A stretch of 64,000 nt of DNA from Halomarina salina (GTDB lineage: Archaea; Halobacteriota; Halobacteria; Halobacteriales; Haloarculaceae), in assembly GCF_023074835.1 (NCBI RefSeq), contig NZ_JALLGW010000001.1, positions 2,666,001 to 2,730,000 on the forward strand. The letters are read 5' to 3'. Positions 1-64,000 of the stretch are shown here, one piece after another. The first letter of the stretch is position 1, and each line of letters starts with the position of its first letter. The notes under the pieces were generated by a model. That model saw nothing but the letters and a program-made list of their open reading frames with translations. It was not told where the DNA came from and did not search any database. A program made the translations under genes and the position numbers.

Positions 1-188
1 CGAGGCGAGCCGAGGCGCTCGCTTCGTTCGCACCGCTGTAAATATCACCTGCATCGACAGAATCGTCCCGCAGGTCTCTCGTACTTGCGGAATGTAGCGG
101 TCGCTGTGGTCGAACAGTCAACGGCACGGCGCGATGCAGCACTACCCGGCAAGCACCCACCTCGTACCACAGGTCGTCTCTTCCTGTG
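1..188. other. intergenic left edge
   Basis: No gene is visible here. The stretch begins with the purine/pyrimidine-alternating GC-rich text common between haloarchaeal genes. An AT-rich patch near 38-46 could be a TATA element of a promoter, but it is 140 bp from the next ATG. Confidence 0.4.
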
Positions 189-614
189 ATGGATCTCCCC
201 GACGTCGGTCCCGGTGTTCTCTTCGGCGCGATCACGATGGTCGCGTGGGGCGTCTGGTTAGTGCTCGGTAACGCCGCGTCCGAATCTATCGACCCGCGGA
301 CCGCCGCCGCTATCTCGTACGTGGTCGCGGCGACCCTCGCCGTCGTCTACGTGCTCGTCTCCGACGCATCGCTCGTCGTCACGCCACGGGGCGGCCTGCT
401 CGCGGTCGTCGCTGGCGTCTTCACCGCGATCGGTCTCGTCTCGACGTACATCGGACTCTCCGTGGGGACGACGACGACCGTCTCGACCGTCGGCGCGATG
501 TACTTCGTCGTCGCGGCGCTCATCGGGATGGCCGTCCTCGGGGACGAACTCACGGCGAGGAAGGTCGCCGGGCTCGCGTTCGCCGCCCTCGGCGTGGCCC
601 TCATCGCTCGATAG
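189..614 (+). CDS. EamA/DMT-family membrane protein, single-domain (half-size)
   Basis: A 141-residue, almost wholly hydrophobic protein with about five membrane spans. The C-terminal part, with a Gly-rich helix and then an E-L-T-A-R-K-V-A-G-L-A-F-A-A-L-G-V-A-L-I pattern, is typical of one EamA domain of drug/metabolite transporters. Full-length DMT proteins have two such domains (about 300 residues), so this is a half-size form that would have to work as a dimer. I chose the ATG at 189 over the GTG one codon upstream. Substrate cannot be inferred. It stands alone, with an unrelated exported protein downstream. Confidence 0.75.
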   Translation: MDLPDVGPGVLFGAITMVAWGVWLVLGNAASESIDPRTAAAISYVVAATLAVVYVLVSDASLVVTPRGGLLAVVAGVFTAIGLVSTYIGLSVGTTTTVSTVGAMYFVVAALIGMAVLGDELTARKVAGLAFAALGVALIAR

Positions 615-926
615 CCACCGACCGCTCCGATACGCGCACGCTTCCAGTCTCGCCGGACTCGTCAGCCGTGCGGCAAGTGAGACTCGTCGGAACTGTCATC
701 GACGAGGGAGCCTCGGGTCGACTCCACCTATCTCGGAGAGACCGGTCACGGCAGAAAATTCGCATCACTGCGGACTACTCGGGGGGATACGATTACGAGG
801 ATCGTAGATACATATTGTGCACCCAGCAGATTGGGACTATCTCGAAAGTAGATAATACATCAAATAAGGAATTATCTAATATATGATAATTATAAGTCGG
901 TGTGGCCGCACGTACCCGGTAGGGAA
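615..926. promoter_or_regulatory. AT-rich intergenic with GATAAT boxes and promoter
   Basis: Gene-free stretch of 312 bp. The last 80 bp are unusually AT-rich for this genome and carry three alternating copies of one hexamer: GATAAT (851-856), ATTATC (871-876) and GATAAT (885-890). A TATA-like AATTATAA lies at 889-896, about 30 nt before the ATG at 927, so the downstream gene is probably transcribed without a leader. The boxes could bind a regulator; this is inference from symmetry only. A 72-codon GTG-start frame here has no recognisable protein features. Confidence 0.4.
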
Positions 927-1553
927 ATGGACGACAACACAGAGTCCGGACGACGCGACCTTCTCAATAAATCGGTCGGTATCGGCGCCGCAGCGCTCCT
1001 CGGTGCCGGTGGCGCACTGACGTTCTCCGATGGAGCACGAGCACAGGCGACGACGAACATCGATATCGCGGACGCGAGCGTCGTCACGAACGACGGCAGC
1101 GTCGACGAAGTCTGGATCACGCCGACCGGGAGCATCAACTGGGAGGGGTTCGACAAACCCGTGTCGGTCATCCGGGTGCAGTTCCGCTCGAAGGTCGACG
1201 GGCAGACGTCGTTCACCACCGCACTGGACAAGACGTACCCGATCGGGACGAACGGGGGCTCCGGTGGCACGTTCAGCGACGTGAAGTACCCGGAGAACAA
1301 CGGCAGGGTCGTCCTCTACAGCGGTACCGAGGCCAACGACCTCTTCGGCGTCCCCGAGGACGGCGAGACCCGCACACGAACCGTGACCGTCGAACTCCAC
1401 ATCGAACTCCTCAACGCCGGCAAGCAGCGCGTCACCCCGCCGGAAGCCGCCGAGGTGGTCGTCACCGACACGTTCGAGGCGACGACCACGAACCAGGCCG
1501 GGTCTGTCACGACGAACACGAACGCGGACGCCGGGATGAGCGGGGGGTCGTAA
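927..1553 (+). CDS. Tat-signal exported hypothetical protein
   Basis: A 208-residue protein of unknown function. The N-terminus has twin arginines (R9-R10) followed by D-L-L-N-K and a hydrophobic Ala/Gly stretch to about residue 36, ending with A-R-A-Q-A. This is a twin-arginine export signal, the main route for haloarchaeal secreted proteins. The mature part is rich in Thr, Val and Asp with alternating hydrophobic residues, suggesting a beta-sandwich; the tail is Thr/Asn/Gly-rich and probably disordered. There are no cysteines or catalytic motifs. The ATG at 927 is chosen over an upstream frame extension because it fits both the signal peptide and the TATA spacing. Confidence 0.7.
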   Translation: MDDNTESGRRDLLNKSVGIGAAALLGAGGALTFSDGARAQATTNIDIADASVVTNDGSVDEVWITPTGSINWEGFDKPVSVIRVQFRSKVDGQTSFTTALDKTYPIGTNGGSGGTFSDVKYPENNGRVVLYSGTEANDLFGVPEDGETRTRTVTVELHIELLNAGKQRVTPPEAAEVVVTDTFEATTTNQAGSVTTNTNADAGMSGGS

Positions 1554-1726
1554 ACCGGTGAGGCCACAGTAGCGTTCCGGTGAACGCCGTCGGGAGGTAC
1601 GACCGGGGTAACCCCCGTCGTCTCAGGGGGAGACGGCGGACGCACACCGCGTGACCATCGAACGGTACGACGGTGGTCACCCACGAGTCTCGTATCGCTG
1701 TCTCACCGACAGCCGTTGGGCCGGGA

Positions 1727-3445
1727 CTACTCTCGGCGCACGCCCGGATTCGTCACCGCGCCGTCGGCCGCCGAACCGAACGTCGCACCGTACTTCGCCA
1801 GCACGCCGTTCGTGTAGTTCGGGTCCGGGCGCTCCCACGCGTCGCGCCGCTCCGCGAGTTCCTCCTCGCTCACGTCGACCGACAGGTCCCGCTCCTCCAC
1901 GTCGATGGTGACGACGTCGCCGTCTTCGAGCAGGCCGATGGGGCCGCCGACGAACGCCTCCGGCGCGACGTGGCCGATGGAGAACCCGCGGGTGGCCCCG
2001 GAGAACCGGCCGTCGGTGAACAGCGCGACGTCCTCGGCGTGGTCCTGGCCGGCGACGGCGGCGGTGACGCCGAGCATCTCGCGCATCCCTGGGCCGCCGC
2101 GCGGTCCCTCGTTGCGGATGCAGAGCACGTCGCCGCTCTCGACGTGGCCCTCCTGCACGTAGCGCATCGCCTCCTCCTCCCGCTCGAAGACGCGGACCGG
2201 CCCCTCGTGGCGCAGGTCGTCCTTGCCGGTGACCTTGAGGACGGCTCCGTCCGGCGCGAGGTTGCCCGTCAGGATACGGATGGCCCCCTCCTCGGAGAAC
2301 GGGTCCGAGACCGGGCGAAGGAAGTCAGCATCGGAGCCTTCGCTCCCGTCGACACCGAGATGGTCGAGTTCCGCCGCGACGGTCCGACCGGTGACGGTCA
2401 TCGCGTCGCCGTCGAGCAGGTCGGCGTCGAGCAGGCGCTTCATCACGACGGGGACCCCGCCCACCTCGTGGAGGTCCTTCATGACGCGCGACCCGCCGGG
2501 CTGGAGGTTGGCTATCTTCGGCGTCTCCCGCGATATCTCGTCGAAGCGCTCGATGGAGAGCTCGATGCCCGCCTCCGCGGCGAGCGCGAGCAGGTGGAGG
2601 ACGGCGTTGGTCGACCCGCCCATCGCCACCTGCAGTCGGATGGCGTTCTCGAACGAGGCCTTCGAAAGGATGTCCGAGGGTTTGCGGTCCTGTTCGACGC
2701 AGTCGAGGACGAGTTCGCCCGCGCGGCGCGCGGTGTCGAGACGCTCCTCGCTCTCGGCGAGCGGCGAGGCACTGCCGAGCGGTGCGAGGCCGAGCGCCTC
2801 CGACATGGACGCCATCGTGTTCGCGGTGAACATCCCGCCGCAGGAGCCAGCGCCGGGACAGGCGTTGCGCTCCAGGTCGTCGAGTTCCTCGCGGCTCATC
2901 TCGCCCGACGCGTACGTCCCGACGCCCTCGAAGACGTTCTGGACGGTCACCTCCCGGCCCTCGTGGTCGCCGGGCAGGATGGACCCGCCGTAGACGAACA
3001 CCGACGGGAGGTCCGTCCGGATGGCGGCCATCATCATGCCGGGGAGGTTCTTGTCACAGCCAGCGACGGTGACGAGGGCGTCCATCCGCTCGCCGAACGA
3101 GACGAGTTCGACGGAGTCGGCGATGATCTCGCGGGAGACGAGGGAGGCCTTCATCCCCTCGGTCCCCATCGAGATGGCGTCGGAGATGGTGATGGTGCCG
3201 AACTCGATGGGCATGCCGCCCGTCTCGTCGACGCCCTCGTACGCCGCGTCCGCGACGTCGTCCAGATGGACGTTGCACGGCGTGATGTCCGCCGCCGGGT
3301 TGGCGACGCCCACCATCGGCGCGTCGAAGTCGGCGTCGTCGTAGCCCATCGCCCGGAACATCGCGCGGTGCGGCGCGCGCTCCGGTCCCTGCGTCACTTC
3401 GGCACTTCGGAGGCGCTTCCCTCCCTCCCCGTTGTCTCCACTCAT
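1727..3445 (-). CDS. ilvD: dihydroxy-acid dehydratase
   Basis: IlvD dehydrates 2,3-dihydroxy-isovalerate and 2,3-dihydroxy-3-methylvalerate, the third common step of valine and isoleucine synthesis. The 572 residues match the family length. Iron-sulfur ligands are visible at C57 (T-P-C-N-V-H), C130 (A-G-C-D-K-N-L-P-G) and C202 (S-C-G-G-M-F-T-A-N-T-M). The substrate-binding end P-D-P-N-Y follows in the C-terminal part. It is transcribed away from leuA, and the two promoters share the 3446-3822 interval. A purine-rich GGAGGT lies just before the ATG on the minus strand. The other ilv/leu genes follow on the plus strand, so the cluster holds the complete common pathway. Confidence 0.97.
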   Translation of the reverse strand: MSGDNGEGGKRLRSAEVTQGPERAPHRAMFRAMGYDDADFDAPMVGVANPAADITPCNVHLDDVADAAYEGVDETGGMPIEFGTITISDAISMGTEGMKASLVSREIIADSVELVSFGERMDALVTVAGCDKNLPGMMMAAIRTDLPSVFVYGGSILPGDHEGREVTVQNVFEGVGTYASGEMSREELDDLERNACPGAGSCGGMFTANTMASMSEALGLAPLGSASPLAESEERLDTARRAGELVLDCVEQDRKPSDILSKASFENAIRLQVAMGGSTNAVLHLLALAAEAGIELSIERFDEISRETPKIANLQPGGSRVMKDLHEVGGVPVVMKRLLDADLLDGDAMTVTGRTVAAELDHLGVDGSEGSDADFLRPVSDPFSEEGAIRILTGNLAPDGAVLKVTGKDDLRHEGPVRVFEREEEAMRYVQEGHVESGDVLCIRNEGPRGGPGMREMLGVTAAVAGQDHAEDVALFTDGRFSGATRGFSIGHVAPEAFVGGPIGLLEDGDVVTIDVEERDLSVDVSEEELAERRDAWERPDPNYTNGVLAKYGATFGSAADGAVTNPGVRRE

Positions 3446-3822
3446 ACCTCCACGTCCGCCCGCGTCGCCTTAACCTCCCGTGGCCGGGCAGGTGTTGCAG
3501 TCAGACCGACGCCGGCAGTGGCCCGGGTCGATTCGCGGACCGCCACTCCCGACCATCGGCGACTCGACTCCCGGCGAGCCGTGGGTGCGCCCGAAGCGCG
3601 CCCGAGGTGAGACCCCCCGTCGCGGAGCGGGTGTCGCGGCAATCCGTGCGCCGACCGCCGTGGCGTGACACAGGTTATTGGGCGGTATGGTTTCAGGTCG
3701 TACAAGGTCGTATTAGGCCGCGCCGTCGTGCGATTCGCCGGAGCGTGTCGGAAATCTGGACACCTGTAACTTTCGCCCCGGGGAGAAGCGTTAATACTGA
3801 CCGGTCGTTGGCGTGGAGTACA
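3446..3822. promoter_or_regulatory. divergent ilvD / leuA promoter region
   Basis: A 377-bp interval without a convincing gene. On the minus strand a GTTAAGG element around 3467-3473 lies about 25 nt before the ilvD ATG. On the plus strand GTTAATACT (3790-3798) lies about 27 nt before the ATG at 3823, the usual distance for leaderless haloarchaeal transcription. Open frames here read as Arg/Pro-rich shadow peptides. Confidence 0.55.
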
Positions 3823-3900
3823 ATGTCACACACGACAGAGGGCACGTCGGAGACCCCGGCGGGTCGAGTTCTTCGACGGTACGCTGAGAACTACTGCTGA
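3823..3900 (+). CDS. out-of-frame leaderless-type short ORF overlapping leuA
   Basis: The ATG at 3823 lies where a leaderless transcript from the TATA-like element at 3790-3798 should begin, yet it opens a frame of only 25 codons that stops at 3898-3900. The leuA frame is shifted by +1 and already reads V-E-F-F-D-G-T-L from 3863. The ORF therefore overlaps leuA by about 36 nt. It may be a regulatory upstream ORF, the first part of a +1 frameshifted LeuA (a CTT-CGA-C slip site occurs at 3871-3877), or the mark of a single extra G in the GGG run at 3861-3863. It is not enriched in leucine codons. Confidence 0.4.
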   Translation: MSHTTEGTSETPAGRVLRRYAENYC

Positions 3901-5056
3901 ATTCGACGACGCACGGATTTTCGACACGACGCTGCGCGACGGCGAGCAGTCGCCACGAACCTCGTTCTCGTACGACGACAAGCGCGACATAGCCGCGCTG
4001 CTGGACGCGATGGGCGTCCACGTCGTCGAGGCGGGGTTCCCGGTGAACTCCGACGCGGAGTTCGCCGCGGTGCGCGACATCGCCGAGAGCACCACCTCGA
4101 CGACCTGCGGGCTGGCCCGCGTGGTCGACGAGGACGTGGAGGCCGCACTCGACGCGAACGTGGACATGGTCCACGTGTTCGCCTCGACCAGCGACGTGCA
4201 ACTGGAGGACTCCATGCACGCGACGCGCGAGGAGGTCGTGGAGCGCTCGGTGGACGCGGTCCAGCGAGTCCGCGACGCGGGGTGCGAGGTGATGTTCTCC
4301 CCGATGGACGCCACCCGGACCGACCCCGACTTCCTGCAGGAGGTCGTCGAAGCGGTCTCGGAGGTCGGCGTCGACTGGATCAACATCCCCGACACCTGCG
4401 GCGTCGCCACGCCCGCTCGGTTCGCGAAACTGGTCGAGCAGGTCGGCGAGTACACCGACGCGCGCATCGACGTCCACACGCACGACGACTTCGGCCTGGC
4501 GAGCGCCAACGCGCTGGCCGGGTTCGAGGCGGGCGCGGCCCAGGCGCAGGTGTCGGTCAACGGCATCGGCGAGCGCGCGGGCAACGCCGCCTTCGAGGAG
4601 GTCGTCATGGCCGTCGAGAGCATCCACGGCGTCGACACCGGTATCGACACGACGCGCATCACGGAGCTGGCGCGGATGGTCGAGGAGAAGAGCGGGGTGC
4701 CCGTCCCGGCGAACAAGCCGGTCGTCGGCGACAACGCGTTCGCCCACGAGTCGGGCATCCACGCCGCGGGCGTCATCGAGAACGCCGCGACGTTCGAACC
4801 CGGCGTGATGACTCCGGAGATGGTCGGCGCGGAACGCGAACTGGTGATGGGCAAACACACCGGCGTCCACTCGGTTCGCGAGCGCCTGCGCGAGGCGGGG
4901 TACGACCCGACCGAGGAGCAGGTACGCGCCGTCACCCGGAAGGTGAAGGACCACGGCGCGGAGAAACAGCGCGTCACCGAGGAGCGGGTCCGCGAGTTCG
5001 CCGACGAGGTCGGCGTCGAACAGGCCGCAGAGCGAGTCACGGAGGGGTCGCGCTGA
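3863..5056 (+). CDS. leuA: 2-isopropylmalate synthase (start unresolved)
   Basis: LeuA condenses acetyl-CoA with 2-ketoisovalerate, the first committed step of leucine synthesis. The frame contains the HMGL-like signature D-T-T-L-R-D-G-E-Q-S-P, then I-D-V-H-T-H-D-D-F-G-L-A and N-G-I-G-E-R-A-G-N, and H-E-S-G-I-H-A, all typical of homocitrate/isopropylmalate synthases. About 400 residues means the short archaeal form with little of the C-terminal regulatory domain. A citramalate-synthase paralogue is possible, but the position in the ilv/leu cluster favours LeuA. The first in-frame ATG (4010) would delete the catalytic signature. Between the upstream stop at 3767 and that point there is no in-frame ATG, GTG or TTG, so the true start is unclear. 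The given start is the first codon clearly belonging to the protein. Confidence 0.85.
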   Translation, partial: VEFFDGTLRTTAEFDDARIFDTTLRDGEQSPRTSFSYDDKRDIAALLDAMGVHVVEAGFPVNSDAEFAAVRDIAESTTSTTCGLARVVDEDVEAALDANVDMVHVFASTSDVQLEDSMHATREEVVERSVDAVQRVRDAGCEVMFSPMDATRTDPDFLQEVVEAVSEVGVDWINIPDTCGVATPARFAKLVEQVGEYTDARIDVHTHDDFGLASANALAGFEAGAAQAQVSVNGIGERAGNAAFEEVVMAVESIHGVDTGIDTTRITELARMVEEKSGVPVPANKPVVGDNAFAHESGIHAAGVIENAATFEPGVMTPEMVGAERELVMGKHTGVHSVRERLREAGYDPTEEQVRAVTRKVKDHGAEKQRVTEERVREFADEVGVEQAAERVTEGSR

Positions 5057-5096
5057 TGTCCTCCAGCGGCAATCGCCCCGAGGGCGAGCGACCGCG

Positions 5097-5119
5097 CTCG
5101 CGCGGACGGTCCGCGCGAG
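5097..5119 (+). terminator. hairpin downstream of leuA
   Basis: A perfect 9-bp GC stem, CTCGCGCGG at 5097-5105 and CCGCGCGAG at 5111-5119, with a 5-nt loop. It lies 40 nt after the leuA stop. No T-run follows, so its role as a terminator is an inference. Confidence 0.4.
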
Positions 5120-5196
5120 TGCCGACCGGGGAACGTCGGTCCTCACGTATCGACGTGACCGGCACGGAGCGCGGCGAGACTTGCCCGCCTGCAAAC

Positions 5197-5204
5197 GGTT
5201 ATGT
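5197..5204 (+). promoter_or_regulatory. TATA element of the ilvB leader promoter
   Basis: GGTTATGT lies about 27-30 nt before the leader ATG at 5228, the expected spacing for a leaderless transcript. No TATA-like sequence occurs in the 30 nt before ilvB itself (5376). The ilvB operon is therefore probably transcribed from here, with an mRNA leader of about 150 nt. Confidence 0.5.
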
Positions 5205-5209
5205 TCGTG

Positions 5210-5223
5210 GGGTCGTTCGACCC
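5210..5223. promoter_or_regulatory. palindromic operator candidate at the ilvB promoter
   Basis: GGGTCG (5210-5215), TT, CGACCC (5218-5223) is a perfect 6+2+6 palindrome between the TATA-like element and the predicted transcription start. A bound repressor would block initiation. The protein that might bind is unknown. Confidence 0.4.
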
Positions 5224-5227
5224 GGTA

Positions 5228-5296
5228 ATGACGCACACTCGGCTCCCGGAGACGACCGCAGTGAGCGTCGCGCTCGCGATTATTGTAGGGGTCTAG
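5228..5296 (+). CDS. putative ilvB leader peptide (22 residues, Ile/Val/Leu-rich)
   Basis: The ATG at 5228 opens a 22-codon frame ending with TAG at 5294-5296. Eight residues are branched-chain: L6, V12, V14, L16, I18, I19, V20 and V22, seven of them in the last eleven codons. The ATG sits at the predicted leaderless transcription start. The last three codons and the stop lie inside the hairpin at 5285-5303, and another hairpin (5261-5277) forms from its middle. This is the design of bacterial ilv/leu attenuator peptides, which sense charged tRNA levels. No such mechanism is established in archaea to my knowledge, so the role is inferred. Confidence 0.55.
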   Translation: MTHTRLPETTAVSVALAIIVGV

Positions 5297-5303
5297 CCCC
5301 TAC
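5261..5303 (+). promoter_or_regulatory. attenuator-like pair of hairpins overlapping the leader ORF
   Basis: Hairpin one is GTGAGCG (5261-5267) with CGCTCGC (5271-5277), loop of 3. Hairpin two is GTAGGGG (5285-5291) with CCCCTAC (5297-5303), loop TCTAG that contains the leader stop codon. The 3' arm of hairpin one can instead pair with GCGAGCG at 5343-5349, so mutually exclusive folds exist. A ribosome stalled on Ile18-Ile19-Val20 would cover the 5' arm of hairpin two. No U-run follows, so the effect could be factor-dependent termination or translational control. Confidence 0.5.
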
Positions 5304-5375
5304 CGCATCCTCTCCTCACCGACCGACCGCACCGCCTTCCGAGCGAGCGACCAGCACGACACCAATCCACGACAG

Positions 5376-7229
5376 ATGAGCGAGCGAACGAGCACCCCGA
5401 CCAACCCCCGGTATCGAGAGCCGACCGAATCGCCCACCGAGGGGGAACAGACCGAGACAGAGGAATCGAACGAGACGACGCCCGAGTCGGCAGACCAGGC
5501 GACCGACGAGGACGAGCAACGACCCGTCACCACGGGCGCGCAGGCGACCATCCGCGCGCTCGAAGCGGCGGGCGTCGAGCACGTCTTCGGCGTGCAGGGC
5601 GGGGCCATCATGCCCGTCTACGACGCGCTGTACGACTCCGACATCAGCCACGTCACGATGGCCCACGAGCAGGGCGCGGCCCACGCCGCCGACGCCTACG
5701 GTCAGGTGACCGGTCGGCCGGGCATCTGCATGGCGACGTCCGGGCCGGGCGCGACGAACCTCGTCACCGGCATCGCGGACGCGAACATGGACTCGGACCC
5801 GGTCGTCGCACTGACGGGCCAGGTCCCGACGAAGTTCGTCGGGAACGACGCGTTCCAGGAGACGGACACCGTCGGCGTCACGCGACCCGTCACGAAGACG
5901 AACTACTTCGCTGACGACCCGAACACCGTCGGTGCGACGGTCAGCGACGCCATCGCGTTCGCGGGCACGGGCCGACCCGGCCCGACGCTCGTCGACCTCC
6001 CGAAGGACGTGACGACGGGGGAGACGAGCGACGAGGCCGCCAGCCCGACGGCACCCCCCACCGACGAGCCGCCGGCCGCGGAGCAGGAGGCCGTCGAGTC
6101 TGCGGCGCGCGCACTCGCGGAGGCCGACCGCCCGCTCATCCTCTCGGGTGGCGGCGTGACGAAGGGCGAGGCGAGCGACGAGGTGCGCGCGTTCGCCACC
6201 GAGTTCGGCATCCCCGTCACGACGACGATGCCCGGCATCGGGACGTTCCCGGAGGACCACGACCTCTCGCTGTCGTGGGCCGGGATGCACGGGACGGGCT
6301 ACGCGAACATGGCCATCAGCCACACCGACTGCCTGCTCGCCATCGGGACGCGCTTCGACGACCGGCTGACGGGCGGTATCGAGACGTTCGCGCCCGACGC
6401 GACGGTCGTCCACGTCGACATCGACCCGGCCGAGATATCGAAGAACGTCCACGCCGACCACCCGCTGATCGGCGACGCGGGCACCGTCGTCGAACAGCTC
6501 CACGACGCGATGCCCGGCGCGTTCTCCGCGACGGAGCGGAGCGCCGACGACTACGAGTCGTGGTGCGAGACGTGCACCGGGTGGAAGGAGACGTACCGCC
6601 AGACGTACGACACGCCCGACGACGAACCGCTCAAACCGCAGTTCGTCGTCGAGGCGACCGACGAACTGACGCCCGACGACACGCTCGTCACGACGGGCGT
6701 CGGCCAGCACCAGATGTGGGCCGCGCAGTACTGGACGTACACCGAGCCGCGGACCTACATCTCCTCGCACGGCCTCGGGACGATGGGCTACGGTCTGCCC
6801 GCCGCCATCGGGGCGAAGGTGGCCGCCCCGGACCGCGAGGTGGTCTGCTTCGACGGCGACGGGAGCTTCCTGATGACGATGCAGGGGCTGTCGGTCGCGG
6901 TGCGCGAGAACCTCGACATCACGGTCGTCGTCCTCAACAACGAGGCCATCGGGATGGTCCGCCAGTGGCAGGACGCGTTCTTCGAGGGGCGCCGGATGGC
7001 CTCGGAGTACCCGTGGGTGCCGGACTTCGCGATGCTCGCGGAGGCGTTCGGCGCGAAGGGGTTCACCCTTCGCGAGTACGAGGAGACGGCCGACACCCTC
7101 CGCGAGGCCATCGAGTACGACGGCCCGAGCGTCGTCGACGCGTACATCGACCCGGCGGAGAACGTCTTCCCCATCGTCCCGAGCGGCGGCGACAACGCTC
7201 GCTTCGCCCTGACGGAGGACCAGCTATGA
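5376..7229 (+). CDS. ilvB: acetolactate synthase, large (catalytic) subunit
   Basis: A TPP enzyme joining two pyruvates to acetolactate, or pyruvate with 2-oxobutyrate, at the entry of valine/leucine and isoleucine synthesis. The catalytic glutamate is E98 in the H-E-Q-G-A-A-H motif. The TPP/Mg site G-D-G-S ... N-N is near residues 494-522, with N-N-E-A-I-G-M following. The 617-residue chain is longer than usual because about 50 Thr/Glu-rich, disordered residues precede the first domain. The stop overlaps the ilvN start (ATGA at 7226-7229), indicating translational coupling. It is the first enzyme gene after the Ile/Val-rich leader. Confidence 0.96.
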   Translation: MSERTSTPTNPRYREPTESPTEGEQTETEESNETTPESADQATDEDEQRPVTTGAQATIRALEAAGVEHVFGVQGGAIMPVYDALYDSDISHVTMAHEQGAAHAADAYGQVTGRPGICMATSGPGATNLVTGIADANMDSDPVVALTGQVPTKFVGNDAFQETDTVGVTRPVTKTNYFADDPNTVGATVSDAIAFAGTGRPGPTLVDLPKDVTTGETSDEAASPTAPPTDEPPAAEQEAVESAARALAEADRPLILSGGGVTKGEASDEVRAFATEFGIPVTTTMPGIGTFPEDHDLSLSWAGMHGTGYANMAISHTDCLLAIGTRFDDRLTGGIETFAPDATVVHVDIDPAEISKNVHADHPLIGDAGTVVEQLHDAMPGAFSATERSADDYESWCETCTGWKETYRQTYDTPDDEPLKPQFVVEATDELTPDDTLVTTGVGQHQMWAAQYWTYTEPRTYISSHGLGTMGYGLPAAIGAKVAAPDREVVCFDGDGSFLMTMQGLSVAVRENLDITVVVLNNEAIGMVRQWQDAFFEGRRMASEYPWVPDFAMLAEAFGAKGFTLREYEETADTLREAIEYDGPSVVDAYIDPAENVFPIVPSGGDNARFALTEDQL

Positions 7230-7972
7230 GCCAGGACGCCACCGACGGGACCGAGGAGTCGGTCGAACGGACCGAAGGGAGCCACAGCGTCGGCCCACAT
7301 CCGGACGAGCGCGAGCACCCCATGGGGCGTCGCTCCTCGCAGGGCATCCGCATCGACCCGGACGTCGAGGCGACCCACGAGCCACGGCGGACGACCATCT
7401 CGGCGCTCGTCCGTCACGAACCGGGCGTGCTCGCGGAGGTGTCCGGCCTCGTCAGTCGACGGCAGTTCAACATCGAGTCGCTGACCGTCGGGTCGACGAC
7501 GAACCCGGAGACGGCGCGCATCACGCTCGTCATCGACGAGCCCGAACCCGGCGTCCGACAGGTCGAGCGCCAGCTGGCGAAGCTCCGGCACGTCATCTCC
7601 GTGGGCGAACTCGACGGCGACGCGGTCCGACGCGAACTCGTCGTCCTGAAGGTCCACGGCGACCGACCGGCGCAGGTCCAGGCGGTCACCGAGATGTACG
7701 ACGGGAAGACCCTGGACGCCGGGCCGCGGACCATCACGGTCGAGATCACCGGCGACGAGCAGACCGTCGACGACGCCATCGACGCGTTCCGGCAGTTCGG
7801 CATCCGCGAACTCGCCCGGACCGGCCACACCGCGCTCGCACGCGGCGAGACGTGGACGACGCCCGACGAACAGGAGCGGTACGAACGACTCCACGGCACC
7901 GGGGACGGGGAGTCCGCCAGCGACGAGGCCGCCACGACCAGCGCCCCGGCGAACTTTTCAGACGATGACTGA
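7226..7972 (+). CDS. ilvN: acetolactate synthase, small (regulatory) subunit
   Basis: The 248-residue regulatory partner of IlvB, which normally gives valine feedback and raises activity. After about 50 acidic residues an ACT domain begins ([19 protein letters not shown]), with [11 protein letters not shown], followed by the ALS-small C-terminal domain (about residues 135-210) and an acidic tail. The N-terminal extension and tail are longer than in bacterial IlvN (about 160 residues). It overlaps ilvB by 4 nt and ilvC by 8 nt, consistent with a tightly coupled operon. Confidence 0.94.
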
Positions 7973-9014
7973 CAACCAGATCTACTACGACGACGACGCA
8001 GCGTACGAGAACATCGAGGAGAAGACCGTCGCGGTCCTCGGCTACGGGAGCCAGGGCCACGCGCACGCGCTCAACCTCGCGGACAGTGCCATCGACGTCG
8101 TCGTCGGCCTGCGCGAGGAGTCCAGTTCCCGCGACGCAGCCCAGGAGGACGGTCTCCGGGTGGCGACGCCGACCGAGGCCGCGAAGGAGGCGGACATCGT
8201 CTCGATGCTCGTCCCCGACACCGTCCAGCCGGACGTGTTCGCGGCCATCGAACCCCACCTGGAGGCGGGGAACACGCTCCAGTTCGCCCACGGGTTCAAC
8301 GTCCACTACGGGCAGATAGAGCCCCCCGAGGGCGTCGACGTGACGATGATCGCCCCGAAGTCGCCGGGCCACCTCGTCCGGCGGAACTTCGAGGCGGGCG
8401 AGGGGACGCCCGGCCTGCTCGCCATCTACCGCGACGAGTCCGGCGAGGCGAAAGACGAGGCGCTCGCGTACGCGCAGGCCATCGGCTGCACTCGCGCCGG
8501 CGTGGTCGAGACCACGTTCCGCGAGGAGACCGAGACGGACCTGTTCGGCGAGCAGGCGGTGCTCTGTGGCGGCGTCACCGAACTCATCAAGGCCGGCTAC
8601 GAGACGCTCGTCGACGCGGGGTACAGCCCCGAAATGGCGTACTTCGAGTGCATGAACGAGATGAAGCTCATCGTCGACCTGCTGTACGAGGGCGGCCTCG
8701 GCGAGATGTGGGACTCGGTGAGCGACACCGCCGAGTACGGCGGCCTGACCCGCGGTGAGGTCGTCGTCGACGACCACGCCCGCGAGCAGATGGAGACCGT
8801 GCTGGAGCAGGTTCAGAACGGCGAGTTCGCCCGCGAGTGGATCAACGAGAACCAGGCCGGACGGCCCGCCTACAAGCAGCGTCGCGGTGCCGAGCAGGCC
8901 CACGACATCGAGGCGGTGGGCGAGGAACTCCGCGGCCTGTTCGCGTGGGGCGAAGCAGCCGGAGAGGAGAGCGAGGACGAGGCGGCCGCGCCGGAAGCGC
9001 CGGCGAACGACTGA
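7965..9014 (+). CDS. ilvC: ketol-acid reductoisomerase
   Basis: IlvC isomerises and reduces acetolactate or acetohydroxybutyrate with NAD(P)H and Mg2+. An N-terminal Rossmann motif, [12 protein letters not shown], starts near residue 26. The knotted C-terminal domain carries the acidic metal ligands in E-T-D-L-F-G-E-Q and [12 protein letters not shown]. Its 349 residues match class I plus a short acidic tail. The ATG lies inside the end of ilvN, so translation is probably coupled. Confidence 0.97.
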
Positions 9015-9049
9015 CGACCAGCGAGACAGACGACCCCGACCCAACTACG

Positions 9050-9418
9050 ATGCCCGAGCACACCACACGAGACGGACGAGAGACGGACCGAGCGGAGAAC
9101 CGACGACCCGACGACGAGCGACCGACGCTCGCGGACTGCGACCACACCAACCCGTTTACCGGCGAGAGCTTCGGTGACGCGATGGTGTACCACCGCGGCC
9201 CAGTCGTCGCCGCCGACGGTGGCGAGGCGGAGGTGACCGAACGAGCGGACGCAGAGAGCGCGGACGCCGAGCAGTCGACCGGCACAGCGGAGGGGGACAC
9301 CGGCCCCGAGGACGAGGAGACGCTCGGCGACATCGACCACACGCCGCCGCGGGACGCCGAGGACGCGAACCGCGTCTACGAACGCGGCGGTGAGACACCG
9401 GACGACGACGACGTATGA
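9050..9418 (+). CDS. uncharacterised acidic protein between ilvC and leuC
   Basis: A 122-residue, highly acidic, low-complexity protein. The one compact segment is [22 protein letters not shown] (about residues 29-50). A second short block, D-I-D-H-T-P-P, lies near residue 90. The single Cys and His residues could bind a metal, but there is no repeated CxxC. It lies in the operon, 35 nt after ilvC and 34 nt before leuC. A role in branched-chain synthesis is possible from position only. Confidence 0.65.
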
Positions 9419-9452
9419 CCAGTACCGAGACCGCCCATCGGGGAGACCGGAG

Positions 9453-10883
9453 ATGAGCGACCGAACGCTGTACGACCACGTGTGGGACCGCCACCGGGTG
9501 CGCACGCTCCCGTCGGGACAGGACCAGCTGTTCGTCGGCTTGCACCTCGTCCACGAGGTGACGAGTCCGCAGGCGTTCGGCATGCTCGAGGAGCGCGGCC
9601 TCTCCGTGGCTCGCCCCGACCTGACGCACGCGACGGCGGACCACATCGTTCCGACCGACGACCGTACCCGACCGTACGCCGACGAGGCGGCCGAGTCGAT
9701 GATGAGCGAACTGGAGGCGAACGTCGGCGGGTCGGACATCCCGTTCCACCACCCCGACACCGGTCGGCAGGGCATCGTCCACGTCGTCGGCCCCGAACAG
9801 GGACTCACCCAGCCGGGGATGACCGTCGTCTGCGGCGATTCACACACCGCCACGCACGGCGCGTTCGGCGCGCTGGCGTTCGGTATCGGCACCTCCCAGA
9901 TTCGTGACGTGCTCGCCACCCAGACCATCGCGATGGAGAAGAAGGACGTCCGGCGCATCGAGGTGACGGGCGAACTCGGCGAGAGCGTCACCGCGAAGGA
10001 CGTCGTCCTCAGCATCATCCGTGAACTGGGCACCGACGGCGGCGTCGGCTACGTCTACGAGTACGGCGGTCCCGTCGTCGAGTCGCTGGACATGCCCGGT
10101 CGGATGACCATCTGCAACATGTCCATCGAGGGCGGCGCTCGCGCGGGCTACGTCAACCCCGACGAGACCACCTACGAGTGGCTCCGCGACACCGACGCCT
10201 TCGCCGACGACCCGGAGCGCTTCGACGAACTAAGGGAGTACTGGGAGTCCATCCGGTCGGCCGAGGACGCCGAGTACGACGACGTGGTCACCATCGACGG
10301 GAGCGCCCTCGAACCGGTCGTGACGTGGGGAACGACGCCGGGACAGGTCGTCGGCATCACCGAACCCGTCCCGGACCCCGAGTCGTTGCCCGAGGGCCGA
10401 CGAGACGTCGCGCGCCGCGCCCAGGAGCACACGGGCGTCACGCCCGGCGAGTCGATGGACGGCTACGCCATCGACGTCGCGTTCCTCGGGTCGTGTACGA
10501 ACGCGCGGCTCTCGGACCTCCGGGACGCGGCGCGGGTCGTCGCGGGCCGGGAGATCCACCCCGACGTGCGCGGTCTGGTCGTCCCCGGCAGCCAGCGGGT
10601 CGCCGCGGCAGCAGAGGCCGAGGGCCTCGACGAGACGTTCACGCAGGCCGGTTTCGAGTGGCGCGCGCCCGGCTGTTCGATGTGTCTCGGGATGAACTCG
10701 GACCAGCTCGTCGGCGACGAGGTGTGTGCGTCCTCGTCGAACCGGAACTTCGTCGGTCGGCAGGGCTCGAAGGAGGGTCGCACCGTGCTGATGAGTCCGC
10801 GGATGGTCGCCGCCGCCGCCGTCTCCGGCGAGGTGACGGACGTGCGCGACCTGCCGCCCGCGGAGGAGGAGGTGGTCGCGTGA
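9453..10883 (+). CDS. leuC: 3-isopropylmalate dehydratase, large subunit
   Basis: An aconitase-family subunit that, with LeuD, converts 2- to 3-isopropylmalate in leucine synthesis. The three 4Fe-4S cysteines are C348 (G-S-C-T-N-A-R), C408 and C411 ([10 protein letters not shown]). [18 protein letters not shown] lies in the first third. The 476 residues are normal. I chose the ATG at 9453, which gives the usual [11 protein letters not shown] start; the frame is open further upstream but overlaps the preceding gene. Confidence 0.96.
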
Positions 10884-10932
10884 GGGACGACGAACGCGAC
10901 TACGCCGGAGCCGTCGCTCCGGAGGTAGTGGT

Positions 10933-11607
10933 ATGAGCCACCGACCGGAGACCGGCGCGTCCGGCGACGACGACGTCCCGGACACGCCACCCGTCCAGCA
11001 CGTCGAGGGGACCGGTATCGCGGTCCGCGGCGACGACATCGACACCGACCAGATACTCCCCGCGCGGTTCCTCAAGGTGCTCACCTTCGAGGGGCTGGGC
11101 GAGTACTCGTTCTTCGACCAGCGCTTCGAGACGGTCGAGACCGAGGACGGCGAGGAGGAGGTCGAGACCGACCACCCGTTCAACGACCGCGCACACCGCG
11201 ACGCCTCGGTGCTGGTCGTCGGGAGCAACTTCGGCTGCGGCTCCTCGCGCGAGCACGCCCCGCAGGCGCTCCAGCGCTGGGGCATCGACGCGGTGGTCGG
11301 CGAGTCGTTCGCCGAGATCTTCGCGGGCAACTGCCTCGCGCTCGGCGTCCCGACGGTGACGCTCGACGAGGACGAGATCGAGTCGCTCCAGTCGTTCGTC
11401 GAGGCGCATCCCGACGCCGAGATAGCGGTCGACGTCGCCGAGCAGACGGTCAGCTACGGCGGTGAGACCGTCCAGGCGAGCGTCGACGACATGCAGCGCC
11501 ACGCGCTCGTCGAGGGCCAGTGGGACACGACGGCGCAGCTGGCGTCGGTCCCCGAACAAATCGCCGAGACGGGGCGGAGCCTGCCGTACGTCGGAGGCGA
11601 CCGGTGA
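10933..11607 (+). CDS. leuD: 3-isopropylmalate dehydratase, small subunit
   Basis: The swivel-domain partner of LeuC. Signature residues include [13 protein letters not shown] near residue 30 and [14 protein letters not shown] near residue 97, which shapes the active site. The 224 residues are typical of the bacterial-type small subunit with a short acidic N-terminal extension. GGAGGT at 10919-10924 precedes the ATG and should serve as ribosome-binding site. The gap to leuC is 49 nt. Confidence 0.95.
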
Positions 11608-12581
11608 GCCACGAGATTGCCGTCCTCCCCGGCGACGGCATCGGCCGGGAGGTGACGCCCGCCGCCGTCGACGTGCTGGACGCGCTCGACGTCGAGTTCG
11701 GCTTCGCGGACTGTGAGGCCGGCGACGCGGTGGCCGAGGAGCAGGGCACGCCGCTCCCCGAGGAGACCGTCGAGACCGTTCGGGAGGCCGACGCGACGCT
11801 GTTCGGCGCGGTCGGCGAGACGGCCGCCGACGTCATCCTCCCGCTCCGTGACGTGGTCGGGAGCTACGCCAACGTCCGTCCCGCACGGGCGTACCCCGGC
11901 GTCGACGCGCTCCAGCCGGAGACGGACCTCGTGTTCGTCCGCGAGAACACCGAGGGCGTCTACTCGGGCATCGAGAACGAGATCGCGCCGGGCGTGACGA
12001 CGCTCACGCGAGTCGTCACCGACGACGCCTCGCGGCGCATCGCCGAGTTCGCGTTCGACTACGCCGAGGAACGCGGCAGCGACGTCACCGTCGCCCACAA
12101 GTCGAACGTGATGCGCGTCACCGACGGCCAGTATCTGGAGTCCGTTCGAGCGGTCGGCGACGAACGCGGCGAGGAGTACGACGAGGCGCTGATGGACGCG
12201 CTGGCGATGCACCTCGTCCTCCGCCCCGAGGAGTACGACGTGGTTTGCTGTCCGAACCTCGCGGGCGACGTGCTGAGCGACCTCGCCGCGGGCCTCGTCG
12301 GCGGCCTCGGCCTGCTACCCAGCGCGAACGTCGGCGACGACAACGCGCTGTTCGAACCGGTCCACGGGAGCGCCCCCGACATCGCCGGGCAGGGCGTCGC
12401 CAACCCCGCCGCGGCGATACTGTCGGCGGCGATGCTGCTGGAGTGGCTCGGCGAGGACGAGGCGGGCGAGCAGGTTCGAACGGCGGTCGAGGGCGTCCTC
12501 AGCGACGGCCCCCGGACGCCGGACCTCGGCGGCGACGCCTCGACGGACGACGTGACCGAAGCCGTCGTCGACCGTCTCTGA
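11604..12581 (+). CDS. leuB: 3-isopropylmalate dehydrogenase
   Basis: LeuB oxidatively decarboxylates 3-isopropylmalate, the last pathway-specific leucine step. It starts with GTG overlapping the leuD stop. The N-terminus reads [13 protein letters not shown], then [18 protein letters not shown] and the NAD-site block [12 protein letters not shown]. The 325 residues match archaeal LeuB. An isocitrate dehydrogenase is unlikely given the size and operon. It ends the cluster; the next gene is convergent, 9 nt away. Confidence 0.95.
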
Positions 12582-12590
12582 ACCGCCGAG

Positions 12591-12767
12591 TCAGCTCTCG
12601 CCGAGCACTCCGTTCAGTCGAGCGATACCGTATCCAGAGAGTTCGATGCCGAGCGCGGCGTACGAGAACAGGGAGGAGTAGTCGTGACTCGTCGCGTTCC
12701 CGGTAGCGAACGGGATACCCGAGACGGCGAGCAGGATGCCGACGAGCAACCAATCCTGTGCGGCCAA
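12591..12767 (-). CDS. small two-helix membrane protein
   Basis: A reading frame whose last 58 codons encode two hydrophobic segments, W-L-L-V-G-I-L-L-A-V-S-G-I-P-F-A and a second around S-Y-A-A-L-G-I-E-L, ending with L-G-E-S. No function is recognised. The given start is a TTG; an ATG in the same frame exists only far upstream inside the neighbouring gene, so the start is uncertain. It lies downstream of, and on the same strand as, the DUF5799-like gene. Confidence 0.4.
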   Translation of the reverse strand: MAAQDWLLVGILLAVSGIPFATGNATSHDYSSLFSYAALGIELSGYGIARLNGVLGES

Positions 12768-12816
12768 ACCGCGACGTTCGTGAGCGCCGACGAGTCGCGA
12801 CTGGTCCGGGGGTCGG

Positions 12817-13275
12817 TCAGTTACCGTGCTCTTCCTCGGCGGCCGCCGCGCGGATCTCCTCCCAGCGGCCACTGTTCTCCAGTCGCTCCTGCAGGCGCGT
12901 CGTGTACTCGTCGACGAGTCGCTCGGCCGTCTCGATGCGCTCGGCGTCGTCGGGTCCGTCGTCACCGCTCATGCCGAACGCGTCCTTGATGGAGCCGAAC
13001 AGGCCACCCGAGGACCCACCGTCGCTGGCACTCCCACCACCGGCGTTCGGCTGTTCGGAGGCGATGCGGTCCATCTCCGGGACGACCGACTCCAGTTTCG
13101 AGGTGTCGCCGACGAGTCGGGCCGCCTCCGGGTCGTCGACGTCCGCGACCCGGAACTCGGTGGCGGTCATCACGAGGTTCCACTCCTGGTTGGAGAGCGA
13201 CGACTGGGCGACCCGGTCGCCGAACTCCCGGTCGACGGCCATCCGCGACCCGACGAGACGGTCTGTCCACGACAT
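12817..13275 (-). CDS. DUF5799-like haloarchaeal protein
   Basis: A 152-residue soluble protein of unknown role. It begins M-S-W-T-D-R-L-V-G-S-R-M-A-V-D-R-E-F, which I recognise as the DUF5799 pattern of Halobacteria. Residues 1-75 look globular, followed by a Gly/Ser/Asp-rich linker (about 76-105) and an amphipathic C-terminal helix rich in Glu and Arg that may form a coiled coil. No catalytic motif is seen. It and the next minus-strand gene are probably small haloarchaeal housekeeping proteins. Confidence 0.7.
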   Translation of the reverse strand: MSWTDRLVGSRMAVDREFGDRVAQSSLSNQEWNLVMTATEFRVADVDDPEAARLVGDTSKLESVVPEMDRIASEQPNAGGGSASDGGSSGGLFGSIKDAFGMSGDDGPDDAERIETAERLVDEYTTRLQERLENSGRWEEIRAAAAEEEHGN

Positions 13276-13319
13276 ACTACCCTCGTCACCGTCGCGGGGC
13301 GTAACTCTTCGCCCGCCGG

Positions 13320-13775
13320 TCAGAAGTCTGGGAGGTCGTCCGGCGCCTCGTAGTCGGACTCCCAGTCGATGTACTCGTCCTTCAGGACGTCGCAGACGAC
13401 CTGTCCGAGTTCGGTCAGCGCCGCGTTGATGCCCGACACCCGCGCCCAGGAGTCGAGGTTCGGGTGCAGGTCCCGCTCCTTCCAGTCCTCGGGGAGTCCG
13501 GGTGCGTGGTACCCGACCCGCTCGGCGAAGGCGTCCCAGAAGAAGTCGTACTCCGCGACGAGGCCGAGATCACGGACGATGTCCCACTCCGGTTCGCCGA
13601 GGTCGGTGTGCTCGCTCCACTCGCCGAACGCCCGCTCCCACGCGCCGTCGTGGAGGTACTCGTCGAGTTCCTCGCGGCGATAGTCGTCGCCCATCACGTC
13701 GGCGTCCTCGTACTCGTCGGGGTCGAACGCGGGCGAGAGGGCGGGTGGGTCCGGCGGCGAGACGTCGAGGCTCAT
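13320..13775 (-). CDS. conserved acidic haloarchaeal protein
   Basis: A 151-residue soluble, very acidic protein, rich in Trp and Tyr (W-E-R-A-F-G-E-W, Y-D-F-F-W-D-A-F). It appears mostly helical and has no membrane span, cysteine cluster or known catalytic motif. Codon use and composition match its neighbours, so it is likely a real gene. I cannot assign a family. It lies 44 nt upstream of the DUF5799-like gene in the same direction and may be co-transcribed. Confidence 0.65.
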   Translation of the reverse strand: MSLDVSPPDPPALSPAFDPDEYEDADVMGDDYRREELDEYLHDGAWERAFGEWSEHTDLGEPEWDIVRDLGLVAEYDFFWDAFAERVGYHAPGLPEDWKERDLHPNLDSWARVSGINAALTELGQVVCDVLKDEYIDWESDYEAPDDLPDF

Positions 13776-13876
13776 GGCGGTCGATACGTCGGGCGTGGGG
13801 AAAAACGTGCGCCGAGCGGCCGGCGAACGGCGAAAACGAGTGGCTTCGAGGTCGGAACCGAGGGCGTTCGTCTCGC

Positions 13877-16249
13877 TCAGCGCCGGCCGTCGATGGAGCG
13901 GTTCCGGGCGGCGTTCGACGGCTCACGACCACCGTCGGCCATCGCCGTCCCAGCAGTCCCGTCCGTGTCCCTCGTCGCTCCGCCGTCACGCTCGCCGTCG
14001 GCCTCGCGAACCTCGAAGGTCGACACCTGCTCGCGGAGGTCGTCGGCGAGCGTCGAGACGTGCTGGACGTTGTTCGACACGCTCGAGAGCGACGCGGTCT
14101 GCTCTTCGGTCGCCGCCGAGACGTTGCTCGCCTCCGCGGCCGTCTCTTCGCTGACGCTGGCGACCTCGTTGACCACGGAGACGACCTCCTCGGCGGTGAC
14201 GGCCTGGTCGTCGGTCGCGTCACTGATCTCCCGGATGCCGTCCTCGGCCTCGCCGACGGCCGTCGCGATCTCGTCGAACATGTCGATGGCCTCCCCGATG
14301 GTCTGGGAGCCCCTGTCGACGCGCTCGTTCATCTCCTGGATGCCGTCGACGGTCTCGGTCGTCGTCGCCTGCACCTCCTCGATGCGGCGCTCTATCTGTC
14401 CGGTCGCCTCGCCCGCCTCCTCGGCGAGGCTCTTGATCTCGCTCGCGACGACCGCGAACCCCTCGCCGGCCTCGCCGGCGCGGGCGGCCTCGATGGAGGC
14501 GTTGAGCGCCAGCAGGTTCGTCTGCTCGGCGATATCGGTGATCATCTCGACGATCTCCCCGATCTGTTCGACCTCCTCGTCGAGGGACTGCACCTTCGAC
14601 GTGGCGCGGTCGGCCTGCGACTCGATGGCGTGGATCTCCTCGGTCGCCTCGGCGGCGTACTCGCGACCGGTCTCTCCCTGCTCGGCGGCCGTCGAGGCCG
14701 TCGCCGCGACCTCCTCGGTCGAGGCGGCGATCTCCTCGACCGTCGCGGCCATGTCGTTCATCTCGTTGGACACCTGGTGGAGGTTCTCGGACTGCTCCTC
14801 TGCACCCTGCGATATCTCGACGACGGAGCCCGCGACCTCCTCGCTCGCGGTCTCTATCTCCTCGGTACTCGCGGCGGCGTCCTGACTCGACCCGGCCACC
14901 TCGTCGGCGACCTCCTGCACCGCGTGGATGCTGGCACTCAACTGCTGGATACTCTCGTCGAGGTTCGTCATCACCGTGCCGTACGTGCCGGGGTGGTCCG
15001 TGTCGAGGCGCTGGTCGAGGCGGCCCTGCTTCAGGGCCTCGCTCGCGGCGGATATCTGCTCGAAGCTGGCCGACAGCCGAGCGGTTCCCGTCGCGAGGTC
15101 GGCGAGCACGGCACCGTACTGACCGGGTCGGTCGGTGTCAACGTCGTCGTTCAGGCGACCGGACTGGAGGTCGTCGCTGACGCTCCGAATCTCCGCGAAG
15201 CTTCCGTTGAGCTGTTCGATTCCGGCGTCGAGGTTCGTCATCACGGCACCGTACTGACCGGGTCGGTCGGTGTCCACGTCGTCGTCGAGACGACCGGCCT
15301 GCAGGTCGTCGCTCACGGCCGTGATGTCGGCGAAGCTCCCCCGGAGCTGGCCGACGCCGTCGTCGAGGTTCGTCATGACCGCACCGTACGTGCCGGGGTG
15401 GTTCGTGTCGAACGACTGGTCGAACTCGCCCTCCTTGAGACCGCGGCTCACGCCGTCGAGGTCCGTGAACACCGCTCGCAGGTTCCCCTGCATCCGGTTG
15501 AACGCGTCGACCATCCGGCCGATCTCGTCGTCCTCGACGTGGTCGTCGAGTTCGGTGTCGAGCGACCCCTCGCTCGCGGCGACCGCAGCCTCCGAGAGCT
15601 GTTCGATGGGCGTCGTGATGCGTCGGGCGACGAAGAGCCCGATTCCGAGCGCGGCCACGAACGACGCGATGGAGATGCCGACGACCAGCAGTTCGGTCAG
15701 CTGTGCGTTCGCGTCGGCGGCCGCCGTCTGTTCCTCGAGGTCCGTGCCCGCCGACTCCTCGATGGAGTGGGCTCGCTCCTCGATACCGGCCTGGACGCCC
15801 TCCATCTCGTCGGCCTTCTCGGCGGCCAGGTCGGCGTTACCCGCCTGCTTCGCCTCGAAGAACTCCGTCGCGAGCGTGGCGTACTCCGTCTGCAGGGAGC
15901 GAATCTCGGCGAGGTCCGCAGCCTGCGCGTCGCTCAGGTGGGTCCCCTCCAGCGCCGTGGCTCTGCTCTCGAACTGTTCGCTGGCCGTCTCGAAGTCGGC
16001 TTCGGCTCCCGAATCGCCGAGCTCTGCGGCCTGTACCGCCTCGTGTTGGCCCTTCGTCGCGACAATGAGCTCCGCGGCGTGGTCCATCTTCTTCCCGTCT
16101 TCGGCCACCCTGTGAACCTCCCCGTCGATGGTGGTGACACCGTAGTAGCCGACGACACCCGTCAAACCGGTCAACAGCGCGATGAGGACGAACGCGAGTA
16201 TCAGCTTCGGCTTGAGGTCGTACCTGTCGATCGTAATCCGCTCTAGCAT
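13877..16249 (-). CDS. methyl-accepting (Htr-type) transducer with tandem HAMP repeats
   Basis: A membrane receptor that signals through CheA/CheW. TM1 (about residues 15-38) and TM2 (about 185-207) flank an extracytoplasmic four-helix-type sensor of about 145 residues. A HAMP domain follows ([10 protein letters not shown]), then four tandem copies of a module of about 45 residues with the core D-T-(D/N)-(R/H)-P-G-x-Y-G-x-V. The kinase-control tip reads I[32 protein letters not shown]. Glu/Gln pairs in the flanking helices are likely methylation sites. The 790 residues suit a HtrI/HtrII-like layout, but no rhodopsin gene is adjacent. A TATA-like GTTATACG lies near 16279-16286. Confidence 0.93.
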
Positions 16250-16344
16250 TACTGTAACCGCGGATTAGTTCCTCGACGTATAACCGCATCTTCCCAAAAA
16301 TCAAAACAAATATGCACGTCTATCCGATTATTTATGATACATTT

Positions 16345-16372
16345 CCGGTTATTGGATTATCAACCCGCCTCA
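16345..16372. terminator. hairpin between the transducer promoter and flpA end
   Basis: CCCGCCTC and GAGGTGGG form an 8-bp stem (one G-U pair) around ATAAGC, just beyond the 3' end of flpA. It may end the flpA/nop5 transcript. The surrounding AT-rich 90 bp belongs to the transducer promoter. Confidence 0.35.
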
Positions 16373-16422
16373 TAAGCGAGGTGGGCGAACAGTAGGCCCC
16401 TCTTGCCGTTCTCGCCGGCCGA

Positions 16423-17052
16423 CTACGCCGGCCGCGCCACCACCGCGAGGTGGTCCTCGTGGTAGGGGTCGAGCGGGGTCGTCTCCAGCACGTCGTACCC
16501 CTCCAGGGCGTCGAGGGCGGCGTCAAACACGTCCCCGGGGTCGGCGGTCACGTCCTCCGAGCGAGCCTTCACGACCGCCAGGAGGCGGCCGTCCTCCCGG
16601 AGGAACCGTCGGTTGCGGTTCGCCACCTCCGCCTGCCCGCGGGTCGCCACGTCCTGTACCAGCACGTCGACCGGTTCGACGACGTGAGCGTAGGTCTCTG
16701 GCTTGCGAGCGTCCTTGAGCAGCGGGAAGAGGTTCTCGCGCGCCTCTGCGACCGGGAGCAGGTCGCGGGTCGGGCGCGGCGCGAACTCGACGGCGTAGGT
16801 CGGCCCGGCGAAGTCGGCGACGTGGCTGACCGTCGTCCCGGACGCCGCACCGAGGTAGAGCACCGACTCGCCGCCCGAGAGACCGGTGTCCATCCCCAGT
16901 GCGAGCATCGCACCGAGTTTCGACCGGCCGGCGTCCCAGACGCGCCACTCGCCCTCGGTCGGTTCGCCGTAGACGGGGTCGCCGCGCGTCGCGAGACGCT
17001 CCCGACCGTCGAACTGGCGACGCTCGACGCCGTCGGGGAGGTCGGGAGTCAT
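16423..17052 (-). CDS. flpA: fibrillarin-like rRNA/tRNA 2'-O-methyltransferase
   Basis: The catalytic subunit of archaeal box C/D RNPs, which methylate ribose 2'-OH groups on rRNA and tRNA guided by C/D sRNAs. The SAM site is V-L-Y-L-G-A-A-S-G-T-T-V-S-H-V-A-D near residue 65, with the acidic strand Y-A-V-E-F-A. D-V-L-V-Q-D-V-A and L-A-V-V-K-A-R-S carry the catalytic Asp and Lys region. The 209 residues match archaeal fibrillarin. It lies just downstream of nop5, with overlapping stop and start, and its partner L7Ae is encoded at 49.4 kb. Confidence 0.93.
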   Translation of the reverse strand: MTPDLPDGVERRQFDGRERLATRGDPVYGEPTEGEWRVWDAGRSKLGAMLALGMDTGLSGGESVLYLGAASGTTVSHVADFAGPTYAVEFAPRPTRDLLPVAEARENLFPLLKDARKPETYAHVVEPVDVLVQDVATRGQAEVANRNRRFLREDGRLLAVVKARSEDVTADPGDVFDAALDALEGYDVLETTPLDPYHEDHLAVVARPA

Positions 17053-17972
17053 CCGTCCTCACCCGACTCGCTGGACGCGCCGTCGGCGTCCGGGGCGCCG
17101 TCCTCGGGGTTGTCGTCGCGTTCGCCGGGAGCGGGGTCACCGGTCCGGGCGCGAATCGTCGCGATGCGGTCGTCGAGCTGGTCCTGCAGTTCGGGGCGCA
17201 GGTCACCCGAGTAGTGGTCGACGCGGGCGGCGATGGAGAGCTTCCCGGCGAGGGCGCGCGCCGCCGACCCGCGCTCGTCGGGGTCGGTGTTCCGGACGTA
17301 GTCGTGGACGTAGATGACGCCGTGTTTCGGGGAGGTGGCGCGACCCCGGAGGTGGGCGAACAGCGCGTCCTCCGCGCCGAGCACCTGCACCGTCCCGGAG
17401 GGCTTCTTCGCCAGCGACTCCAGTCCCCCCGCGAGCGCGACGAGGCGAGCGGCCAGCACCGGCCCCGCCATCGACGAGAGGTTCGGGGCGACGTCGGGTG
17501 CGGTGCGCTCGACGAACGCCCGAAGGTCGTCGCGCTCGTCGGTCAGGTCGACGACGCGCCGGGCGAGCGAGACGACGCGCTCCTCGGCGGGGTCGCTCGG
17601 CGCTCGCTCGGCGAGTTCGCGAGCCCCATCGACGCCCGTCCCGGCGTCCTCGAAGCGAGTCCCCGCCCACTCCGCGAGGCGCTCGGCGAGTTCGTTCGCC
17701 ACGCGCTCCGTGTCGTCCATCGACCGCACCGCGTGGACGAGTTGTCGGTCGCCGGCCGTCTGGGCCTCCTCGACGGCCGCTCGGGTCGCCGCCAGCGTCG
17801 CCTCGCGCAGTCGGTCGTAGTACTCGTCGGTGTCGGCGGCGAACCCCGACCCGACCGCCAGCGCGGGCCACTCGCGGGGGGTCTCGCACGTCCCGTCGCG
17901 GACGCGGTCGGCGGCCCCCTCGACGTCGTCGGGGGGCAGCCCCGCGAACCAGGCTCCCTCGGTGTCGCTCAT
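17049..17972 (-). CDS. nop5: Nop5/Nop56-family box C/D RNP scaffold protein
   Basis: Nop5 bridges fibrillarin, L7Ae and the guide sRNA. The 307-residue chain ends its structured part with the Nop domain: N-L-S-S-M-A-G-P-V-L-A-A-R-L, L-E-S-L-A-K-K-P-S-G-T-V-Q-V-L-G-A-E and H-G-V-I-Y-V-H-D-Y-V. The central coiled coil lies at about residues 110-170, and an acidic tail of about 30 residues ends the chain. The ATG at 17972 was chosen because the frame upstream is Arg/Pro-rich shadow sequence. It overlaps flpA by 4 nt, so the two are probably made in equal amounts. Confidence 0.92.
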   Translation of the reverse strand: MSDTEGAWFAGLPPDDVEGAADRVRDGTCETPREWPALAVGSGFAADTDEYYDRLREATLAATRAAVEEAQTAGDRQLVHAVRSMDDTERVANELAERLAEWAGTRFEDAGTGVDGARELAERAPSDPAEERVVSLARRVVDLTDERDDLRAFVERTAPDVAPNLSSMAGPVLAARLVALAGGLESLAKKPSGTVQVLGAEDALFAHLRGRATSPKHGVIYVHDYVRNTDPDERGSAARALAGKLSIAARVDHYSGDLRPELQDQLDDRIATIRARTGDPAPGERDDNPEDGAPDADGASSESGEDG

Positions 17973-18112
17973 GCCCTCGCCTTCCCACCGGGGTCGTATA
18001 TCCGTCCCGGTACGGGGAGTCGGTACGGTGGTTCCGGACCTCCTCGACCCGCCGAGGCCGGGTCGGAAGGGTGTCGAGTCGTCCCGTGGGTTTCGAGACG
18101 GCCCGCAGCGCG

Positions 18113-18937
18113 TCAGTCGCAGAGGAACTCGAGCATCGGTTCGTCGAAGCGCTCGCCCGCACAGACCACGGCCTCGTGGCCGAGTCCGTCGAGTCGGTGG
18201 AACGGCGCGTCGAGCAGTTCGCCCGTCCGTCGGAACTCCCCCGTCGTGAAGAACGGGTCCTCCGTCCCGCCGACGACGAGCGTCGGCAGCGGTGGGGCGC
18301 GCTCGCTGGCGTCGTGGGCCAGACAGGCGTCGACGGCGGGCGCGAAGTCGACTCCCGCCGGGGGGTAGGAGACGAATGCGTCGTAGGGGTAGGTCGCCGC
18401 GCGCATCGCTCGTCGGAGGGGGCCGACCGCCACGGCGTCGCAGCCAGCGCGGTAGATGCGGCCCCACTCGCCCGCGTCGGCCCAGTCGCGCCACTCGCGG
18501 ATTCGCGCCCGGCCGTGGTCGGAGAGGCGGGCGGCGGCCAGGCCGAGGACGAGTCGCCGGACGCGGTCGGGGTGGTCGACCGCGCAGTGGTTGGCGACGA
18601 ACCCGCCCATCGAGACGCCGAGCAGGTCGGCCGGTCGGTCGAACCCGTCGAGGAACGCCGCGAGGTCGTGGCCCATGTCGCGTGTCGTGTCGTCGGCGGG
18701 GCGGCCGACGGGCCGACTCGTCAGGTACACCGGACCGGGGTAGCCCCGGCGACGGAGTCGGACGCCGTAGGTGGCGACCACGCCCGAGAACCAGAGCGCG
18801 TCGGTGACGCGCAGCAGCGGGTCGTTGAGTCCCGTGACGAGGACGAGCGGTGTCTCGCCGCTCGCCTCGGCGGGTGGCCCGACCCGGACGAACGGGTGGG
18901 AGGCGCGCTCGCCGAGTGCGATGCGGGGACCGGTCAT
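18113..18937 (-). CDS. alpha/beta-fold hydrolase
   Basis: A 274-residue alpha/beta hydrolase. The nucleophile elbow is G-V-S-M-G-G near the middle (L-L-G-V-S-M-G-G-F-V-A-N-H). The oxyanion region V-T-G-L-N-D lies near residue 37. The catalytic Asp is probably in G-G-T-E-D-P-F and the His in L-G-H-E-A near residue 255. Substrate is unknown; esterase, lactonase or dehalogenase-type roles are all possible. The upstream open frame is ignored because the ATG at 18937 directly precedes the first beta strand. It is not clearly operonic. Confidence 0.8.
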   Translation of the reverse strand: MTGPRIALGERASHPFVRVGPPAEASGETPLVLVTGLNDPLLRVTDALWFSGVVATYGVRLRRRGYPGPVYLTSRPVGRPADDTTRDMGHDLAAFLDGFDRPADLLGVSMGGFVANHCAVDHPDRVRRLVLGLAAARLSDHGRARIREWRDWADAGEWGRIYRAGCDAVAVGPLRRAMRAATYPYDAFVSYPPAGVDFAPAVDACLAHDASERAPPLPTLVVGGTEDPFFTTGEFRRTGELLDAPFHRLDGLGHEAVVCAGERFDEPMLEFLCD

Positions 18938-19022
18938 TGGGGAGCGAAGGGAGCGCGTCGAGAAAAGCCGCGGTGGTTCGGGGTCGATGGCGGTGGTGAC
19001 GGGAGGACGAGGGCAGGGCCGC

Positions 19023-20258
19023 TCAGAGCACGCCGAAGCCGAACAGCGGCCCCACGGTGAGGTGGACCGCGACGCCGACGACGAGCGCCGGAACCGTCGT
19101 GTAGATGGACGCGACGACCGCGGCCGTCTTGTCGATGGCGATGAGCGGGAACAGCGCGTCGCCGTCCTGGCTGATGGCGTTCGCGGTGAGCGTGGAGAAC
19201 GGAATCGCTCCCTCCGCGTACGCCGTGGCGAGCACGATCTGCGGGCCACAGCCGGGAATCAGGCCGACGACGGCACCGGCGATGGGCGCGAGGATGCCTG
19301 CGGCCGCGGCGATTGCCGCGATGTCGATGCTGAACAGCGCGACCGGGTACTCGTACAGCAGGTAGGCGACGATGACCCAGACCGTGACGAACGACGTCTC
19401 CATCGCGGCGTGGGTGAACGTCTCGCGCAGACTGGCGAACGTGTCCCGTCCGTGCCCGACGTGGCCGTGACCGACGTAGCGCCGCCCGACGAGGTAGAGG
19501 TAGAACGACAGGGCGGTGCCGGTGATGCCCGCGACGGTGAACACGCCCGCGTAGCTGACGCCGAGTTCGATGGCGACCTCCGGTGCGCCGCGCAGGAGGT
19601 AGAGGACGCCCGCGACCAGTCCGACGGCCGCGGCGACCCACCAGAGCGCGAGCGCGCCCTCCGAGAGCCGACGCATGACGGGCGAGTCGCGGGTCGGCGC
19701 TTCTAGCTCGTGGCCCGTCTCGTCCTCGTAGTGGTGGACGTGGCTCCCGCCGGGGGCGGCGAGTCCGCCGTTCTGCACGACACCACCGTCCGTCGCGACG
19801 CCGCCGATGCGGCGCACGGCACGGTCGACGCGGCCGACGCCCAGACCGAAGCCGTCGATGGCGTAGCCGAACAGCACCGCCGAGGCGAACGCCAGCAGGT
19901 AGGCGTACAGCGCCGCCTCGGGAGCGAGCGCGAGGATGACGAACGCGCTGTCGCCGGCCGTCGCGGCGAGCGTGGCGACGACGGTACCGAACGACACCGT
20001 CCCGCGGAGGTACAGCGGCATCATCACGATAGCGCCGCCACAGCCGGGAGTCAGCCCCATCAGCGCGCCGACGAGCGGCTGGGCGCGCTCTCGCTCTTCG
20101 AGCCACCGGATGAGTTTCCCGTCGGTCCTGTACTGGACGTAGCTGAACAGCAGCACCGTCACGGCGACGAACGCGCTGACCTGCACGAACCCGTCGCGGA
20201 CCGACGCGACGAATATCTCGGTCAACTGTGAGAGAGGGACGCCGAGAACGTCAGCCAT
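19023..20258 (-). CDS. ArsP_2-type polytopic heavy-metal (putative manganese) exporter
   Basis: A 411-residue membrane protein with about ten spans in two related halves. Each half carries a Pro-Gly-Cys-Gly motif after a hydrophilic turn: L-T-P-G-C-G-G-A-I-V-M-M-P near residue 48 and I-P-G-C-G-P-Q-I-V-L-A near residue 330. This internal inverted symmetry and the cysteines fit the putative 10TM metal-exporter family (ArsP_2, called putative manganese transporter in annotation). A His-rich loop (H-V-H-H-Y-E-D) lies mid-protein. The metal is not proven. Its promoter contains a palindrome typical of metalloregulator sites. Confidence 0.8.
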   Translation of the reverse strand: MADVLGVPLSQLTEIFVASVRDGFVQVSAFVAVTVLLFSYVQYRTDGKLIRWLEERERAQPLVGALMGLTPGCGGAIVMMPLYLRGTVSFGTVVATLAATAGDSAFVILALAPEAALYAYLLAFASAVLFGYAIDGFGLGVGRVDRAVRRIGGVATDGGVVQNGGLAAPGGSHVHHYEDETGHELEAPTRDSPVMRRLSEGALALWWVAAAVGLVAGVLYLLRGAPEVAIELGVSYAGVFTVAGITGTALSFYLYLVGRRYVGHGHVGHGRDTFASLRETFTHAAMETSFVTVWVIVAYLLYEYPVALFSIDIAAIAAAAGILAPIAGAVVGLIPGCGPQIVLATAYAEGAIPFSTLTANAISQDGDALFPLIAIDKTAAVVASIYTTVPALVVGVAVHLTVGPLFGFGVL

Positions 20259-20281
20259 TCTCGGCCACCCTCCGAACGTAG

Positions 20282-20297
20282 ATTAGACGCATCTAAT
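20282..20297. promoter_or_regulatory. palindromic operator candidate before the metal exporter
   Basis: ATTAGA (20282-20287), CGCA, TCTAAT (20292-20297): a perfect 6+4+6 inverted repeat, 24 bp upstream of the exporter start. TATA-like AACTATAG and AACTATAAG lie on the minus strand at about 20299-20306 and 20320-20328, so a bound protein would sit at the start site. AT-rich inverted repeats of this kind are used by DtxR/MntR/SirR-type metal sensors; the assignment is inferred. Confidence 0.5.
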
Positions 20298-20414
20298 TCT
20301 ATAGTTCGTCCCATGCGACTTATAGTTGGTGTCGTCGCATAGCGTGCGGGAACGGTCACGTGACGACTCGCCGTGACCCGTATTGTCAAGGGGAAGAGGG
20401 ACGGAGGGCGTGGT

Positions 20415-21611
20415 ATGACAGAAGCGTACGTCGTCGGTGCTGGGCAGTCGGATTTCGGCTCGTACCCGGACGAGACGTATCGGTCGCTGTTCGCCACCGC
20501 GTTCGAGTCGGCGCGCGACAGCGTTCCGGAAGGTATCGACCGGTCGGCAATCGACGAGGCGTACGTCGGCACGCTCGGGGTCGGCGGTCGCCAGCTCGGC
20601 CTGCCCGGCCCCGCCGTCGCCGACCACGTGGGTCTCGACGGCATCCCCGTCACGCGCGTCGAGAACGCCTGCGCGGCGGGCGGGAGCGCAGTCCGGCAGG
20701 CGGTCAACGCCGTGCGCGCCGGGAGCGCCGACGTGGTACTCGCGGGCGGCGTCGAGGTGATGACCGACGTGTCGAACGACGCCGTCCGGTTCTGGCTCGG
20801 GGTCTCCGGCGAGACGGAGTGGGAACGCCTCTCCGGGACCACCTTCGCGGGCGTCTACGCCCAGATGGCCAGCGCCCACATGGAGGAGTACGGGACGACC
20901 CAGGACCACCTGAGCCACGTCGCCGTCAAGAACCACGCCAACGGCGCGAAGAACCCCCACGCGCACCTCCGGTTCGAGTGCTCGCTCGACCAGGCGACGA
21001 ACGCGCCGACGGTCGCCGACCCCCTCACGCTGTTCCACTGCTGTCCGACGACCGACGGCGCCGGCTGCGTCCTGGTCGTCAGCGAGGACGTCGTCGACGA
21101 GTTCACCGACGAGCGCATCCGCGTCGCGGGCGTCGGCGCGTCCGCCGACTCGGTGGGCCTGTTCCAGCGGGACACGTACACCGCCGTCCCGGCGAGCCAG
21201 CAGGCCGCCGAGACGGCCTACGCCGAGGCCGGTATGGGTCCGGACGATATCGACTTCGCGGAGGTGCACGACTGCTTCGCCATCGCGGAGCTGATGGCCT
21301 ACGAGGACCTCGGGTTCTGCGAACCGGGCGAGGCCGGGCCGTACGCCGCCTCGGGCGCGACGAAGCTCGACGGCGAGTTACCCGTGAACCCCTCGGGCGG
21401 CCTCAAGTCCAAGGGCCACCCCATCGGTGCGACCGGGGCAGGACAGCTCTCGGAGGCGTTCGCACAGCTCTCCGGGAACGCGGGAGAACGGCAGGTCGAG
21501 GGCGCTCGCGTCGGCCTGACGCACAACGTCGGCGGGAGCGGCGGTGCGGCAGTGGTACACATATTAGAACGCGAGGACGGTCAGGCGGCGACGGAGGTGA
21601 GCGGCCGATGA
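20415..21611 (+). CDS. thiolase-family acyltransferase (SCP-x/acetoacetyl-CoA thiolase type)
   Basis: A 398-residue thiolase. The nucleophilic Cys is in V-E-N-A-C-A-A-G-G-S-A near residue 87, and the base His is in L-K-S-K-G-H-P-I-G-A-T-G-A-G-Q near residue 335. The end carries N-V-G-G-S-G in place of the usual second Cys motif, a feature of archaeal/SCP-x thiolases. It could make or cleave acetoacetyl-CoA or act in fatty-acid breakdown. The ATG at 20415 gives the standard E-A-Y-V-V-G-A-G start. Its stop overlaps the next gene's ATG (21608), whose product has a DUF35 end, as in archaeal thiolase/HMG-CoA synthase/DUF35 complexes. Confidence 0.9.
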   Translation: MTEAYVVGAGQSDFGSYPDETYRSLFATAFESARDSVPEGIDRSAIDEAYVGTLGVGGRQLGLPGPAVADHVGLDGIPVTRVENACAAGGSAVRQAVNAVRAGSADVVLAGGVEVMTDVSNDAVRFWLGVSGETEWERLSGTTFAGVYAQMASAHMEEYGTTQDHLSHVAVKNHANGAKNPHAHLRFECSLDQATNAPTVADPLTLFHCCPTTDGAGCVLVVSEDVVDEFTDERIRVAGVGASADSVGLFQRDTYTAVPASQQAAETAYAEAGMGPDDIDFAEVHDCFAIAELMAYEDLGFCEPGEAGPYAASGATKLDGELPVNPSGGLKSKGHPIGATGAGQLSEAFAQLSGNAGERQVEGARVGLTHNVGGSGGAAVVHILEREDGQAATEVSGR

Positions 21612-22996
21612 CTCACACGACCATCACCGCAGTCGGCGGCTACGCACCCGAACGGCGACTCCCGGCCGACGCCATCGAGGAGGCGTGGGGGAACGCCCCG
21701 TCGGGAATCGAGTCGACGGCGGTCCCAGCGGGCGACGAGGACGCCCTGACGATGGGCGTCGCGGCGGCGAAGCGCGCGCTGGATGCGAGCGACGTCGACG
21801 CGAGCGACGTCGGCTGGCTCGGGTTCGCCACGACCACGCCTCCCGTGGCCGAGGGCGACCTGCTCGCCCGTCTCGCGTCGATGCTCGGCGTCCGCGAGGA
21901 CGCGACGACGCGTCTGTTCACCGGGAGCGCCCGCGCCGGGACGGCGGCGCTCCTCGACGCGCCCGACTCCGGACTGGTCGTGGTCGCCGACTGCCCGCAG
22001 GGCGAACCGGACGACGACCGGGGGCAGGCGGCCGGTGCGGGCGCGGCGGCGTTCGTGGTGGGCGCGGACGCCGACGGCGCGACGGTCACCGACCACGCGA
22101 GCCACGCCGAACCCGCACCGGGCGTCCGGTTCCGCCGGTCCGGGAGCGACCGCGTCGAGGGCCTCGGCGTGACGACGTACGACCGCTCGGCGTTCGTCGA
22201 CCCCATCGCCGCGGCCGTCGGCGAACTCGACACCGAGGACGCCGACGCCGTCGCCATCACCGCGCCCGACGGGAAGCGCCCGTACCGCGCGACCGGAGCG
22301 CTCGGCGTCGAGAGCGAGGCCATCCAGCGCTGTACCGTCGTCCACGAACTCGGCGACCTCGGGGCGGCGAGCGCCCCGCTCTCGCTCGCACGAGCGCTCG
22401 CCGACGGGGACGAGACGGTCCTCTGCGTCGGCGTCGGCGGTGGTGGTGCTGACGTCCTCCGCGTCGAGTCCGGCGGGTCGGTCCCCACGTCGCTCGCACT
22501 CGACGCTGGCGAGGAGGTGGGCTACGCCGACGCGCTCCGACTCCGTGGCGAGTTGAGCGACGACGAGGCCGGAACCGGCGCGGCGTACGTCACGATGCCG
22601 ACGTGGGCCGAGTCGCTCCCGCAGCGGCACCGACTCCTCGCGGGTCGCTGTCCCGACTGTGGCGCGCTCGCGTTCCCGCCGCAGGGGGCGTGTCCGGACT
22701 GCCGCGAACTGGTCGAGTACGAGGAGACGCGACTCGCCCCCGAGGGAACCGTCGAGGCGGCGACCCGCATCGGTCAGGGCGGCGCACCGCCGGAGTTCGC
22801 CCCACAACAGAAGCGGGGCGGCGCGTTCGGCGTCGTCGTGGTGCGGTTCGAGGCCGCCGACGGCGAGGGGAGCGTCAGCCTCCCCGGACAGGTCGTCGGC
22901 GAGGCGTCGGTCGGCGACACGGTGCGGGGCGTCCTGCGCCGACTCTACACGCAGGAGGGCGTGACGCGCTACGGGACGAAGTTCGAGCGCGTCTGA
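21608..22996 (+). CDS. ketosynthase III-fold protein fused to a DUF35 zinc-ribbon/OB domain, lacking the catalytic Cys
   Basis: Residues 1 to about 330 follow the HMG-CoA synthase/KAS III fold (repeated D-A-S-D-V-D-A-S-D-V pattern, G-A-G-A-A-A-F-V-V-G). The block that should hold the nucleophile reads S107-A-R-A-G-T instead of A-C-A-G-T, so the active Cys is replaced, apparently by R109. Residues from about 337 are a rubredoxin-like zinc ribbon (C-P-D-C ... C-P-D-C) and OB fold (DUF35), which binds acyl-CoA. It probably serves as an acyl-CoA channel or scaffold for the upstream thiolase instead of being a synthase itself. Confidence 0.8.
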   Translation: MTHTTITAVGGYAPERRLPADAIEEAWGNAPSGIESTAVPAGDEDALTMGVAAAKRALDASDVDASDVGWLGFATTTPPVAEGDLLARLASMLGVREDATTRLFTGSARAGTAALLDAPDSGLVVVADCPQGEPDDDRGQAAGAGAAAFVVGADADGATVTDHASHAEPAPGVRFRRSGSDRVEGLGVTTYDRSAFVDPIAAAVGELDTEDADAVAITAPDGKRPYRATGALGVESEAIQRCTVVHELGDLGAASAPLSLARALADGDETVLCVGVGGGGADVLRVESGGSVPTSLALDAGEEVGYADALRLRGELSDDEAGTGAAYVTMPTWAESLPQRHRLLAGRCPDCGALAFPPQGACPDCRELVEYEETRLAPEGTVEAATRIGQGGAPPEFAPQQKRGGAFGVVVVRFEAADGEGSVSLPGQVVGEASVGDTVRGVLRRLYTQEGVTRYGTKFERV

Positions 22997-23107
22997 GCGG
23001 AGCGGACAGCAGCGTGGCGGGTGGCGACGGGATGGGCAGTGACAGTTGGGGGCGCTAGCCGTGTGTCCCCCTCGCACGCTCCCGGCGGTTTGACAAGGAT
23101 TAAACGG

Positions 23108-23119
23108 CACCGGCCGGTG
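23108..23119. promoter_or_regulatory. 12-bp palindrome before the zinc micro-protein
   Basis: CACCGGCCGGTG is a perfect palindrome between a TATA-like GGATTAAAC (23096-23104) and the ATG at 23129. It may be an operator, but short GC palindromes are frequent in this genome. Confidence 0.25.
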
Positions 23120-23128
23120 ACGTGAGGT

Positions 23129-23305
23129 ATGAGTCAGGAACAGCGTCAGGCGCGGAAATGCGTCTCCTGTGGGATCAACATCTCCGGGACGACCGCGGCG
23201 GCGTTCAAGTGCCCCGACTGCGGCCAGCAGATCTACCGGTGCTCGAAGTGCCGCAAGCAGAGCAACCTCTACGAGTGCCCGGACTGCGGGTTCATGGGGC
23301 CGTAA
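23129..23305 (+). CDS. four-CxxC zinc-finger micro-protein (HVO_2753-like)
   Basis: A 58-residue protein with four C-x-x-C pairs (C-V-S-C, C-P-D-C, C-S-K-C, C-P-D-C) that should bind two zinc ions. It belongs to the small archaeal zinc-ribbon family (DUF1610-like) with the Haloferax volcanii protein HVO_2753, which has been linked to biofilm formation and swarming. The stop is 2 nt before aEF-1beta, so the two are almost certainly co-transcribed. Its partner could be RNA, ribosome or protein. Confidence 0.9.
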
Positions 23306-23307
23306 CC

Positions 23308-23574
23308 ATGGGGAAGGTCGCCGCCCGACTCAAGGTGATGCCGAACAGCCCCGACGTCGACCTCGACGGACTGCAGGAGCGCCTCGAAGCGTCGCTCCCC
23401 GAGGGCGCGAAGATCTCGCGGACGGACCGCGAGGACGTCGCGTTCGGTCTCGTCGCACTGATGCCGACGGTCATCATCCCCGACGAGGCCGGTGGGACGG
23501 AGGCCGTCGAGGAGTCGTTCCAGAACGTCGACGACGTCGAGAGCGTCGACGTCGACCAGGTCGGCCGCATCTGA
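23308..23574 (+). CDS. ef1b: elongation factor 1-beta (aEF-1beta)
   Basis: The GDP/GTP exchange factor for aEF-1alpha. Its 88 residues match archaeal aEF-1beta, with the [12 protein letters not shown] start, F-G-L-V-A-L in the middle and an [14 protein letters not shown] end, the usual ferredoxin-like fold. It follows the zinc micro-protein by 2 nt. Confidence 0.95.
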
Positions 23575-23704
23575 GCGTCCGGACGTTCTCCCCCTCGTTC
23601 TCGCACCGCGGAGTGCCATCGCCGTCCCGAGCGGTGCTCCTCGCGCCGTCGCCGATTTGACCGCAACCAACGGACTCAAACCCCCGTCCGCGCTGGTGAG
23701 CGAT

Positions 23705-24058
23705 ATGCGAGCGGCAGCGACACTCGTGTCCGCACCGGGAATCGACCGTCTCCGGCAGCTCCCGCCGGGTCGGCGAGTGACCGTCTCCCGCGAGGGCGAC
23801 GCGATTCCGCCCGGGTTCGCCCGCTCGCCCTTCACCCTGCCGTTGACCGCGCGGACCGTCTACCGGGAGTGCCGGGCGACGGACTCGCTCGTCCTCTCGG
23901 TGTTCGACGACCGGGTCGTCGTCCGACGGGAACGGTACCACCCGCAGCGTCACCCGCTTCGCCACCTCCTCTTCGACCGGTTCGCGGTGTTCCTCGTCGT
24001 GGCCGTCGCGTGGCTCCTCGCGAGGCGTCGCCGCCGTGTGAACGACACTCGTCGGTGA
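23705..24058 (+). CDS. hypothetical protein with C-terminal membrane helix
   Basis: A 117-residue basic protein. Residues 1-95 are hydrophilic and Arg-rich; a single hydrophobic segment, [14 protein letters not shown], lies near the end, followed by Arg residues. This predicts a tail-anchored protein. No family is recognised. The ATG at 23705 follows a non-coding gap of 130 bp after aEF-1beta. The basic composition is unlike its neighbours, so the gene is less certain. Confidence 0.45.
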
Positions 24059-24104
24059 GCGAGGAACGCACCATTTATGTCCGTCGTGTTGGTATCCACG
24101 GCAA

Positions 24105-24398
24105 ATGCCGAGTTCCAAGGGCCCCTACCACGGTACCCGCGAGAAGCTGTCGAACGACCCGCGAAAGCGTGGCATCTCGCCACCCCAGCGCGCCATCCAG
24201 CAGTACGAGGAGGGCGAGCGCGTCCACCTCAAGATCGACCCCTCGATTCCCGAGGGTCGGTTCCACCCGCGGTTCGACGGTCACACGGGGACCGTCGTGG
24301 GCGAACAGGGTCGAGCGTTCAAGGTCCGAATCAACGACGGTGGGAAGGACAAGACGCTCGTCGTTCGCGCCGCACACCTGAAGCGACAGCAGGAGTAG
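24105..24398 (+). CDS. rpl21e: 50S ribosomal protein L21e
   Basis: A 97-residue archaeal/eukaryotic-type large-subunit protein. Typical blocks are [33 protein letters not shown] and [14 protein letters not shown]-like CATTTATG at 24071-24078 lies about 27 nt before the ATG. rpoF follows after 3 nt, and the pair is conserved across Archaea. Confidence 0.96.
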
Positions 24399-24401
24399 GT
24401 A

Positions 24402-24758
24402 ATGACGATATTCAAGGAAATCGTCGACGAGGAGTACCTCACCGTCCCCGAGGTCAAGGAGTTGCTCGCCGACATCGAGAACGAACGCGCGATGGACGAG
24501 GAGCGCGAGATGCGCTACGAACTCGCCCGCGCCATCGAGCACGTCAACCGGTTCTCCGAGCTCTCCCCGGAGGACTCTCGGGCGCTCGTCGAGGAGCTCC
24601 AGGAGCACGAGAAGGTGACCGACGAGACGGCGTTCAAGATCGCCAACCTGCTCCCGCGGACCCGCGACGAGATGCGGTCGGTGTACGCCCAGCAGCGCTA
24701 CTCGCTGTCGGGCGACGAACTCGACGACCTGCTCAACGTCGTCAAGAAGTACGTCTGA
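24402..24758 (+). CDS. rpoF: DNA-directed RNA polymerase subunit F (Rpb4)
   Basis: Rpb4/RpoF pairs with RpoE to form the polymerase stalk. The 118-residue helical protein carries Y-L-T-V-P-E-V-K-E-L-L, A-R-A-I-E-H-V-N-R-F, L-L-P-R-T-R-D-E-M-R and the D-E-L-D-D-L-L-N-V-V-K-K-Y end of archaeal RpoF. It sits 3 nt after rpl21e. Confidence 0.93.
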   Translation: MTIFKEIVDEEYLTVPEVKELLADIENERAMDEEREMRYELARAIEHVNRFSELSPEDSRALVEELQEHEKVTDETAFKIANLLPRTRDEMRSVYAQQRYSLSGDELDDLLNVVKKYV

Positions 24759-24862
24759 CTCGGTTACGGCGGTCGTCTCGGCGACGGCGAACAGGTCACA
24801 TCGCGTGACTGTGGTCGTCGGTCCGACGTATCCTTAAATAGCTCCTTCGCGTTGAGAGTCAC

Positions 24863-25411
24863 ATGCCCAGTGCCGACAGTGGGTCGGTCGCGGTCGTCCT
24901 CGACTACCTGCCGCACGGACGGGCCGACGACGACCGCCCCCGCTTCCAGAAACCGTCGCTCGCGTACGCCCTCGGCGTCGACGACTTCGGACTGTACGAG
25001 TGCGTCCTGACCGAGGGCGCAGAGGTATCGTTCGGTGACCACGTCGACGTCCACGGCGACGACGTCGAGACGGTGTCTCGCGTCTCGTTCGAGGAACTGT
25101 CCGGCGGCGCGCGCTCCGAACTGGAGTACGCCGTCGAGGAGATCGTCGACGACGACGAGCGTCGATTCGTCGACCACTACAACGAGGCCCAGCCCATCAC
25201 GCTGCGCCTCCACCAGCTGAACCTCCTGCCGGGTATCGGCAAGAAGCTTCGCGACACCATCCTCGACGAGCGAAAGCGCCAGCCGTTCGAGAGCTTCGAG
25301 GACCTCGACGAACGCGTCGACGGGCTCCACGACCCGCGACAGATAATCGTCGAGCGCATCCTCGAAGAGCTCCGGGAGGACGAACTGAAGTACCGCTCGT
25401 TCGTCCAGTAG
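24863..25411 (+). CDS. DUF655-family putative RNA-binding protein
   Basis: A 182-residue archaeal DUF655 protein: an OB-like N-terminal part (V-V-L-D-Y-L-P-H-G-R) and a helix-hairpin-helix region L-L-P-G-I-G-K-K-L-R-D-T-I-L-D-E-R near residue 122. It is thought to act in RNA or translation-related processes; no activity is proven. TATA-like CCTTAAATAG (24831-24840) lies about 27 nt before the ATG. The rpl21e-rpoF-DUF655-ksgA order is widely conserved in Archaea. Confidence 0.9.
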   Translation: MPSADSGSVAVVLDYLPHGRADDDRPRFQKPSLAYALGVDDFGLYECVLTEGAEVSFGDHVDVHGDDVETVSRVSFEELSGGARSELEYAVEEIVDDDERRFVDHYNEAQPITLRLHQLNLLPGIGKKLRDTILDERKRQPFESFEDLDERVDGLHDPRQIIVERILEELREDELKYRSFVQ

Positions 25412-25475
25412 GGCGCTCGCCCCCGCCGAACCGGATGAAACGCCTTTTTGCGTCCCGCCGAACTACGGTCGCGCA

Positions 25476-26345
25476 ATGAGCGAGCGACCGGTCAGGGCGG
25501 GTACCCGCGACCCCGACGCACTCGTCCAGCGCGCGGGTGCACGCGGTGACCCGAACCACGACCAGCACTTCCTCGTCGACGACCGGGTCGTCGACCGGAT
25601 TCCGGGCTACCTCCCGGAGGGAACCGACCGGAGCCACGTCCTCGAGGTGGGTGGCGGTCCCGGCGTCCTCACCGACCGCCTGCTGGCGAGCGCCCCCGAG
25701 GACGGTCGCGTGACGGTCGTCGAGCGCGACCCGATGTTCGCGGGGTTCCTCCGCGAGGAGTTCGCCGACGCCGTCGAAGCGGGCCGACTCGGCGTCGTCG
25801 AGGGGAACGCACTCGACGTCGACCTCCCCGACGACGTCACCGCGAGCGTCTCGAACCTCCCGTACAGCGTCTCCTCGAAGATTACGTTCCGACTGTTACC
25901 CCTGCAGATTCCGATGGTCCTCATGTTCCAGCGGGAGTTCGCCGAGCGGATGGCCGCCGAGCCGGGGACCTCGGAGTACGGTCGCCTGTCGGTGACGGCG
26001 GGCCACTACGCGGGCGTGGAGGTGGTCGAACCCGTCCCGAAGGAAGCGTTCTCGCCCGAACCGGCCGTCGAGAGCGCGCTCGTCCGGCTGACGCCGCGCG
26101 ACCCGGACTACACAGTTCCCAACGCCGACTTCTTCCTCCGGTTCGTCACGGCCGTCTTCACCCAGCGCCGGAAGACCGTCCGCAACGCCATCCGGAACAC
26201 CGCCCACATCTCCGAACTCGACGACGCCGACGCGGTGGTCGCCGAGGCGGACGAGGAACTGCTGAGCGCCCGTGCGGGTGACCTCTCGCCGGCCGACTTC
26301 GCAGAACTCGCCTCGCTGGCGTGGCGCGTCGGGGAGCCGCGCTGA
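25476..26345 (+). CDS. ksgA: 16S rRNA dimethyladenosine transferase
   Basis: KsgA/Dim1 dimethylates two adjacent adenosines in the 3'-terminal helix of 16S rRNA during small-subunit maturation. The SAM motif V-L-E-V-G-G-G-P-G-V-L-T lies near residue 55, the acidic V-V-E-R-D follows, and the catalytic N-L-P-Y-S-V-S-S-K-I motif is near residue 127. The 289 residues are normal. The stop overlaps the next ATG by one base. Confidence 0.96.
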   Translation: MSERPVRAGTRDPDALVQRAGARGDPNHDQHFLVDDRVVDRIPGYLPEGTDRSHVLEVGGGPGVLTDRLLASAPEDGRVTVVERDPMFAGFLREEFADAVEAGRLGVVEGNALDVDLPDDVTASVSNLPYSVSSKITFRLLPLQIPMVLMFQREFAERMAAEPGTSEYGRLSVTAGHYAGVEVVEPVPKEAFSPEPAVESALVRLTPRDPDYTVPNADFFLRFVTAVFTQRRKTVRNAIRNTAHISELDDADAVVAEADEELLSARAGDLSPADFAELASLAWRVGEPR

Positions 26346-27469
26346 TGCAGGGGGGCGACGCACTCGGTCCGCAGACGGCGAACATCGTCGTCACCGCCGG
26401 GGCGTTGCTCGTCCTCCTGCTCGTGGCGCTGTTGATCCGGCGACTGGGTGACCCGCTGGAACGGTACGTCGATACCATCACCGCCGACGCGACGCAGTCC
26501 ATCCTGTTCACCGTCGCTGCCGTCGCCACGGCGTGGTTCCTGCTGGAGCGCTGGGAGGCCGCCGGGAGTTTCGTCGAGGCGCTCGGAAACCCCACCGTCG
26601 ACCCGGCGAAGACCGGTGCACTCGGCCTCGTCGCGGGGCTCATCGTCGTCGTCGCCTACACGCTGACGCGTATCAGCAAGACGCTGCTCGTCGAACGAGA
26701 CGGTGACATCATCACCGGCCACAGACAGGAGGCGTTCTACCACGTCGCGCAGTTGACCATCTACCTCGCGACGCTCCTCGTCCTGTTGGCGCTCGTCGGC
26801 GTCAACCCGAGGGACCTCGTCCTCAGTGCGGGTGCGCTCGGCGTCGTCCTCGGCCTCGCCGCTCGGCAGACGCTCGGCGCGGTGTTCGCAGGCTTCGTAC
26901 TGCTGTTCTCGCGGCCGTTCGAACTCGGCGACTGGGTGGTGATGTCCGACCGCGAGGGCATCGTCCGGGACATCAGCATGTTCAACACGACGCTCCGGAC
27001 GTTCGACGACGAACACGTCATCATCCCGAACGACGAGGTGACCTCCAACGACATCGTCAACCGGTCGCGGATGGGACGACTCCGCGTCTCCGTCGAGGTC
27101 GGAGTCGACTACGACGCGGACGTGGGGCGGGCCGTCTCGCTCGCCGAGGAGGCGATGGCCGGCCTCGACGAACTGATGGAGACGCCCGAACCGCGCGTCG
27201 TCGTCGCGCGCTTCGGCGACTCCGCGGTCGTCCTCGACTGCCGGTTCTGGATAGCGAACCCCAGCGCGGCGCGTTACTGGCAGGCACGCAGCGCCGTCGT
27301 CGAGTCGGTGAAGTCCCGGTTCGAGGAGGCTGGCGTCGGCATCCCGTTCCCACAGCGGGTGCTCTCGACGCGACCCGACGCGACGTTCGAGGCGGACGTG
27401 GACGCACCCGGCCCCGAGTCCGGCAGGCCACGCCCCGAGTCCGACGGGGCCGCGGGGGGTGGTGCCTGA
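26345..27469 (+). CDS. small-conductance mechanosensitive channel (MscS family)
   Basis: A 374-residue membrane protein with about four N-terminal spans; the last is the pore helix A-G-A-L-G-V-V-L-G-L-A-A-R-Q-T-L, followed by the beta domain F-E-L-G-D-W-V-V-M and I-V-R-D-I-S-M-F-N-T-T-L-R. It should relieve turgor on osmotic downshift. The C-terminus is a Pro/Asp-rich tail. It overlaps ksgA and hemK2 at both ends, so it belongs to the same transcript. Confidence 0.92.
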   Translation: MQGGDALGPQTANIVVTAGALLVLLLVALLIRRLGDPLERYVDTITADATQSILFTVAAVATAWFLLERWEAAGSFVEALGNPTVDPAKTGALGLVAGLIVVVAYTLTRISKTLLVERDGDIITGHRQEAFYHVAQLTIYLATLLVLLALVGVNPRDLVLSAGALGVVLGLAARQTLGAVFAGFVLLFSRPFELGDWVVMSDREGIVRDISMFNTTLRTFDDEHVIIPNDEVTSNDIVNRSRMGRLRVSVEVGVDYDADVGRAVSLAEEAMAGLDELMETPEPRVVVARFGDSAVVLDCRFWIANPSAARYWQARSAVVESVKSRFEEAGVGIPFPQRVLSTRPDATFEADVDAPGPESGRPRPESDGAAGGGA

Positions 27470-28044
27470 TGGTCGACCGCGAGCGGGCGGCCGAGCAGGT
27501 GTACCAGCCAGCGGAGGACTCCCACCTGCTCGCGGAGACGGCCGCCGACGAACTCGGCGACCTGCCGGCGGATACGCGGGTCGTCGACGTCGGCACCGGG
27601 TCGGGCTACGTCGCCGCGCAGGTCGGCGACGCGACCGGGGTGGACGTGCTCGGCGTCGACATCAGCCCCATCGCCGTTCGGGAGGCACGCGACCACGGCG
27701 TGAGCGTCGTGCGGTCGAACCTGCTCGACGGCCTCGCGGGTCCGCTCGACGTCGTGCTGTTCAACCCGCCGTACCTCCCGACGGACCCCGACGCCGAGTG
27801 GGACGACTGGATGGAGTACGCGCTCTCGGGCGGCCCCGACGGACGGCGCGCCGTCGACCCGTTCCTCGACGACCTGCCGCGCGTCCTGGCCGAGGACGGC
27901 CGAGCGTTCCTGCTGGTCTCGTCGCTGACGGACGTCGAGGCCGTAACGGAGCGTGCGGCCGCGAACGGCCTCGCCGCGCGCGAACTCGCGGAGGAGTCGT
28001 TCCCGTTCGAGCGACTGGTCGTCCTCGAACTCCGTCACGCCTGA
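27469..28044 (+). CDS. HemK2/Mtq2-family SAM-dependent methyltransferase
   Basis: A 191-residue class I methyltransferase: V-V-D-V-G-T-G-S-G-Y-V-A near residue 42 and the N-P-P-Y-L-P-T-D motif near residue 100, which marks enzymes that methylate amide or amine nitrogens. Small archaeal/eukaryotic members modify the GGQ glutamine of release factor aRF1/eRF1, a likely job here. It starts at the last base of the mscS frame. Confidence 0.88.
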   Translation: MVDRERAAEQVYQPAEDSHLLAETAADELGDLPADTRVVDVGTGSGYVAAQVGDATGVDVLGVDISPIAVREARDHGVSVVRSNLLDGLAGPLDVVLFNPPYLPTDPDAEWDDWMEYALSGGPDGRRAVDPFLDDLPRVLAEDGRAFLLVSSLTDVEAVTERAAANGLAARELAEESFPFERLVVLELRHA

Positions 28045-28114
28045 CGCTCGGATAACTATAGCGCATATATCGAACGAGAAAATATTATCACGGGTCGTTC
28101 CGTAGCCGTGCGTG

Positions 28115-29104
28115 ATGACCGAACTCGTCGCGACGACGACCGGCCTGTTCCCGCTGCCCGACTGGGCGAAGTCGGAGCTCGCGGACCTGAAGGGCCACCA
28201 GAAGGACGACCTGGTGAGCGGTGACGAACCGCCATCCGTGGTCGAACAGTACGACCGGGCACGGGAGGAGGTAGTGGCCCGCCAGCAGGAGGCCGGCCTC
28301 GACCGCGTCGTCGAGGGGCAGCTGCGCTGGGACGACATGCTCGCGCACCCCCTCGCCGTGCAGGAGAACGTCGAGACGCGCGGTATCGTCCGCTACTTCG
28401 ACAACAACAACTTCTACCGCGAGCCGGTCGTGACGGGCGACCTCTCGCCGACCGGCGACCTCGCGGCGGACCTCGATGCGGCCGACGTCCCGGGCGACGA
28501 ACTGCAGGCCGTTATTCCGGGGCCGTACACGCTCGCGGACCTCGCCACCGACGACCACTACGGCGAGGGCTTCCTCGACGCCGTCACGGAGTTCCTCGTG
28601 GGGGAAGTCGAGCAGTTCCCCGACCACGCGACGCTGCTCGTCCTCGAACCGTCGCTGGTCGAGGAGCCGCCGGAGGACGGTGCGGACGAACGGGCCAGCG
28701 AGGCCATCGACCGCGTCGTGGGTGCGAGCGACGCCGAGAGCGTCGTCTACCCGTTCTACGGTGCGCTCGACGAGAAGGTGTACGCGCACCTGCTCGACGC
28801 CGACGTGGACGCGGTGGGCTACGACTTCGTCACCGACCACGAGGACAACCTCTACAACATCAACGAGTACGGGACGACCGACTCGGTGGCACTCGGGTTC
28901 GTCGAGGGACAGAACACGAAGGTCGAGTCGCCCGACCTGCTCCGCGAGCGGGTCGAGTGGGTCGAGGAGAACACGCCCTCGGCGACGTTCGACCGGGCGT
29001 ACGTCCTCCCGAACACGGAGACGTTCTACCTGCCGACAGAACGCTTCGAGGCGAAGTTGGACGCGCTCGGTGCGCTGACGCGACCCGAGGAGGTGACGGC
29101 ATGA
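28115..29104 (+). CDS. MetE-like protein lacking the zinc ligands
   Basis: A 329-residue TIM-barrel protein related to the catalytic half of cobalamin-independent methionine synthase (L-F-P-L-P-D-W start, I-P-G-P-Y-T-L-A-D-L). Where the active paralogue has H-V-C-Y-G this one has Y-P-F-Y-G, and near the end it has L-P-N-T-E-T in place of S-P-D-C-G-L. The Zn-thiolate site for homocysteine is therefore missing. It may bind the methyl donor or act as a partner of the next gene. The ATG at 28115 follows a GTG; the upstream 70 bp are AT-rich and promoter-like. Overlap with the next gene is 4 nt. Confidence 0.85.
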   Translation: MTELVATTTGLFPLPDWAKSELADLKGHQKDDLVSGDEPPSVVEQYDRAREEVVARQQEAGLDRVVEGQLRWDDMLAHPLAVQENVETRGIVRYFDNNNFYREPVVTGDLSPTGDLAADLDAADVPGDELQAVIPGPYTLADLATDDHYGEGFLDAVTEFLVGEVEQFPDHATLLVLEPSLVEEPPEDGADERASEAIDRVVGASDAESVVYPFYGALDEKVYAHLLDADVDAVGYDFVTDHEDNLYNINEYGTTDSVALGFVEGQNTKVESPDLLRERVEWVEENTPSATFDRAYVLPNTETFYLPTERFEAKLDALGALTRPEEVTA

Positions 29105-30237
29105 CGCGCAACCCCGCCGCCAACCGCGAGCAGTTCCGCCCCGCCGACCATCCGAACGAGCACTTCATCCTCTCGACGGTCGTCGGGAGCTACCCCAAAC
29201 CGAAGTGGCTCAACCGCGCCCGCGACCTCTACCACGGCGAACTGGAGGTCAGCGCGGCCGACCGCGCCAGCGACGAACCGCGCGGCAGTTTCGACATCGA
29301 CGTCGACTTCGACGAGGAGAACTGGCAGGAGGCGAAGGACGACGCCTCCCGCCTCATCACGGACGAACACGAGCGAGCGGGGCTCGACGCCATCGTCGAC
29401 GGCGAGATGCGCCGCAACGAGATGGTCGAGTACTTCGCCCACCGCATCGCGGGCTACGAGTTCCACGGCCCGGTCAAGGTGTGGGGCCACAACTACTTCG
29501 ACAAGCCGTCGGTCGTCGACGAGGTCGAGTACGACGAGACGTGGCTGGTCGACGAGTTCGCGTTCACGGACGACGTCGCACAGCGACCCGTCAAGGTGCC
29601 CATCACCGGGCCGTACACGCTCGCGAACTGGTCGTTCAACGAGCACTACGACGACGACGCCGAACTGTCGTACGCGCTGGCCGAACTCGTCAACACCGAG
29701 GTGGAGAAGCTCGTCGAGGCGGGCGCACGCTACGTCCAGATAGACGAACCCGCCCTCGCGACGACGCCCGACGACCACGCCATCGTCGGCGAGTGTCTCG
29801 AACACATCACCGACGGCATCCCCGAGGACGTGCGCATCGGTCTGCACGTCTGCTACGGCGACTACTCGCGTATCTACCCCGAGATTCTCGACTTCCCCAT
29901 CGACGAGTTCGACGTCGAACTCTGCAACGGCGACTACGACCAGATCGACGTGTTCACCGAACACGAGTTCACCGCGGACCTCGCGCTCGGCGTCGTCGAC
30001 GCCCACGTCGCGGAGGTCGAACCGGTCGAGGACATCGTCGAGAACATCAAACGCGGGTTCGAGGTCGTCCCGCCCGAACGGCTCACCGTCTCGCCGGATT
30101 GCGGGCTGAAGCTCCTGCCCCGCGAGGTCGCCTACGGCAAGATGGAGAACATGGTGACCGCGACCCGACAGGTCGAGGCCGCGCTCGACGACGGCGATAT
30201 CGACCTGCCCCGCGTCGCCGCCCGCGCCGACGACTGA
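29101..30237 (+). CDS. metE: methionine synthase, core MetE type
   Basis: Transfers a methyl group to homocysteine. The 378 residues correspond to the C-terminal catalytic half of classical MetE, without the N-terminal folate-binding half. Zinc ligands are visible: H249 and C251 (H-V-C-Y-G-D-Y) and C334 (S-P-D-C-G-L-K), plus the barrel glutamates. V-G-S-Y-P-K-P near residue 30 and I-T-G-P-Y-T-L-A-N-W are family blocks. Such core enzymes are folate-independent and use other methyl donors, often a corrinoid protein; the donor here is unknown. It is translationally coupled to the zinc-less paralogue. Confidence 0.92.
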   Translation: MTRNPAANREQFRPADHPNEHFILSTVVGSYPKPKWLNRARDLYHGELEVSAADRASDEPRGSFDIDVDFDEENWQEAKDDASRLITDEHERAGLDAIVDGEMRRNEMVEYFAHRIAGYEFHGPVKVWGHNYFDKPSVVDEVEYDETWLVDEFAFTDDVAQRPVKVPITGPYTLANWSFNEHYDDDAELSYALAELVNTEVEKLVEAGARYVQIDEPALATTPDDHAIVGECLEHITDGIPEDVRIGLHVCYGDYSRIYPEILDFPIDEFDVELCNGDYDQIDVFTEHEFTADLALGVVDAHVAEVEPVEDIVENIKRGFEVVPPERLTVSPDCGLKLLPREVAYGKMENMVTATRQVEAALDDGDIDLPRVAARADD

Positions 30238-30406
30238 ACGACACCGTTTCGCCCGACGGCGCACGCTTTTTCGGTCACGTTCCGGGAGTCACGCTCGATA
30301 CCACGCAGCGAGAAGCTTTACTATGAAAGGTCCAGTAGTTCGGATTCTTCCCGGGACGCGACGGTGCGGCGCTGGTCGCGACGACCGCTCGGGAGGGGAC
30401 CAACTG

Positions 30407-30574
30407 ATGACACACCAGAAGATCGTCCACTGTACGACGTGCGGGCAGGTGTACGCCGCTCGAAAGCGCGAGGACGGGACGTTCATCCTCTCCACGGCCG
30501 ACGGGCGGTGTCGCTGCGGCAGCGACCGACTGAGCGAGTACGAACTCGCAGAGCCGGAACCGGCACCGACCTGA
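30407..30574 (+). CDS. small zinc-ribbon protein
   Basis: A 55-residue protein with C-T-T-C-G near residue 9 and C-R-C-G near residue 36, enough for one zinc site, and an acidic/Pro-rich tail. GGAGG at 30391-30395 precedes the ATG at 30407. The frame is open back to an ATG at 30323, but that extension is Arg-rich and unlike a domain. Function unknown; such micro-proteins are common in Haloarchaea. Confidence 0.7.
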   Translation: MTHQKIVHCTTCGQVYAARKREDGTFILSTADGRCRCGSDRLSEYELAEPEPAPT

Positions 30575-30691
30575 GGCGGCCCGGATCGCACGACGACACT
30601 GGCCATTGCGGCGCGGTCGCCACGGCGGCGGTCGCGACGACGGTGTCACCTCCGGAACAACTGTTTATCCGCTCGGCGTGATACCGCCGGT

Positions 30692-31648
30692 ATGGACCTC
30701 CACCCGACCGTCGAGACCACCGCGGAGGACATCGCGTCGATGGAGACGCGAGGGGCGGCGACCATCGGCGCGGCAGCGGCTGCCGCCCTCCGGGTGCAGG
30801 CAGGGGAGTCGGACGCCGTGACGCCCGAGGCGTTCCGTGCCGAACTCCGCGTCGCTGGCCGACGCCTCCACGAGACCCGGCCGACGGCGGTGAGCCTCCC
30901 GAACGCCCTCCGCTACGTCCTCCGACGGATGGACGGCGACGAGGTAGCGACGCTGCGCGCGAGCGTCGTGAAGGCTGCGACGGAGTTCGAACAGCGCCTC
31001 GACCGCGCCCAGTCACAGCTCGGCGCAATCGGTGCGAACCGCCTGCAGGACGGCGACGTCGTGATGACCCACTGCCACTCGACGGACGCGCTCGCCTGCG
31101 TCGAGGCGGCCCTCGACCAGGGGAAACACCTCGAAGCCATCGTCAAGGAGACGCGCCCGCGTCTCCAGGGCCACATCACCGCCAGAGCGTTGCGCGAGAT
31201 GGGCGTCCCCGTGACGCTCATCGTCGACAACGCCGCGCGTCGGTACCTCGACGACGCGGACCACGTCCTCGTCGGCGCGGACGCCATCGCCGCCGACGGG
31301 AGCGTCGTCAACAAGATCGGGACGTCGGGGCTGGCGGTCAACGCCCGCGAACGTGGCGTCCCCATCGTGGTCGCCGCCCAGACCATCAAACTCCACCCGG
31401 CGACGATGACGGGCCACACCGTCGAGATAGAGATGCGCGACGAGCGGGAGGTCGTCTCCGACGAGGACCGGGCGGACATCGGCGACGTGGCGGTGGAGAA
31501 CCCGGCGTTCGACGTGACGCCACCACGTCACATCGACGCCATCGTCACCGAAAGCGGCCAGTTCCCGCCCGAGAGCATCGTCACGCTGATGCGCGAACTG
31601 TTCGGTGACGGCGTCGCGGAACCGTGGGTCGAACCGACGAACGAGTAG
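30692..31648 (+). CDS. ribose-1,5-bisphosphate isomerase (eIF2B-like)
   Basis: The 318-residue protein belongs to the eIF2B-alpha/R15P isomerase fold. C128 (T-H-C-H-S-T) and D197 (L-V-G-A-D-A-I) match the catalytic Cys and Asp known from Thermococcus R15P isomerase. G-x-V-V-N-K-I-G-T-S follows. It converts ribose-1,5-bisphosphate to ribulose-1,5-bisphosphate, the RuBisCO substrate, in nucleoside degradation. A PfkB kinase and form III RuBisCO lie within 7 kb. A 5-methylthioribose-1-phosphate isomerase or true eIF2B role is less likely given this context. Confidence 0.85.
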   Translation: MDLHPTVETTAEDIASMETRGAATIGAAAAAALRVQAGESDAVTPEAFRAELRVAGRRLHETRPTAVSLPNALRYVLRRMDGDEVATLRASVVKAATEFEQRLDRAQSQLGAIGANRLQDGDVVMTHCHSTDALACVEAALDQGKHLEAIVKETRPRLQGHITARALREMGVPVTLIVDNAARRYLDDADHVLVGADAIAADGSVVNKIGTSGLAVNARERGVPIVVAAQTIKLHPATMTGHTVEIEMRDEREVVSDEDRADIGDVAVENPAFDVTPPRHIDAIVTESGQFPPESIVTLMRELFGDGVAEPWVEPTNE

Positions 31649-31688
31649 GGGTCACAGCGGACGGGCGATGTAGCGAACGGTCGGCGAG

Positions 31689-32072
31689 TCAGTCGAGGAC
31701 TGCGGACTCGCCCGGAGTGTACCAGTTCTGTGAGGAGAGGTCGACCGGGAGGGTGGCGAGGATGTGGGCGAGGTGTTCGGTCGGGTCGACCAGGTCGTCC
31801 TCGCAGGTGGGTTCGACGAGGTTCGCGTCGACGAGTTTCGGGACGTGGACGTGGTGCAGGCGAATCGCCGCGTCGCGACGCTGATGCTGAGTCGCTGCCG
31901 TCCTGGTAGCGTCGTCGCGGTCAGCAGAGAGGCGCTCGGCGAGCGTCGACTGCGTCGTCGCCCCGTTGGTGTGGAGATACTGGAGGACGAATCGCCTGTC
32001 GGCGCTCGACAGTACGTCGAACGTCTCGTCCAGCGTCGGTCGTCCCATACCGTCGTCTCTGTCCCCACACAT
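31689..32072 (-). CDS. small winged-helix/HTH protein (DUF7344-like)
   Basis: About 127 residues. The N-terminal half (D-E-T-F-D-V-L-S-S-A-D-R-R-F-V-L-Q-Y-L then T-Q-S-T-L-A-E-R-L) is a winged-helix opening common to haloarchaeal regulators, and H-H-V-H-V-P-K-L-V-D-A-N-L-V-E forms the recognition/wing region. ATGs at 32072 and 32048 are both possible. It is divergent from the PfkB kinase gene, sharing the 32073-32222 promoter region, so it may regulate the kinase or the adjacent isomerase gene. Confidence 0.75.
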   Translation of the reverse strand: MCGDRDDGMGRPTLDETFDVLSSADRRFVLQYLHTNGATTQSTLAERLSADRDDATRTAATQHQRRDAAIRLHHVHVPKLVDANLVEPTCEDDLVDPTEHLAHILATLPVDLSSQNWYTPGESAVLD

Positions 32073-32222
32073 CGATGTTGAACGGTTCTGGTCATCGAAC
32101 GGTGATAAATACTTCGCCCGTTCTCGGTAGTGTATCCATCGGAGAGCGCTCCTACACGGTGTCGTCTCCGAAACCGTCGTCTCCACGGGTTTTTTCTCGC
32201 GACGCAGCGTCACCACGGACCG
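32073..32222. promoter_or_regulatory. divergent promoter region of HTH gene and PfkB kinase
   Basis: A 150-bp gap. AGTATTTATCACC (minus strand, about 32101-32113) looks like a TATA element for the HTH gene; GTTTTTTCTC (32189-32198) is about 27 nt before the kinase ATG. No clear palindrome was seen. Confidence 0.4.
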
Positions 32223-33095
32223 ATGCGCATCCTCTGTGCCGGTCACGTCAACTGGGACGTGACGCTCCGGGTCGACCGCCTCCCGGAACCGGACGGTGAG
32301 GTGTCGATCGAGGAGCGTGCCCAGGCGGGAGGCGGTAGCGCGGCCAACGTCGCCTGTACCCTCGCGGCGCTCGGCGAGGAGGTGGCACTGTTCGGGAGCG
32401 TCGGCGACGACGAGGAAGGGAGGCTCACTCGCGACGAACTCGACGGGTTCGGCGTCGACACGAGCCACGTCGTCACGGTCCCGAACCACGAGACCACCAC
32501 GAAGTACCTCGTCGTCGACGGGACGGGCGAGGTGATGGTGCTGTCGAACAGCGGTGCGAACGAGGCGTTCACCCCCGACGACATCGACCCGTCGGTCCTC
32601 GCGAGCGTCGACCACCTCCACCTCACCAGCCAGCGACCCGCCACCGCCGCCGCACTGGCCGAGGCGGCGGCCGGAGTGGGCATCGACGTCAGCTTCGACC
32701 CCGGCCGTCGCATCGCGAGCAGGGACTACGCGGCGACGCTCGTGAACGTCGACGTCCTCTTCCTCAACGAACGCGAGGCGCGCGTCCTCGTCGACCACGC
32801 CTCGTTCGAGTCGCTGGTACGGGAGGCATGCGTGGTGGTGAAACGCGGCGGTGAGGGGGCGACGGTCCACAACCCAGACGGCGAGGTGGACCACGACGGC
32901 TACCCGCTCGACCCGCTGGACACGACCGGTGCCGGCGACGCGTTCGCCGCCGGGTTCCTCGCCGCGCGCACCGAGGGGTACGAGCGGGCGCTGTCGGTGG
33001 CGAACGCCTGCGGGGCGCTGGCGGCGCTCCGGGTCGGAGCACGGACGACGCCGACGGTGGACGAGGTGGAGGCGTTCCTCGCAGAACACGCGTGA
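32223..33095 (+). CDS. PfkB/ribokinase-family carbohydrate kinase
   Basis: A 290-residue kinase: G-H-V-N-W-D-V-T near residue 7, G-G-G-S-A-A-N-V-A near residue 38, and the catalytic loop D-T-T-G-A-G-D-A-F-A-A-G with D239 as base. Haloarchaeal PfkB kinases act on 2-keto-3-deoxygluconate, fructose phosphates or ribose-1-phosphate. Because the R15P isomerase gene is 570 bp away and RuBisCO is also near, ribose-1-phosphate kinase is an attractive but unproven assignment. The ATG at 32223 follows a TATA-like element. Confidence 0.85.
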   Translation: MRILCAGHVNWDVTLRVDRLPEPDGEVSIEERAQAGGGSAANVACTLAALGEEVALFGSVGDDEEGRLTRDELDGFGVDTSHVVTVPNHETTTKYLVVDGTGEVMVLSNSGANEAFTPDDIDPSVLASVDHLHLTSQRPATAAALAEAAAGVGIDVSFDPGRRIASRDYAATLVNVDVLFLNEREARVLVDHASFESLVREACVVVKRGGEGATVHNPDGEVDHDGYPLDPLDTTGAGDAFAAGFLAARTEGYERALSVANACGALAALRVGARTTPTVDEVEAFLAEHA

Positions 33096-33301
33096 ACGGC
33101 AGCGTTCGGCGACCGATTCCGGTCGGTGTGTCACGGGTCGTACCCTGAGCGGACATCGAAGTGAGCGAGGACGACGAGACCAGGGAAGACGAGGACGATG
33201 AGAACGAGCGGTCGGACGGCAGGACCATGGACGAGTCGTAGACCGAGACGAACCCGGTGGGGACGAGCGGTCCGCCGCCGTCTGGGCCGACCAGGGCCGT
33301 C
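33096..33301. other. gap between kinase and nuoCD with an in-frame hydrophobic remnant
   Basis: On the minus strand, the frame directly after the nuoCD stop (33302-33304) stays open for about 55 codons. It encodes an Arg-rich stretch and then a clear membrane-like segment, P-L-V-L-I-V-L-V-F-P-G-L-V-V-L-A-H-F. No start codon precedes it. It may be a relic of a longer protein, a read-through tail or chance. Confidence 0.3.
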
Positions 33302-34966
33302 TTACCGGTCGACCGACCCGAGCACGATGTCGAGGCTGCCGAGCGACGCGATGAGGTCCGGGATGTACTCGCCGTTGGACATCTCCGGGAGCGCCTGCAG
33401 GTTCGAGAAACACGGCGAGCGAATCTTGAACCGGGCCGGCGTGTCGGTCCCGTCCGAGCGGATGTAGATGCCGAGTTCACCCTTCGCGGCCTCGACGGCC
33501 TTGTACGTCTCCGTGTCCGGGTCCGGTTTGAGCGTCCGCGGGACGTTGCTCTGGAGCGTTCGCTCGTCGTCCGGCCAGTCCTCGAGCAGGTCGATACACT
33601 GGCCGACGATCTTCGCCGACTCCTCGACCTCCTGCATCCGGACGAGGACGCGCGAGTAGTTGTCACAGCCGTCCTCGGTGACGACGTCCCAGTCGAGTTC
33701 GGGGTAGTAGCCGTACGGGTCGTCGCGACGCAGGTCGTAGTCGACACCCGACCCGCGAGCTACGGGACCGGTGACGCCGTAGCTCTTGGCCACCTCGGGT
33801 TCGAGGACACCGGTGTCGATACACCGAATCTGGAAGATCTCGTTGCCCGTGACGAGGTTGTGGTACTCCTCCAGTTTCGCGGGGAGTTCGTCGAGGAAGT
33901 CGCGGACCTTCTCGTAGAACTCCTCGCTAGGCTCGGGGACGTCCCACGCGACGCCACCGAGGCGGAAGTAGTTGTACATCATCCGCTGGCCAGTGAGATC
34001 CTCGAGGATGTTTTGGGCGATCTCGCGGTCGCGGAACGCGTACTGGAAGATGGCCGTGAAGTCGCCGTAGACGTCCAGCGCGAACGTCCCCAGCGCGAGG
34101 AAGTGACCGGTCATCCGACTGAGTTCGACGCCGAGCGTCCGGAGGACCTGGGCGTACTCCGGCACGTCGAGGTCCGCGAGGTCCTCCGCGGCGCGCGCGT
34201 ACGCCCACTCGTTGGTCATGTTCGCCGTGTAGTCCCAGCGGTCGGGGTAGGGCATGATCTGGTGGCGGTAGGTGCTCTGCTCGCACATCTGCTCCTCGCA
34301 CCGGTGGAGGTAGCCGATGTCCGGTTCGACGTCGGCGACCGTCTCGCCGTCGAGCACCGTCTTCAGGTGGAGCACGCCGTGGGTCGCGGGGTGGTGGGGA
34401 CCGACGTTGATGAACATCGTGTCCGAGTCGTCCTCGCGGTGGTCCTCCTTCAGCGGGTTGGCGTGCTCGCGGAAGGTGACGACCTGTGGCTGCTCCTTGT
34501 CGTAGTCCTGCCGGAGCGGGTGGCCCTGCCACGTCTCCGGGAGCAGGATGCGTCGGAGGTCCGGGTGGTCGTCGTAGCGGATGCCCATCAGGTCGTACGC
34601 CTCCCGCTCGTGCCAGTTCGCCGTGTCGAAGACCGCCGACCCCGACTGACTGCGCGGGTCGTCGTGACGCGTCGGGACGACGACGCTGACCTCCTGGGTC
34701 GGGTCCGCGTACTTCTTGAGGTGGTAGATGCTCTCGAAGCGGTCGCCGTACTCCTGGGCCGTCACGCTCGAGAGGTGGTCGAAGCCGGCCTGCTGTTTGA
34801 GTCGACCGAGCGCCTCCTCGACCTGGTCGGCCCGGACGACGAACCCCTCCGCGTTGAGGTGGGTCTCGCGACCGACGACGAGGTCACCGAGCAGATTCGC
34901 GAGGGCGTCGTGGTCCGTGCTGTGAATCTGCCTGCCTTCTCTCTGAACTGTAGGTTCCGTGCTCAT
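33302..34966 (-). CDS. nuoCD: NADH dehydrogenase-like complex I, fused subunit CD
   Basis: A 554-residue fusion. Residues 1 to about 170 are NuoC (30 kDa: W-H-E-R-E-A-Y-D-L-M-G-I, H-P-D-L-R-R-I-L-L-P). Residues from about 180 are NuoD (49 kDa: N-V-G-P-H-H-P-A-T-H-G-V-L, E-Q-S-T-Y-R-H-Q-I-M-P-Y, R-M-T-G-H-F). These make the quinone-module core of complex I. Haloarchaeal nuoCD normally sits inside a nuoA-N operon, but here no other nuo gene is adjacent. It may be a second copy or a rearranged operon. The ATG at 34966 precedes the first conserved block. Confidence 0.9.
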   Translation of the reverse strand: MSTEPTVQREGRQIHSTDHDALANLLGDLVVGRETHLNAEGFVVRADQVEEALGRLKQQAGFDHLSSVTAQEYGDRFESIYHLKKYADPTQEVSVVVPTRHDDPRSQSGSAVFDTANWHEREAYDLMGIRYDDHPDLRRILLPETWQGHPLRQDYDKEQPQVVTFREHANPLKEDHREDDSDTMFINVGPHHPATHGVLHLKTVLDGETVADVEPDIGYLHRCEEQMCEQSTYRHQIMPYPDRWDYTANMTNEWAYARAAEDLADLDVPEYAQVLRTLGVELSRMTGHFLALGTFALDVYGDFTAIFQYAFRDREIAQNILEDLTGQRMMYNYFRLGGVAWDVPEPSEEFYEKVRDFLDELPAKLEEYHNLVTGNEIFQIRCIDTGVLEPEVAKSYGVTGPVARGSGVDYDLRRDDPYGYYPELDWDVVTEDGCDNYSRVLVRMQEVEESAKIVGQCIDLLEDWPDDERTLQSNVPRTLKPDPDTETYKAVEAAKGELGIYIRSDGTDTPARFKIRSPCFSNLQALPEMSNGEYIPDLIASLGSLDIVLGSVDR

Positions 34967-35215
34967 GGTGGTCGCGAGAACTCGGGGACGAACCGACCGC
35001 AGCAGACGGTTCGGGAGTCTCACCAAGGGTTGAGGGCGAAAGGTGATGAGTCGATGGCAAGCGCTCGCAACCGGCACCCACCACGGAGCGTGCTGTGGTC
35101 GTTCGAGGTTCGGTGGGGCAGCGTCGGTCCGTCCGATATCGTCGACGGCACCCCTTCTGGGGTCTAGCGGCGCTTCTGGAAAGAAGTCGACGCCTCGGGG
35201 GTTGCAGCGGGCGGT
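34967..35215. other. nuoCD upstream gap with a terminator-like hairpin
   Basis: No gene seen. ACCCC (35150-35154), TTCT, GGGGT (35159-35163) is a small perfect hairpin that could end the transcript of the decayed DUF892 gene. The remainder should hold the nuoCD promoter; no strong TATA element stands out. Confidence 0.3.
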
Positions 35216-35704
35216 GTCAGTCGCTGGTGACTGCCTGCCGGTCGAACTGCTCGCCGGCCTCGGTGACCTCTTCAAGCGACCCCTCCTCACGAAGCGACTC
35301 TTCGAGAAGGTCGGCGGCCTCCTCGTAGCCGAGATCGTCGACGAGCGACGTGGGGTTGCCGTAGGCGGCTATCCCGTGGTGTTCGGTCTTCTGTCCGACC
35401 GAGATGTTGTACCGGTCGAGGACCTCCTCATCGTACTCCTACGCCAACGGCTCGCGTTCACCGACGAGCGCGTACACGGCCTGCTCTTCTTTGGTCCGTG
35501 GTTCCTCGCCGAAGCGTCGAACACGTCTCCCAGACGGTCGACATGGTTCTGGGCCTCCTCACGGTGCTCGGAGAACCCCTGACTCGCCGTCTCGTCGCTC
35601 GTCTGGTTGGCCAGCGTCTCCAGCGCGTCGACGAGTTGCTGTTCGGTGTAGTACCGTCCCTATAGCCCTTCGACGAAGAGCTTCTCTATCGAGTCGGTAG
35701 TCAT
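35216..35704 (-). pseudogene. decayed DUF892 (YciE/YciF-like ferritin-family) gene
   Basis: Translation on the minus strand gives M-T-T-D-S-I-E-K-L-F-V-E-G-L, then Y-Y-T-E-Q-Q-L-V-D-A-L-E-T-L-A, H-R-E-E-A-Q-N-H-V-D-R-L, and later H-H-G-I-A-A-Y-G-N, the pattern of DUF892 ferritin-like proteins linked to stress. The frame is broken by TAG at codon 15 (35660-35662), a frameshift near codon 50 after G-D-V-F-D, and a second TAG (35439-35441). The end, L-E-E-S-L-R-E-E-G-S-L, is preserved. Three independent lesions mean it is a true pseudogene. Confidence 0.8.
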
Positions 35705-35890
35705 AGTGGTACAGTCGTGTGGGTTCGACCGGCGTCGTGTTGGGAACTGTGGTTGCACAGGAAGGGGACACGAGACGCAGGCGACCCGGGGCGGTACGAC
35801 GGTCATTCGGTCGCCGCGCTGGTCTCGGAACGGGACTCCAGTTCGACCGCGTTCCGGTCGAGCGCAAAACAGTGACCCGGACAGCGACGT
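35705..35890. other. intergenic, nothing recognised
   Basis: A gap of 186 bp between the decayed DUF892 gene and the wHTH gene. Open frames are Arg-rich and without domains. Confidence 0.3.
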
Positions 35891-36733
35891 CTACGCACCG
35901 TCCGACGACTCGTCCCCGTCGTCGGAGGTGACGTACCGCCACAGCTCGCCGTCGCGTTCGACCCCCGGAATCGCCGCGAGCGAGTCAGTGAACCGGTCCG
36001 CGTCGTCGGCCGACCCGGTCTCGGCCGCGACCACCCGGACGAGGTCGGCGGTCCGCCGATCATCGGCGACGACCGACTCGAACAGCGCCGAGAGGACCTC
36101 GGTTTCCTGGCTGTCGGTCGCTTCGCCCTCGATAGCGTGTCTCGCACTCCCGTACGCGTCGCCGTCCCGGTCGAGCACGCGGCGGCCGTCGCCGTCCTCG
36201 TCGAGCGACGCGTCGTCGCCGGCGTACCGCCACTGCGTCTCGTCCTCCGCGGGCGGGACGACGCCCGGGAGCGCCGTCAGTCGGTCGCGGACGAGGTCGG
36301 TCCACCACGCCTCGGGGTCGTCGTACCCCGCGGGCGACTCGTCGAACACGCCGTCGACGAGTTCGCTGGCCGTCGACGAGTTCCACTGGCGGAGGAAGAC
36401 GAGCGAGCGACGCAACGCCTCTTTCTCGTCGACGTCGAGGTCGAACGAGGCGACCACGAGGTCGACGGCCCGTGGGACGTCGGGGTCGTCCGTCGGGTCG
36501 TCGGCGTCGGTCGAGAGCAGTCGACGACCGCTCGACGTGGGTTCGTACTGCCCCGCCTCGCCCTCCTCGACGAGACCGTCGTCGACGAGGTCCGAGAGCA
36601 GCGACTCGACGCGTCCCCTCGGCCTGTCGACGTGGTCGGCGAGCGTCTCCGGGTCACCTTCGCCCCCGACGACCCGCCGCAGGACGAGGTCGTGGTCGCC
36701 GTCGACTGTCGTGGTCCCGCCTGAGTCGGTCAT
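35891..36733 (-). CDS. winged-helix DNA-binding-like protein, haloarchaeal
   Basis: A 280-residue very acidic protein. Residues 1-75 form a winged helix (D-L-V-L-R-R-V-V, P-E-T-L-A-D-H-V-D-R-P-R-G-R-V-E-S-L-L-S-D-L-V-D-D-G-L-V), followed by a helical middle and a C-terminal part that resembles a second winged-helix-like unit ending G-E-L-W-R-Y-V. No metal or ligand site is seen. It lies 217 bp downstream of rbcL on the same strand, so a regulatory link to RuBisCO is possible but unproven. Confidence 0.65.
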   Translation of the reverse strand: MTDSGGTTTVDGDHDLVLRRVVGGEGDPETLADHVDRPRGRVESLLSDLVDDGLVEEGEAGQYEPTSSGRRLLSTDADDPTDDPDVPRAVDLVVASFDLDVDEKEALRRSLVFLRQWNSSTASELVDGVFDESPAGYDDPEAWWTDLVRDRLTALPGVVPPAEDETQWRYAGDDASLDEDGDGRRVLDRDGDAYGSARHAIEGEATDSQETEVLSALFESVVADDRRTADLVRVVAAETGSADDADRFTDSLAAIPGVERDGELWRYVTSDDGDESSDGA

Positions 36734-36950
36734 GCCGGGGTTCGGGGAGCTACGGGGGTCAATGCTCGCCCTGCTGTCGCCTCCTCGGCTCGCGACCCCT
36801 CGACCCGTCGGCCGGCTCTATCAGCTGAGTCACTCCGAGTCGCCGCGAGCGAATCCAGCCTATCGAGTGTCGTCGTCGGTAGATGCAGCGCGCGGGTGAG
36901 TCGTGGGAAGCCCAGACATTCGGCTAGGTCGTGTAACCCCCGAGAGCCAC

Positions 36951-38198
36951 CTAACGCGGTGTCTCGGTGCCCCACTTCTCGATGGCGACGCCGAGTTCGG
37001 GGTGGTCCTCCGCGTACTCCTCCAGCGAGATACCCTCGACCGTCGCGTCGACGGCCTGCCGGAGCGCCTTCGCACCCGCGTGGGTGCCGTCGGGGTGACC
37101 GTGCACGCCACCACCGGCCTGGACGCCGACGTTCGTCCCGACGCGGTCGACGAGCTCCGGGACCAGTCCGGGGTGCAGACCACCGGAAGCCATCGGGAGC
37201 ACGTCGTTCAGGCCGTACAGGTCGCCGTAGAGCCACTCGTTGATCCCGACGGTGTCCTCGTTGGCGAGTTTCCCCAGGTCGGCGGTCCCCGTGTGCAACT
37301 GGTCTGCTCCGCAGAGACGGGAGACCTGCGCGATGACGCGCATCGAGACGCCCTGCGTCGGGACGCGGTCGAACGCGGCGTGCATCGCGCGGTGTGCGTG
37401 GATTGCGAGGCCGTGTTTCTCACAGCGCTCGCGGACGGCCTGGACCGCGGCCCACCCGCACGTCACCACGTCGACCATCACGTACTCACAGCCCGCCTCC
37501 GCGACCCGGTCGACGCGTTCGAGCATCGTGTTCGCGTCCGCCGTGACGTTGACGAGGTAGCTCTTCTTCTCCCCCGTCTCGTCCTGGGCGTCGTCGCGGG
37601 CGGCCAGCGACTCGGTGAGGCGGTCGTCGAACGGGTTGAACTCCTGGTCGGTGAGGTTCTCGTCGTCCTTCAGCAGGTCGAGGCCGCCGGTCCACGCCTC
37701 GTAACCGACCTGCACGTGCTGGTCCGTCGAGAGACCGACCTTCGGTTTCGGCACCGTCGCGGTGATGGGGCGCTCGCCCGCGTCGAAGATGTCGTTGCGG
37801 ACCGCGCTCCCGAACTGCGGTCCCGCGAACGAGGCGGCGAGTCCCTCGGGCCAGTCGCAGTCCTCCAGGCGGATGCTGTCGACGGCCTTCATCCCCATGA
37901 TGTTGCCCGCGATGCACGACAGCACCTGGGGCATGTTGCCCGCCTCGAACAGTTCCTCGGGGTACGCGACCCGCACGGTGTCGCCGTCGATGTCGTACGC
38001 CGTGGCCGAGAGGTCGGTGATGGAGCCGTCGACCTGCAACTCGGCCCACGTGCCGTTGGAGGACTCGCTGGCGACGCGGGAGGCGGCGGCCTCCACGTCC
38101 ATGTCGCTGGCGGGGTGGACGGTGAACGTACAGCGGAGTTCCGAGTCGGCAGGCTCGTAGTTCAGGTCGAGGAAGTCCTCGTAGGTGATGCCGGTCAT
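36951..38198 (-). CDS. rbcL: ribulose-bisphosphate carboxylase large chain, archaeal form III
   Basis: A 415-residue RuBisCO. All key residues are present: K151-P-K153 (substrate lysines), K177-D-D-E (carbamylated Lys with Mg ligands D179 and E180), H269-R270, H302, K310, S338-G-G and the G-G-G-V-H-G-H phosphate loop. It should carboxylate ribulose-1,5-bisphosphate to 3-phosphoglycerate. Archaeal form III works in nucleoside salvage, fed by R15P isomerase (30.7 kb); no phosphoribulokinase is seen. A consensus TTTATAA lies 27 bp before the ATG, a strong leaderless promoter. Confidence 0.95.
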   Translation of the reverse strand: MTGITYEDFLDLNYEPADSELRCTFTVHPASDMDVEAAASRVASESSNGTWAELQVDGSITDLSATAYDIDGDTVRVAYPEELFEAGNMPQVLSCIAGNIMGMKAVDSIRLEDCDWPEGLAASFAGPQFGSAVRNDIFDAGERPITATVPKPKVGLSTDQHVQVGYEAWTGGLDLLKDDENLTDQEFNPFDDRLTESLAARDDAQDETGEKKSYLVNVTADANTMLERVDRVAEAGCEYVMVDVVTCGWAAVQAVRERCEKHGLAIHAHRAMHAAFDRVPTQGVSMRVIAQVSRLCGADQLHTGTADLGKLANEDTVGINEWLYGDLYGLNDVLPMASGGLHPGLVPELVDRVGTNVGVQAGGGVHGHPDGTHAGAKALRQAVDATVEGISLEEYAEDHPELGVAIEKWGTETPR

Positions 38199-38222
38199 GC
38201 CCTTCCGGTTCGAGTGGTGGGG

Positions 38223-38230
38223 TTATAAAA
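38223..38230 (-). promoter_or_regulatory. consensus TATA box of rbcL
   Basis: TTTTATAA on the minus strand, centred about 27 nt before the rbcL ATG, matches the haloarchaeal TATA consensus. With this spacing, transcription should begin at or within 2 nt of the start codon. Confidence 0.65.
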
Positions 38231-38335
38231 CGGGGCGGCGGGCCCCCCGGCTCACCGGGCCCCCGAGAACCGCACCGCAGAGACGGTTCTGCCAGTTGTC
38301 GAACGTATTTGTCGCTGGACTCTCCCGTCAGAGAC

Positions 38336-39085
38336 ATGGTAACGTCCATCAACGGGACGGTGAGGGGGATGGCGACGCGGGCGAACCCGATGTTCAGCGT
38401 GGGAGCGCTCGTCGTACCGTTCGGGGCGCTCGCGGGCGTCCTGCTGTTCGGCACGAACCAGCAACTGACGTTCGTCCACGTGATGGCGGGCGTGCTCTGG
38501 ACTGGTATCGACCTCTTCATGGCGCTGGTGCTCGGGCCGGTGCTCGGCGGACTCGCCGTTGAGGAGCGCGCGAGCGTGTTCCAGCGCTTCACACCGAAGA
38601 TGACGTTCCTGATGCCCGCGCTGGCGTTCACGACCATCTTCGGCGGTATCACGCTGGCGTCCCGCCTCGGCTGGTTCGAGACGGCCGACCCGTGGATAGC
38701 GCTGTTCTCGACGGTGTCGATGGTACCCGCGCTGCTCGCCATCGGCTGGCAGTTCGACGCGTTCCGCGACTGGCGCTGGTGGGCCGCGTTCGCCCTCGTC
38801 GGCGGTGGGAGCGCCGTCTACCTCCTGCTCAACCTCGGCGGGTTCGCTCCCATCGACCCCGCGGTGCAGGTCGCGCTGGTTATCGTCACGCTGCTCACGT
38901 TCGTCGGCTTCGGCGTGCTGATGCCCGGCGAGGCCAGGATGTACCTGGAGATGACCAGCGACGACCCGGACCCGAACGTCATCGGCGCAATCGGCCTGCG
39001 CAACGCGAAGCTGAGCGGCGTGCAGGGCGTCCTCCAGCTCGGTATCATCGTCGTCATGGTGTACCTGCGCTGGGGCGGGTTCTGA
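38336..39085 (+). CDS. polytopic membrane protein of unknown function
   Basis: A 249-residue hydrophobic protein with seven or eight predicted spans. A conserved-looking block H-V-M-A-G-V-L-W-T-G-I-D-L-F follows the first span and resembles the His/Trp-containing helix of DUF2269/CopD-like proteins, but I cannot fix the family. The ATG at 38336 is about 28 nt after a TATA-like GTATTTG (38304-38310); an upstream ATG at 38309 would fall on that element. It is divergent from rbcL. Confidence 0.75.
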   Translation: MVTSINGTVRGMATRANPMFSVGALVVPFGALAGVLLFGTNQQLTFVHVMAGVLWTGIDLFMALVLGPVLGGLAVEERASVFQRFTPKMTFLMPALAFTTIFGGITLASRLGWFETADPWIALFSTVSMVPALLAIGWQFDAFRDWRWWAAFALVGGGSAVYLLLNLGGFAPIDPAVQVALVIVTLLTFVGFGVLMPGEARMYLEMTSDDPDPNVIGAIGLRNAKLSGVQGVLQLGIIVVMVYLRWGGF

Positions 39086-39130
39086 GCGACGTTACCTGTC
39101 GAACCGTGCCAGGAGAGCCGAACCGACGAC

Positions 39131-39800
39131 TTACTCCTCGTCGGTGGGTGCGTGGGCCTTCAGCGAGAACAGGAACGGTAGCGACGCGCCCGGCAGGTCC
39201 CAGAACCCGTCGTCACGCTCGACCATCCCGGCGACCTGCTCGAAGCAGGCGAAGGGGTGTTCGTGGACGAACTCGACGGTGAGGCCCGCGTCGACGAGGC
39301 TCGTCATGATGTCCCCGAGCGTGTGGGGCCACTCCCGGGTCTCCGTGCTGTCGAGCGACGCCTCGCTGTCGGCGTAACTGCCGTCGATATCGTACTCCTG
39401 GGACCGTCTCCGAAGTACGGCCAGTCGGAGTGGAGGCGACCGTCGCGGAGGCCGACGTCCATCAGGACGTGGCTGAACGGGTGTATATTGGCGACGTAGA
39501 ACGTGCCCCCCGGTGCGAGGCAGTCGGCGACCACCTCGACCCATCCTCCGATATCCGGGAGCCACGTCAGCACGCCGTAGGAGGTGAACACCACGTCGAA
39601 GCCGCCCTCGGGCATCGCTCCCGTCCCGGCGAGTGCCTCCGGCGTGTCGTAGACGTTCGCCTCGACGAACTGCGCCCGGTCGGCGAGACCTGCGTCGCTG
39701 GCCAGGTCGCGGGCGGTGGCGATGGCCTTCGCCGAGAAGTCGAGACCCACCACGTTCGCGCCCTCCCGTCGTCGTCGTCCGACTGCTCGTCCATGTCTCG
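39131..39800 (-). pseudogene. class I SAM methyltransferase gene, truncated and frameshifted
   Basis: The first frame gives V-V-G-L-D-F-S-A-K-A-I-A-T-A-R-D-L-A, then F-D-V-V-F-T-S-Y-G-V-L-T-W-L-P-D-I and G-G-T-F-Y-V-A-N-I-H-P-F, then Y-F-G-D-G-P. One base seems lost near 39400, after which another frame continues with Q-E-Y-D-I-D-G-S-Y-A-D and ends F-L-F-S-L-K-A-H-A-P-T-D-E-E. The N-terminal third, with the usual H-x-x-C-H-x-G-x-x-S SAM block, is missing and replaced by acidic text. It is most likely a dead fragment; the single-base shift could be a sequence error, but the missing 5' part could not. Confidence 0.7.
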
Positions 39801-39878
39801 GCCCCCCGTCGTGGAGGCAAAACCGTTCGGTGGCGGTGAGAGTCGGTGACAGACACCCTCACGAACAGCGTGAGGCGC

Positions 39879-40256
39879 TCACTTCCAGGGGTTCGAGACG
39901 AGTTCTCGGTGGACCGCCGCGCCGACCCGCAGTCGGCAGTCGGAACGCGGTTCGGCGACACAGAGCAGGACGTAGTCGTCCTCGCGGTGACGTTCCTTCA
40001 GGGCGCGCGGCGGTCGTCGATGGTCGACTTCTCCGCGTTCAAGCTGTGCCGTGCAGGTGGCGCAGGCACCGGTGAGACAGCCGAACGGGAGGCCCAGGTC
40101 GGCGCGCTCGGCGGCTGACAGCACCGTCTCGTCGGCCGCGACCGAGATGGTCTCACGACGTCCGTCGGACCACGCGAGGGTGACGGCGTGGTCCGAGACT
40201 GCCTCGGTCGAATCGCTGTCCGAGGCGGTAGCCTCGCTGTCCGTGCCAGTAGGCAC
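39879..40256 (-). CDS. plant-type 2Fe-2S ferredoxin
   Basis: A 125-residue electron carrier. Cluster ligands are C60, C65, C68 and C99 (C-L-T-G-A-C-A-T-C ... L-L-C), the plant/halophile spacing. The N-terminal 22 residues are acidic and disordered. It starts 1 bp after the stop of the SBP56-like gene, so the two are co-transcribed and the ferredoxin may serve that protein. Confidence 0.9.
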   Translation of the reverse strand: MPTGTDSEATASDSDSTEAVSDHAVTLAWSDGRRETISVAADETVLSAAERADLGLPFGCLTGACATCTAQLERGEVDHRRPPRALKERHREDDYVLLCVAEPRSDCRLRVGAAVHRELVSNPWK

Positions 40257-40257
40257 G

Positions 40258-41673
40258 CTACTGCCAGACGTCGCTCGTGCAGTCGCCGTCCGGCCAGCGA
40301 ATCTCGTGGGCGCGCGCCGGGCCGTGGGGCAGCTCGCCGAAGTCGACCAGGAACTCCTCGTCGAGTTCCATCGTCCCGCGGCGCGGGTCCACGTCGGCCT
40401 TCAGCATCACCGACCCCTCGGCCCCCTCGTCGGGGTAGAACTGCTCGTCCCACGACGAGAACAGCGAGGTGGTCCAGTAGAGGCGCTCGCCGTCGAGGCT
40501 CAACTGGAGCATCTGCGGGCCGCCGTGGACCGCCCGCTCGCCGTCGATGGGGTGACGCGGGCCGAAGTGCCCGCCGGCCCACACCCGGTCGGCGAGTCGC
40601 GGGTTGTCCGGGTCCGAGACGTCGTACATCCGGACGTCGCCGTGGAGCCAGTTCGAGAAGAACAGGTACCGGTCGTCCATCGAGACGAGCAGGTCCGTGA
40701 CGAGGCCCGGCACGGGCATGTCCCAGTCGTCGTGGTCGCGCGCCTCCACGTCGATGACCTTGTCGGCGCTGAACTCACCTGGGCCGGAACCGCTCTCAGC
40801 GCTCTCTTCGTAGAAGTGGAAGACGTTCGACGACAGCGCCGCACCGACGAAGCCGTGCGTCGAGACGGGCGAGTGCAGGAACCGCACTTCGAGGGGTATC
40901 AGGCCCTCCTCACCGAGGTCGATGGTCTGTTCGACCGTGCCCTCCTCCCAGTTCCAGACGTTGAGCTTCCGGCCGTACTTGCCCGCCTCGACGTCCTCCA
41001 GGTCGAAGCCGGGGTAGTACGTCTCGGGCGCGGCCCACTCGCTGGAGATCATCACGTTCCGCCGGGGCTGATACCAGTAGTCGTAGTTCATCCCGATCTC
41101 GCCGGGCGGGTCCCAGCGCCCCGCGACCTCGAAGTCGTCGTTCAGTTCGAGGAACCCGCCGGGGAGTTCGCCGTCCGCGTCGCCGAGCATCGAGAGCACT
41201 ATCTTCCCGTCGGGGATGCAGTGGACGGTGTGCGGTGCGCTCAGGTCGTGTTCGAACACCTCCTCCGGTTCGATTACGGTCTGGAGTTCGGGGTTCCGTC
41301 GGTCCTTCGTGTCGACGACGTGGATGCGCGAGGAGCGCTGGCCCGGAATCACGAGGTGGCGTCGCTCCAGTCCCTCGACGTGACACGACGAGGAGCAGGC
41401 GTTCCAGCCGAAGTGGTGTAACTCGTCGCCGCGGTTGGGCATCTCCACGCGGTCGACGACCTCGCAGTAGGACTCGGAGTTCGGGTCCAGGTCGACGACG
41501 GCGAGGAAGTCCGGCGCGTCGACGTCCGTCCCGACGTAGAGGCCCATCACGTACGCGAGTCGCTCGGGCGTCGACTCCTCGATGGCGGCCTGCGGCGTCG
41601 AGTACCCCGGCCCCTCGTGGTGCTGGTGGTCGTGCGTGCCGACGTCGGCACTCGGGTCGTCAGCGTCACTCAT
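40258..41673 (-). CDS. selenium-binding protein/methanethiol oxidase family (SBP56)
   Basis: A 471-residue beta-propeller protein. The segment H-H-F-G-W-N-A-C-S-S-S-C-H near residue 85 is the family mark, with conserved His residues (H-T-V-H-C-I-P, H-G-F-V-G, F-G-P-R-H-P) likely binding copper. Bacterial and human members oxidise methanethiol to formaldehyde, H2S and H2O2. Here an acidic, His-rich N-terminus (H-D-H-Q-H-H) precedes the propeller. The adjacent ferredoxin suggests a different or added electron acceptor. Methionine metabolism genes 11 kb away could supply methanethiol, but that is speculative. Confidence 0.88.
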   Translation of the reverse strand: MSDADDPSADVGTHDHQHHEGPGYSTPQAAIEESTPERLAYVMGLYVGTDVDAPDFLAVVDLDPNSESYCEVVDRVEMPNRGDELHHFGWNACSSSCHVEGLERRHLVIPGQRSSRIHVVDTKDRRNPELQTVIEPEEVFEHDLSAPHTVHCIPDGKIVLSMLGDADGELPGGFLELNDDFEVAGRWDPPGEIGMNYDYWYQPRRNVMISSEWAAPETYYPGFDLEDVEAGKYGRKLNVWNWEEGTVEQTIDLGEEGLIPLEVRFLHSPVSTHGFVGAALSSNVFHFYEESAESGSGPGEFSADKVIDVEARDHDDWDMPVPGLVTDLLVSMDDRYLFFSNWLHGDVRMYDVSDPDNPRLADRVWAGGHFGPRHPIDGERAVHGGPQMLQLSLDGERLYWTTSLFSSWDEQFYPDEGAEGSVMLKADVDPRRGTMELDEEFLVDFGELPHGPARAHEIRWPDGDCTSDVWQ

Positions 41674-41972
41674 GGTCGGCGTCTATGAGACGCTCCACAG
41701 CCCTGAGTCGTCGTATTGCGGGCACCGCCACCGCTACCCCGCACGGCGCCCTCCGCGCTCTACCCGTCGTTTACCCGACTACGAGCACCCATGACAACGA
41801 ATGTCACGTTTCATCGTCGTGATAGATTTCTGCAACATTTGCCCCATCACGGTCGCGGTGACCGTCCGTCCTCCGAATCAGTAGGGCGATAGCTTCGTGG
41901 GGAACCTGTCCGATTCGTTACCGAACGAAGCTTCTGGAAGCACTGATAGGTCGTCGTACTCAGTTCCGAACG
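41674..41972. promoter_or_regulatory. divergent promoter region, SBP56 and S9 peptidase genes
   Basis: A 299-bp gap. GTTACC-rich and less GC-rich text around 41810-41850 and 41915-41960 may hold the two promoters. No palindrome or RNA-like structure was noticed. Confidence 0.3.
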
Positions 41973-43868
41973 ATGACGGAGACAGACGTCCTCGAAGCCC
42001 TCGCTAGCCTCCCGACGATGGCCCACGCGACGCTCTCACCCGCCGGCGATCGCGTCGCGTTCTACTACGACGTCTCGGGCCGCAACGAACTCCACGTACT
42101 CGACGTGGCGAGCGGCGAACACGAACAGGTCAGCGACGGGGAGGTCCCCCGCAACGCTCGCTGGGGCCTTCACTGGAGCGCCGACGGCGAGCAGGTGTAC
42201 TTCCACCTCGACGACGACGGGGACGAACAGAACGACGTCTGGGCGTTCGACCTCGGGTCCGGGACGGCCGAACCGGTCGTCGAACTCGACGGGCAGACCG
42301 CCCTGAGCGACGTCGGTGACGATAGTGAGACGCTCCTCCTCGGGTCGACGCGCGACGGCCAGATGAACGTCTACAGCCACGACCTGCCGAGCGGTGAGAC
42401 GACGAAACTGACGGAGTACGAGCGGGCCGCCGCTGGCGCGATACTCTCCCCCGACGGCGACCGTATCGCCTACACGACCAACGAGTCCGAGGACTTCGAC
42501 AACCAGGACGTCTACGTCGTGGACGCCGACGGGTCGAACCCCCGGAACCTCCACGTCGGCGAGGACGGCGCGGAGTCCGGCCCCGCGGACTGGCACGACG
42601 ACGGCACGCGACTCCTCTTGTCGGACAACTCCGAGGACCTCGGCCGCTGTGGCGTCTACGACCTCGCGGCCGACGAGGTGACGTGGTACGCCGACGGCGA
42701 CGGACCCGCCCCCACGGCCGAGGAGTCGCCCGTCCGCTTCCTGGACGAGGACCGGTTCCTCGCGCTTCGCGTCAGGGACGCCGCCGTCGTCCCGGTCGTC
42801 TACGACCTCGATACCGGCGAGGACGAGGAGTTCGACGTGCCTGAGGGCGTCACGACCAGCGTCTCAGGGGAGGGACTGCTCGACGACGGGCGCGTCCCCA
42901 TCACGCTCACGACGCCGGACCGTCGCCCCGAACTGCAGGCGTACGACCTCGAGACCGGCGCGACCGAGACGCTCGTCGACGCCGAGTACGGGCCGTTCGA
43001 CCGCGAGGACTTCGCCGACGCGGAGTACTTCACGTTCGAATCGCACGACGGTGCCGAGCAGAGTTCGGCAGGCAGCCAGACGGAGTCCGGCGATGGGACG
43101 GAGATAGGCGCGCTCCTCTACGACTCGGGCGAGCGACCGTCGCCGCTCGTCGTCAACCCTCACGGCGGGCCGCGCGCGGCCGACTACAAGTCGTTCGGCC
43201 TCTACACCCAGTTCCTCGTCTCCCGCGGCTACTCCGTCCTGCAGGTCAACTACCGGGGCTCGACCGGCCACGGGAAGGCGTTCGTCGACATGCTCAAGAT
43301 GGACTGGGGTGGCGGCGAACAGCGCGACATCGCACAGGCGACCGAACTGGTCAGCGACTACGACTGGGTGGACGACGACCGCGTCGTCGTCTTCGGCGGC
43401 TCCTACGGCGGCTACAGCGCCTACTGCCAGATGACGATGTTCCCCGACCTGTACGACGCGGGCATCGCCTGGATCGGACTGACCGACCTCGAGGACATGT
43501 ACGAGAACACGATGCCCCACTTCCGGACGGAACTGATGGAGAAGTACCTGGGCACGCCCGAGGAGCACCCCGACCTCTACCGCGAGCGCTCACCCGTCGA
43601 GCACGCGGAGAACCTCAGCGCGCCCCTGCTGATGGTCCACGGCGTCAACGACCGCCGCGTCCCGGTCAGCCAGGCGCGCATCTTCCGCGACCGACTCGAC
43701 GAACTCGGCTTCGAGGCGGGCGAGGACAGCGCGTACGAGTACGTCGAACTCGGCGAGGAGGGCCACGCCTCCTCGGACATCGACCAGAAGGTCCGCCTGT
43801 TCGAGATACTCGACGACTTCCTCGACCGGCGCATCGGGACGACAGTGGAGTCGCTGGCCGACGACTGA
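41973..43868 (+). CDS. S9-family (prolyl oligopeptidase-like) serine peptidase
   Basis: A 631-residue protein with an N-terminal beta-propeller (repeats such as L-S-P-D-G-D-R-I-A-Y-T-T and W-S-A-D-G-E-Q-V-Y) and a C-terminal alpha/beta hydrolase domain from about residue 370. The nucleophile is in G-G-S-Y-G-G-Y-S near residue 472, the Asp in H-G-V-N-D-R-R-V-P and the His in G-E-E-G-H-A-S-S. It should cleave short peptides or remove N-terminal acyl amino acids. No signal peptide is seen, so it is cytoplasmic. Confidence 0.92.
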   Translation: MTETDVLEALASLPTMAHATLSPAGDRVAFYYDVSGRNELHVLDVASGEHEQVSDGEVPRNARWGLHWSADGEQVYFHLDDDGDEQNDVWAFDLGSGTAEPVVELDGQTALSDVGDDSETLLLGSTRDGQMNVYSHDLPSGETTKLTEYERAAAGAILSPDGDRIAYTTNESEDFDNQDVYVVDADGSNPRNLHVGEDGAESGPADWHDDGTRLLLSDNSEDLGRCGVYDLAADEVTWYADGDGPAPTAEESPVRFLDEDRFLALRVRDAAVVPVVYDLDTGEDEEFDVPEGVTTSVSGEGLLDDGRVPITLTTPDRRPELQAYDLETGATETLVDAEYGPFDREDFADAEYFTFESHDGAEQSSAGSQTESGDGTEIGALLYDSGERPSPLVVNPHGGPRAADYKSFGLYTQFLVSRGYSVLQVNYRGSTGHGKAFVDMLKMDWGGGEQRDIAQATELVSDYDWVDDDRVVVFGGSYGGYSAYCQMTMFPDLYDAGIAWIGLTDLEDMYENTMPHFRTELMEKYLGTPEEHPDLYRERSPVEHAENLSAPLLMVHGVNDRRVPVSQARIFRDRLDELGFEAGEDSAYEYVELGEEGHASSDIDQKVRLFEILDDFLDRRIGTTVESLADD

Positions 43869-44215
43869 ACTCTATCCGCCTCCACCGGTGGGTTCGTTCG
43901 ACCGACATCTCTGCACCAGTTGGTCCTGACCCCGCGTTCCCCTTCACCGACGAGACGCAGTCTATCTCTCGTCCCACTGGAGACCGCTACCGACGACTCA
44001 ACACTGTGGGTACGGTCTGAACCGTTCCCGTGGGTTCGACGGTGGCTGACCACGGCTACCCGGAACGTGGACGGCAACAATCGTGTCGAGTTGCGTCCTG
44101 GCGGACACCTCTGTCTCTGTCGTTGGCGGGACACCGCGTGGTGGGTGGGTCCAGTTGCGTCGAAAGTGCCATTCCATTCGACGCACCACTCGAGGAACGG
44201 ATGCCGAGGCTCAGG
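43869..44215. other. gene-free stretch
   Basis: About 350 bp after the peptidase gene. Open frames on both strands read as low-quality shadow peptides, and GC content is lower than in genes. I see no RNA gene, repeat or clear promoter. Confidence 0.35.
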
Positions 44216-44470
44216 TCACGTCTCCGATTCCATCGTCTCGACGCGGAGTAGTGCGAACAGGTATACCGCCCACACGACGAAGACTCCCCGCCACCATTCG
44301 AGTCCAAACAGTTGGAAGAGATACACTGCGGGTGGAGTGAGTGCAATGTGGATGCCAAGTAGGTCTCTATCGACACCTTCAGCGACGTGACCGACCCTCG
44401 TCTGAAGCGATTGGTCGCCGGCCCGGCACCCTGGTTCACCACGTCCCGAATCGTGACGTTCTTCAGGCAT
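44216..44470 (-). CDS. small membrane protein (two spans)
   Basis: An 84-residue protein. The first 35 residues are hydrophilic; then I-H-I-A-L-T-P-P-A-V-Y-L-F-Q-L-F-G-L and W-W-R-G-V-F-V-V-W-A-V-Y-L-F-A-L-L form two membrane segments, with a short charged tail. No family is recognised. Codon use is less GC-rich than in neighbours, as is the surrounding region. Confidence 0.5.
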   Translation of the reverse strand: MPEERHDSGRGEPGCRAGDQSLQTRVGHVAEGVDRDLLGIHIALTPPAVYLFQLFGLEWWRGVFVVWAVYLFALLRVETMESET

Positions 44471-44677
44471 CGAATCAGCTCGGTGTTGGAGAAAACTAAC
44501 TCTAACGGCCAGTCGTTACCGCCCCCTCAATAGAGTGCCGGGTTTTCTACGCCTGGCTGAACGTCCCGCCAGAGCACACGCGATAGAGAGGAGTGGCTTG
44601 CTTCTGGTTGGTGGACGCTCCAAACGCAGTGACCAGTCAGACGGTCATCGATCGATAAGTGGGCCCTCTCGCGGTGT

Positions 44678-47044
44678 TCAGTCGCCGCTCACCCACTGAC
44701 GTACCGAGCCAGCCAAACGCGCTGTCCGCCCAGTTCGCCGTTTGGTCATGATCGTGATGTTCCCCGCCCGACGCCCGATCTCCTCGGGTATCGTTCCAAA
44801 GACGATCTGACGGAGTCTGCTGTCTTTCGTTGCCCCCACGATTGTGATGTCGTGTTCCTCTGCTTCTCGCAGGATCCGGTCGACAACGTCGTCGCTTTCC
44901 AGCACCTTCGTCTCGACATTCGACTCGCCTGCCGCGACGACAGCGCTGTCGAGTGCGTCCTGCGCGCTCGCTCGTTCCTTGTCACCGTCGCCCACGACCG
45001 TCACTATCGTACACGTCGCATCCTCAGTCCGTGCAATCGCGCCGGCTACTTCCGCCGCCAGTTCCGCGTGCTGGCCGCCAGCGGTCGGCACGAGAATGGA
45101 GTCGACGTCGTCACCGGTAGACGGGCCGACTCGCTCGACGAACACGTCGACGTTCGCGTTCCGGACGACCTCGTCCACAGTGCTGCCAATATCGACGTTC
45201 CCTCGACGGCGACCAGCGCCACCCCAGCCCATCAACACGCCGTCACAATCGTGCTGGTCTATCGTGTGGAGGATGGTCTCTTCGGGGTCGTGGCCGACCC
45301 GGACGAGACCGTGAACTGGCACATCGGTATCATCCGCGAGCGCCATCGCTTCGTTGACAATCTCCTCCTCGTCGTCGATGAACTGGTCGGCTCTGCTGAA
45401 GGGCGTCTGCTCTGGGACGGTAACAGCACTCATGACGAGCAACTCCGCATCCCGGTCACGAGCGATGTCGAGCGCTGTCCGCATGAGCTGTTCGACGTTC
45501 TCCGACCGGGCGATAGGGACGAGCAGTTGCTCATCGCGCTCGCGGTCTGCGACCTGGCTTCGGGCGGCGATCGTCGGTGCTGCCTGCTCGTAGTCATCTC
45601 CGCGATTTCGACGCATCCAGCCGAACCAGAACACGATGCCGATGGCCTCGGCGATGAGGCCGATGAGCAACGCCTTGAACTCGACCTGAGTGACGAGGAT
45701 CAAGTTCGCGACGATAGCGACGATTGGAATCCACGGGACGAGTGGCACCTCGAACCCTCGGTCGAGGTCTGGCTGCTTCCGCCGGGACTGGATGAGCGCG
45801 ATGTTCACGAAGATGAGCCCGGCGAGGAGCATGAAGTCGGCGAAGTGCGCGATAGAGTGCAGGCCGAGGTGGATACCCAGCGGTGTCGAACCTCCCTCGC
45901 TCCCCGGCGGCGTGCCGAACAGAACGCTGAACACGAGGATGTAGAAGAGTATGAGTCCACCAGTCAGCAAGACTGACGCGTATGGCGTGTTGAATCGGTC
46001 GCTGAGGTCGCCGAACACACTCGGGAGGTGACCGCGGCGACTCATGGCGAGTTTCACGCGCGAACCGGCGAGGATCGTCGCGTTGGCGGCCGAGATCATC
46101 GACAACAGCGCGCCAACGATAATGACGTAGAAGCCGATGTTTCCGAGGTAGTACTGGGCGGCGTACGCCATCGACACCTCCCCATTGTCGGCGACGTACT
46201 GGGTAGCGGCCTCGACGCCCGATAGTTCGCCGACCTGTTGGACGAGGAAGGGGAGGAACCCGTTGGTATCGTTGATGGCGATGACGATGACCAGCACGAC
46301 GAGCGCGTAGACGACAGAGACGACGCCCATCGAGATGAAAATCGCTCGTGGGATGTTCCGCCCTGGACGCTCGATCTCCTCGGCGTTGGTCGCGATCGCT
46401 TCGAACCCGAAGAACGTGATGAACACGAGCGTCGTCGTCACACCGATCTCGGTGAACTGGGAGAGGTTCTCGGCGAACGAGGCCTGAACGACAGAGGGGT
46501 CGAACGCTTGGAGACCCCCGAACAGGAACAGTGCGATCAGGGCAACCTTCAGCCCCGTGACGACAATCTGGAACATTCCAGTCTCCTCGGTCCCCTTCAG
46601 GTTGACCGCGACGAGTAGCCCCAGGATGAAGACGCCAAACGACCAGTAGGGAATCGCCGCCGGGATGTTCAACGCCGGGTAGATGAATCGTCTGAACCAA
46701 CTGGCGAAGCTGGCGAGGTAGAACGCGGCGCTCGCGGGATACCCTAGAATGATCGACCAGCCGACGATGTAGGTGAGGTCGCTGTCGAAGACGTTGGCGA
46801 CGTACGCGTAGCCACCGCCGCTCTCGGGATACAGTGCCGAGAATTCGGCGTACGCGAGTGCGGTGAACCCAGCGACGACCCCCGCGAGGAGGAACGAGAT
46901 GATGGCTGCCGCACCGACGTTACTGACGGCGAGCCCCGACAGGACGAAGATTCCGGCGGCGATCATCGTCCCGACGCCGAGTGAAATGGCACCGATCAAG
47001 CCGATATCACGATCGAGTTCGTTCGAGACAGAACGCTCGCTCAT
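44678..47044 (-). CDS. APC-superfamily amino acid permease fused to two UspA domains
   Basis: A 788-residue protein. Residues 1 to about 480 form 12 membrane spans of an APC amino acid transporter (I-G-A-I-S-L-G-V-G-T-M-I-A-A-G-I-F start, P-E-S-G-G-G-Y-A-Y-V). Two universal stress protein domains follow in the cytoplasm; the last has the nucleotide-binding pattern I-V-G-A-T-K-D-S-R-L-R-Q-I-V-F-G-T-I-P. Such fusions are common in Haloarchaea. The USP part may gate transport by ATP/ADP. GC content is lower than in neighbours. The Lrp/TrkA_C regulator gene lies directly upstream. Confidence 0.92.
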   Translation of the reverse strand: MSERSVSNELDRDIGLIGAISLGVGTMIAAGIFVLSGLAVSNVGAAAIISFLLAGVVAGFTALAYAEFSALYPESGGGYAYVANVFDSDLTYIVGWSIILGYPASAAFYLASFASWFRRFIYPALNIPAAIPYWSFGVFILGLLVAVNLKGTEETGMFQIVVTGLKVALIALFLFGGLQAFDPSVVQASFAENLSQFTEIGVTTTLVFITFFGFEAIATNAEEIERPGRNIPRAIFISMGVVSVVYALVVLVIVIAINDTNGFLPFLVQQVGELSGVEAATQYVADNGEVSMAYAAQYYLGNIGFYVIIVGALLSMISAANATILAGSRVKLAMSRRGHLPSVFGDLSDRFNTPYASVLLTGGLILFYILVFSVLFGTPPGSEGGSTPLGIHLGLHSIAHFADFMLLAGLIFVNIALIQSRRKQPDLDRGFEVPLVPWIPIVAIVANLILVTQVEFKALLIGLIAEAIGIVFWFGWMRRNRGDDYEQAAPTIAARSQVADRERDEQLLVPIARSENVEQLMRTALDIARDRDAELLVMSAVTVPEQTPFSRADQFIDDEEEIVNEAMALADDTDVPVHGLVRVGHDPEETILHTIDQHDCDGVLMGWGGAGRRRGNVDIGSTVDEVVRNANVDVFVERVGPSTGDDVDSILVPTAGGQHAELAAEVAGAIARTEDATCTIVTVVGDGDKERASAQDALDSAVVAAGESNVETKVLESDDVVDRILREAEEHDITIVGATKDSRLRQIVFGTIPEEIGRRAGNITIMTKRRTGRTARLAGSVRQWVSGD

Positions 47045-47201
47045 TATATGACAACCGCATGGGCCACTGGTAAACCTTGAGCTTGATTGAAAAGGGGATT
47101 GCGCTAACTGTACTGACGATGCCAGAAAATTCCGGTTGTCTGATTGGACGGGGGCTACCTGTAGAGGGTACCAGCTACGACGTGAAGCGTCGGCCCGTGG
47201 T

Positions 47202-47954
47202 CTATCGGTGGACCACGTCGCCACCGAAATCCTCGAGTACAGACTCCGAGAGACCGTTTCTGAAGAGAAGTGAGACGATATCACTCTCGTGGAACTCGAC
47301 GTCACCTTTGGGCGTTATCATCGACTCTCCACGTTCGATGGTGACGACGAGGACGTCATCCGAGAGGATATCCGCGGCGGCGGCTTCTCCGATGGTCATT
47401 CCGACGACAGGGGCGTCTTCCAGGAGGCGTAGATCGGTCAGTTCGGCGTCACCAGCCAAGGTCATGAACCCCTTTCCAGTGTGACTGTGTTCGTCGCTCG
47501 GACCGTAGGGGGAGTACGGCTGGAACTGCTCTTCTTCTACCAGGCCCTCGTGCTCGACCTCGAGGCCGAGGTCGGTGAGCTTCCGGCTAATTCGCCCGAT
47601 GTCTCGGGTGTCGGTCCCGACGGCGACGACGTGGAGGTTCTCTCGACCGATCATCGCTCGTCGGACGTTGATCACACCTGGGATCTGGAGCACTTCCTCT
47701 GCGAGTCGCTCACGGTCCGAATTCGGGGCATGACAGATGTATATCCTCGTGAGCAGGTTGTCGGCCTTCTCGTAGTTGATGTCCGCGTGATACCCCTCCA
47801 GGATGCCGCTCTCCTCGAGCCGTTCGATACGATTTCCGATCGTCCCTGCGGAGACGTCGACTTCCTCGGCCACCTCTCGAGCGGTCGTGTTACGGGCGTC
47901 CTGTGCGAGGTGAAAGAGGATGCGCTTGTCGATTCTATCGAGTCGGTACCCCAT
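47202..47954 (-). CDS. Lrp/AsnC-family regulator with C-terminal TrkA_C (RCK_C) domain
   Basis: A 250-residue protein. The HTH spans about residues 5-50 (L-D-R-I-D-K-R-I-L-F-H-L, T-A-R-E-V-A-E-E-V-D-V-S-A-G-T-I-G-N-R-I). An AsnC-type sensor region (L-L-T-R-I-Y-I, N-L-H-V-V-A-V-G-T) follows. After a linker a TrkA_C domain begins near residue 175 (L-A-G-D-A-E-L-T-D-L-R-L-L, D-D-V-L-V-V-T-I-E-R-G). It probably senses an amino acid or nucleotide and controls the permease gene 157 bp downstream. The ATG at 47954 was chosen over one 14 codons upstream because the HTH begins there. Confidence 0.88.
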   Translation of the reverse strand: MGYRLDRIDKRILFHLAQDARNTTAREVAEEVDVSAGTIGNRIERLEESGILEGYHADINYEKADNLLTRIYICHAPNSDRERLAEEVLQIPGVINVRRAMIGRENLHVVAVGTDTRDIGRISRKLTDLGLEVEHEGLVEEEQFQPYSPYGPSDEHSHTGKGFMTLAGDAELTDLRLLEDAPVVGMTIGEAAAADILSDDVLVVTIERGESMITPKGDVEFHESDIVSLLFRNGLSESVLEDFGGDVVHR

Positions 47955-48131
47955 ATGGCCGTCTCTTCCCAGTGTGGGGTCGAAAAGGTACTGCACTCAC
48001 TCCCGTACGCTACTGTCGGACTCGCTTGTGCACCCCTAGAGTAGTTGCTATCCGGAACCCGGAGGAAGTCGCCGCAGTAGTACCGTGATTCCGGCGACCG
48101 CTGGACTACGAAACCCGAGAGGACCGCTCGC

Positions 48132-48593
48132 TTACTCGTACAGCCAGGTCTCGTCGATGCGCTCGTAGTCGACCAGTTCCTCGTCGTCGAAGAACAGGTC
48201 GATCTCGCGCTCGGCCGAGCCCTCCTCGGTGTCGGAGCCGTGGATGACGTTCCGGCCGAGGTCGAGGCCGTAGTCGCCGCGGATGGTGCCCGGGTCCGCT
48301 TCGAGCGGGTCCGTCGCGCCCATCATCCGGCGACCCTGGGCGACCGCGTCCTGGCCCTCCCAGACCATCGCGAGGACGGGACCCGACGTGATGAAGTCGG
48401 TCAGGTCGTCGAAGAACGGCTTGTCCTCGTGTTCGGCGTAGTGCTCGGCGGCGAGGTCGTCGGAGATCTGCATGAACTTCGCGCCGACGAGTTTCAGCCC
48501 GCGCTCCTCGAACCGGGAGACGATGTCCCCCGCGAGGCCGCGCTGGACGCCGTCGGGCTTGACCATCAGGAAGGTGCGCTCGTGGTCGCTCAT
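48132..48593 (-). CDS. ndk: nucleoside diphosphate kinase
   Basis: Transfers the gamma-phosphate between nucleoside di- and triphosphates. The 153 residues contain K12 ([11 protein letters not shown]) and the phospho-acceptor H118 in N-V-I-H-G-S-D. It is the last gene of the rpl7ae-rps28e-rpl24e-ndk operon and overlaps rpl24e by 4 nt, a typical archaeal order. Confidence 0.97.
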
Positions 48594-49174
48594 TCCTCGT
48601 CGTCCTCCTCGTCGTCACCCTCGACCTCGGCCTCCGCCTCCGCTTCGGCGGATTCGAGGTCCGGCGTGCCGTCGGCCTCCTTGCCGCCGCCGGCGTCGAC
48701 GACGGGTTCCTCGTCCTCGTCGCCGCGAGCCTCCTCGTCGGGGGTCTCGACGTCGCTCCCCTCGAGTTCGTCGGTGGCACCGGGCTTCTCCTCCCCGGTG
48801 GTCCCCTCGGGTTTCGTCTCGGCGACGCTCTGGGAGTCGGGCGTCGCGCCCGCCTCGCTACCGTGCTGGCGGTCCTCGTCGCCCGTCGCCGTCTCCTCGT
48901 CGGGCTGGGCGACGTCCGAGGTGGGTTCGGGCTCGTCCATCTCGGTCGAGCCCTCGTCGGCGACCTGCTGTGCCTGCTGGCCGCGGTTCGCCGCTCGTGC
49001 GCGGCGACCGGCCTCGGTCCACTCCAGGTCGCGGGCCTCGCGGCCCATCAGGTAGTTCTTCTCGGCCTTCGAGTTCACGAAGTGCAGGACGGTGCCGTCG
49101 TTCTTGACGTACATGACGCCCGTGCCGGGTTCGATCTCTTCGCCCGTGTAGTCGCAGGTGCGATTGGATGGCAT
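48590..49174 (-). CDS. rpl24e: 50S ribosomal protein L24e with long acidic extension
   Basis: Residues 1 to about 62 are L24e: [24 protein letters not shown] and R-E-A-R-D-L-E-W-T. Archaeal L24e is usually near 60-70 residues; this one has 194. The remaining 130 residues are almost entirely Glu, Asp, Thr, Gly and Ala and should be disordered. Only one of the usual zinc-binding cysteines is present. The frame continues without a break into the ndk overlap, so the tail is real in this sequence. Confidence 0.9.
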
Positions 49175-49396
49175 CTACCGTCCTCCGATGGAGTCTGCCT
49201 CGCGGGCGGTCTCGCGCAGCTGGAGCACGTCGCCGACGCGGACCGGCCCGAGGACGTTTCGCGCGATGATGCGACCCTGGTTCTCGCCCTCGCGGATGCG
49301 ACACTTGACCTGCATGGCTTCGCCGTGCATGCCGGTCTTGCCGACGATTTCGACGACCTCGGCGGACGTCGCACCGCTCTCTTCTTCGGCGCTCAT
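49175..49396 (-). CDS. rps28e: 30S ribosomal protein S28e
   Basis: A 73-residue small-subunit protein with an OB fold, ending [17 protein letters not shown], and [13 protein letters not shown] near the centre. It directly abuts rpl24e and follows rpl7ae by 4 nt. Confidence 0.95.
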
Positions 49397-49400
49397 CGGT

Positions 49401-49763
49401 CTAGTTGAGCTCCTCGAGCTTGTCGGCGATGTCCTCGACGTCGCTCTCCGCCTCGCCAGCGTCCACGATGGCGGCGGCGGCGGAGCCGACCTCGAGACCG
49501 GCCGCGTGGCCGATGTCGTCCTGCGTCTCCACGAAGAGATACGGAATCTCCTTCTCCGTGGCGAGCTCCGGGATGTGCATCACGACCTCCTCGGGCGTGA
49601 CGTCCTCGGCGACGTAGACGAGCTGTGCGTTGCCTCGCTCGATGGCCTTGGTCGTCTCGTTCGTTCCTTTCTTCACCGAACCTGTGTCCCGGGCGACCTG
49701 GAGCGCCTCGATGGCGTCGTCCTCGAGGTCGGCCGGAACGTCGAAGTCTACGTATACTGGCAT
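49401..49763 (-). CDS. rpl7ae: 50S ribosomal protein L7Ae
   Basis: A 120-residue K-turn-binding protein used in the ribosome, in box C/D and H/ACA RNPs and in RNase P. Signature blocks are [21 protein letters not shown] and P-Y-L-F-V-E-T. It is the first gene of the operon. Its predicted mRNA leader is about 140 nt, long for a haloarchaeon. Confidence 0.96.
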
Positions 49764-49935
49764 GATTGGATCAACCTCCCACGTGGTGGCTCGCGCCCCC
49801 TCCGCCTCGGTGGCGAACGGCCCACACGACCGTTCGACCCACCTACCGGCGCGTACCGGCGAGAGTCCCTGGCTGGGGGCATCATCAACCCCACGCGGGT
49901 TGTACCCCGTCGTTTCGACGGAGGGCATAAAAGCG
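49764..49935 (-). promoter_or_regulatory. rpl7ae promoter and long 5' leader
   Basis: CGCTTTTATG on the minus strand (49926-49935) is a good TATA element, placing the transcript start near 49903. The leader of about 140 nt contains a GGGG...CCCC hairpin whose loop holds TGATGA (49882-49887 on the plus strand as TCATCA), and a second stem of GAACGG/CCGTTC closed by GGTGG/CCACC. L7Ae is known to repress its own mRNA through K-turns in some archaea; a true K-turn was not identified here. Confidence 0.4.
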
Positions 49936-50061
49936 CTTCCGAACGCGTCCGCCCGTGTGTCGCCCCCACACGGGTCCTCCGACCAGTTCTCGGGGACGAC
50001 GGTCACGGAACGAAAGTTTTGCACGGTGACAGTTACCGCACGGTACGTCGGGCCGCCTCGC

Positions 50062-51075
50062 TCACTCGCGGTCGGCGACGTGGACGACCTGCTTCCCGAT
50101 GTTGACGCCGTCGAAGAGCCCGAGGAACGCGTCGGGCGCGTTCTCCAGGCCCTCGGTCACCGTCTCGCGGTACTGGACCGTCCCGTCGGCGACCCACCGT
50201 CCGAGGCGTTCGGCCGCCTCCCCGTACCGGTCGGCGTAGTCGCTGACGAGGACTCCTTCGACCTTGGCACGCTTCTGGATGAGCTGTGCCAGTTTCCGCG
50301 GCCCGGTGGGGACGTCGGTCGCGTTGTAGAGCGCGATCTGCCCGCAGACGACGACGCGGGAGCGAACGTTCAACTCCCGGAACACGGCGTCCGTGACGGG
50401 CCCACCCACGTTGTCGAAGTAGACGTCGACGCCGTCGGGGCACGCCGCTCGAAGTTCGGCGTGCACGTCGCCCTCCTGGTAGTTGATACCCGCGTCGAAG
50501 CCCAGTTCGTCCGTGAGCCAGTCGATCTTCTCCTCGGCCCCGGCGACGCCGACCACGCGACAGCCGGCCTCCTTCGCGACCTGGCCGACGACAGAGCCGA
50601 CCGCCCCCGCCGCGCCCGAGACGACGACGGTGTCGCCCGGTTTCGGTTCGCCCACGTCGAGCAGGCCGAAGTACGCCGTCATCCCCGGCATCCCCAGCAC
50701 GCCGAGAGCCGTCGAGACGGGTGCCACGTCCGGGTCGACGGGCGTCAGCTCGTGACCGCCCGCGACGGCGTAGTCCGCCCACTGGAGTTCGCCGTTGACC
50801 ACGTCACCCTCGGTCCACCGCGGATGGTTCGATTCGACTACCTCGCCGACGACGCCCGCCTGCATCGGGTCGCCCACCTCCCACGGCTCGGCGTACGACT
50901 CGGCGTCGCGCATTCGACCGCGCATGTACGGGTCGACGGACATGTACAGCGTCCGCACCAGTACCTCGTCGCGGCCCGGTTCGGGAACGTCGCGTTCGAC
51001 GAACTCGAAGCAGCCCTCGTCGGGCCGACCGTCTGGTCGCTCTGCGAGCAGCCACGTCCGGTTGGTGTCACCCAT
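50062..51075 (-). CDS. NADP-dependent medium-chain oxidoreductase (PTGR/CurA-like)
   Basis: A 337-residue zinc-independent MDR protein. P-Y-M-R-G-R-M near residue 50 is typical of the leukotriene B4 dehydrogenase/CurA group; [14 protein letters not shown] near residue 155 binds NADP; Y-F-D-N-V-G-G follows. It reduces double bonds of enones such as alkenals or prostaglandin-like compounds. Substrate here is unknown. The gene is monocistronic and divergent from tmcA. Confidence 0.9.
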
Positions 51076-51187
51076 GGGCGGTACTCACACGCCCCCTCCC
51101 TCAGCCTATCGGCGGCGGCGATTCGGACGGTCGACGGGACCGTTCGGTGACCGCAGGACGCAAGCCCCCCCGGCGTCCACGACCACC

Positions 51188-53386
51188 ATGCTCGGTTCGC
51201 TCGCTCGCACCCTCCGCGAGGAAGCCCGTCGCGCCGACGAGCGACGGCTCTGCTGTCTCGCGGGGGAGGCCGACCCGGAACCCGCGCTTCAGGAGGTGCT
51301 CGACGCGGCCGACCTCGACGACGCCGTCCTCCTCGGCCACCGTGACCTCGCGGCCCTGACGCGCCACGAACCCCGGCAGGCCGGTGCCCTCCTCGGGACG
51401 ACCCGCGACTGCGTCGTCGTGGACCTGCGCGACGAGTGTCGCCCGAACGCCCTCGGCCGCGCCGTCGGTGCCGTCGACGGCGGGGGGCTGCTCGTCGTCC
51501 TCGCACCGCCGCTCGACGACTGGCCCGACCGTCGCGACCGGTTCGACGAGACGCTGGCCGTCCCGCCGGACACCCTCGACGACGTCGCCGGGAACTTCCG
51601 ACGGAGACTCGTCGGGTTGCTCCGCGCCCATCCGGGCGTCGCCCTCGTCGACCTCGATTCGGGGACCGTCGAACGCGACGGCCTGACCGAGCCCGCACCC
51701 ACGCAGCCGACTTCCCCGCCTGCACTCCCGGACGACCACGCCTTCCCTCGCGTCGCCTACGAGTCGTGTCTCACCGACGACCAGGTCGCCGCGGTGCAGG
51801 CGTTCGAAGCGCTCCGGGAGGGGAACAGCGCCGTCGTCTGCACCGCCGACCGCGGGCGAGGCAAGTCCAGCGCGGCGGGTATCGCCGCCGGAGCCCTCGC
51901 CGCGGCGGGCCGGGACGTGCTCGTGACGGCGAGCGACCGGCGCGGCGCGGGGGAACTGTTCGCCCGTGCTCGTGCCGTCCTCGACGCCATGGGGCTGCTC
52001 GCCCACGGGGAGGAGACGGTGCAAGCGACCGACGGTGGTCGGGTCCGCTTCGCCTCGCCCGCGGAGGCGACCGACCTGCCAGACGACCCCGACGTCGTGT
52101 TCGTGGACGAGGCGGCCGGCCTCCCCGTGGACCTGCTCGCCGCCTTCCTCGGTCGTGTGCCGGTCGGCTACGCGACGACGGTCCACGGCTACGAGGGCGC
52201 GGGACGGGGGTTCGCCGTGCGATTCAGCGAGCGACTCGCCCGGAACGACGTCGACGTGCGGGAGGTGACGATGGCCGACCCCATCCGCTACGCCGGGACC
52301 GACCCCGTCGAACCGTGGGCGTTCCGGGCGCTGCTGCTCGACGCCAGCCCGCCGGTCGAACCGCTCGTCGCCGACGCGACGCCCGAGTCCGTCGAGTACG
52401 TCTCACCCTCGTCCGCGGACCTGCGCGAGGACGAGCACCTGCTCCGTGAAGCGTTCGGGTTGCTCGTCCTCGCGCACTACCGGACGGAACCCGACGACCT
52501 GGCGCGACTGCTCGACGCGCCGAACCTCACGACCCACCTGCTCACGCACGACGGACACTCCGTCGCCGTCGCACTCGTCGCCCGTGAAGGCGGACTGGAC
52601 CCCGAGACGTGCGCCGAGGTGTACCGCGAGGGCCGCGTCCAGGGCAACATGCTCCCGGACCTCATGACGGGACAGTTGCGCGACCCCGACGCGGCCGGAC
52701 CGGTGGGACGCCGGGTCGTCCGCATCGCCGTCCACCCGCAGGTCCAGTCCCAGGGACTCGGGAGCCGACTTCTCGACGACCTGCACGGGGAGTTCGACGA
52801 TGCCGACTGGTTCGGGACGAGTTTCGGCGCGACGCCGCGACTGCTGGCGTTCTGGCAGGACAACGGCTACCGCCCCGTCCACCTCTCGGCGACGCGCAAC
52901 GCCACCAGCGGTGAACACTCGGCGGCCCTGCTCCGTGGCGACGACTCGCCGCTCGTCGCTCGCCACGCGCGCTGGTTCCGCGAACGCGTCGGCGACGTGC
53001 TGGCCGACACGCTCCGGGAAGTGGACGCCGACGTGGTCCGGCGAACGCTCGCCGGGACCACGTTCGAGGAACCGAACCTGACCGACCGCGAGTGGCGACT
53101 CGTCGCGGCCGCCGCGTACGGCCCCGGCCAGTTCGACATGCACCCCGGTCCGTTCCGGCGACTCGCGCTCGCGGTGCTCACGGACCCGGAGTCGGACCTG
53201 AGCGCCGACCGGGAGCGGCTGCTCGTCCGTCGCGTCCTCCAGTTCCACGACTGGGAGGTGACCGCCGAGGAACTCGACTACTTCACCGCGAGCGGTGCCC
53301 GGCGCGAACTCGGTCGGACGTTGCAAGTGCTCGTGGAACGGTACGGTTTGAAGGCGGCCCGCGACGAACGCGACCGATATGGTTGA
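51188..53386 (+). CDS. tmcA: tRNA(Met) cytidine acetyltransferase
   Basis: TmcA acetylates N4 of cytidine in tRNA (and, in some archaea, rRNA) using acetyl-CoA and ATP. The 732 residues contain an N-terminal DUF1726-like region, an RNA-helicase-type ATPase with A-D-R-G-R-G-K-S-S-A near residue 225 and V-F-V-D-E-A-A-G-L-P near residue 306, and a GNAT domain with V-R-I-A-V-H-P-Q-V-Q-S-Q-G-L-G-S near residue 515. A C-terminal tRNA-binding region follows. The DUF456 gene overlaps its 3' end by 8 nt. Confidence 0.93.
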   Translation: MLGSLARTLREEARRADERRLCCLAGEADPEPALQEVLDAADLDDAVLLGHRDLAALTRHEPRQAGALLGTTRDCVVVDLRDECRPNALGRAVGAVDGGGLLVVLAPPLDDWPDRRDRFDETLAVPPDTLDDVAGNFRRRLVGLLRAHPGVALVDLDSGTVERDGLTEPAPTQPTSPPALPDDHAFPRVAYESCLTDDQVAAVQAFEALREGNSAVVCTADRGRGKSSAAGIAAGALAAAGRDVLVTASDRRGAGELFARARAVLDAMGLLAHGEETVQATDGGRVRFASPAEATDLPDDPDVVFVDEAAGLPVDLLAAFLGRVPVGYATTVHGYEGAGRGFAVRFSERLARNDVDVREVTMADPIRYAGTDPVEPWAFRALLLDASPPVEPLVADATPESVEYVSPSSADLREDEHLLREAFGLLVLAHYRTEPDDLARLLDAPNLTTHLLTHDGHSVAVALVAREGGLDPETCAEVYREGRVQGNMLPDLMTGQLRDPDAAGPVGRRVVRIAVHPQVQSQGLGSRLLDDLHGEFDDADWFGTSFGATPRLLAFWQDNGYRPVHLSATRNATSGEHSAALLRGDDSPLVARHARWFRERVGDVLADTLREVDADVVRRTLAGTTFEEPNLTDREWRLVAAAAYGPGQFDMHPGPFRRLALAVLTDPESDLSADRERLLVRRVLQFHDWEVTAEELDYFTASGARRELGRTLQVLVERYGLKAARDERDRYG

Positions 53387-53861
53387 ACCGCTCGGCTGGA
53401 TCGCTCTCGGGCTGCTGGTCCTCGCCGTCGTCGGTGCGGTCGCGCCGCTGATTCCAGGTGCGTTGCTCTCCTTCGCGGGGATCCTCCTCTACTGGTACTC
53501 GACCGGGTACGCCTCACCCTCGACGTACGTCGTGGTAGTGCTGTCGCTCGTCGCACTCGGGACGGCGGCGGTCGACTACTTCGGCGGAGCGCTCGCGGCG
53601 AAGGCGGGCGGCGCGTCGACGTTGAGCACGCTCGTCGCCTCCGTCGTCGGTATCGTCCTCCTGTTCCTGACGGGGCCGGTCGGACTCATCCTCGGCGTCA
53701 CCGTCTCCGTGTTCGTCGTCGAGTACTGGCGGAACCGGGACGCGAGGCAGAGCGCGCGAGCGACGCTGTACGCCGCCATCGGTATCCTCGCCTCGACGGT
53801 GGTGCAGGTGCTCACGACGCTCTCCCTGCTGGTCGCGATGCTGTTCGTCGCGTTCGCGTAG
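53379..53861 (+). CDS. DUF456-family membrane protein
   Basis: A 160-residue hydrophobic protein with four or five spans. V-G-A-V-A-P-L-I-P-G-A-L-L-S-F-A-G near residue 22 and the Gly-rich D-Y-F-G-G-A-L-A-A-K-A-G-G-A-S segment are DUF456 features. Function unknown. It overlaps tmcA, so they share a transcript. Confidence 0.85.
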   Translation: MVEPLGWIALGLLVLAVVGAVAPLIPGALLSFAGILLYWYSTGYASPSTYVVVVLSLVALGTAAVDYFGGALAAKAGGASTLSTLVASVVGIVLLFLTGPVGLILGVTVSVFVVEYWRNRDARQSARATLYAAIGILASTVVQVLTTLSLLVAMLFVAFA

Positions 53862-53888
53862 CTGACAGGCGACGCGGCGTCTATCGAT

Positions 53889-53902
53889 GGTGGTTCACCA
53901 CC
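53889..53902. terminator. hairpin after tmcA-DUF456
   Basis: GGTGGT (53889-53894), TC, ACCACC (53897-53902), flanked by CGAT and ATCG that can extend the stem. It lies 28 nt past the DUF456 stop and may be a terminator. Confidence 0.3.
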
Positions 53903-54112
53903 GTATCGACGTCGACGTGGGCGGGTGCGCCGCACGGTACGGGCCGCTCTCGGCCCCGGAGTCGCCCACGGGTCTGGTCAGGACATCGGCGACGCTGGCC
54001 GCGGCCTCCTATATGAATCCTCGCCACATGGCGAAAGTGGAGATATTCGTCTGGTCGAGGGGTGGTGTGGTCGAAGAGAGGTCGTCGGAGTCCCGAGGTG
54101 TTACGGAAAATT

Positions 54113-54128
54113 CGAGGCGAAAGCCTCG
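54113..54128 (+). repeat. IS left-end recognition hairpin
   Basis: A 6-bp perfect stem with a GAAA tetraloop, 8 bp inside the left end. HUH transposases of this family recognise such subterminal hairpins and guide cleavage through base pairing with the TTAC site. Confidence 0.65.
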
Positions 54129-54129
54129 T

Positions 54130-54161
<32 letters not shown>

Positions 54162-54236
54162 ATTTAACCGCCGACGACACCACAGACGGGGTTCCAACGC
54201 AATGATTAAGCCGTCCGACCGTGATAGTATACATAG

Positions 54237-55935
<1,699 letters not shown>

Positions 55936-55939
<4 letters not shown>

Positions 55940-57675
55940 GGGTGTGCGAAGTACGCGACGTGTTCCTCGTCCGGGGCCTCCGGGACCGAGTCGACGCGAG
56001 CGAACCCGATGCGCTCGAACTGGACCACGTCGTCCGGGTCGTAGTCGTGGAACCCCGGTTCGGCGAAGCCGGAGACGTCCCCCTCCATCGTCCGTAACGT
56101 GACGGGGACGCTCTCACTGGCCGGAACCCAGTGGACGACCGGTACGTCCTCCTCGCGGACGGCGTCGATGTCGTCGTCGGTGAACTCGAACGCCGGGTCG
56201 CCGTCGACCGGGTCGGTGTAGCGGACGGGGCCGTACCCCTTCAGCCAGACGCGGTCGCCGACGTCCGGGACGTCCTCCAGTTCGATTCGGACGGCGTCGG
56301 AGACGGGGATGTCCCGGTTGCCACGGTCCTCGTGGTCGGGGTGGAGCGGCGGGTGGGCGGCGTCGGGTCCGCCCTCGACCGGTATCTCCGCCCCCTCGCG
56401 GACGAGGAACCGGCGGTCGGCCTCGTCGTCGACGAGTTCGCGGTTCTTCGCGTAGACCGTCGACATCGCGAGGTCCACGTCGCTGGTGGAGGTACCGAGT
56501 TCGACGATGGCGTCGACGACGGCCTGTCCCTGGATTCCGCGGCGCTTCACGCTGGCGAGCGTGGGGGCGCGCGGGTCGTCCCAGCCGTCGAGGTCGCCCG
56601 ACTCGACGAGCGACTTGATGGTCGAGGTGCTCATCTTCACGTCGTAGGCGTCGATCTGTATCTTCCCCCAGTGGACCACCTCGGGGTACTCCCAGCCGAA
56701 GTAGTCGTAGACGAATCGCTGTTTCTTCGCGGAGTCCTGCAGGTCGATGCCACGGACGATGTGCGTGATACCGAGCAGGTGGTCGTCGATACCGCTCTGG
56801 AAGTCGAGCATCGGCCACGCGCGGTAGTCGGCCGCCTCCTCGCGCGGGTGGGGCGTGTCTATCATCCGGAACGCGACGAAGTCCCGCAGCGCCGGGTTCT
56901 TGTGGTCGATGTCGGTCCGCACGCGGAGGACCATCTCGCCGCTCTCGTACTCGCCGTCGACCATCCCCTCGAACTCCTCGCGGACCGTCTCCACGTCCTT
57001 CTCGCGGTGAGGGCACGCCTCGCCGGAGTTCTTCATGTCTGAGAACTCGCCAGCCTCACAGGAGCAGGTGTACGCCCCACCGAGGTCGACGAGGTCACGG
57101 GCGTGGTCGTAGTACGTCTCCATCCGGTCGCTGGCGCGGACCACCTCGTCCGGTTCGAAGCCCAGGTAGTCGATGGCGTCGAGGATGGCGTCGTAGGCGT
57201 CGAGGTCCGGGCGCTTCGTCTCGGGGTCGGTGTCGTCGAACCGACACAGCATCCAGCCGTCGTAGAGGTCCTTGTACGTCCCGATGACGGCGGGCATTCG
57301 GGCGTTGCCGAGGTGCCACGGCCCGTTCGGGTTCGGCGCGAGACGCATCCGAATCTGGTCGTACTCGTCGGCGTTCGGGAGGTCGGGCAGTATCTGGTCG
57401 TCCTCCTCCTCGTCGGCGTCCAACTCGGCGACGGCCTCGGGGTCGAGTTCTTCCAGTCGCTCGCGTTTCTCCGCGTTCGAGAGGCCGTTGACGCGACCGA
57501 CGACGGGCGCGACGACGCCCGCTATCTGGTCGCCGTGCTCGCGGAACTCGGGGTTCTCGCCCATCAGCGGCCCCATGATGGCACCGACCTGTGCGTCGCT
57601 GTCGTGTTTGAGCGCGTTGAAGAGGGCGTTGACCTCCGCCTCGCGCTCGACACGCTCGCGAATCTCGTCGTCCAT
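55936..57675 (-). CDS. gltX: glutamyl-tRNA synthetase (archaeal type)
   Basis: A 579-residue class I synthetase that charges tRNA(Glu), and tRNA(Gln) in Archaea without GlnRS. The HIGH-like motif is W-H-L-G-N-A-R near residue 122 and the KMSKS-like motif is V-K-M-S-T-S-T near residue 346. An N-terminal helical domain of about 100 residues is archaeal. The protein ends A-Y-F-A-H-P; its TGA is supplied by the right-end TCAA of the IS. Without the IS the same codons would read proline then TAA, so the product is unchanged. Confidence 0.95.
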
Positions 57676-57775
57676 TACGCCGGGATAGCTGCTTGCGGGT
57701 GAAAACTGCGTGGGATTCGCTGCTAGGAGTTGGAGGTGGTTTCGGAGTGGGTTTGGGAGACACGGCTGTGAACAC

Positions 57776-58028
57776 CTCGAAAGCCCCCGTGCTCTCGTGA
57801 GGCGAGACGACGTAAGCACGCGACCAGCGGGAGCGCGCGCAGCGAGTCGCAGCCCACGAGAGCACGGCCCCTTTCAGTCCGCCCGCGCCGACTGATTCGC
57901 CAGCTATCGCGGGTGGACTGAAAGGGGCGAGGCGCTGGGCGAAGTCGCGGACGGGTGAGCACCGCAGCGACCGAAGGGAGCGAGGAGCACGCCCGCCGCA
58001 CCGAGTCCAGCGCCTCGGGGCTTTCGAG
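57776..58028. repeat. palindrome-rich element forming a perfect four-way junction
   Basis: Four perfect stems abut with no unpaired bases between them. P1 is 57776-57787 with 58017-58028 (12 bp). P2 is 57788-57799 with 57855-57866 (12 bp). P3 is 57867-57880 with 57915-57928 (14 bp), extended by CCCGCG/CGCGGG. P4 is 57929-57938 with 58007-58016 (10 bp). P1 continues outward with more pairs (AACA/TGTT). No ORF fits. It could be a structured RNA or a small mobile/dispersed element with terminal inverted repeats. I know no named family that it matches with certainty. Confidence 0.7.
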
Positions 58029-58094
58029 ATGTTTGCTACGCTGGCAGTCACTCGATAGAAGGTACGAGAACAGAAATCGGAGAGTTCGACTCCC

Positions 58095-58385
58095 TTACGC
58101 TGCTGCTTCCTGCTCGGGGTCTTTCATGCGCTCGACGATGTCGTTGATGAGGATGACGTCGCCGACGGCCCGGACCCAGCGGTACGGGATGATGACGCCG
58201 CGTGCGCCGCGGACGCGGTCGTCGAACAGTTCGACGTTGAGGTCGGCGAGGGCGAGTCCCGTCACCTGCTCGGTGTCGAGGTCGAGTCGGAGGTCCTCGA
58301 CCTGCCCGATGAACACGCCGTTGTTCGAGTAGACTTCCCGCCCGACGAGTGTCGTAATCTCCTGTGGACCCGCGTCTGCATCCAT
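58095..58385 (-). CDS. PRC-barrel domain protein
   Basis: A 96-residue protein formed by one PRC-barrel: L-V-G-R-E-V-Y-S-N-N-G-V-F-I-G-Q-V-E-D-L, D-L-D-T-E-Q-V-T-G-L-A-L-A-D-L and I-P-Y-R-W-V-R-A-V-G-D-V-I-L. Archaeal single-domain members are linked to RNA processing (RimM-like) or cell division (CdpB-like); the role of this one is not settled. Monocistronic. Confidence 0.88.
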   Translation of the reverse strand: MDADAGPQEITTLVGREVYSNNGVFIGQVEDLRLDLDTEQVTGLALADLNVELFDDRVRGARGVIIPYRWVRAVGDVILINDIVERMKDPEQEAAA

Positions 58386-58436
58386 ACGCAGGCGGTGGTC
58401 CGGTGGGGTCTTAACCCTTGGCTGACCCGTCTGACG

Positions 58437-59210
58437 CTACGGTGACGGGAGCGGGTCCGCAGCGTCCCAGTGCCGGTCGATGAACGACGCCGTCCACGAG
58501 ACGGCCTCTGGAGAGTCGTTGGTGACGAGCCCGCGAAGCCCGTCCGGGCCGTAGACGGTGAGCGACGCGACCTGCTCCCCGTCGCGCTCGTGGAGCTTCA
58601 CGCTACACGGCAGGGTCTCGGACGTCTGTCGGACCTCGACGATGTCCCGGTGGAACACCGGGTCGTCGGCGGTGCCGTACTCGCTGACGAGTCGTTCGAG
58701 CACCGCCGACGGGAAGACCATCTGGACCGAGGTGCCCCCGTCTATCGCGTCGCGGTAGTTGTCGACGTACTGTTCTGAGACGGCGCTGATGAGGCCGTTG
58801 ACGTTGTCGGCCCACGAGAGGAGCTGGGCGTTCGTCTCGGCGGGTCGGTGCGGCGCGATGGGCGACGGCCTGACGACGGTCGCTCCCGCGAACAGGTCCG
58901 GCGGGAACGGTGCGTCGTGCGGGAGCACCGTGAGCACGTCGAGCGCGGCGTCGATACCGCGTGTTCGCTCCTGGAGGTGGTCGAACGCGTCGAGTGTGAG
59001 TCGCCCCGCGAGCGTCGTCCGGTAGCCGTCGTCGGTCCGTTCGACGAGGTCCTGTGTGGCCAGTTCACGGAGCGCCCGGTCGACGGTCGAACGGGAGACG
59101 TCGAGCCTTGCCGCGAGGTCTCGCTTCCGGACGGGGTCGTTATTTAACTCTCGTAACACCGATGTCCGGCGGGTGAGCAGGTCGAGAAGAGTGGAGGGCC
59201 TCGAATCCAT
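58437..59210 (-). CDS. HTH regulator with FilR1-like sensor domain
   Basis: A 257-residue transcription factor. The winged helix covers about residues 5-70 (R-K-R-D-L-A-A-R-L-D-V-S-R-S-T-V-D-R-A-L). The C-terminal part (V-Q-M-V-F-P-S-A-V-L-E-R-L, F-H-R-D-I-V-E, Y-G-P-D-G-L-R-G-L-V-T-N-D) matches the FilR1-type sensor domain of archaeal regulators. Ligand unknown. It is divergent from the thioredoxin gene across a structured 378-bp gap. Confidence 0.85.
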   Translation of the reverse strand: MDSRPSTLLDLLTRRTSVLRELNNDPVRKRDLAARLDVSRSTVDRALRELATQDLVERTDDGYRTTLAGRLTLDAFDHLQERTRGIDAALDVLTVLPHDAPFPPDLFAGATVVRPSPIAPHRPAETNAQLLSWADNVNGLISAVSEQYVDNYRDAIDGGTSVQMVFPSAVLERLVSEYGTADDPVFHRDIVEVRQTSETLPCSVKLHERDGEQVASLTVYGPDGLRGLVTNDSPEAVSWTASFIDRHWDAADPLPSP

Positions 59211-59588
59211 CGATGTTTCGTCGTGGAGCGACGCGTATCAATCCACCGTTCCGGAGTCGGTTTGACATAAATACTGCAAAGAGATATATAGTGTTGGTCG
59301 CACCGTGACCAAATCTGCGAGGCGTGCACTCATAACACCCGCCCCCGTACAGCGGCCTGCCGGAAGCCTCTGACACTCCCCGGCACGCGCGTCGTTCGAC
59401 GCGCACGGCCACCGGTCGGCCCGGACCGGTGGTGCTCGGGGGAGCACTCTCCCCCGACTTCTCACGAACCGATACGCGCAGCGTCCCGTCCCGGCCGTGC
59501 GGTCGCGGTCCCGACGGGTCGTACGGTCGTGCGGTCGTCGGACACAGGGTCGGGAGAGCTAAATCGCCTCGCAGCCGTATCTGGACAC
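59211..59588. promoter_or_regulatory. structured intergenic region between regulator and thioredoxin
   Basis: No ORF is convincing. TATA-like elements ACATAAATAC (59266-59275) and GATATATAG (59281-59289) mark promoters. Then come three perfect hairpins in 71 nt: 59387-59404 (8-bp stem), 59409-59432 (9-bp) and 59436-59457 (9-bp), ending 130 nt before the thioredoxin ATG. They may be a transcribed leader or small RNA. Confidence 0.5.
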
Positions 59589-60014
59589 ATGACTGACGAC
59601 GAGCGCGAGGCGATTCGAGCACGAAAGCGCGACGAACTGGTCGAGCGAACGAACGCCGAGAACGCGAGCGATGGGGGTGCCAACGGCGCGGACAGGCCGA
59701 CCGAACCGCTCCACGTCGACGGGCAAGCGGGCCTCGACGAGGTACTGAGCCAGTACCCGCTGGTTCTCGTGGACTACCACGCCGAGTGGTGCGGACCGTG
59801 CAAGATGCTCGAACCGACGGTGAAGACGCTGGCCGCCGACTCACCCGCCGTCGTCGCGAAGGTCGACATCGACGAGAACCAGGCGCTCGCCCAGCAACAG
59901 GGCATCCGCGGGGTCCCGACGCTCCAGCTGTACGCGAACGGCGAACGGGTCGAGCAGGTGGTCGGTGTCAAGGACGAGTCCTCGCTACGGTCGCTCATCC
60001 AGCAGCACGCCTGA
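59589..60014 (+). CDS. thioredoxin
   Basis: A 141-residue protein whose last 100 residues are a thioredoxin fold. The redox site is W67-C68-G-P-C71 and the cis-Pro is in G-V-P-T-L. The N-terminal 40 residues are charged and disordered, typical for haloarchaeal thioredoxins. The ATG at 59589 gives the usual M-T-D-D-E-R-E start. Confidence 0.93.
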   Translation: MTDDEREAIRARKRDELVERTNAENASDGGANGADRPTEPLHVDGQAGLDEVLSQYPLVLVDYHAEWCGPCKMLEPTVKTLAADSPAVVAKVDIDENQALAQQQGIRGVPTLQLYANGERVEQVVGVKDESSLRSLIQQHA

Positions 60015-60175
60015 CGCAGACGACGCGCTGCCGCTCGGCGACGGTCCTATAGCAGTTCGATAGACACTCGGTATCGGTTCGGAGCACCAGCCACGGTCGC
60101 GGTCCGTTCGGGCGACCGACCGAGTAGGCCTGGCTGGCCGCAGACTTACCACCCGACTCCGAGTAGCGGGTCGCC

Positions 60176-61345
60176 ATGAGTACGTTGAGTCAGGCGCTCG
60201 GCCTCCTCGCGGGGGTCGTACTGTTGTTCGGGAACGCCTTCTTCGTCGTCTCAGAGTTCGCGATGACCCGCGTTCGCCAGTTCGACGAGAGCGAGTTCCA
60301 GGGGCACCGCGGGCTGGAACGCGCGTGGGAGATGACCGAGGAGCTGGAGATATACCTCTCCGGCTGCCAGGTCGGCATCACCATCTGTTCGGTCGGTCTG
60401 GGGTACGTCGCCGAACCCGCGCTCGCGGCCATCCTCGACCCCGCGGTGAAGGCGGTGGGGTTGGGCGGCCTGCTGGGTGGCGGTGGCGAGGGCGGTCACA
60501 CTGCCATCGCCGTCGTCCTCGCACTCCTCGTCATCAACCTTCTGCACATCGTCATCGGCGAGCAGTCGCCGACGTACCTCGGTGTCGAGCGCTCGAAGAC
60601 CGTCTGCAAGTACTGCGCGTACCCGTTGTACCTCTGGGCGACGGTCATGAAGCCGGTCATCCTCGTCGCCGACCGCATCGCCAAGGCACTCCTGCGCCTG
60701 TTCGGCGTCTCCATCGAGCGGTCGTGGGCCGACGAGGAGATGGAGGACGGCGAGGACGGCGAGGCGACGGACCGTGCCGACGTCCGCCGACAGATGGGCG
60801 AACGGCTCTCCGGACTCGGACTCACCGGCGAGCGGAAGGAGGAGGTGCTGGCCGCCATCGACATCGACCAGATGACCATCTACGACGTGATGGTCCCCGT
60901 CGAGGACGTCGTCACCCTCCGAACCGACGCCTCGTTCGAGGAGAACCTCGACACGATGCGCGAGGCGTCGCTCTCGCGGTTCCCGCTTGTCGGCGACTCC
61001 ATTCAGGACTTCCGCGGCGTCGTCCACGCCCCGGCGGTCATCCGCGAACTCGACGGACTGCGCGACGGAAGCGTGACGCTATCGGACGTCGCCGCCCCAC
61101 CGATGACCGTCGAAGCGGGCGAGGACGTCGCCGACACCATCGACCGGTTCCAGGCGGAGAACCAGGAACTGGCGCTCGTCACCGGCGGCTCACCTGACGA
61201 CGAGGAGCCCCTGGAGGCGCTCGACGCGGGCGACGACGAGGTGGTCGGCCTCGTGACGGCGACGGACTGCTTCGAAGCCATCACCGGCGAACTCGAAGAC
61301 CCGCTGGACGCGGAAGAAGAGTCGGCGACGGGGTCGGCGCACTGA
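60176..61345 (+). CDS. CNNM/CorC-family (DUF21 + CBS) membrane protein
   Basis: A 389-residue protein. The first 190 residues are a DUF21/CNNM transmembrane domain with G-N-A-F-F-V-V-S-E-F-A near residue 20 and H-I-V-I-G-E-Q-S-P near residue 125. A CBS pair follows (I-D-Q-M-T-I-Y-D-V-M-V-P and V-V-G-L-V-T-A-T-D-C-F). Relatives export magnesium or sodium-coupled divalent ions. The CorC transporter-associated domain is absent, replaced by an acidic tail. Confidence 0.9.
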   Translation: MSTLSQALGLLAGVVLLFGNAFFVVSEFAMTRVRQFDESEFQGHRGLERAWEMTEELEIYLSGCQVGITICSVGLGYVAEPALAAILDPAVKAVGLGGLLGGGGEGGHTAIAVVLALLVINLLHIVIGEQSPTYLGVERSKTVCKYCAYPLYLWATVMKPVILVADRIAKALLRLFGVSIERSWADEEMEDGEDGEATDRADVRRQMGERLSGLGLTGERKEEVLAAIDIDQMTIYDVMVPVEDVVTLRTDASFEENLDTMREASLSRFPLVGDSIQDFRGVVHAPAVIRELDGLRDGSVTLSDVAAPPMTVEAGEDVADTIDRFQAENQELALVTGGSPDDEEPLEALDAGDDEVVGLVTATDCFEAITGELEDPLDAEEESATGSAH

Positions 61346-61381
61346 CCGCTCGGCGTCGATTCGTGGGCGTCGAGAGGGGGA

Positions 61382-61437
61382 ACACGCAGGGTGAAGATGT
61401 CCCCTGCGTGTGACACTACGGAGCTCGCGTGAGCTCC
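61382..61437. terminator. two adjacent hairpins between convergent genes
   Basis: ACACGCAGGG (61382-61391) pairs with CCCTGCGTGT (61402-61411), and GGAGCTC (61420-61426) pairs with GAGCTCC (61431-61437). They lie between the 3' ends of the CNNM gene and the PTA-like gene and probably act as a two-way terminator. Confidence 0.45.
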
Positions 61438-61509
61438 GGATGCTATCGATCACCCAGAAACATAACCGTTCGGCGTGTATGCGTGCGGTCCACACGCCGT
61501 ATCGAACTA

Positions 61510-62580
61510 TCAGTTCTCGGCGAGGTCGAACACCGCGTCCACGTCGACGCCGTCGACGACGAGGTCCCGCATGCGTTCGACCGTCTCGGCGTTTCGGGCG
61601 CGCCCCGAGCGGACGACCTCCTCGGCCCGGTCGACGGTCGTGATGGTGTCCGAGCGGGAGAGCAGGACGGGGACGCCCGCCTCCTCGGCCCGGCCCAGCA
61701 CCGCCGCCGGTGGGCGATACCCGCCGGTCAGCAACAGCGCCTTCACGCCGGGCGCGTCGAGCGCCGCGGTGGCGATCTCGGGGCGGTCGCCACCGGTTAT
61801 CATCGCCGCGTCGCGAGTCCGGCGGAACTGGGCGAGCGCGTCCTCCGCGCTCATCGCGCCGACGGTGAACCGCTCGACGAACGCGTCGGTCGGGGCGTCG
61901 CTCGTCAGTACCTGCGCGCCGAGTTCGGCCGCGAGGTCGGCGACGGTGACGCCCGCGAGTTCCTGAACGCGCGGGAGCGCCCCGAAGACGGGGATTCCCT
62001 GTCCCTCCAGGAACGGGATGGCGTCCTCGACGAGGGCGTCCAGGTCGGCGTCCGCGACGGCGTTGAACAGCACGCCGTCGAGTCGGTCGCCGAGGTGGCG
62101 CGCCGCGGAGAGGACCGCGTCCACGTCGGTTGGGTCCTCGTAGGTGGCGACGAGCACCGCCCGCGCGTCGAGCAGGTCGGCGACGTCGGCGTCCGTGAGG
62201 TCGGCGACGCCCCCAGTGGCGAACGACCCGCCGCCTTCGAGGACCATCAGGTCGGTGTCCGCCGCGAGGCCGTCGTAGCTCTCGCGGATGCGCTCGTGGA
62301 GTTCGTCGGGGTCCTCGCGGCCGCGCATCGTCTGCTCGACGAACGTCCGCGAGTAGACGACGGGTTCGAGGTCGGCCACGTCGGCGTCGAGGTCCAGCAG
62401 CTCCCGCGCCAGCAGCGGGTCCTGGTCGAGCGTCTTGCCGACGGCGCTCTGCAGGCGCGTGCCCTTCGGTTTCATGTAGCCGACCGTGTGCCCGCGCTCG
62501 CGGGCGATGAGCGCGAGTGCGAGCGCGATGGCCGTCTTGCCGGTGCTCTCGTCGGTCGAGGTGATGAGTATCGGGTTCAT
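61510..62580 (-). CDS. P-loop/DRTGG-domain protein (phosphotransacetylase N-terminal-like)
   Basis: A 356-residue protein. The N-terminal BioD/CobB-like P-loop domain has I-T-S-T-D-E-S-T-G-K-T-A near residue 6, and V-L-E-G-G-G-S near residue 115. The middle DRTGG-type domain (about residues 205-310) resembles the N-terminal part of large Pta proteins, but the acetyltransferase domain is absent. Its start overlaps the end of the acetyl-CoA synthetase gene, so it may regulate acetate metabolism. Confidence 0.85.
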   Translation of the reverse strand: MNPILITSTDESTGKTAIALALALIARERGHTVGYMKPKGTRLQSAVGKTLDQDPLLARELLDLDADVADLEPVVYSRTFVEQTMRGREDPDELHERIRESYDGLAADTDLMVLEGGGSFATGGVADLTDADVADLLDARAVLVATYEDPTDVDAVLSAARHLGDRLDGVLFNAVADADLDALVEDAIPFLEGQGIPVFGALPRVQELAGVTVADLAAELGAQVLTSDAPTDAFVERFTVGAMSAEDALAQFRRTRDAAMITGGDRPEIATAALDAPGVKALLLTGGYRPPAAVLGRAEEAGVPVLLSRSDTITTVDRAEEVVRSGRARNAETVERMRDLVVDGVDVDAVFDLAEN

Positions 62581-64000
62581 AGCTCGTCGGGGTCGATGGT
62601 GAGGCGCACGTCGACGGCGGCCGCGCCGTCGTCGGTCGCCACGAGGGGGTTCACGTCCAGTTCCAGGATGGCGGGGAAGTCGGTGGCCAGCTGCGAGAGG
62701 CGACCGATGGTGTCGACGACGGCCGACTCGTCGACGGGGTCACGGCCGCGAGCGCCCCGGAGGAGCGGTGCGGCCTGCACGTCGTCGATCATCTCGCTCG
62801 CCTCTCGTTCGGAGAGCGGCGCGACGCGCACCGTCGTGTCCTCCAGCACCTCGACGAAGATGCCGCCGAGGCCGAACAGCACCAGCGGCCCGAACTGCGG
62901 GTCGCGGTTGACGCCGACGATGGTCTCGACGCCCTCGTCGAGGTCCAGTTGCTCCTGGACCTGCACGCCGAGGATGTGCGCGTCGGGCTGGTAGGTGCGG
63001 GCGCGCTGGACCAGGTCGTCGTACGTCGCGGCCACCTCCTCGTCCGGGACGCCGACCCGGACGCCGCCGATGTCGGACTTGTGGAGGATGTCCGGCGAGA
63101 CGATCTTCATCACGACGTCGCCGCCGATGGACTCGGCCACCTCCTCGGCGTCCTCGGGCGTGTCGACGACGCTCCCCTCGGGCGTCGGGATGCCGTACTC
63201 CGACAGCAGGTCCATCGCCTCGACGCCGAGGCGGGTCTCGCCGCGGTCGGCGGCGTCAACGAGAATCTCGCGAGCGGCCTCGCGGTCCACGTCGTCGTAC
63301 TCGGCCGGCGGGTCGTAGGTTCGCTGGCTGACGTCGCGGTACTCCCGCAGTGCGTCGAGACTCCGGATCGCCCGCGCGGGGTCGAAGTACGCCGGGATGC
63401 CCGCCTCGTTGACGGTGCCCATCGCGTCTCGCGCCGAGTCGCCGCCCATGAAGCAGACGGCGACGGGTTTGCCGTGTTCGGCCTGCTTCTCGACGACCAC
63501 CTCGGCGAGGTCCTCGAACGTGAGGACGGCGACCGGACAGGAGACGATGCAGCACGCGTCGACGTTCGGGTCGCCGAGCACCGTGTCGATGGCGGCGGCG
63601 AACCGCTCGACGTCGGCGTCGCCGATGACGTCCACGGGGTTGTACCGGTTGGCCGTCTCGGGGAGTTCCTCGGCGAGTCCGTCGAGCGTCTCCTGGGTGA
63701 ACGACGCGAGCGAGAGGCCCGCGTCGCCCACGGCGTCCGTCGCCATCACGCCCGGACCGCCCGCGTTCGTGACGACGGCGACGCCGTCGCCCTCGGGGAG
63801 CGGTTGGCCGGCCAGCGCCTCCGCCGAGTCGAACAGCTCCTGTACGTTCTCGGCGCGGAGGACGCCCGCCTGTTCCAGCCCCGCCTCGTATGCCGCCTCG
63901 CTCCCGGCGATGGTGCCGGTGTGCGAGGCCGCTGCGTGCGCTCCGGCTTCGGTGCGCCCGGACTTGACGAGGACGATGGGCGTGTCGTCGGTCACCTCGC
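62577..64000 (-). CDS. acetate-CoA ligase (ADP-forming), 5' end outside the window
   Basis: ADP-forming acetyl-CoA synthetase, which makes acetate and ATP from acetyl-CoA in Archaea. Visible are the second Rossmann-type domain with the phospho-His motif A-A-S-H-T-G-T-I-A-G-S, the N-P-V-D-V-I-G-D block, and the fused ATP-grasp beta part (V-M-K-I-V-S-P-D-I-L-H-K-S-D-I-G-G-V and L-E-L-D-V-N-P-L). About 474 codons are seen. The CoA-binding N-terminal domain (about 230 residues) lies beyond 64000; the ATG at 63995 is internal. Confidence 0.93.
   Translation of the reverse strand, partial: EVTDDTPIVLVKSGRTEAGAHAAASHTGTIAGSEAAYEAGLEQAGVLRAENVQELFDSAEALAGQPLPEGDGVAVVTNAGGPGVMATDAVGDAGLSLASFTQETLDGLAEELPETANRYNPVDVIGDADVERFAAAIDTVLGDPNVDACCIVSCPVAVLTFEDLAEVVVEKQAEHGKPVAVCFMGGDSARDAMGTVNEAGIPAYFDPARAIRSLDALREYRDVSQRTYDPPAEYDDVDREAAREILVDAADRGETRLGVEAMDLLSEYGIPTPEGSVVDTPEDAEEVAESIGGDVVMKIVSPDILHKSDIGGVRVGVPDEEVAATYDDLVQRARTYQPDAHILGVQVQEQLDLDEGVETIVGVNRDPQFGPLVLFGLGGIFVEVLEDTTVRVAPLSEREASEMIDDVQAAPLLRGARGRDPVDESAVVDTIGRLSQLATDFPAILELDVNPLVATDDGAAAVDVRLTIDPDEL

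Follow-up and report, generated by a model that had tools for sequence, protein, structure and literature searches.

The ilvB gene of Halomarina salina, which encodes the acetolactate synthase large subunit, is preceded by a short leaderless ORF whose last codons and stop codon are built into a hairpin. On the evidence of sequence comparison, the anatomy of this element, its class-wide conservation, its codon bias and its association with both ilvB and the valyl-tRNA synthetase gene (valS) can be regarded as established. We consider it probable that the element is a translated cis-acting leader that exerts attenuation-like, ribosome-mediated control of ilvB according to the charging of Val- and Ile-tRNAs, with premature transcription termination as the output; translation of the leader, ribosome stalling, the direction of control and the termination step are what we infer from this architecture. 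A wider proposal, which we favour by somewhat better than even chances, is that crown Halobacteria possess an old regulon of ribosome-mediated attenuation in Archaea, in which leaderless peptides read the scarce GUA-decoding Val-tRNA and control the ilvB operon and valS by means of one hairpin without an anti-terminator, and to which the neighbouring leuA may add a +1 frameshift sensor at a Leu codon. The window (the whole 64,000-nt stretch of DNA analysed) contains the following features, several gene starts having been assigned by inspection:

5196-5201, + strand: TATA-like box (TTATG region) of the leader promoter, from sequence; aligned loci are AT-rich at -32 to -29
5228-5296, + strand: leaderless leader-peptide ORF, MTHTRLPETTAVSVALAIIVGV*, with the predicted transcript start at 5228 or a few bases off
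5279-5287, + strand: proposed sensor codons ATT-ATT-GTA (Ile18, Ile19, Val20); AT[TC]-GTA in 81/81 ilvB loci
5285-5303, + strand: attenuator-like hairpin, GTAGGGG / loop TCTAG including the stop / CCCCTAC, from sequence, comparison and folding
5297-5322, + strand: unstructured, G-poor, pyrimidine-rich tract after the stop, conserved across loci; a putative termination or processing signal
5376-7229, + strand: ilvB, the proposed target (TIGR00118, 689 bits)

The leader ORF has 22 codons, of which 8 specify Ile, Leu or Val, 7 of them among the final 11, and it closes with ATT ATT GTA GGG GTC TAG (codons 18-22 and the stop). The TTATG sequence lies ~27-32 nt 5′ of the leader ATG and coincides with a class-wide AT peak, and nothing TATA-like occurs within 5300-5375, i.e., between the leader and ilvB. 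The hairpin at 5285-5303 is a perfect stem of 7 bp with a loop of 5 nt that contains the TAG stop (5294-5296), and there is no long T-run in 5300-5375. Behind ilvB follow ilvC (NF004017) and then leuC/leuD. An earlier sequence-only reading of this DNA had described the ORF and its stop-codon hairpin base-accurately, and its branched-chain residue counts were exact when the window was re-read; its placement of the ATG at the predicted start of transcription and its statement that ilvB has no TATA element of its own both agree with the promoter data above.

A protein scan yielded 80 further halobacterial ilvB loci, or 81 with the window's own, which share ancestry and are to be counted as non-independent events. 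The motif AT[TC]GTAGGG[G/C] stands 5′ of ilvB in every one of them, an ATG in the leader frame occurs 19-29 codons earlier in 77/81, and an in-frame stop follows 3-4 codons past the GTA in 75/81. When the loci are aligned on the leader ATG, the AT fraction reaches 0.88-0.99 at -32 to -29, the expected TATA position of a haloarchaeal leaderless transcript. With no ATG selected beforehand, 73 of the 74 loci that have a TATA-like box show an ATG 24-39 nt past it that is in frame with the leader, and 1 and 3 loci show one in the two remaining frames. A covariance model derived from 52 ilvB leader sequences, whose E-values are rough owing to a shortened calibration, matches 362 of 391 Halobacteria genomes, usually once per genome. 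The sequence-only reading had staked its proposal on conservation of the short ORF and hairpin upstream of ilvB in related genera; an ORF with Ile/Val codons and a hairpin is found in all 80 further loci, and 80 of 86 genera match the model. Across a phylum-wide sample the model matches 76 of 81 Halobacteria as against 4 of 312 other genomes, and those 4 matches are marginal, such that no convincing copies were found among these 312 genomes outside the class. In many of the genomes without a match the best weak match lies before ilvB and represents a divergent form of the element; one locus (L319) carries a degenerate copy, and two basal lineages (L322, L323) as well as G124 (L320) have ilvB without a leader. 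As judged from the genomes compared, the phylum-wide distribution and the element-free ilvB genes of the basal lineages mark the leader as a feature of crown Halobacteria.

The conserved parts of the element are the TATA-like box and ATG, the frame, the Ile-Val-Gly end, a stop within or close to the hairpin loop, and the G-poor pyrimidine tract. The rest of the peptide is unconserved, and in comparisons of close pairs the substitutions are spread almost evenly over the codon positions; a functional small protein was rejected for want of clear protein-level constraint over the N-terminal part. The motif is meaningful in its leader context only: a plain search of the 4.46-Mb H. salina genome for GTAGGGG..GCCCC returned 7 sites, fewer than the reversed control, and therefore the short motif alone carries no meaning elsewhere. 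An Rfam search gave no match for the element.

The choice of sensor codon is the most telling feature, and one that the sequence-only reading overlooked. The Val codon at the sensor position is GTA in 81/81 loci and never GTC, GTG or GTT, and GTA makes up 32 of the 3735 Val codons (0.9%) in the ilvB coding sequences of the same loci. The preceding Ile is encoded by ATT in 62/81, compared with 6% ATT among the Ile codons of the coding sequences, and Ile, Leu and Val are enriched over the ~7 codons at the leader end that precede the GTA. The 3′ arm leaves the GTA unpaired in about half of the loci (it ends CCCCTCA, CCCCGCA, etc.), and the GTA is still invariant there, which indicates that the codon itself matters and not the stem alone. 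Reliance on the rarest codon of the amino acid being sensed is a recognized mark of certain bacterial attenuators, and the same rarest Val codon recurs in the valS leaders described below.

Folding of the ilvB leaders in 24-nt windows gives an average of -12.7 kcal/mol at the hairpin and ~0 for the ~25 nt beyond it, where the first 20 nt after the stop contain 3-7% G and are C/U-rich (C>U). Hairpin energy around the stop is -12.4 in the real sequences and -4.7 in shuffled ones, a few divergent elements being anchored one codon off; a count of 4-bp hairpins near the stop did not discriminate between the two (0.55 in shuffles). Loops of 5-6 nt usually go with a 7-bp stem, and ORFs with one extra codon have a loop of 8-9 nt and an additional inner C-G pair; in six Natrialbaceae loci the leader stop lies 3′ of the hairpin. 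Compensatory changes, which the sequence-only reading had suggested looking for, occur in a few lineages as two-sided substitutions that leave pairing intact, namely GTAGGGC/GCCCTAC in L024 and L042 (Actinarchaeum-type), CGGGCC/GGCCCG in L126, GGCCC/GGGCC in L130 (an element before valS) and GGGGCG/CGCCCC in L120. The lack of a U-run, also remarked on earlier, holds across the ilvB loci, in which the longest T-run within 130 nt of the GTA codon is 1-5 nt.

The earlier proposal of a switch between two hairpins fared less well. The first hairpin (5261-5277, with one G.U pair) is present in the window, and its segment 5271-5277 (CGCTCGC) is indeed complementary to 5343-5349 (GCGAGCG). Of the other loci, only three genus relatives (L296-L298) retain the hairpin, at the position of the S-V-A-L codons; in none of these nearest relatives is the alternative partner preserved. 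RNAalifold on four clades recovered the stop-codon hairpin region and no common alternative helix. We dropped the two-state switch because the partner is unconserved (0/3 relatives) and no alternative helix is shared, and on comparison of the codons hairpin 5261-5277 is accounted for by the genus-specific S-V-A-L sequence. As a separate observation, a recurrent GCGACC(A)GC-like stretch lies shortly 5′ of the start of ilvB or valS, at ~5343-5352 in the window and in many ilvB and valS leaders.

A second gene carries leaders of the same kind. In 31 genomes the covariance model has a second site, and 17 of the 20 fetched precede valS, with the signature ..DTPPPTVSGSLHMGHLYG. These leaders end in types such as VFVGAP* (GTT TTC GTA GGG GCN CCN TAG CCCC) or VSVRVGAS* (GTA TCC GTA CGT GTA GGG). 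In another clade, and in the H. salina genome itself, valS stands behind a leaderless ORF of 9-10 codons that ends GTA GTA CGT .. stop; the H. salina peptide is MYRSSVVRV* (L194, G000:C1:210252-211898, - strand). The valS leaders, some of them with tandem or triple GTA codons, come in two forms, a GTAGGGG-hairpin form and a GTA-GTA-CGT form, and share the GTA codons with the ilvB leaders, not the Ile codon. The loci concerned are:

L194, L148, L152-L167, L192-L198, L200, L201, L205, L207, L212: GTA-containing leaderless ORF before valS

Two of the other second sites belong to duplicated ilvB genes, each with its own leader (L149, L151), and valS of one family (f4) has none. For ileS, leuS, tyrS, trpS and trpE (the last within 1.5 kb), ~20-24 genomes each (6 for trpS) yielded no comparable leader with cognate codons, and on this sample generality to other amino acids was rejected. 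One further second site, L150/L316 (~970-1310 after reverse complement), and a similar one in L317 (~960-1320) precede a small gene (..HTPPxEAPxANRVFERG..), which thus occurs by itself behind a leader of the ilvB type in two genomes; it is a probable member of the branched-chain amino-acid regulon because a relative, the window ORF 8837-9418, sits between ilvC and leuC. A further conserved block, TTCGACGGATGTATTGT, lies ~25 nt past the valS leader stop in Natrialbaceae and related loci (L148, L152-L155, L157-L165).

The neighbouring leuA (window ~3862-5056) presents a different peculiarity. In most haloarchaeal loci (L001-L080) it has no in-frame start near the conserved N-terminus, and a leaderless ORF in another frame (MSHTTEGTSETPAGRVLRRYAENYC* here; window 3823-3900) overlaps it. 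The overlap contains a near-invariant site, GG[AG]TCGAGTTCTTCCAGGGCAC (CGA GTT CTT C), and one locus (L012) has an in-frame fusion, MSDTEGTSASPADRVL-DTTLRDGEQ. As read from these sequences, leuA is a candidate for programmed +1 frameshifting at the Leu CTT codon, which would perhaps act as a leucine sensor; an open-licence literature search found no paper on such a frameshift.

We propose that transcription starts at ~5228 and that the leader ORF is translated first, by a leaderless start. With enough Ile-tRNA and GUA-reading Val-tRNA the ribosome would reach the UAG and leave, the GUAGGGG/CCCCUAC hairpin would form next to an exposed pyrimidine-rich stretch, and the majority of transcripts would be terminated or cut ahead of ilvB. 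When Val/Ile charging is low, the ribosome would wait with AUU or GUA in its A site and cover the 5′ arm, the hairpin would be blocked, and RNA polymerase would proceed into ilvB and the genes behind it; valS would be governed by similar leaders that contain GTA codons. A ribosome so placed would itself mask the 5′ arm, and thus no anti-terminator would be needed. From the idea that stalling at Ile18-Ile19-Val20 melts the last hairpin, this scheme retains the codon placement, by which a ribosome at Ile19/Val20 covers the 5′ arm class-wide, and discards the two-hairpin switch. Against the scheme speak the six Natrialbaceae loci with the stop past the hairpin, the missing leaders of leuS and ileS in the genomes sampled and of valS in f4, and the lack of a U-run.

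The same sensor could have a different output, the ribosome governing ilvB translation (by re-initiation or start access) or the stability or cleavage of the leader RNA, which we regard as possible with perhaps one-in-several weight. The lack of a U-run suits this alternative, the hairpin and open tract could serve as a nuclease or initiation signal, and coupling of neighbouring genes is generally known in archaea, as reviewed; however, the distance from the GTA to the conserved GVQGG motif of ilvB ranges over 220-632 nt across loci, a spread unexpected for start-site masking or short-range re-initiation, and RNAalifold on four clades found no conserved pairing of the leader with the ilvB start. 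Because the distance varies so widely and such pairing is lacking, premature transcription termination or cleavage is the favoured output. Lacking a U-run, the site would not be a typical intrinsic terminator of archaea, and FttA/aCPSF1 is the natural candidate factor. Its candidacy is the weaker because FttA prefers U-rich RNA (PMC11616081), and the tract here has C>U. Passages of the same paper put forward, as a hypothesis, a ribosome-exclusion model for archaea and show no link to leader peptides (PMC11616081).

The palindrome might alternatively be the binding site of a regulatory protein, a DNA operator or the target of an RNA-binding regulator, with the ORF incidental. The near-invariant GTAGGGG core would fit such a site, and archaeal branched-chain amino-acid genes are often under Lrp-type proteins. 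Yet a dimeric regulator calls for half sites of fixed spacing and symmetry, and here the spacer is 5, 6 or 8-9 nt, one extra leader codon adding 3 nt; roughly every second locus has lost the TAC of the right half, with no such loss in the left half, the ATG, the frame or the stop, and in one clade the valS leaders have GTA-GTA codons and no palindrome. We rejected an operator palindrome on this variable spacing (5/6/8/9) and asymmetric, variable right arm, and hold any regulator site improbable. About as little credit is due to nascent-peptide arrest, in which the terminal I-V-G-[A/V] would stall the ribosome in response to a metabolite: that ending is nearly universal in ilvB leaders, but what is fixed is the codon and not the residue alone, the valS leaders end V-V-R-x, V-F-V-G-A or R-V-G-A, one ilvB leader ends I-V-R-A-R, and the remaining peptide is without clear protein-level conservation. 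A chance ORF and hairpin in GC-rich intergenic DNA, to which a single-sequence fold z-score of only -2.0 for the originally described interval might lend some colour, is refuted by conservation in so many genera and at a second gene, and its likelihood is negligible.

Attenuation by leader peptides is textbook knowledge for bacteria, where it relies on tight transcription-translation coupling. We found no archaeal example in the literature (open-licence papers only, which is no proof of novelty), and the words attenuation and leader peptide are absent from a review of archaeal coupling; as far as found, the type of control is therefore one known in bacteria and apparently undescribed in archaea, here without two classical features, the alternative helices and the U-run terminator. 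With a class-wide case in haloarchaea amenable to experiment, a single natural switch would allow tests of coupling, factor-dependent termination and leaderless translation in archaea; if true, it would also extend scarce-codon tRNA sensing to a further domain, for both biosynthesis and tRNA-synthetase genes. The T-box riboswitch (Rfam) follows the same gene-set logic, with aminoacyl-tRNA synthetase and biosynthesis genes under one tRNA-charging sensor, whereas the haloarchaeal sensing would go through translation and not direct tRNA binding; the T-box covariance model has no match in window 3500-6500 even at E<=1. A further related group comprises the actinobacterial leader-peptide attenuators and the LEU element (PMC1262725). 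These reportedly have leader peptides with regulatory codons upstream of leu, ilv and trp genes, known from comparative genomics, and are alike in this; the haloarchaeal leader differs in sequence and lineage and gave no Rfam match. Closest in logic, as the sequence-only reading had noted, is bacterial ilv/leu attenuation (E. coli ilvGMEDA, ilvBN and leuABCD; Corynebacterium ilvBNC, PMC11857589). Shared with it are a short leader peptide with branched-chain codons before branched-chain genes, i.e., a short ORF with start, stop and regulatory codons ahead of cognate genes (ilvB, and valS with its GTA codons), the overlap of hairpin and regulatory codons, GTA being the first codon of the 5′ arm, and the proposed sensing by rare codons, with the position of the ribosome deciding whether the hairpin forms. 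In contrast to the bacterial systems, the haloarchaeal element has no mutually exclusive anti-terminator and terminator structures, no conserved anti-terminator and no intrinsic terminator with a U-run; its ORF is leaderless, its single hairpin overlaps the last codons and the stop, and its key codon is Val GTA, with the same codon logic at valS.

Follow-up and report, generated by a model that had tools for sequence, protein, structure and literature searches.

The window analysed here is a stretch of 64,000 nucleotides (64 kb) from the haloarchaeon Halomarina salina. In the intergenic region between gltX (minus strand, start at 57675) and a PRC-barrel-like gene (58095–58385, minus strand), both named from a reading of their translations, a 253-bp sequence at 57776–58028 folds as a four-way junction in which the stems P1 to P4 are contiguous, leaving no unpaired junction bases in the minimum-free-energy (MFE) structure. 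The parts of this element and its flanks, with the basis for each in brackets, are:

57723–57726: CTAG, marking the outer boundary on the left at 55 bp from the terminal repeat (CTAG enrichment and phase modulo 3 around family members)
57727–57769: left flanking tract, one phase of three mostly not C here, which is not G on the outward strand (period-3 G depletion at 208–228 ends)
57770–57787, plus strand: left terminal inverted repeat GAACACCTCGAAAGCCCC, the 5′ half of P1 (MFE fold; conserved in relatives)
57776–57787 with 58017–58028: stem P1, 12 bp (MFE pairing)
57788–57866, plus strand: P2 arm hairpin, its inner segment inverted compared with nearly all other arms of the family (fold)
57788–57799 with 57855–57866: stem P2, 12 bp (MFE pairing)
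57867–57928: P3 hairpin GCCCCTTTCAGTCC...GGACTGAAAGGGGC, the most conserved part (fold; class-wide pattern matches)
57867–57880 with 57915–57928, continuing to 57887–57908: stem P3, 21 positions with one G.U (MFE pairing)
57929–58016, plus strand: P4 arm hairpin, of the standard arm type (fold; arm comparison)
57929–57938 with 58007–58016: stem P4, 10 bp (MFE pairing)
58017–58034, minus strand: right terminal inverted repeat GGGGCTTTCGAGATGTTT, the 3′ half of P1 (fold; inverted repeat)
58035–58080: right flanking tract, with the period of three visible for about 28 nt and CTAG not kept

An IS200/IS605-type pair (TnpA, 126 aa; TnpB, 424 aa; again identified from translations) is located at 54237–55888, about 2–3 kb from the element.

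The junction is the one that had been described in an earlier note on this DNA, which held that contiguous stems of this kind could not be due to chance. This is borne out: in 200 dinucleotide shuffles, a four-way junction free of linkers and with stems of at least 8 bp never arose, and the folding energy of the segment 57750–58050 lies far from that of such shuffles (z = -11.6 for the plus strand and -9.6 for the minus strand). The outward extension of P1 was also correctly seen, and amounts to a terminal inverted repeat (TIR) of about 17 bp (94%). The two strands of 57776–58028 adopt the same folded shape. As far as Rfam goes, the element belongs to no known RNA family: Rfam 15 gave no match in the 64-kb window at the gathering threshold and, at lax thresholds, only sub-threshold chance matches in the element (longer variants of it, described below, were also without a match), so identity with a known RNA was rejected.

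The suggestion of a dispersed element proved to be right, and the possibility of a one-off palindrome cluster can be dismissed, as relatives are present both in the same genome and in other Halobacteria. A DNA search of the H. salina genome (4.46 Mb), completed by searching for the P3 and P1 motifs, gave at least 24 related sites, with partial matches on both strands. Across the class, the P3 pattern CCCTTTCAGTCC-N18-48-GGACTGAAAGGG was found in 60 of 391 genomes, representing 23 of 86 genera (named records include Haloarcula, Halomicroarcula, Halonotius, Halorarius, Haloterrigena, Natronolimnohabitans, Halomarina, Halovenus and Halobacterium), while the reversed pattern, used as a control, occurred in none of the 391. 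Nearly all of the P3 matches are preceded by NGAAAGCCC at about 83–107 bp (or about 150 or 200 bp) and followed at similar distances by GGGCTTTCN, from which it follows that the whole architecture, and not only P3, is conserved; it recurs in all families. Besides the full form (TIR, arm, P3 hairpin, arm, TIR), there are half forms (one TIR, one arm and one side of P3), minimal forms (TIR–TIR) and long forms, in which the P3 hairpin holds an extra structured core of about 130–190 nt. Neither the motifs nor a description of the family turned up in a literature search of open-licence papers, and the family is apparently undescribed so far.

Within a Haloarcula-type genus the number of P3 hairpins ranges from 0 to 27 per genome. 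Eight elements compared in the genome with 27 were 72–88% alike (80–88% for the best long matches) and included no near-identical copies. Nothing thus points to a burst in the recent past; we have rejected recent amplification, and do not claim recent transposition. Carriage by viruses or plasmids was likewise rejected: the P3 pattern is absent from the viral contigs of IMG/VR, and a similarity search with the window's copy gave no match in phages and, among plasmids, weak partial matches to three large ones only.

What has been conserved in this family is above all a shape. P1 and P3 are nearly fixed in sequence, whereas P2 and P4 are hypervariable yet paired. When the first 12 bases of each arm were set against the last 12, at least 10 of 12 positions formed Watson–Crick pairs in 87% of 193 distinct arms (2.3% for randomly matched arms), with all four Watson–Crick pair types in use at most arm positions, so the compensatory changes for which the earlier note had proposed a search do indeed exist. 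Even the three most variable positions of P1 are paired in 84–93% of elements (29–51% in the control), and variants of the terminal repeat co-vary at both ends by lineage. In MFE folds of 115 elements P1 and P3 formed in all 115; a simple criterion recognised all four parts in 66 of the 115, and 36 elements passed the strictest, linker-free criterion. This compensatory variation shows that pairing either matters or is regenerated, though by itself it does not separate RNA from DNA. Comparison of the arms also revealed recurrent fixed mismatches inside their otherwise hypervariable stems. Read inward, A.C mismatches outnumber G.T (76 to 32), an excess compatible with strand-biased deamination as well as with an RNA running outward from each half.

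In a full copy, two hairpin units face each other head to head (TIR-arm-P3 / P3′-arm′-TIR′). Judged from their own terminal repeats, 198 arms have the standard orientation and five are inverted (among them the P2 of the window), with 27 unclassed. One Haloarcula locus could be traced across twelve genomes. Two of these differ by a clean inversion of the whole element (315 bp) between its terminal repeats, the element being 99% identical on one strand and its flanks 89–97% identical on the other; in four species the core has been lost from the same locus, leaving both flanking tracts together with CTAG or its trace. Across Haloarcula species, orthologous copies have been retained together with conserved flanking tracts. 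In a related species (PRC-barrel protein 95% identical), the site corresponding to that in the window holds a remnant comprising the left repeat, pieces of P4 and the right repeat, and at another Halomarina locus we found an arm shortened in one version, and an excision that is nearly complete. The orthologous sites compared in two Halomarina relatives and the twelve Haloarcula genomes consist of remnants, deletions or diverged intergenic DNA and include no clean pre-insertion site, so insertion cannot be taken as proven by a clean empty site.

These observations bear on the two identities that had been offered for the element, a large structured non-coding RNA and a MITE-like sequence. The first is not borne out: given the dyad symmetry of the element and its ability to invert, the RNA would contain one sense and one antisense arm whichever strand was transcribed, and a single non-coding RNA gene is the least fitting of the readings considered here. 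The likeness to MITEs holds in part, in that there are terminal inverted repeats on dispersed, non-coding sequences; on the other hand, no target duplication or parent transposon was identified, the copies within a genome are diverged rather than near-identical, the internal hairpins have been maintained, and remnants are found in place of clean empty sites.

The elements have an ordered position with respect to genes. Gene calls made with a simple codon-composition gene finder (our own script, hence approximate) put 34 of them between tandem genes; the counts for divergent and convergent neighbours are 28 and 7, respectively. The distance from the terminal repeat to a facing start codon is usually 85–115 bp (85–110 bp in most cases), and to a facing stop codon usually 45–75 bp.

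Outward of the terminal repeats lie tracts with a regularity of their own. To about 45 bp, G occupies every third base in 7–15% of ends (20–35% for the other bases), a difference that lies 12 standard deviations away from the null obtained by randomising the phase, and that is the same at ends facing gene starts and at those facing gene ends. In half and long forms the period-3 tract is again found beside the TIR but not beside P3, and where the repeat plus tract is present in tandem copies the spacing is a multiple of three in 16 of 17 cases. CTAG, at 0.38 per kb in the element loci overall, reaches 10.2 per kb (an enrichment of about 27-fold) at 40–60 bp outside the terminal repeats, and 73 of the 89 CTAGs so placed lie in one phase modulo 3. 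We rejected it as a general feature of promoters or stop codons, its density upstream of other genes being 0.3–1.6 per kb. CTAG flanks 23 of 108 elements at both ends and 38 at one, at variable distances; with the two ends only weakly coupled and their spacing varying, we also rejected it as a target duplication, and found no constant target-site duplication around the elements. One outward frame of the tracts is poor in stop codons (4, with 25 expected). Coding is not generally supported, however: the arms are not open in the stop-poor frame, the copies have no start codon in common, early stops interrupt other copies, and the first and third positions are featureless. Tentatively, and with rather less than an even chance of being correct, the phase of the bases may imply a machinery that starts at a fixed structured end and reads or coats the nucleic acid three nucleotides at a time, which would make this an undescribed type of element; as part of the same reading, the tract would be a copy-variable stretch of 45–70 nt that avoids G at one base in three and usually ends with an in-phase CTAG.

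Three further observations on the flanks may be recorded. Upstream of the element in L170 (minus strand), a 45-nt unit made up of terminal repeat and tract is present in four unchanged tandem copies, followed by the start of a fifth repeat, and one of its reading frames consists of GAFWLFAVYYAAIAH repeats. The right flanks of L385 and L386 contain a short, AT-richer insertion with inverted ends at the flanking CTAG, with CTATAG on both sides, as if CTAG had been the target. At some ends (class II flanks, such as L114L, L121L and L163R), CTRAACAC/GTA occurs at a fixed 27–31 nt beyond the terminal repeat, and is partly complementary to the CTGTTC end of that repeat.

How might such a family be accounted for? 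Its dispersal in many copies, its terminal repeats and half units, the compensatory variation of its stems, the inversion at its terminal repeats, the deletions of hairpin or core, and its ordered position by promoters and stop codons are all observed directly. The dispersal and inversion, the symmetry, the head-to-head arrangement of half units and the co-variation of the terminal repeats by lineage together argue for an element that acts at the level of DNA and whose folded form is recognised, since the folded shape is conserved and the arm sequence is not. We put the chances at about even that the element in the window belongs to a family of DNA repeats, spread throughout the haloarchaea, that are non-autonomous, dyad-symmetric, conserved in shape and invertible. 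The form recognised might be a single strand exposed during replication or recombination, or an extruded cruciform, and the element would then work much as REPINs or integron attC sites do, as a recombination substrate made of folded DNA, spread or flipped by a putative trans-acting enzyme; for its host it may be neutral, or of slight benefit in keeping a promoter at a distance from its upstream neighbour. Against an invertible DNA repeat it can be said that we identified no target-site duplication, no clean pre-insertion site among the sites compared, no near-identical copies within a genome and no linked recombinase or transposase; the strong compensatory change also fits RNA, or a repair-type correction of quasi-palindromes, and the excess of A.C mismatches would fit an RNA read outward from each arm. 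The ordered placement and the persistence of orthologues also leave room for a cis-acting function in the host, such as that of a vertically inherited insulator or regulatory module upstream of promoters, which would act in the form of a structured RNA leader or trailer or of a protein-binding cruciform. This would suit the regular distances to starts and stops, the fewness of convergent sites, the conserved flanking tracts of the Haloarcula orthologues, the lack of recent amplification and the exact recurrence of TIR and P3 motifs across 20 or more genera, but we consider it rather unlikely, in view of copy numbers from 0 to 27 within one genus, a core missing from four related species at one locus, and neighbouring genes that were unrelated at the loci looked at; moreover, compact genomes alone would confine insertions to such places.

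It is distinctly improbable that each half unit specifies a structured small RNA, the two being transcribed divergently outward from the centre of P3. Half units do occur alone, the outward strand of the arms has more G.T than A.C mismatches, the outward strand also has a triplet phase with few stops in one frame up to TAG, and mismatches are conserved within variable stems; yet no promoter was identified in P3, the stop-poor frame is closed in the arms, the tract lacks codon-like first and third positions, many ends have early stops in each frame, and Rfam has no corresponding family. DNA hairpins are known to undergo templated correction and inversion, and this could be counted, along with the deletion remnants, the half and minimal forms and the inverted arms, in favour of regarding the elements as decaying remnants of an old transposon family (MITEs) whose stems have been kept perfect only by templated mutation at quasi-palindromes. 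From decay one would not, however, expect TIR and P3 motifs that hardly vary across an order, nor lineage-specific co-variation of the ends, phased tracts and CTAG, and we regard this origin as very unlikely.

The family has partial counterparts elsewhere. The bacterial REP/REPIN sequences, with their RAYT transposases, are similarly dispersed, intergenic and non-autonomous, their unit hairpin occurring singly or as an inverted pair, and the present family likewise has both single hairpin units and inverted pairs of them, as half and full elements. It differs in that its units are of about 100 bp and archaeal, its stems are hypervariable but paired, and its pairs fold as a linker-free four-way junction. 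As is generally known of integron attC sites, they too keep their shape while the stem sequence varies, with fixed mismatches in the variable stems; here, in contrast, there are two arms in dyad symmetry, and no cassette array or integrase was seen. Invertible DNA segments share inversion between inverted repeats, which we observed between genomes for the whole element and which extends to the arms, but no recombinase was identified here, and inversion leaves the dyad-symmetric shape unchanged. The nearest haloarchaeal work concerns the SMR and PATE sequences of Haloquadratum (PMC3119063). The SMRs of Haloquadratum walsbyi are non-coding, about 80–110 bp long, and have inverted terminal repeats, no target duplication and an unknown mobiliser, SMR-A targeting IS605-type elements (PMC3119063); as described, these features resemble a half unit of the present family. 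PATEs derive from IS605 ends, share near-terminal palindromes with IS605-type transposons and have no terminal repeats (PMC3119063), whereas our element has terminal inverted repeats. The present family differs from both in being situated by promoters and stop codons.

The rarity of CTAG in haloarchaea, and the conservation there of its orphan methyltransferase, present an open question (PMC6471742, PMC5867850), on which the roughly 27-fold concentration of CTAG at element edges has a bearing. More generally, the family would add a shape-conserved, invertible repeat that spans an entire archaeal class and is anchored at promoters and stop codons, and it occurs in a tractable genus, Haloarcula.

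Finally, we draw attention to the long variants (L083:1676-2174, L091:2030-2458, L104:1719-2097, L081:1571-2085 and L098:1720-1943). The extra core inside their P3 has the form GGCCGGGAGC-hairpin-GCGACCCGGGGAAGGGCAGGGC..., and a 56-nt module of it is also present in Natrialbaceae-type genomes, mostly without the element. Neither module nor core corresponds to an Rfam family, and the core module is possibly a separate structured RNA. In L321, where the archaeal SRP RNA gene was the only Rfam match, a stand-alone 56-nt module adjoins that gene (1501-1556 and 1724-2035).
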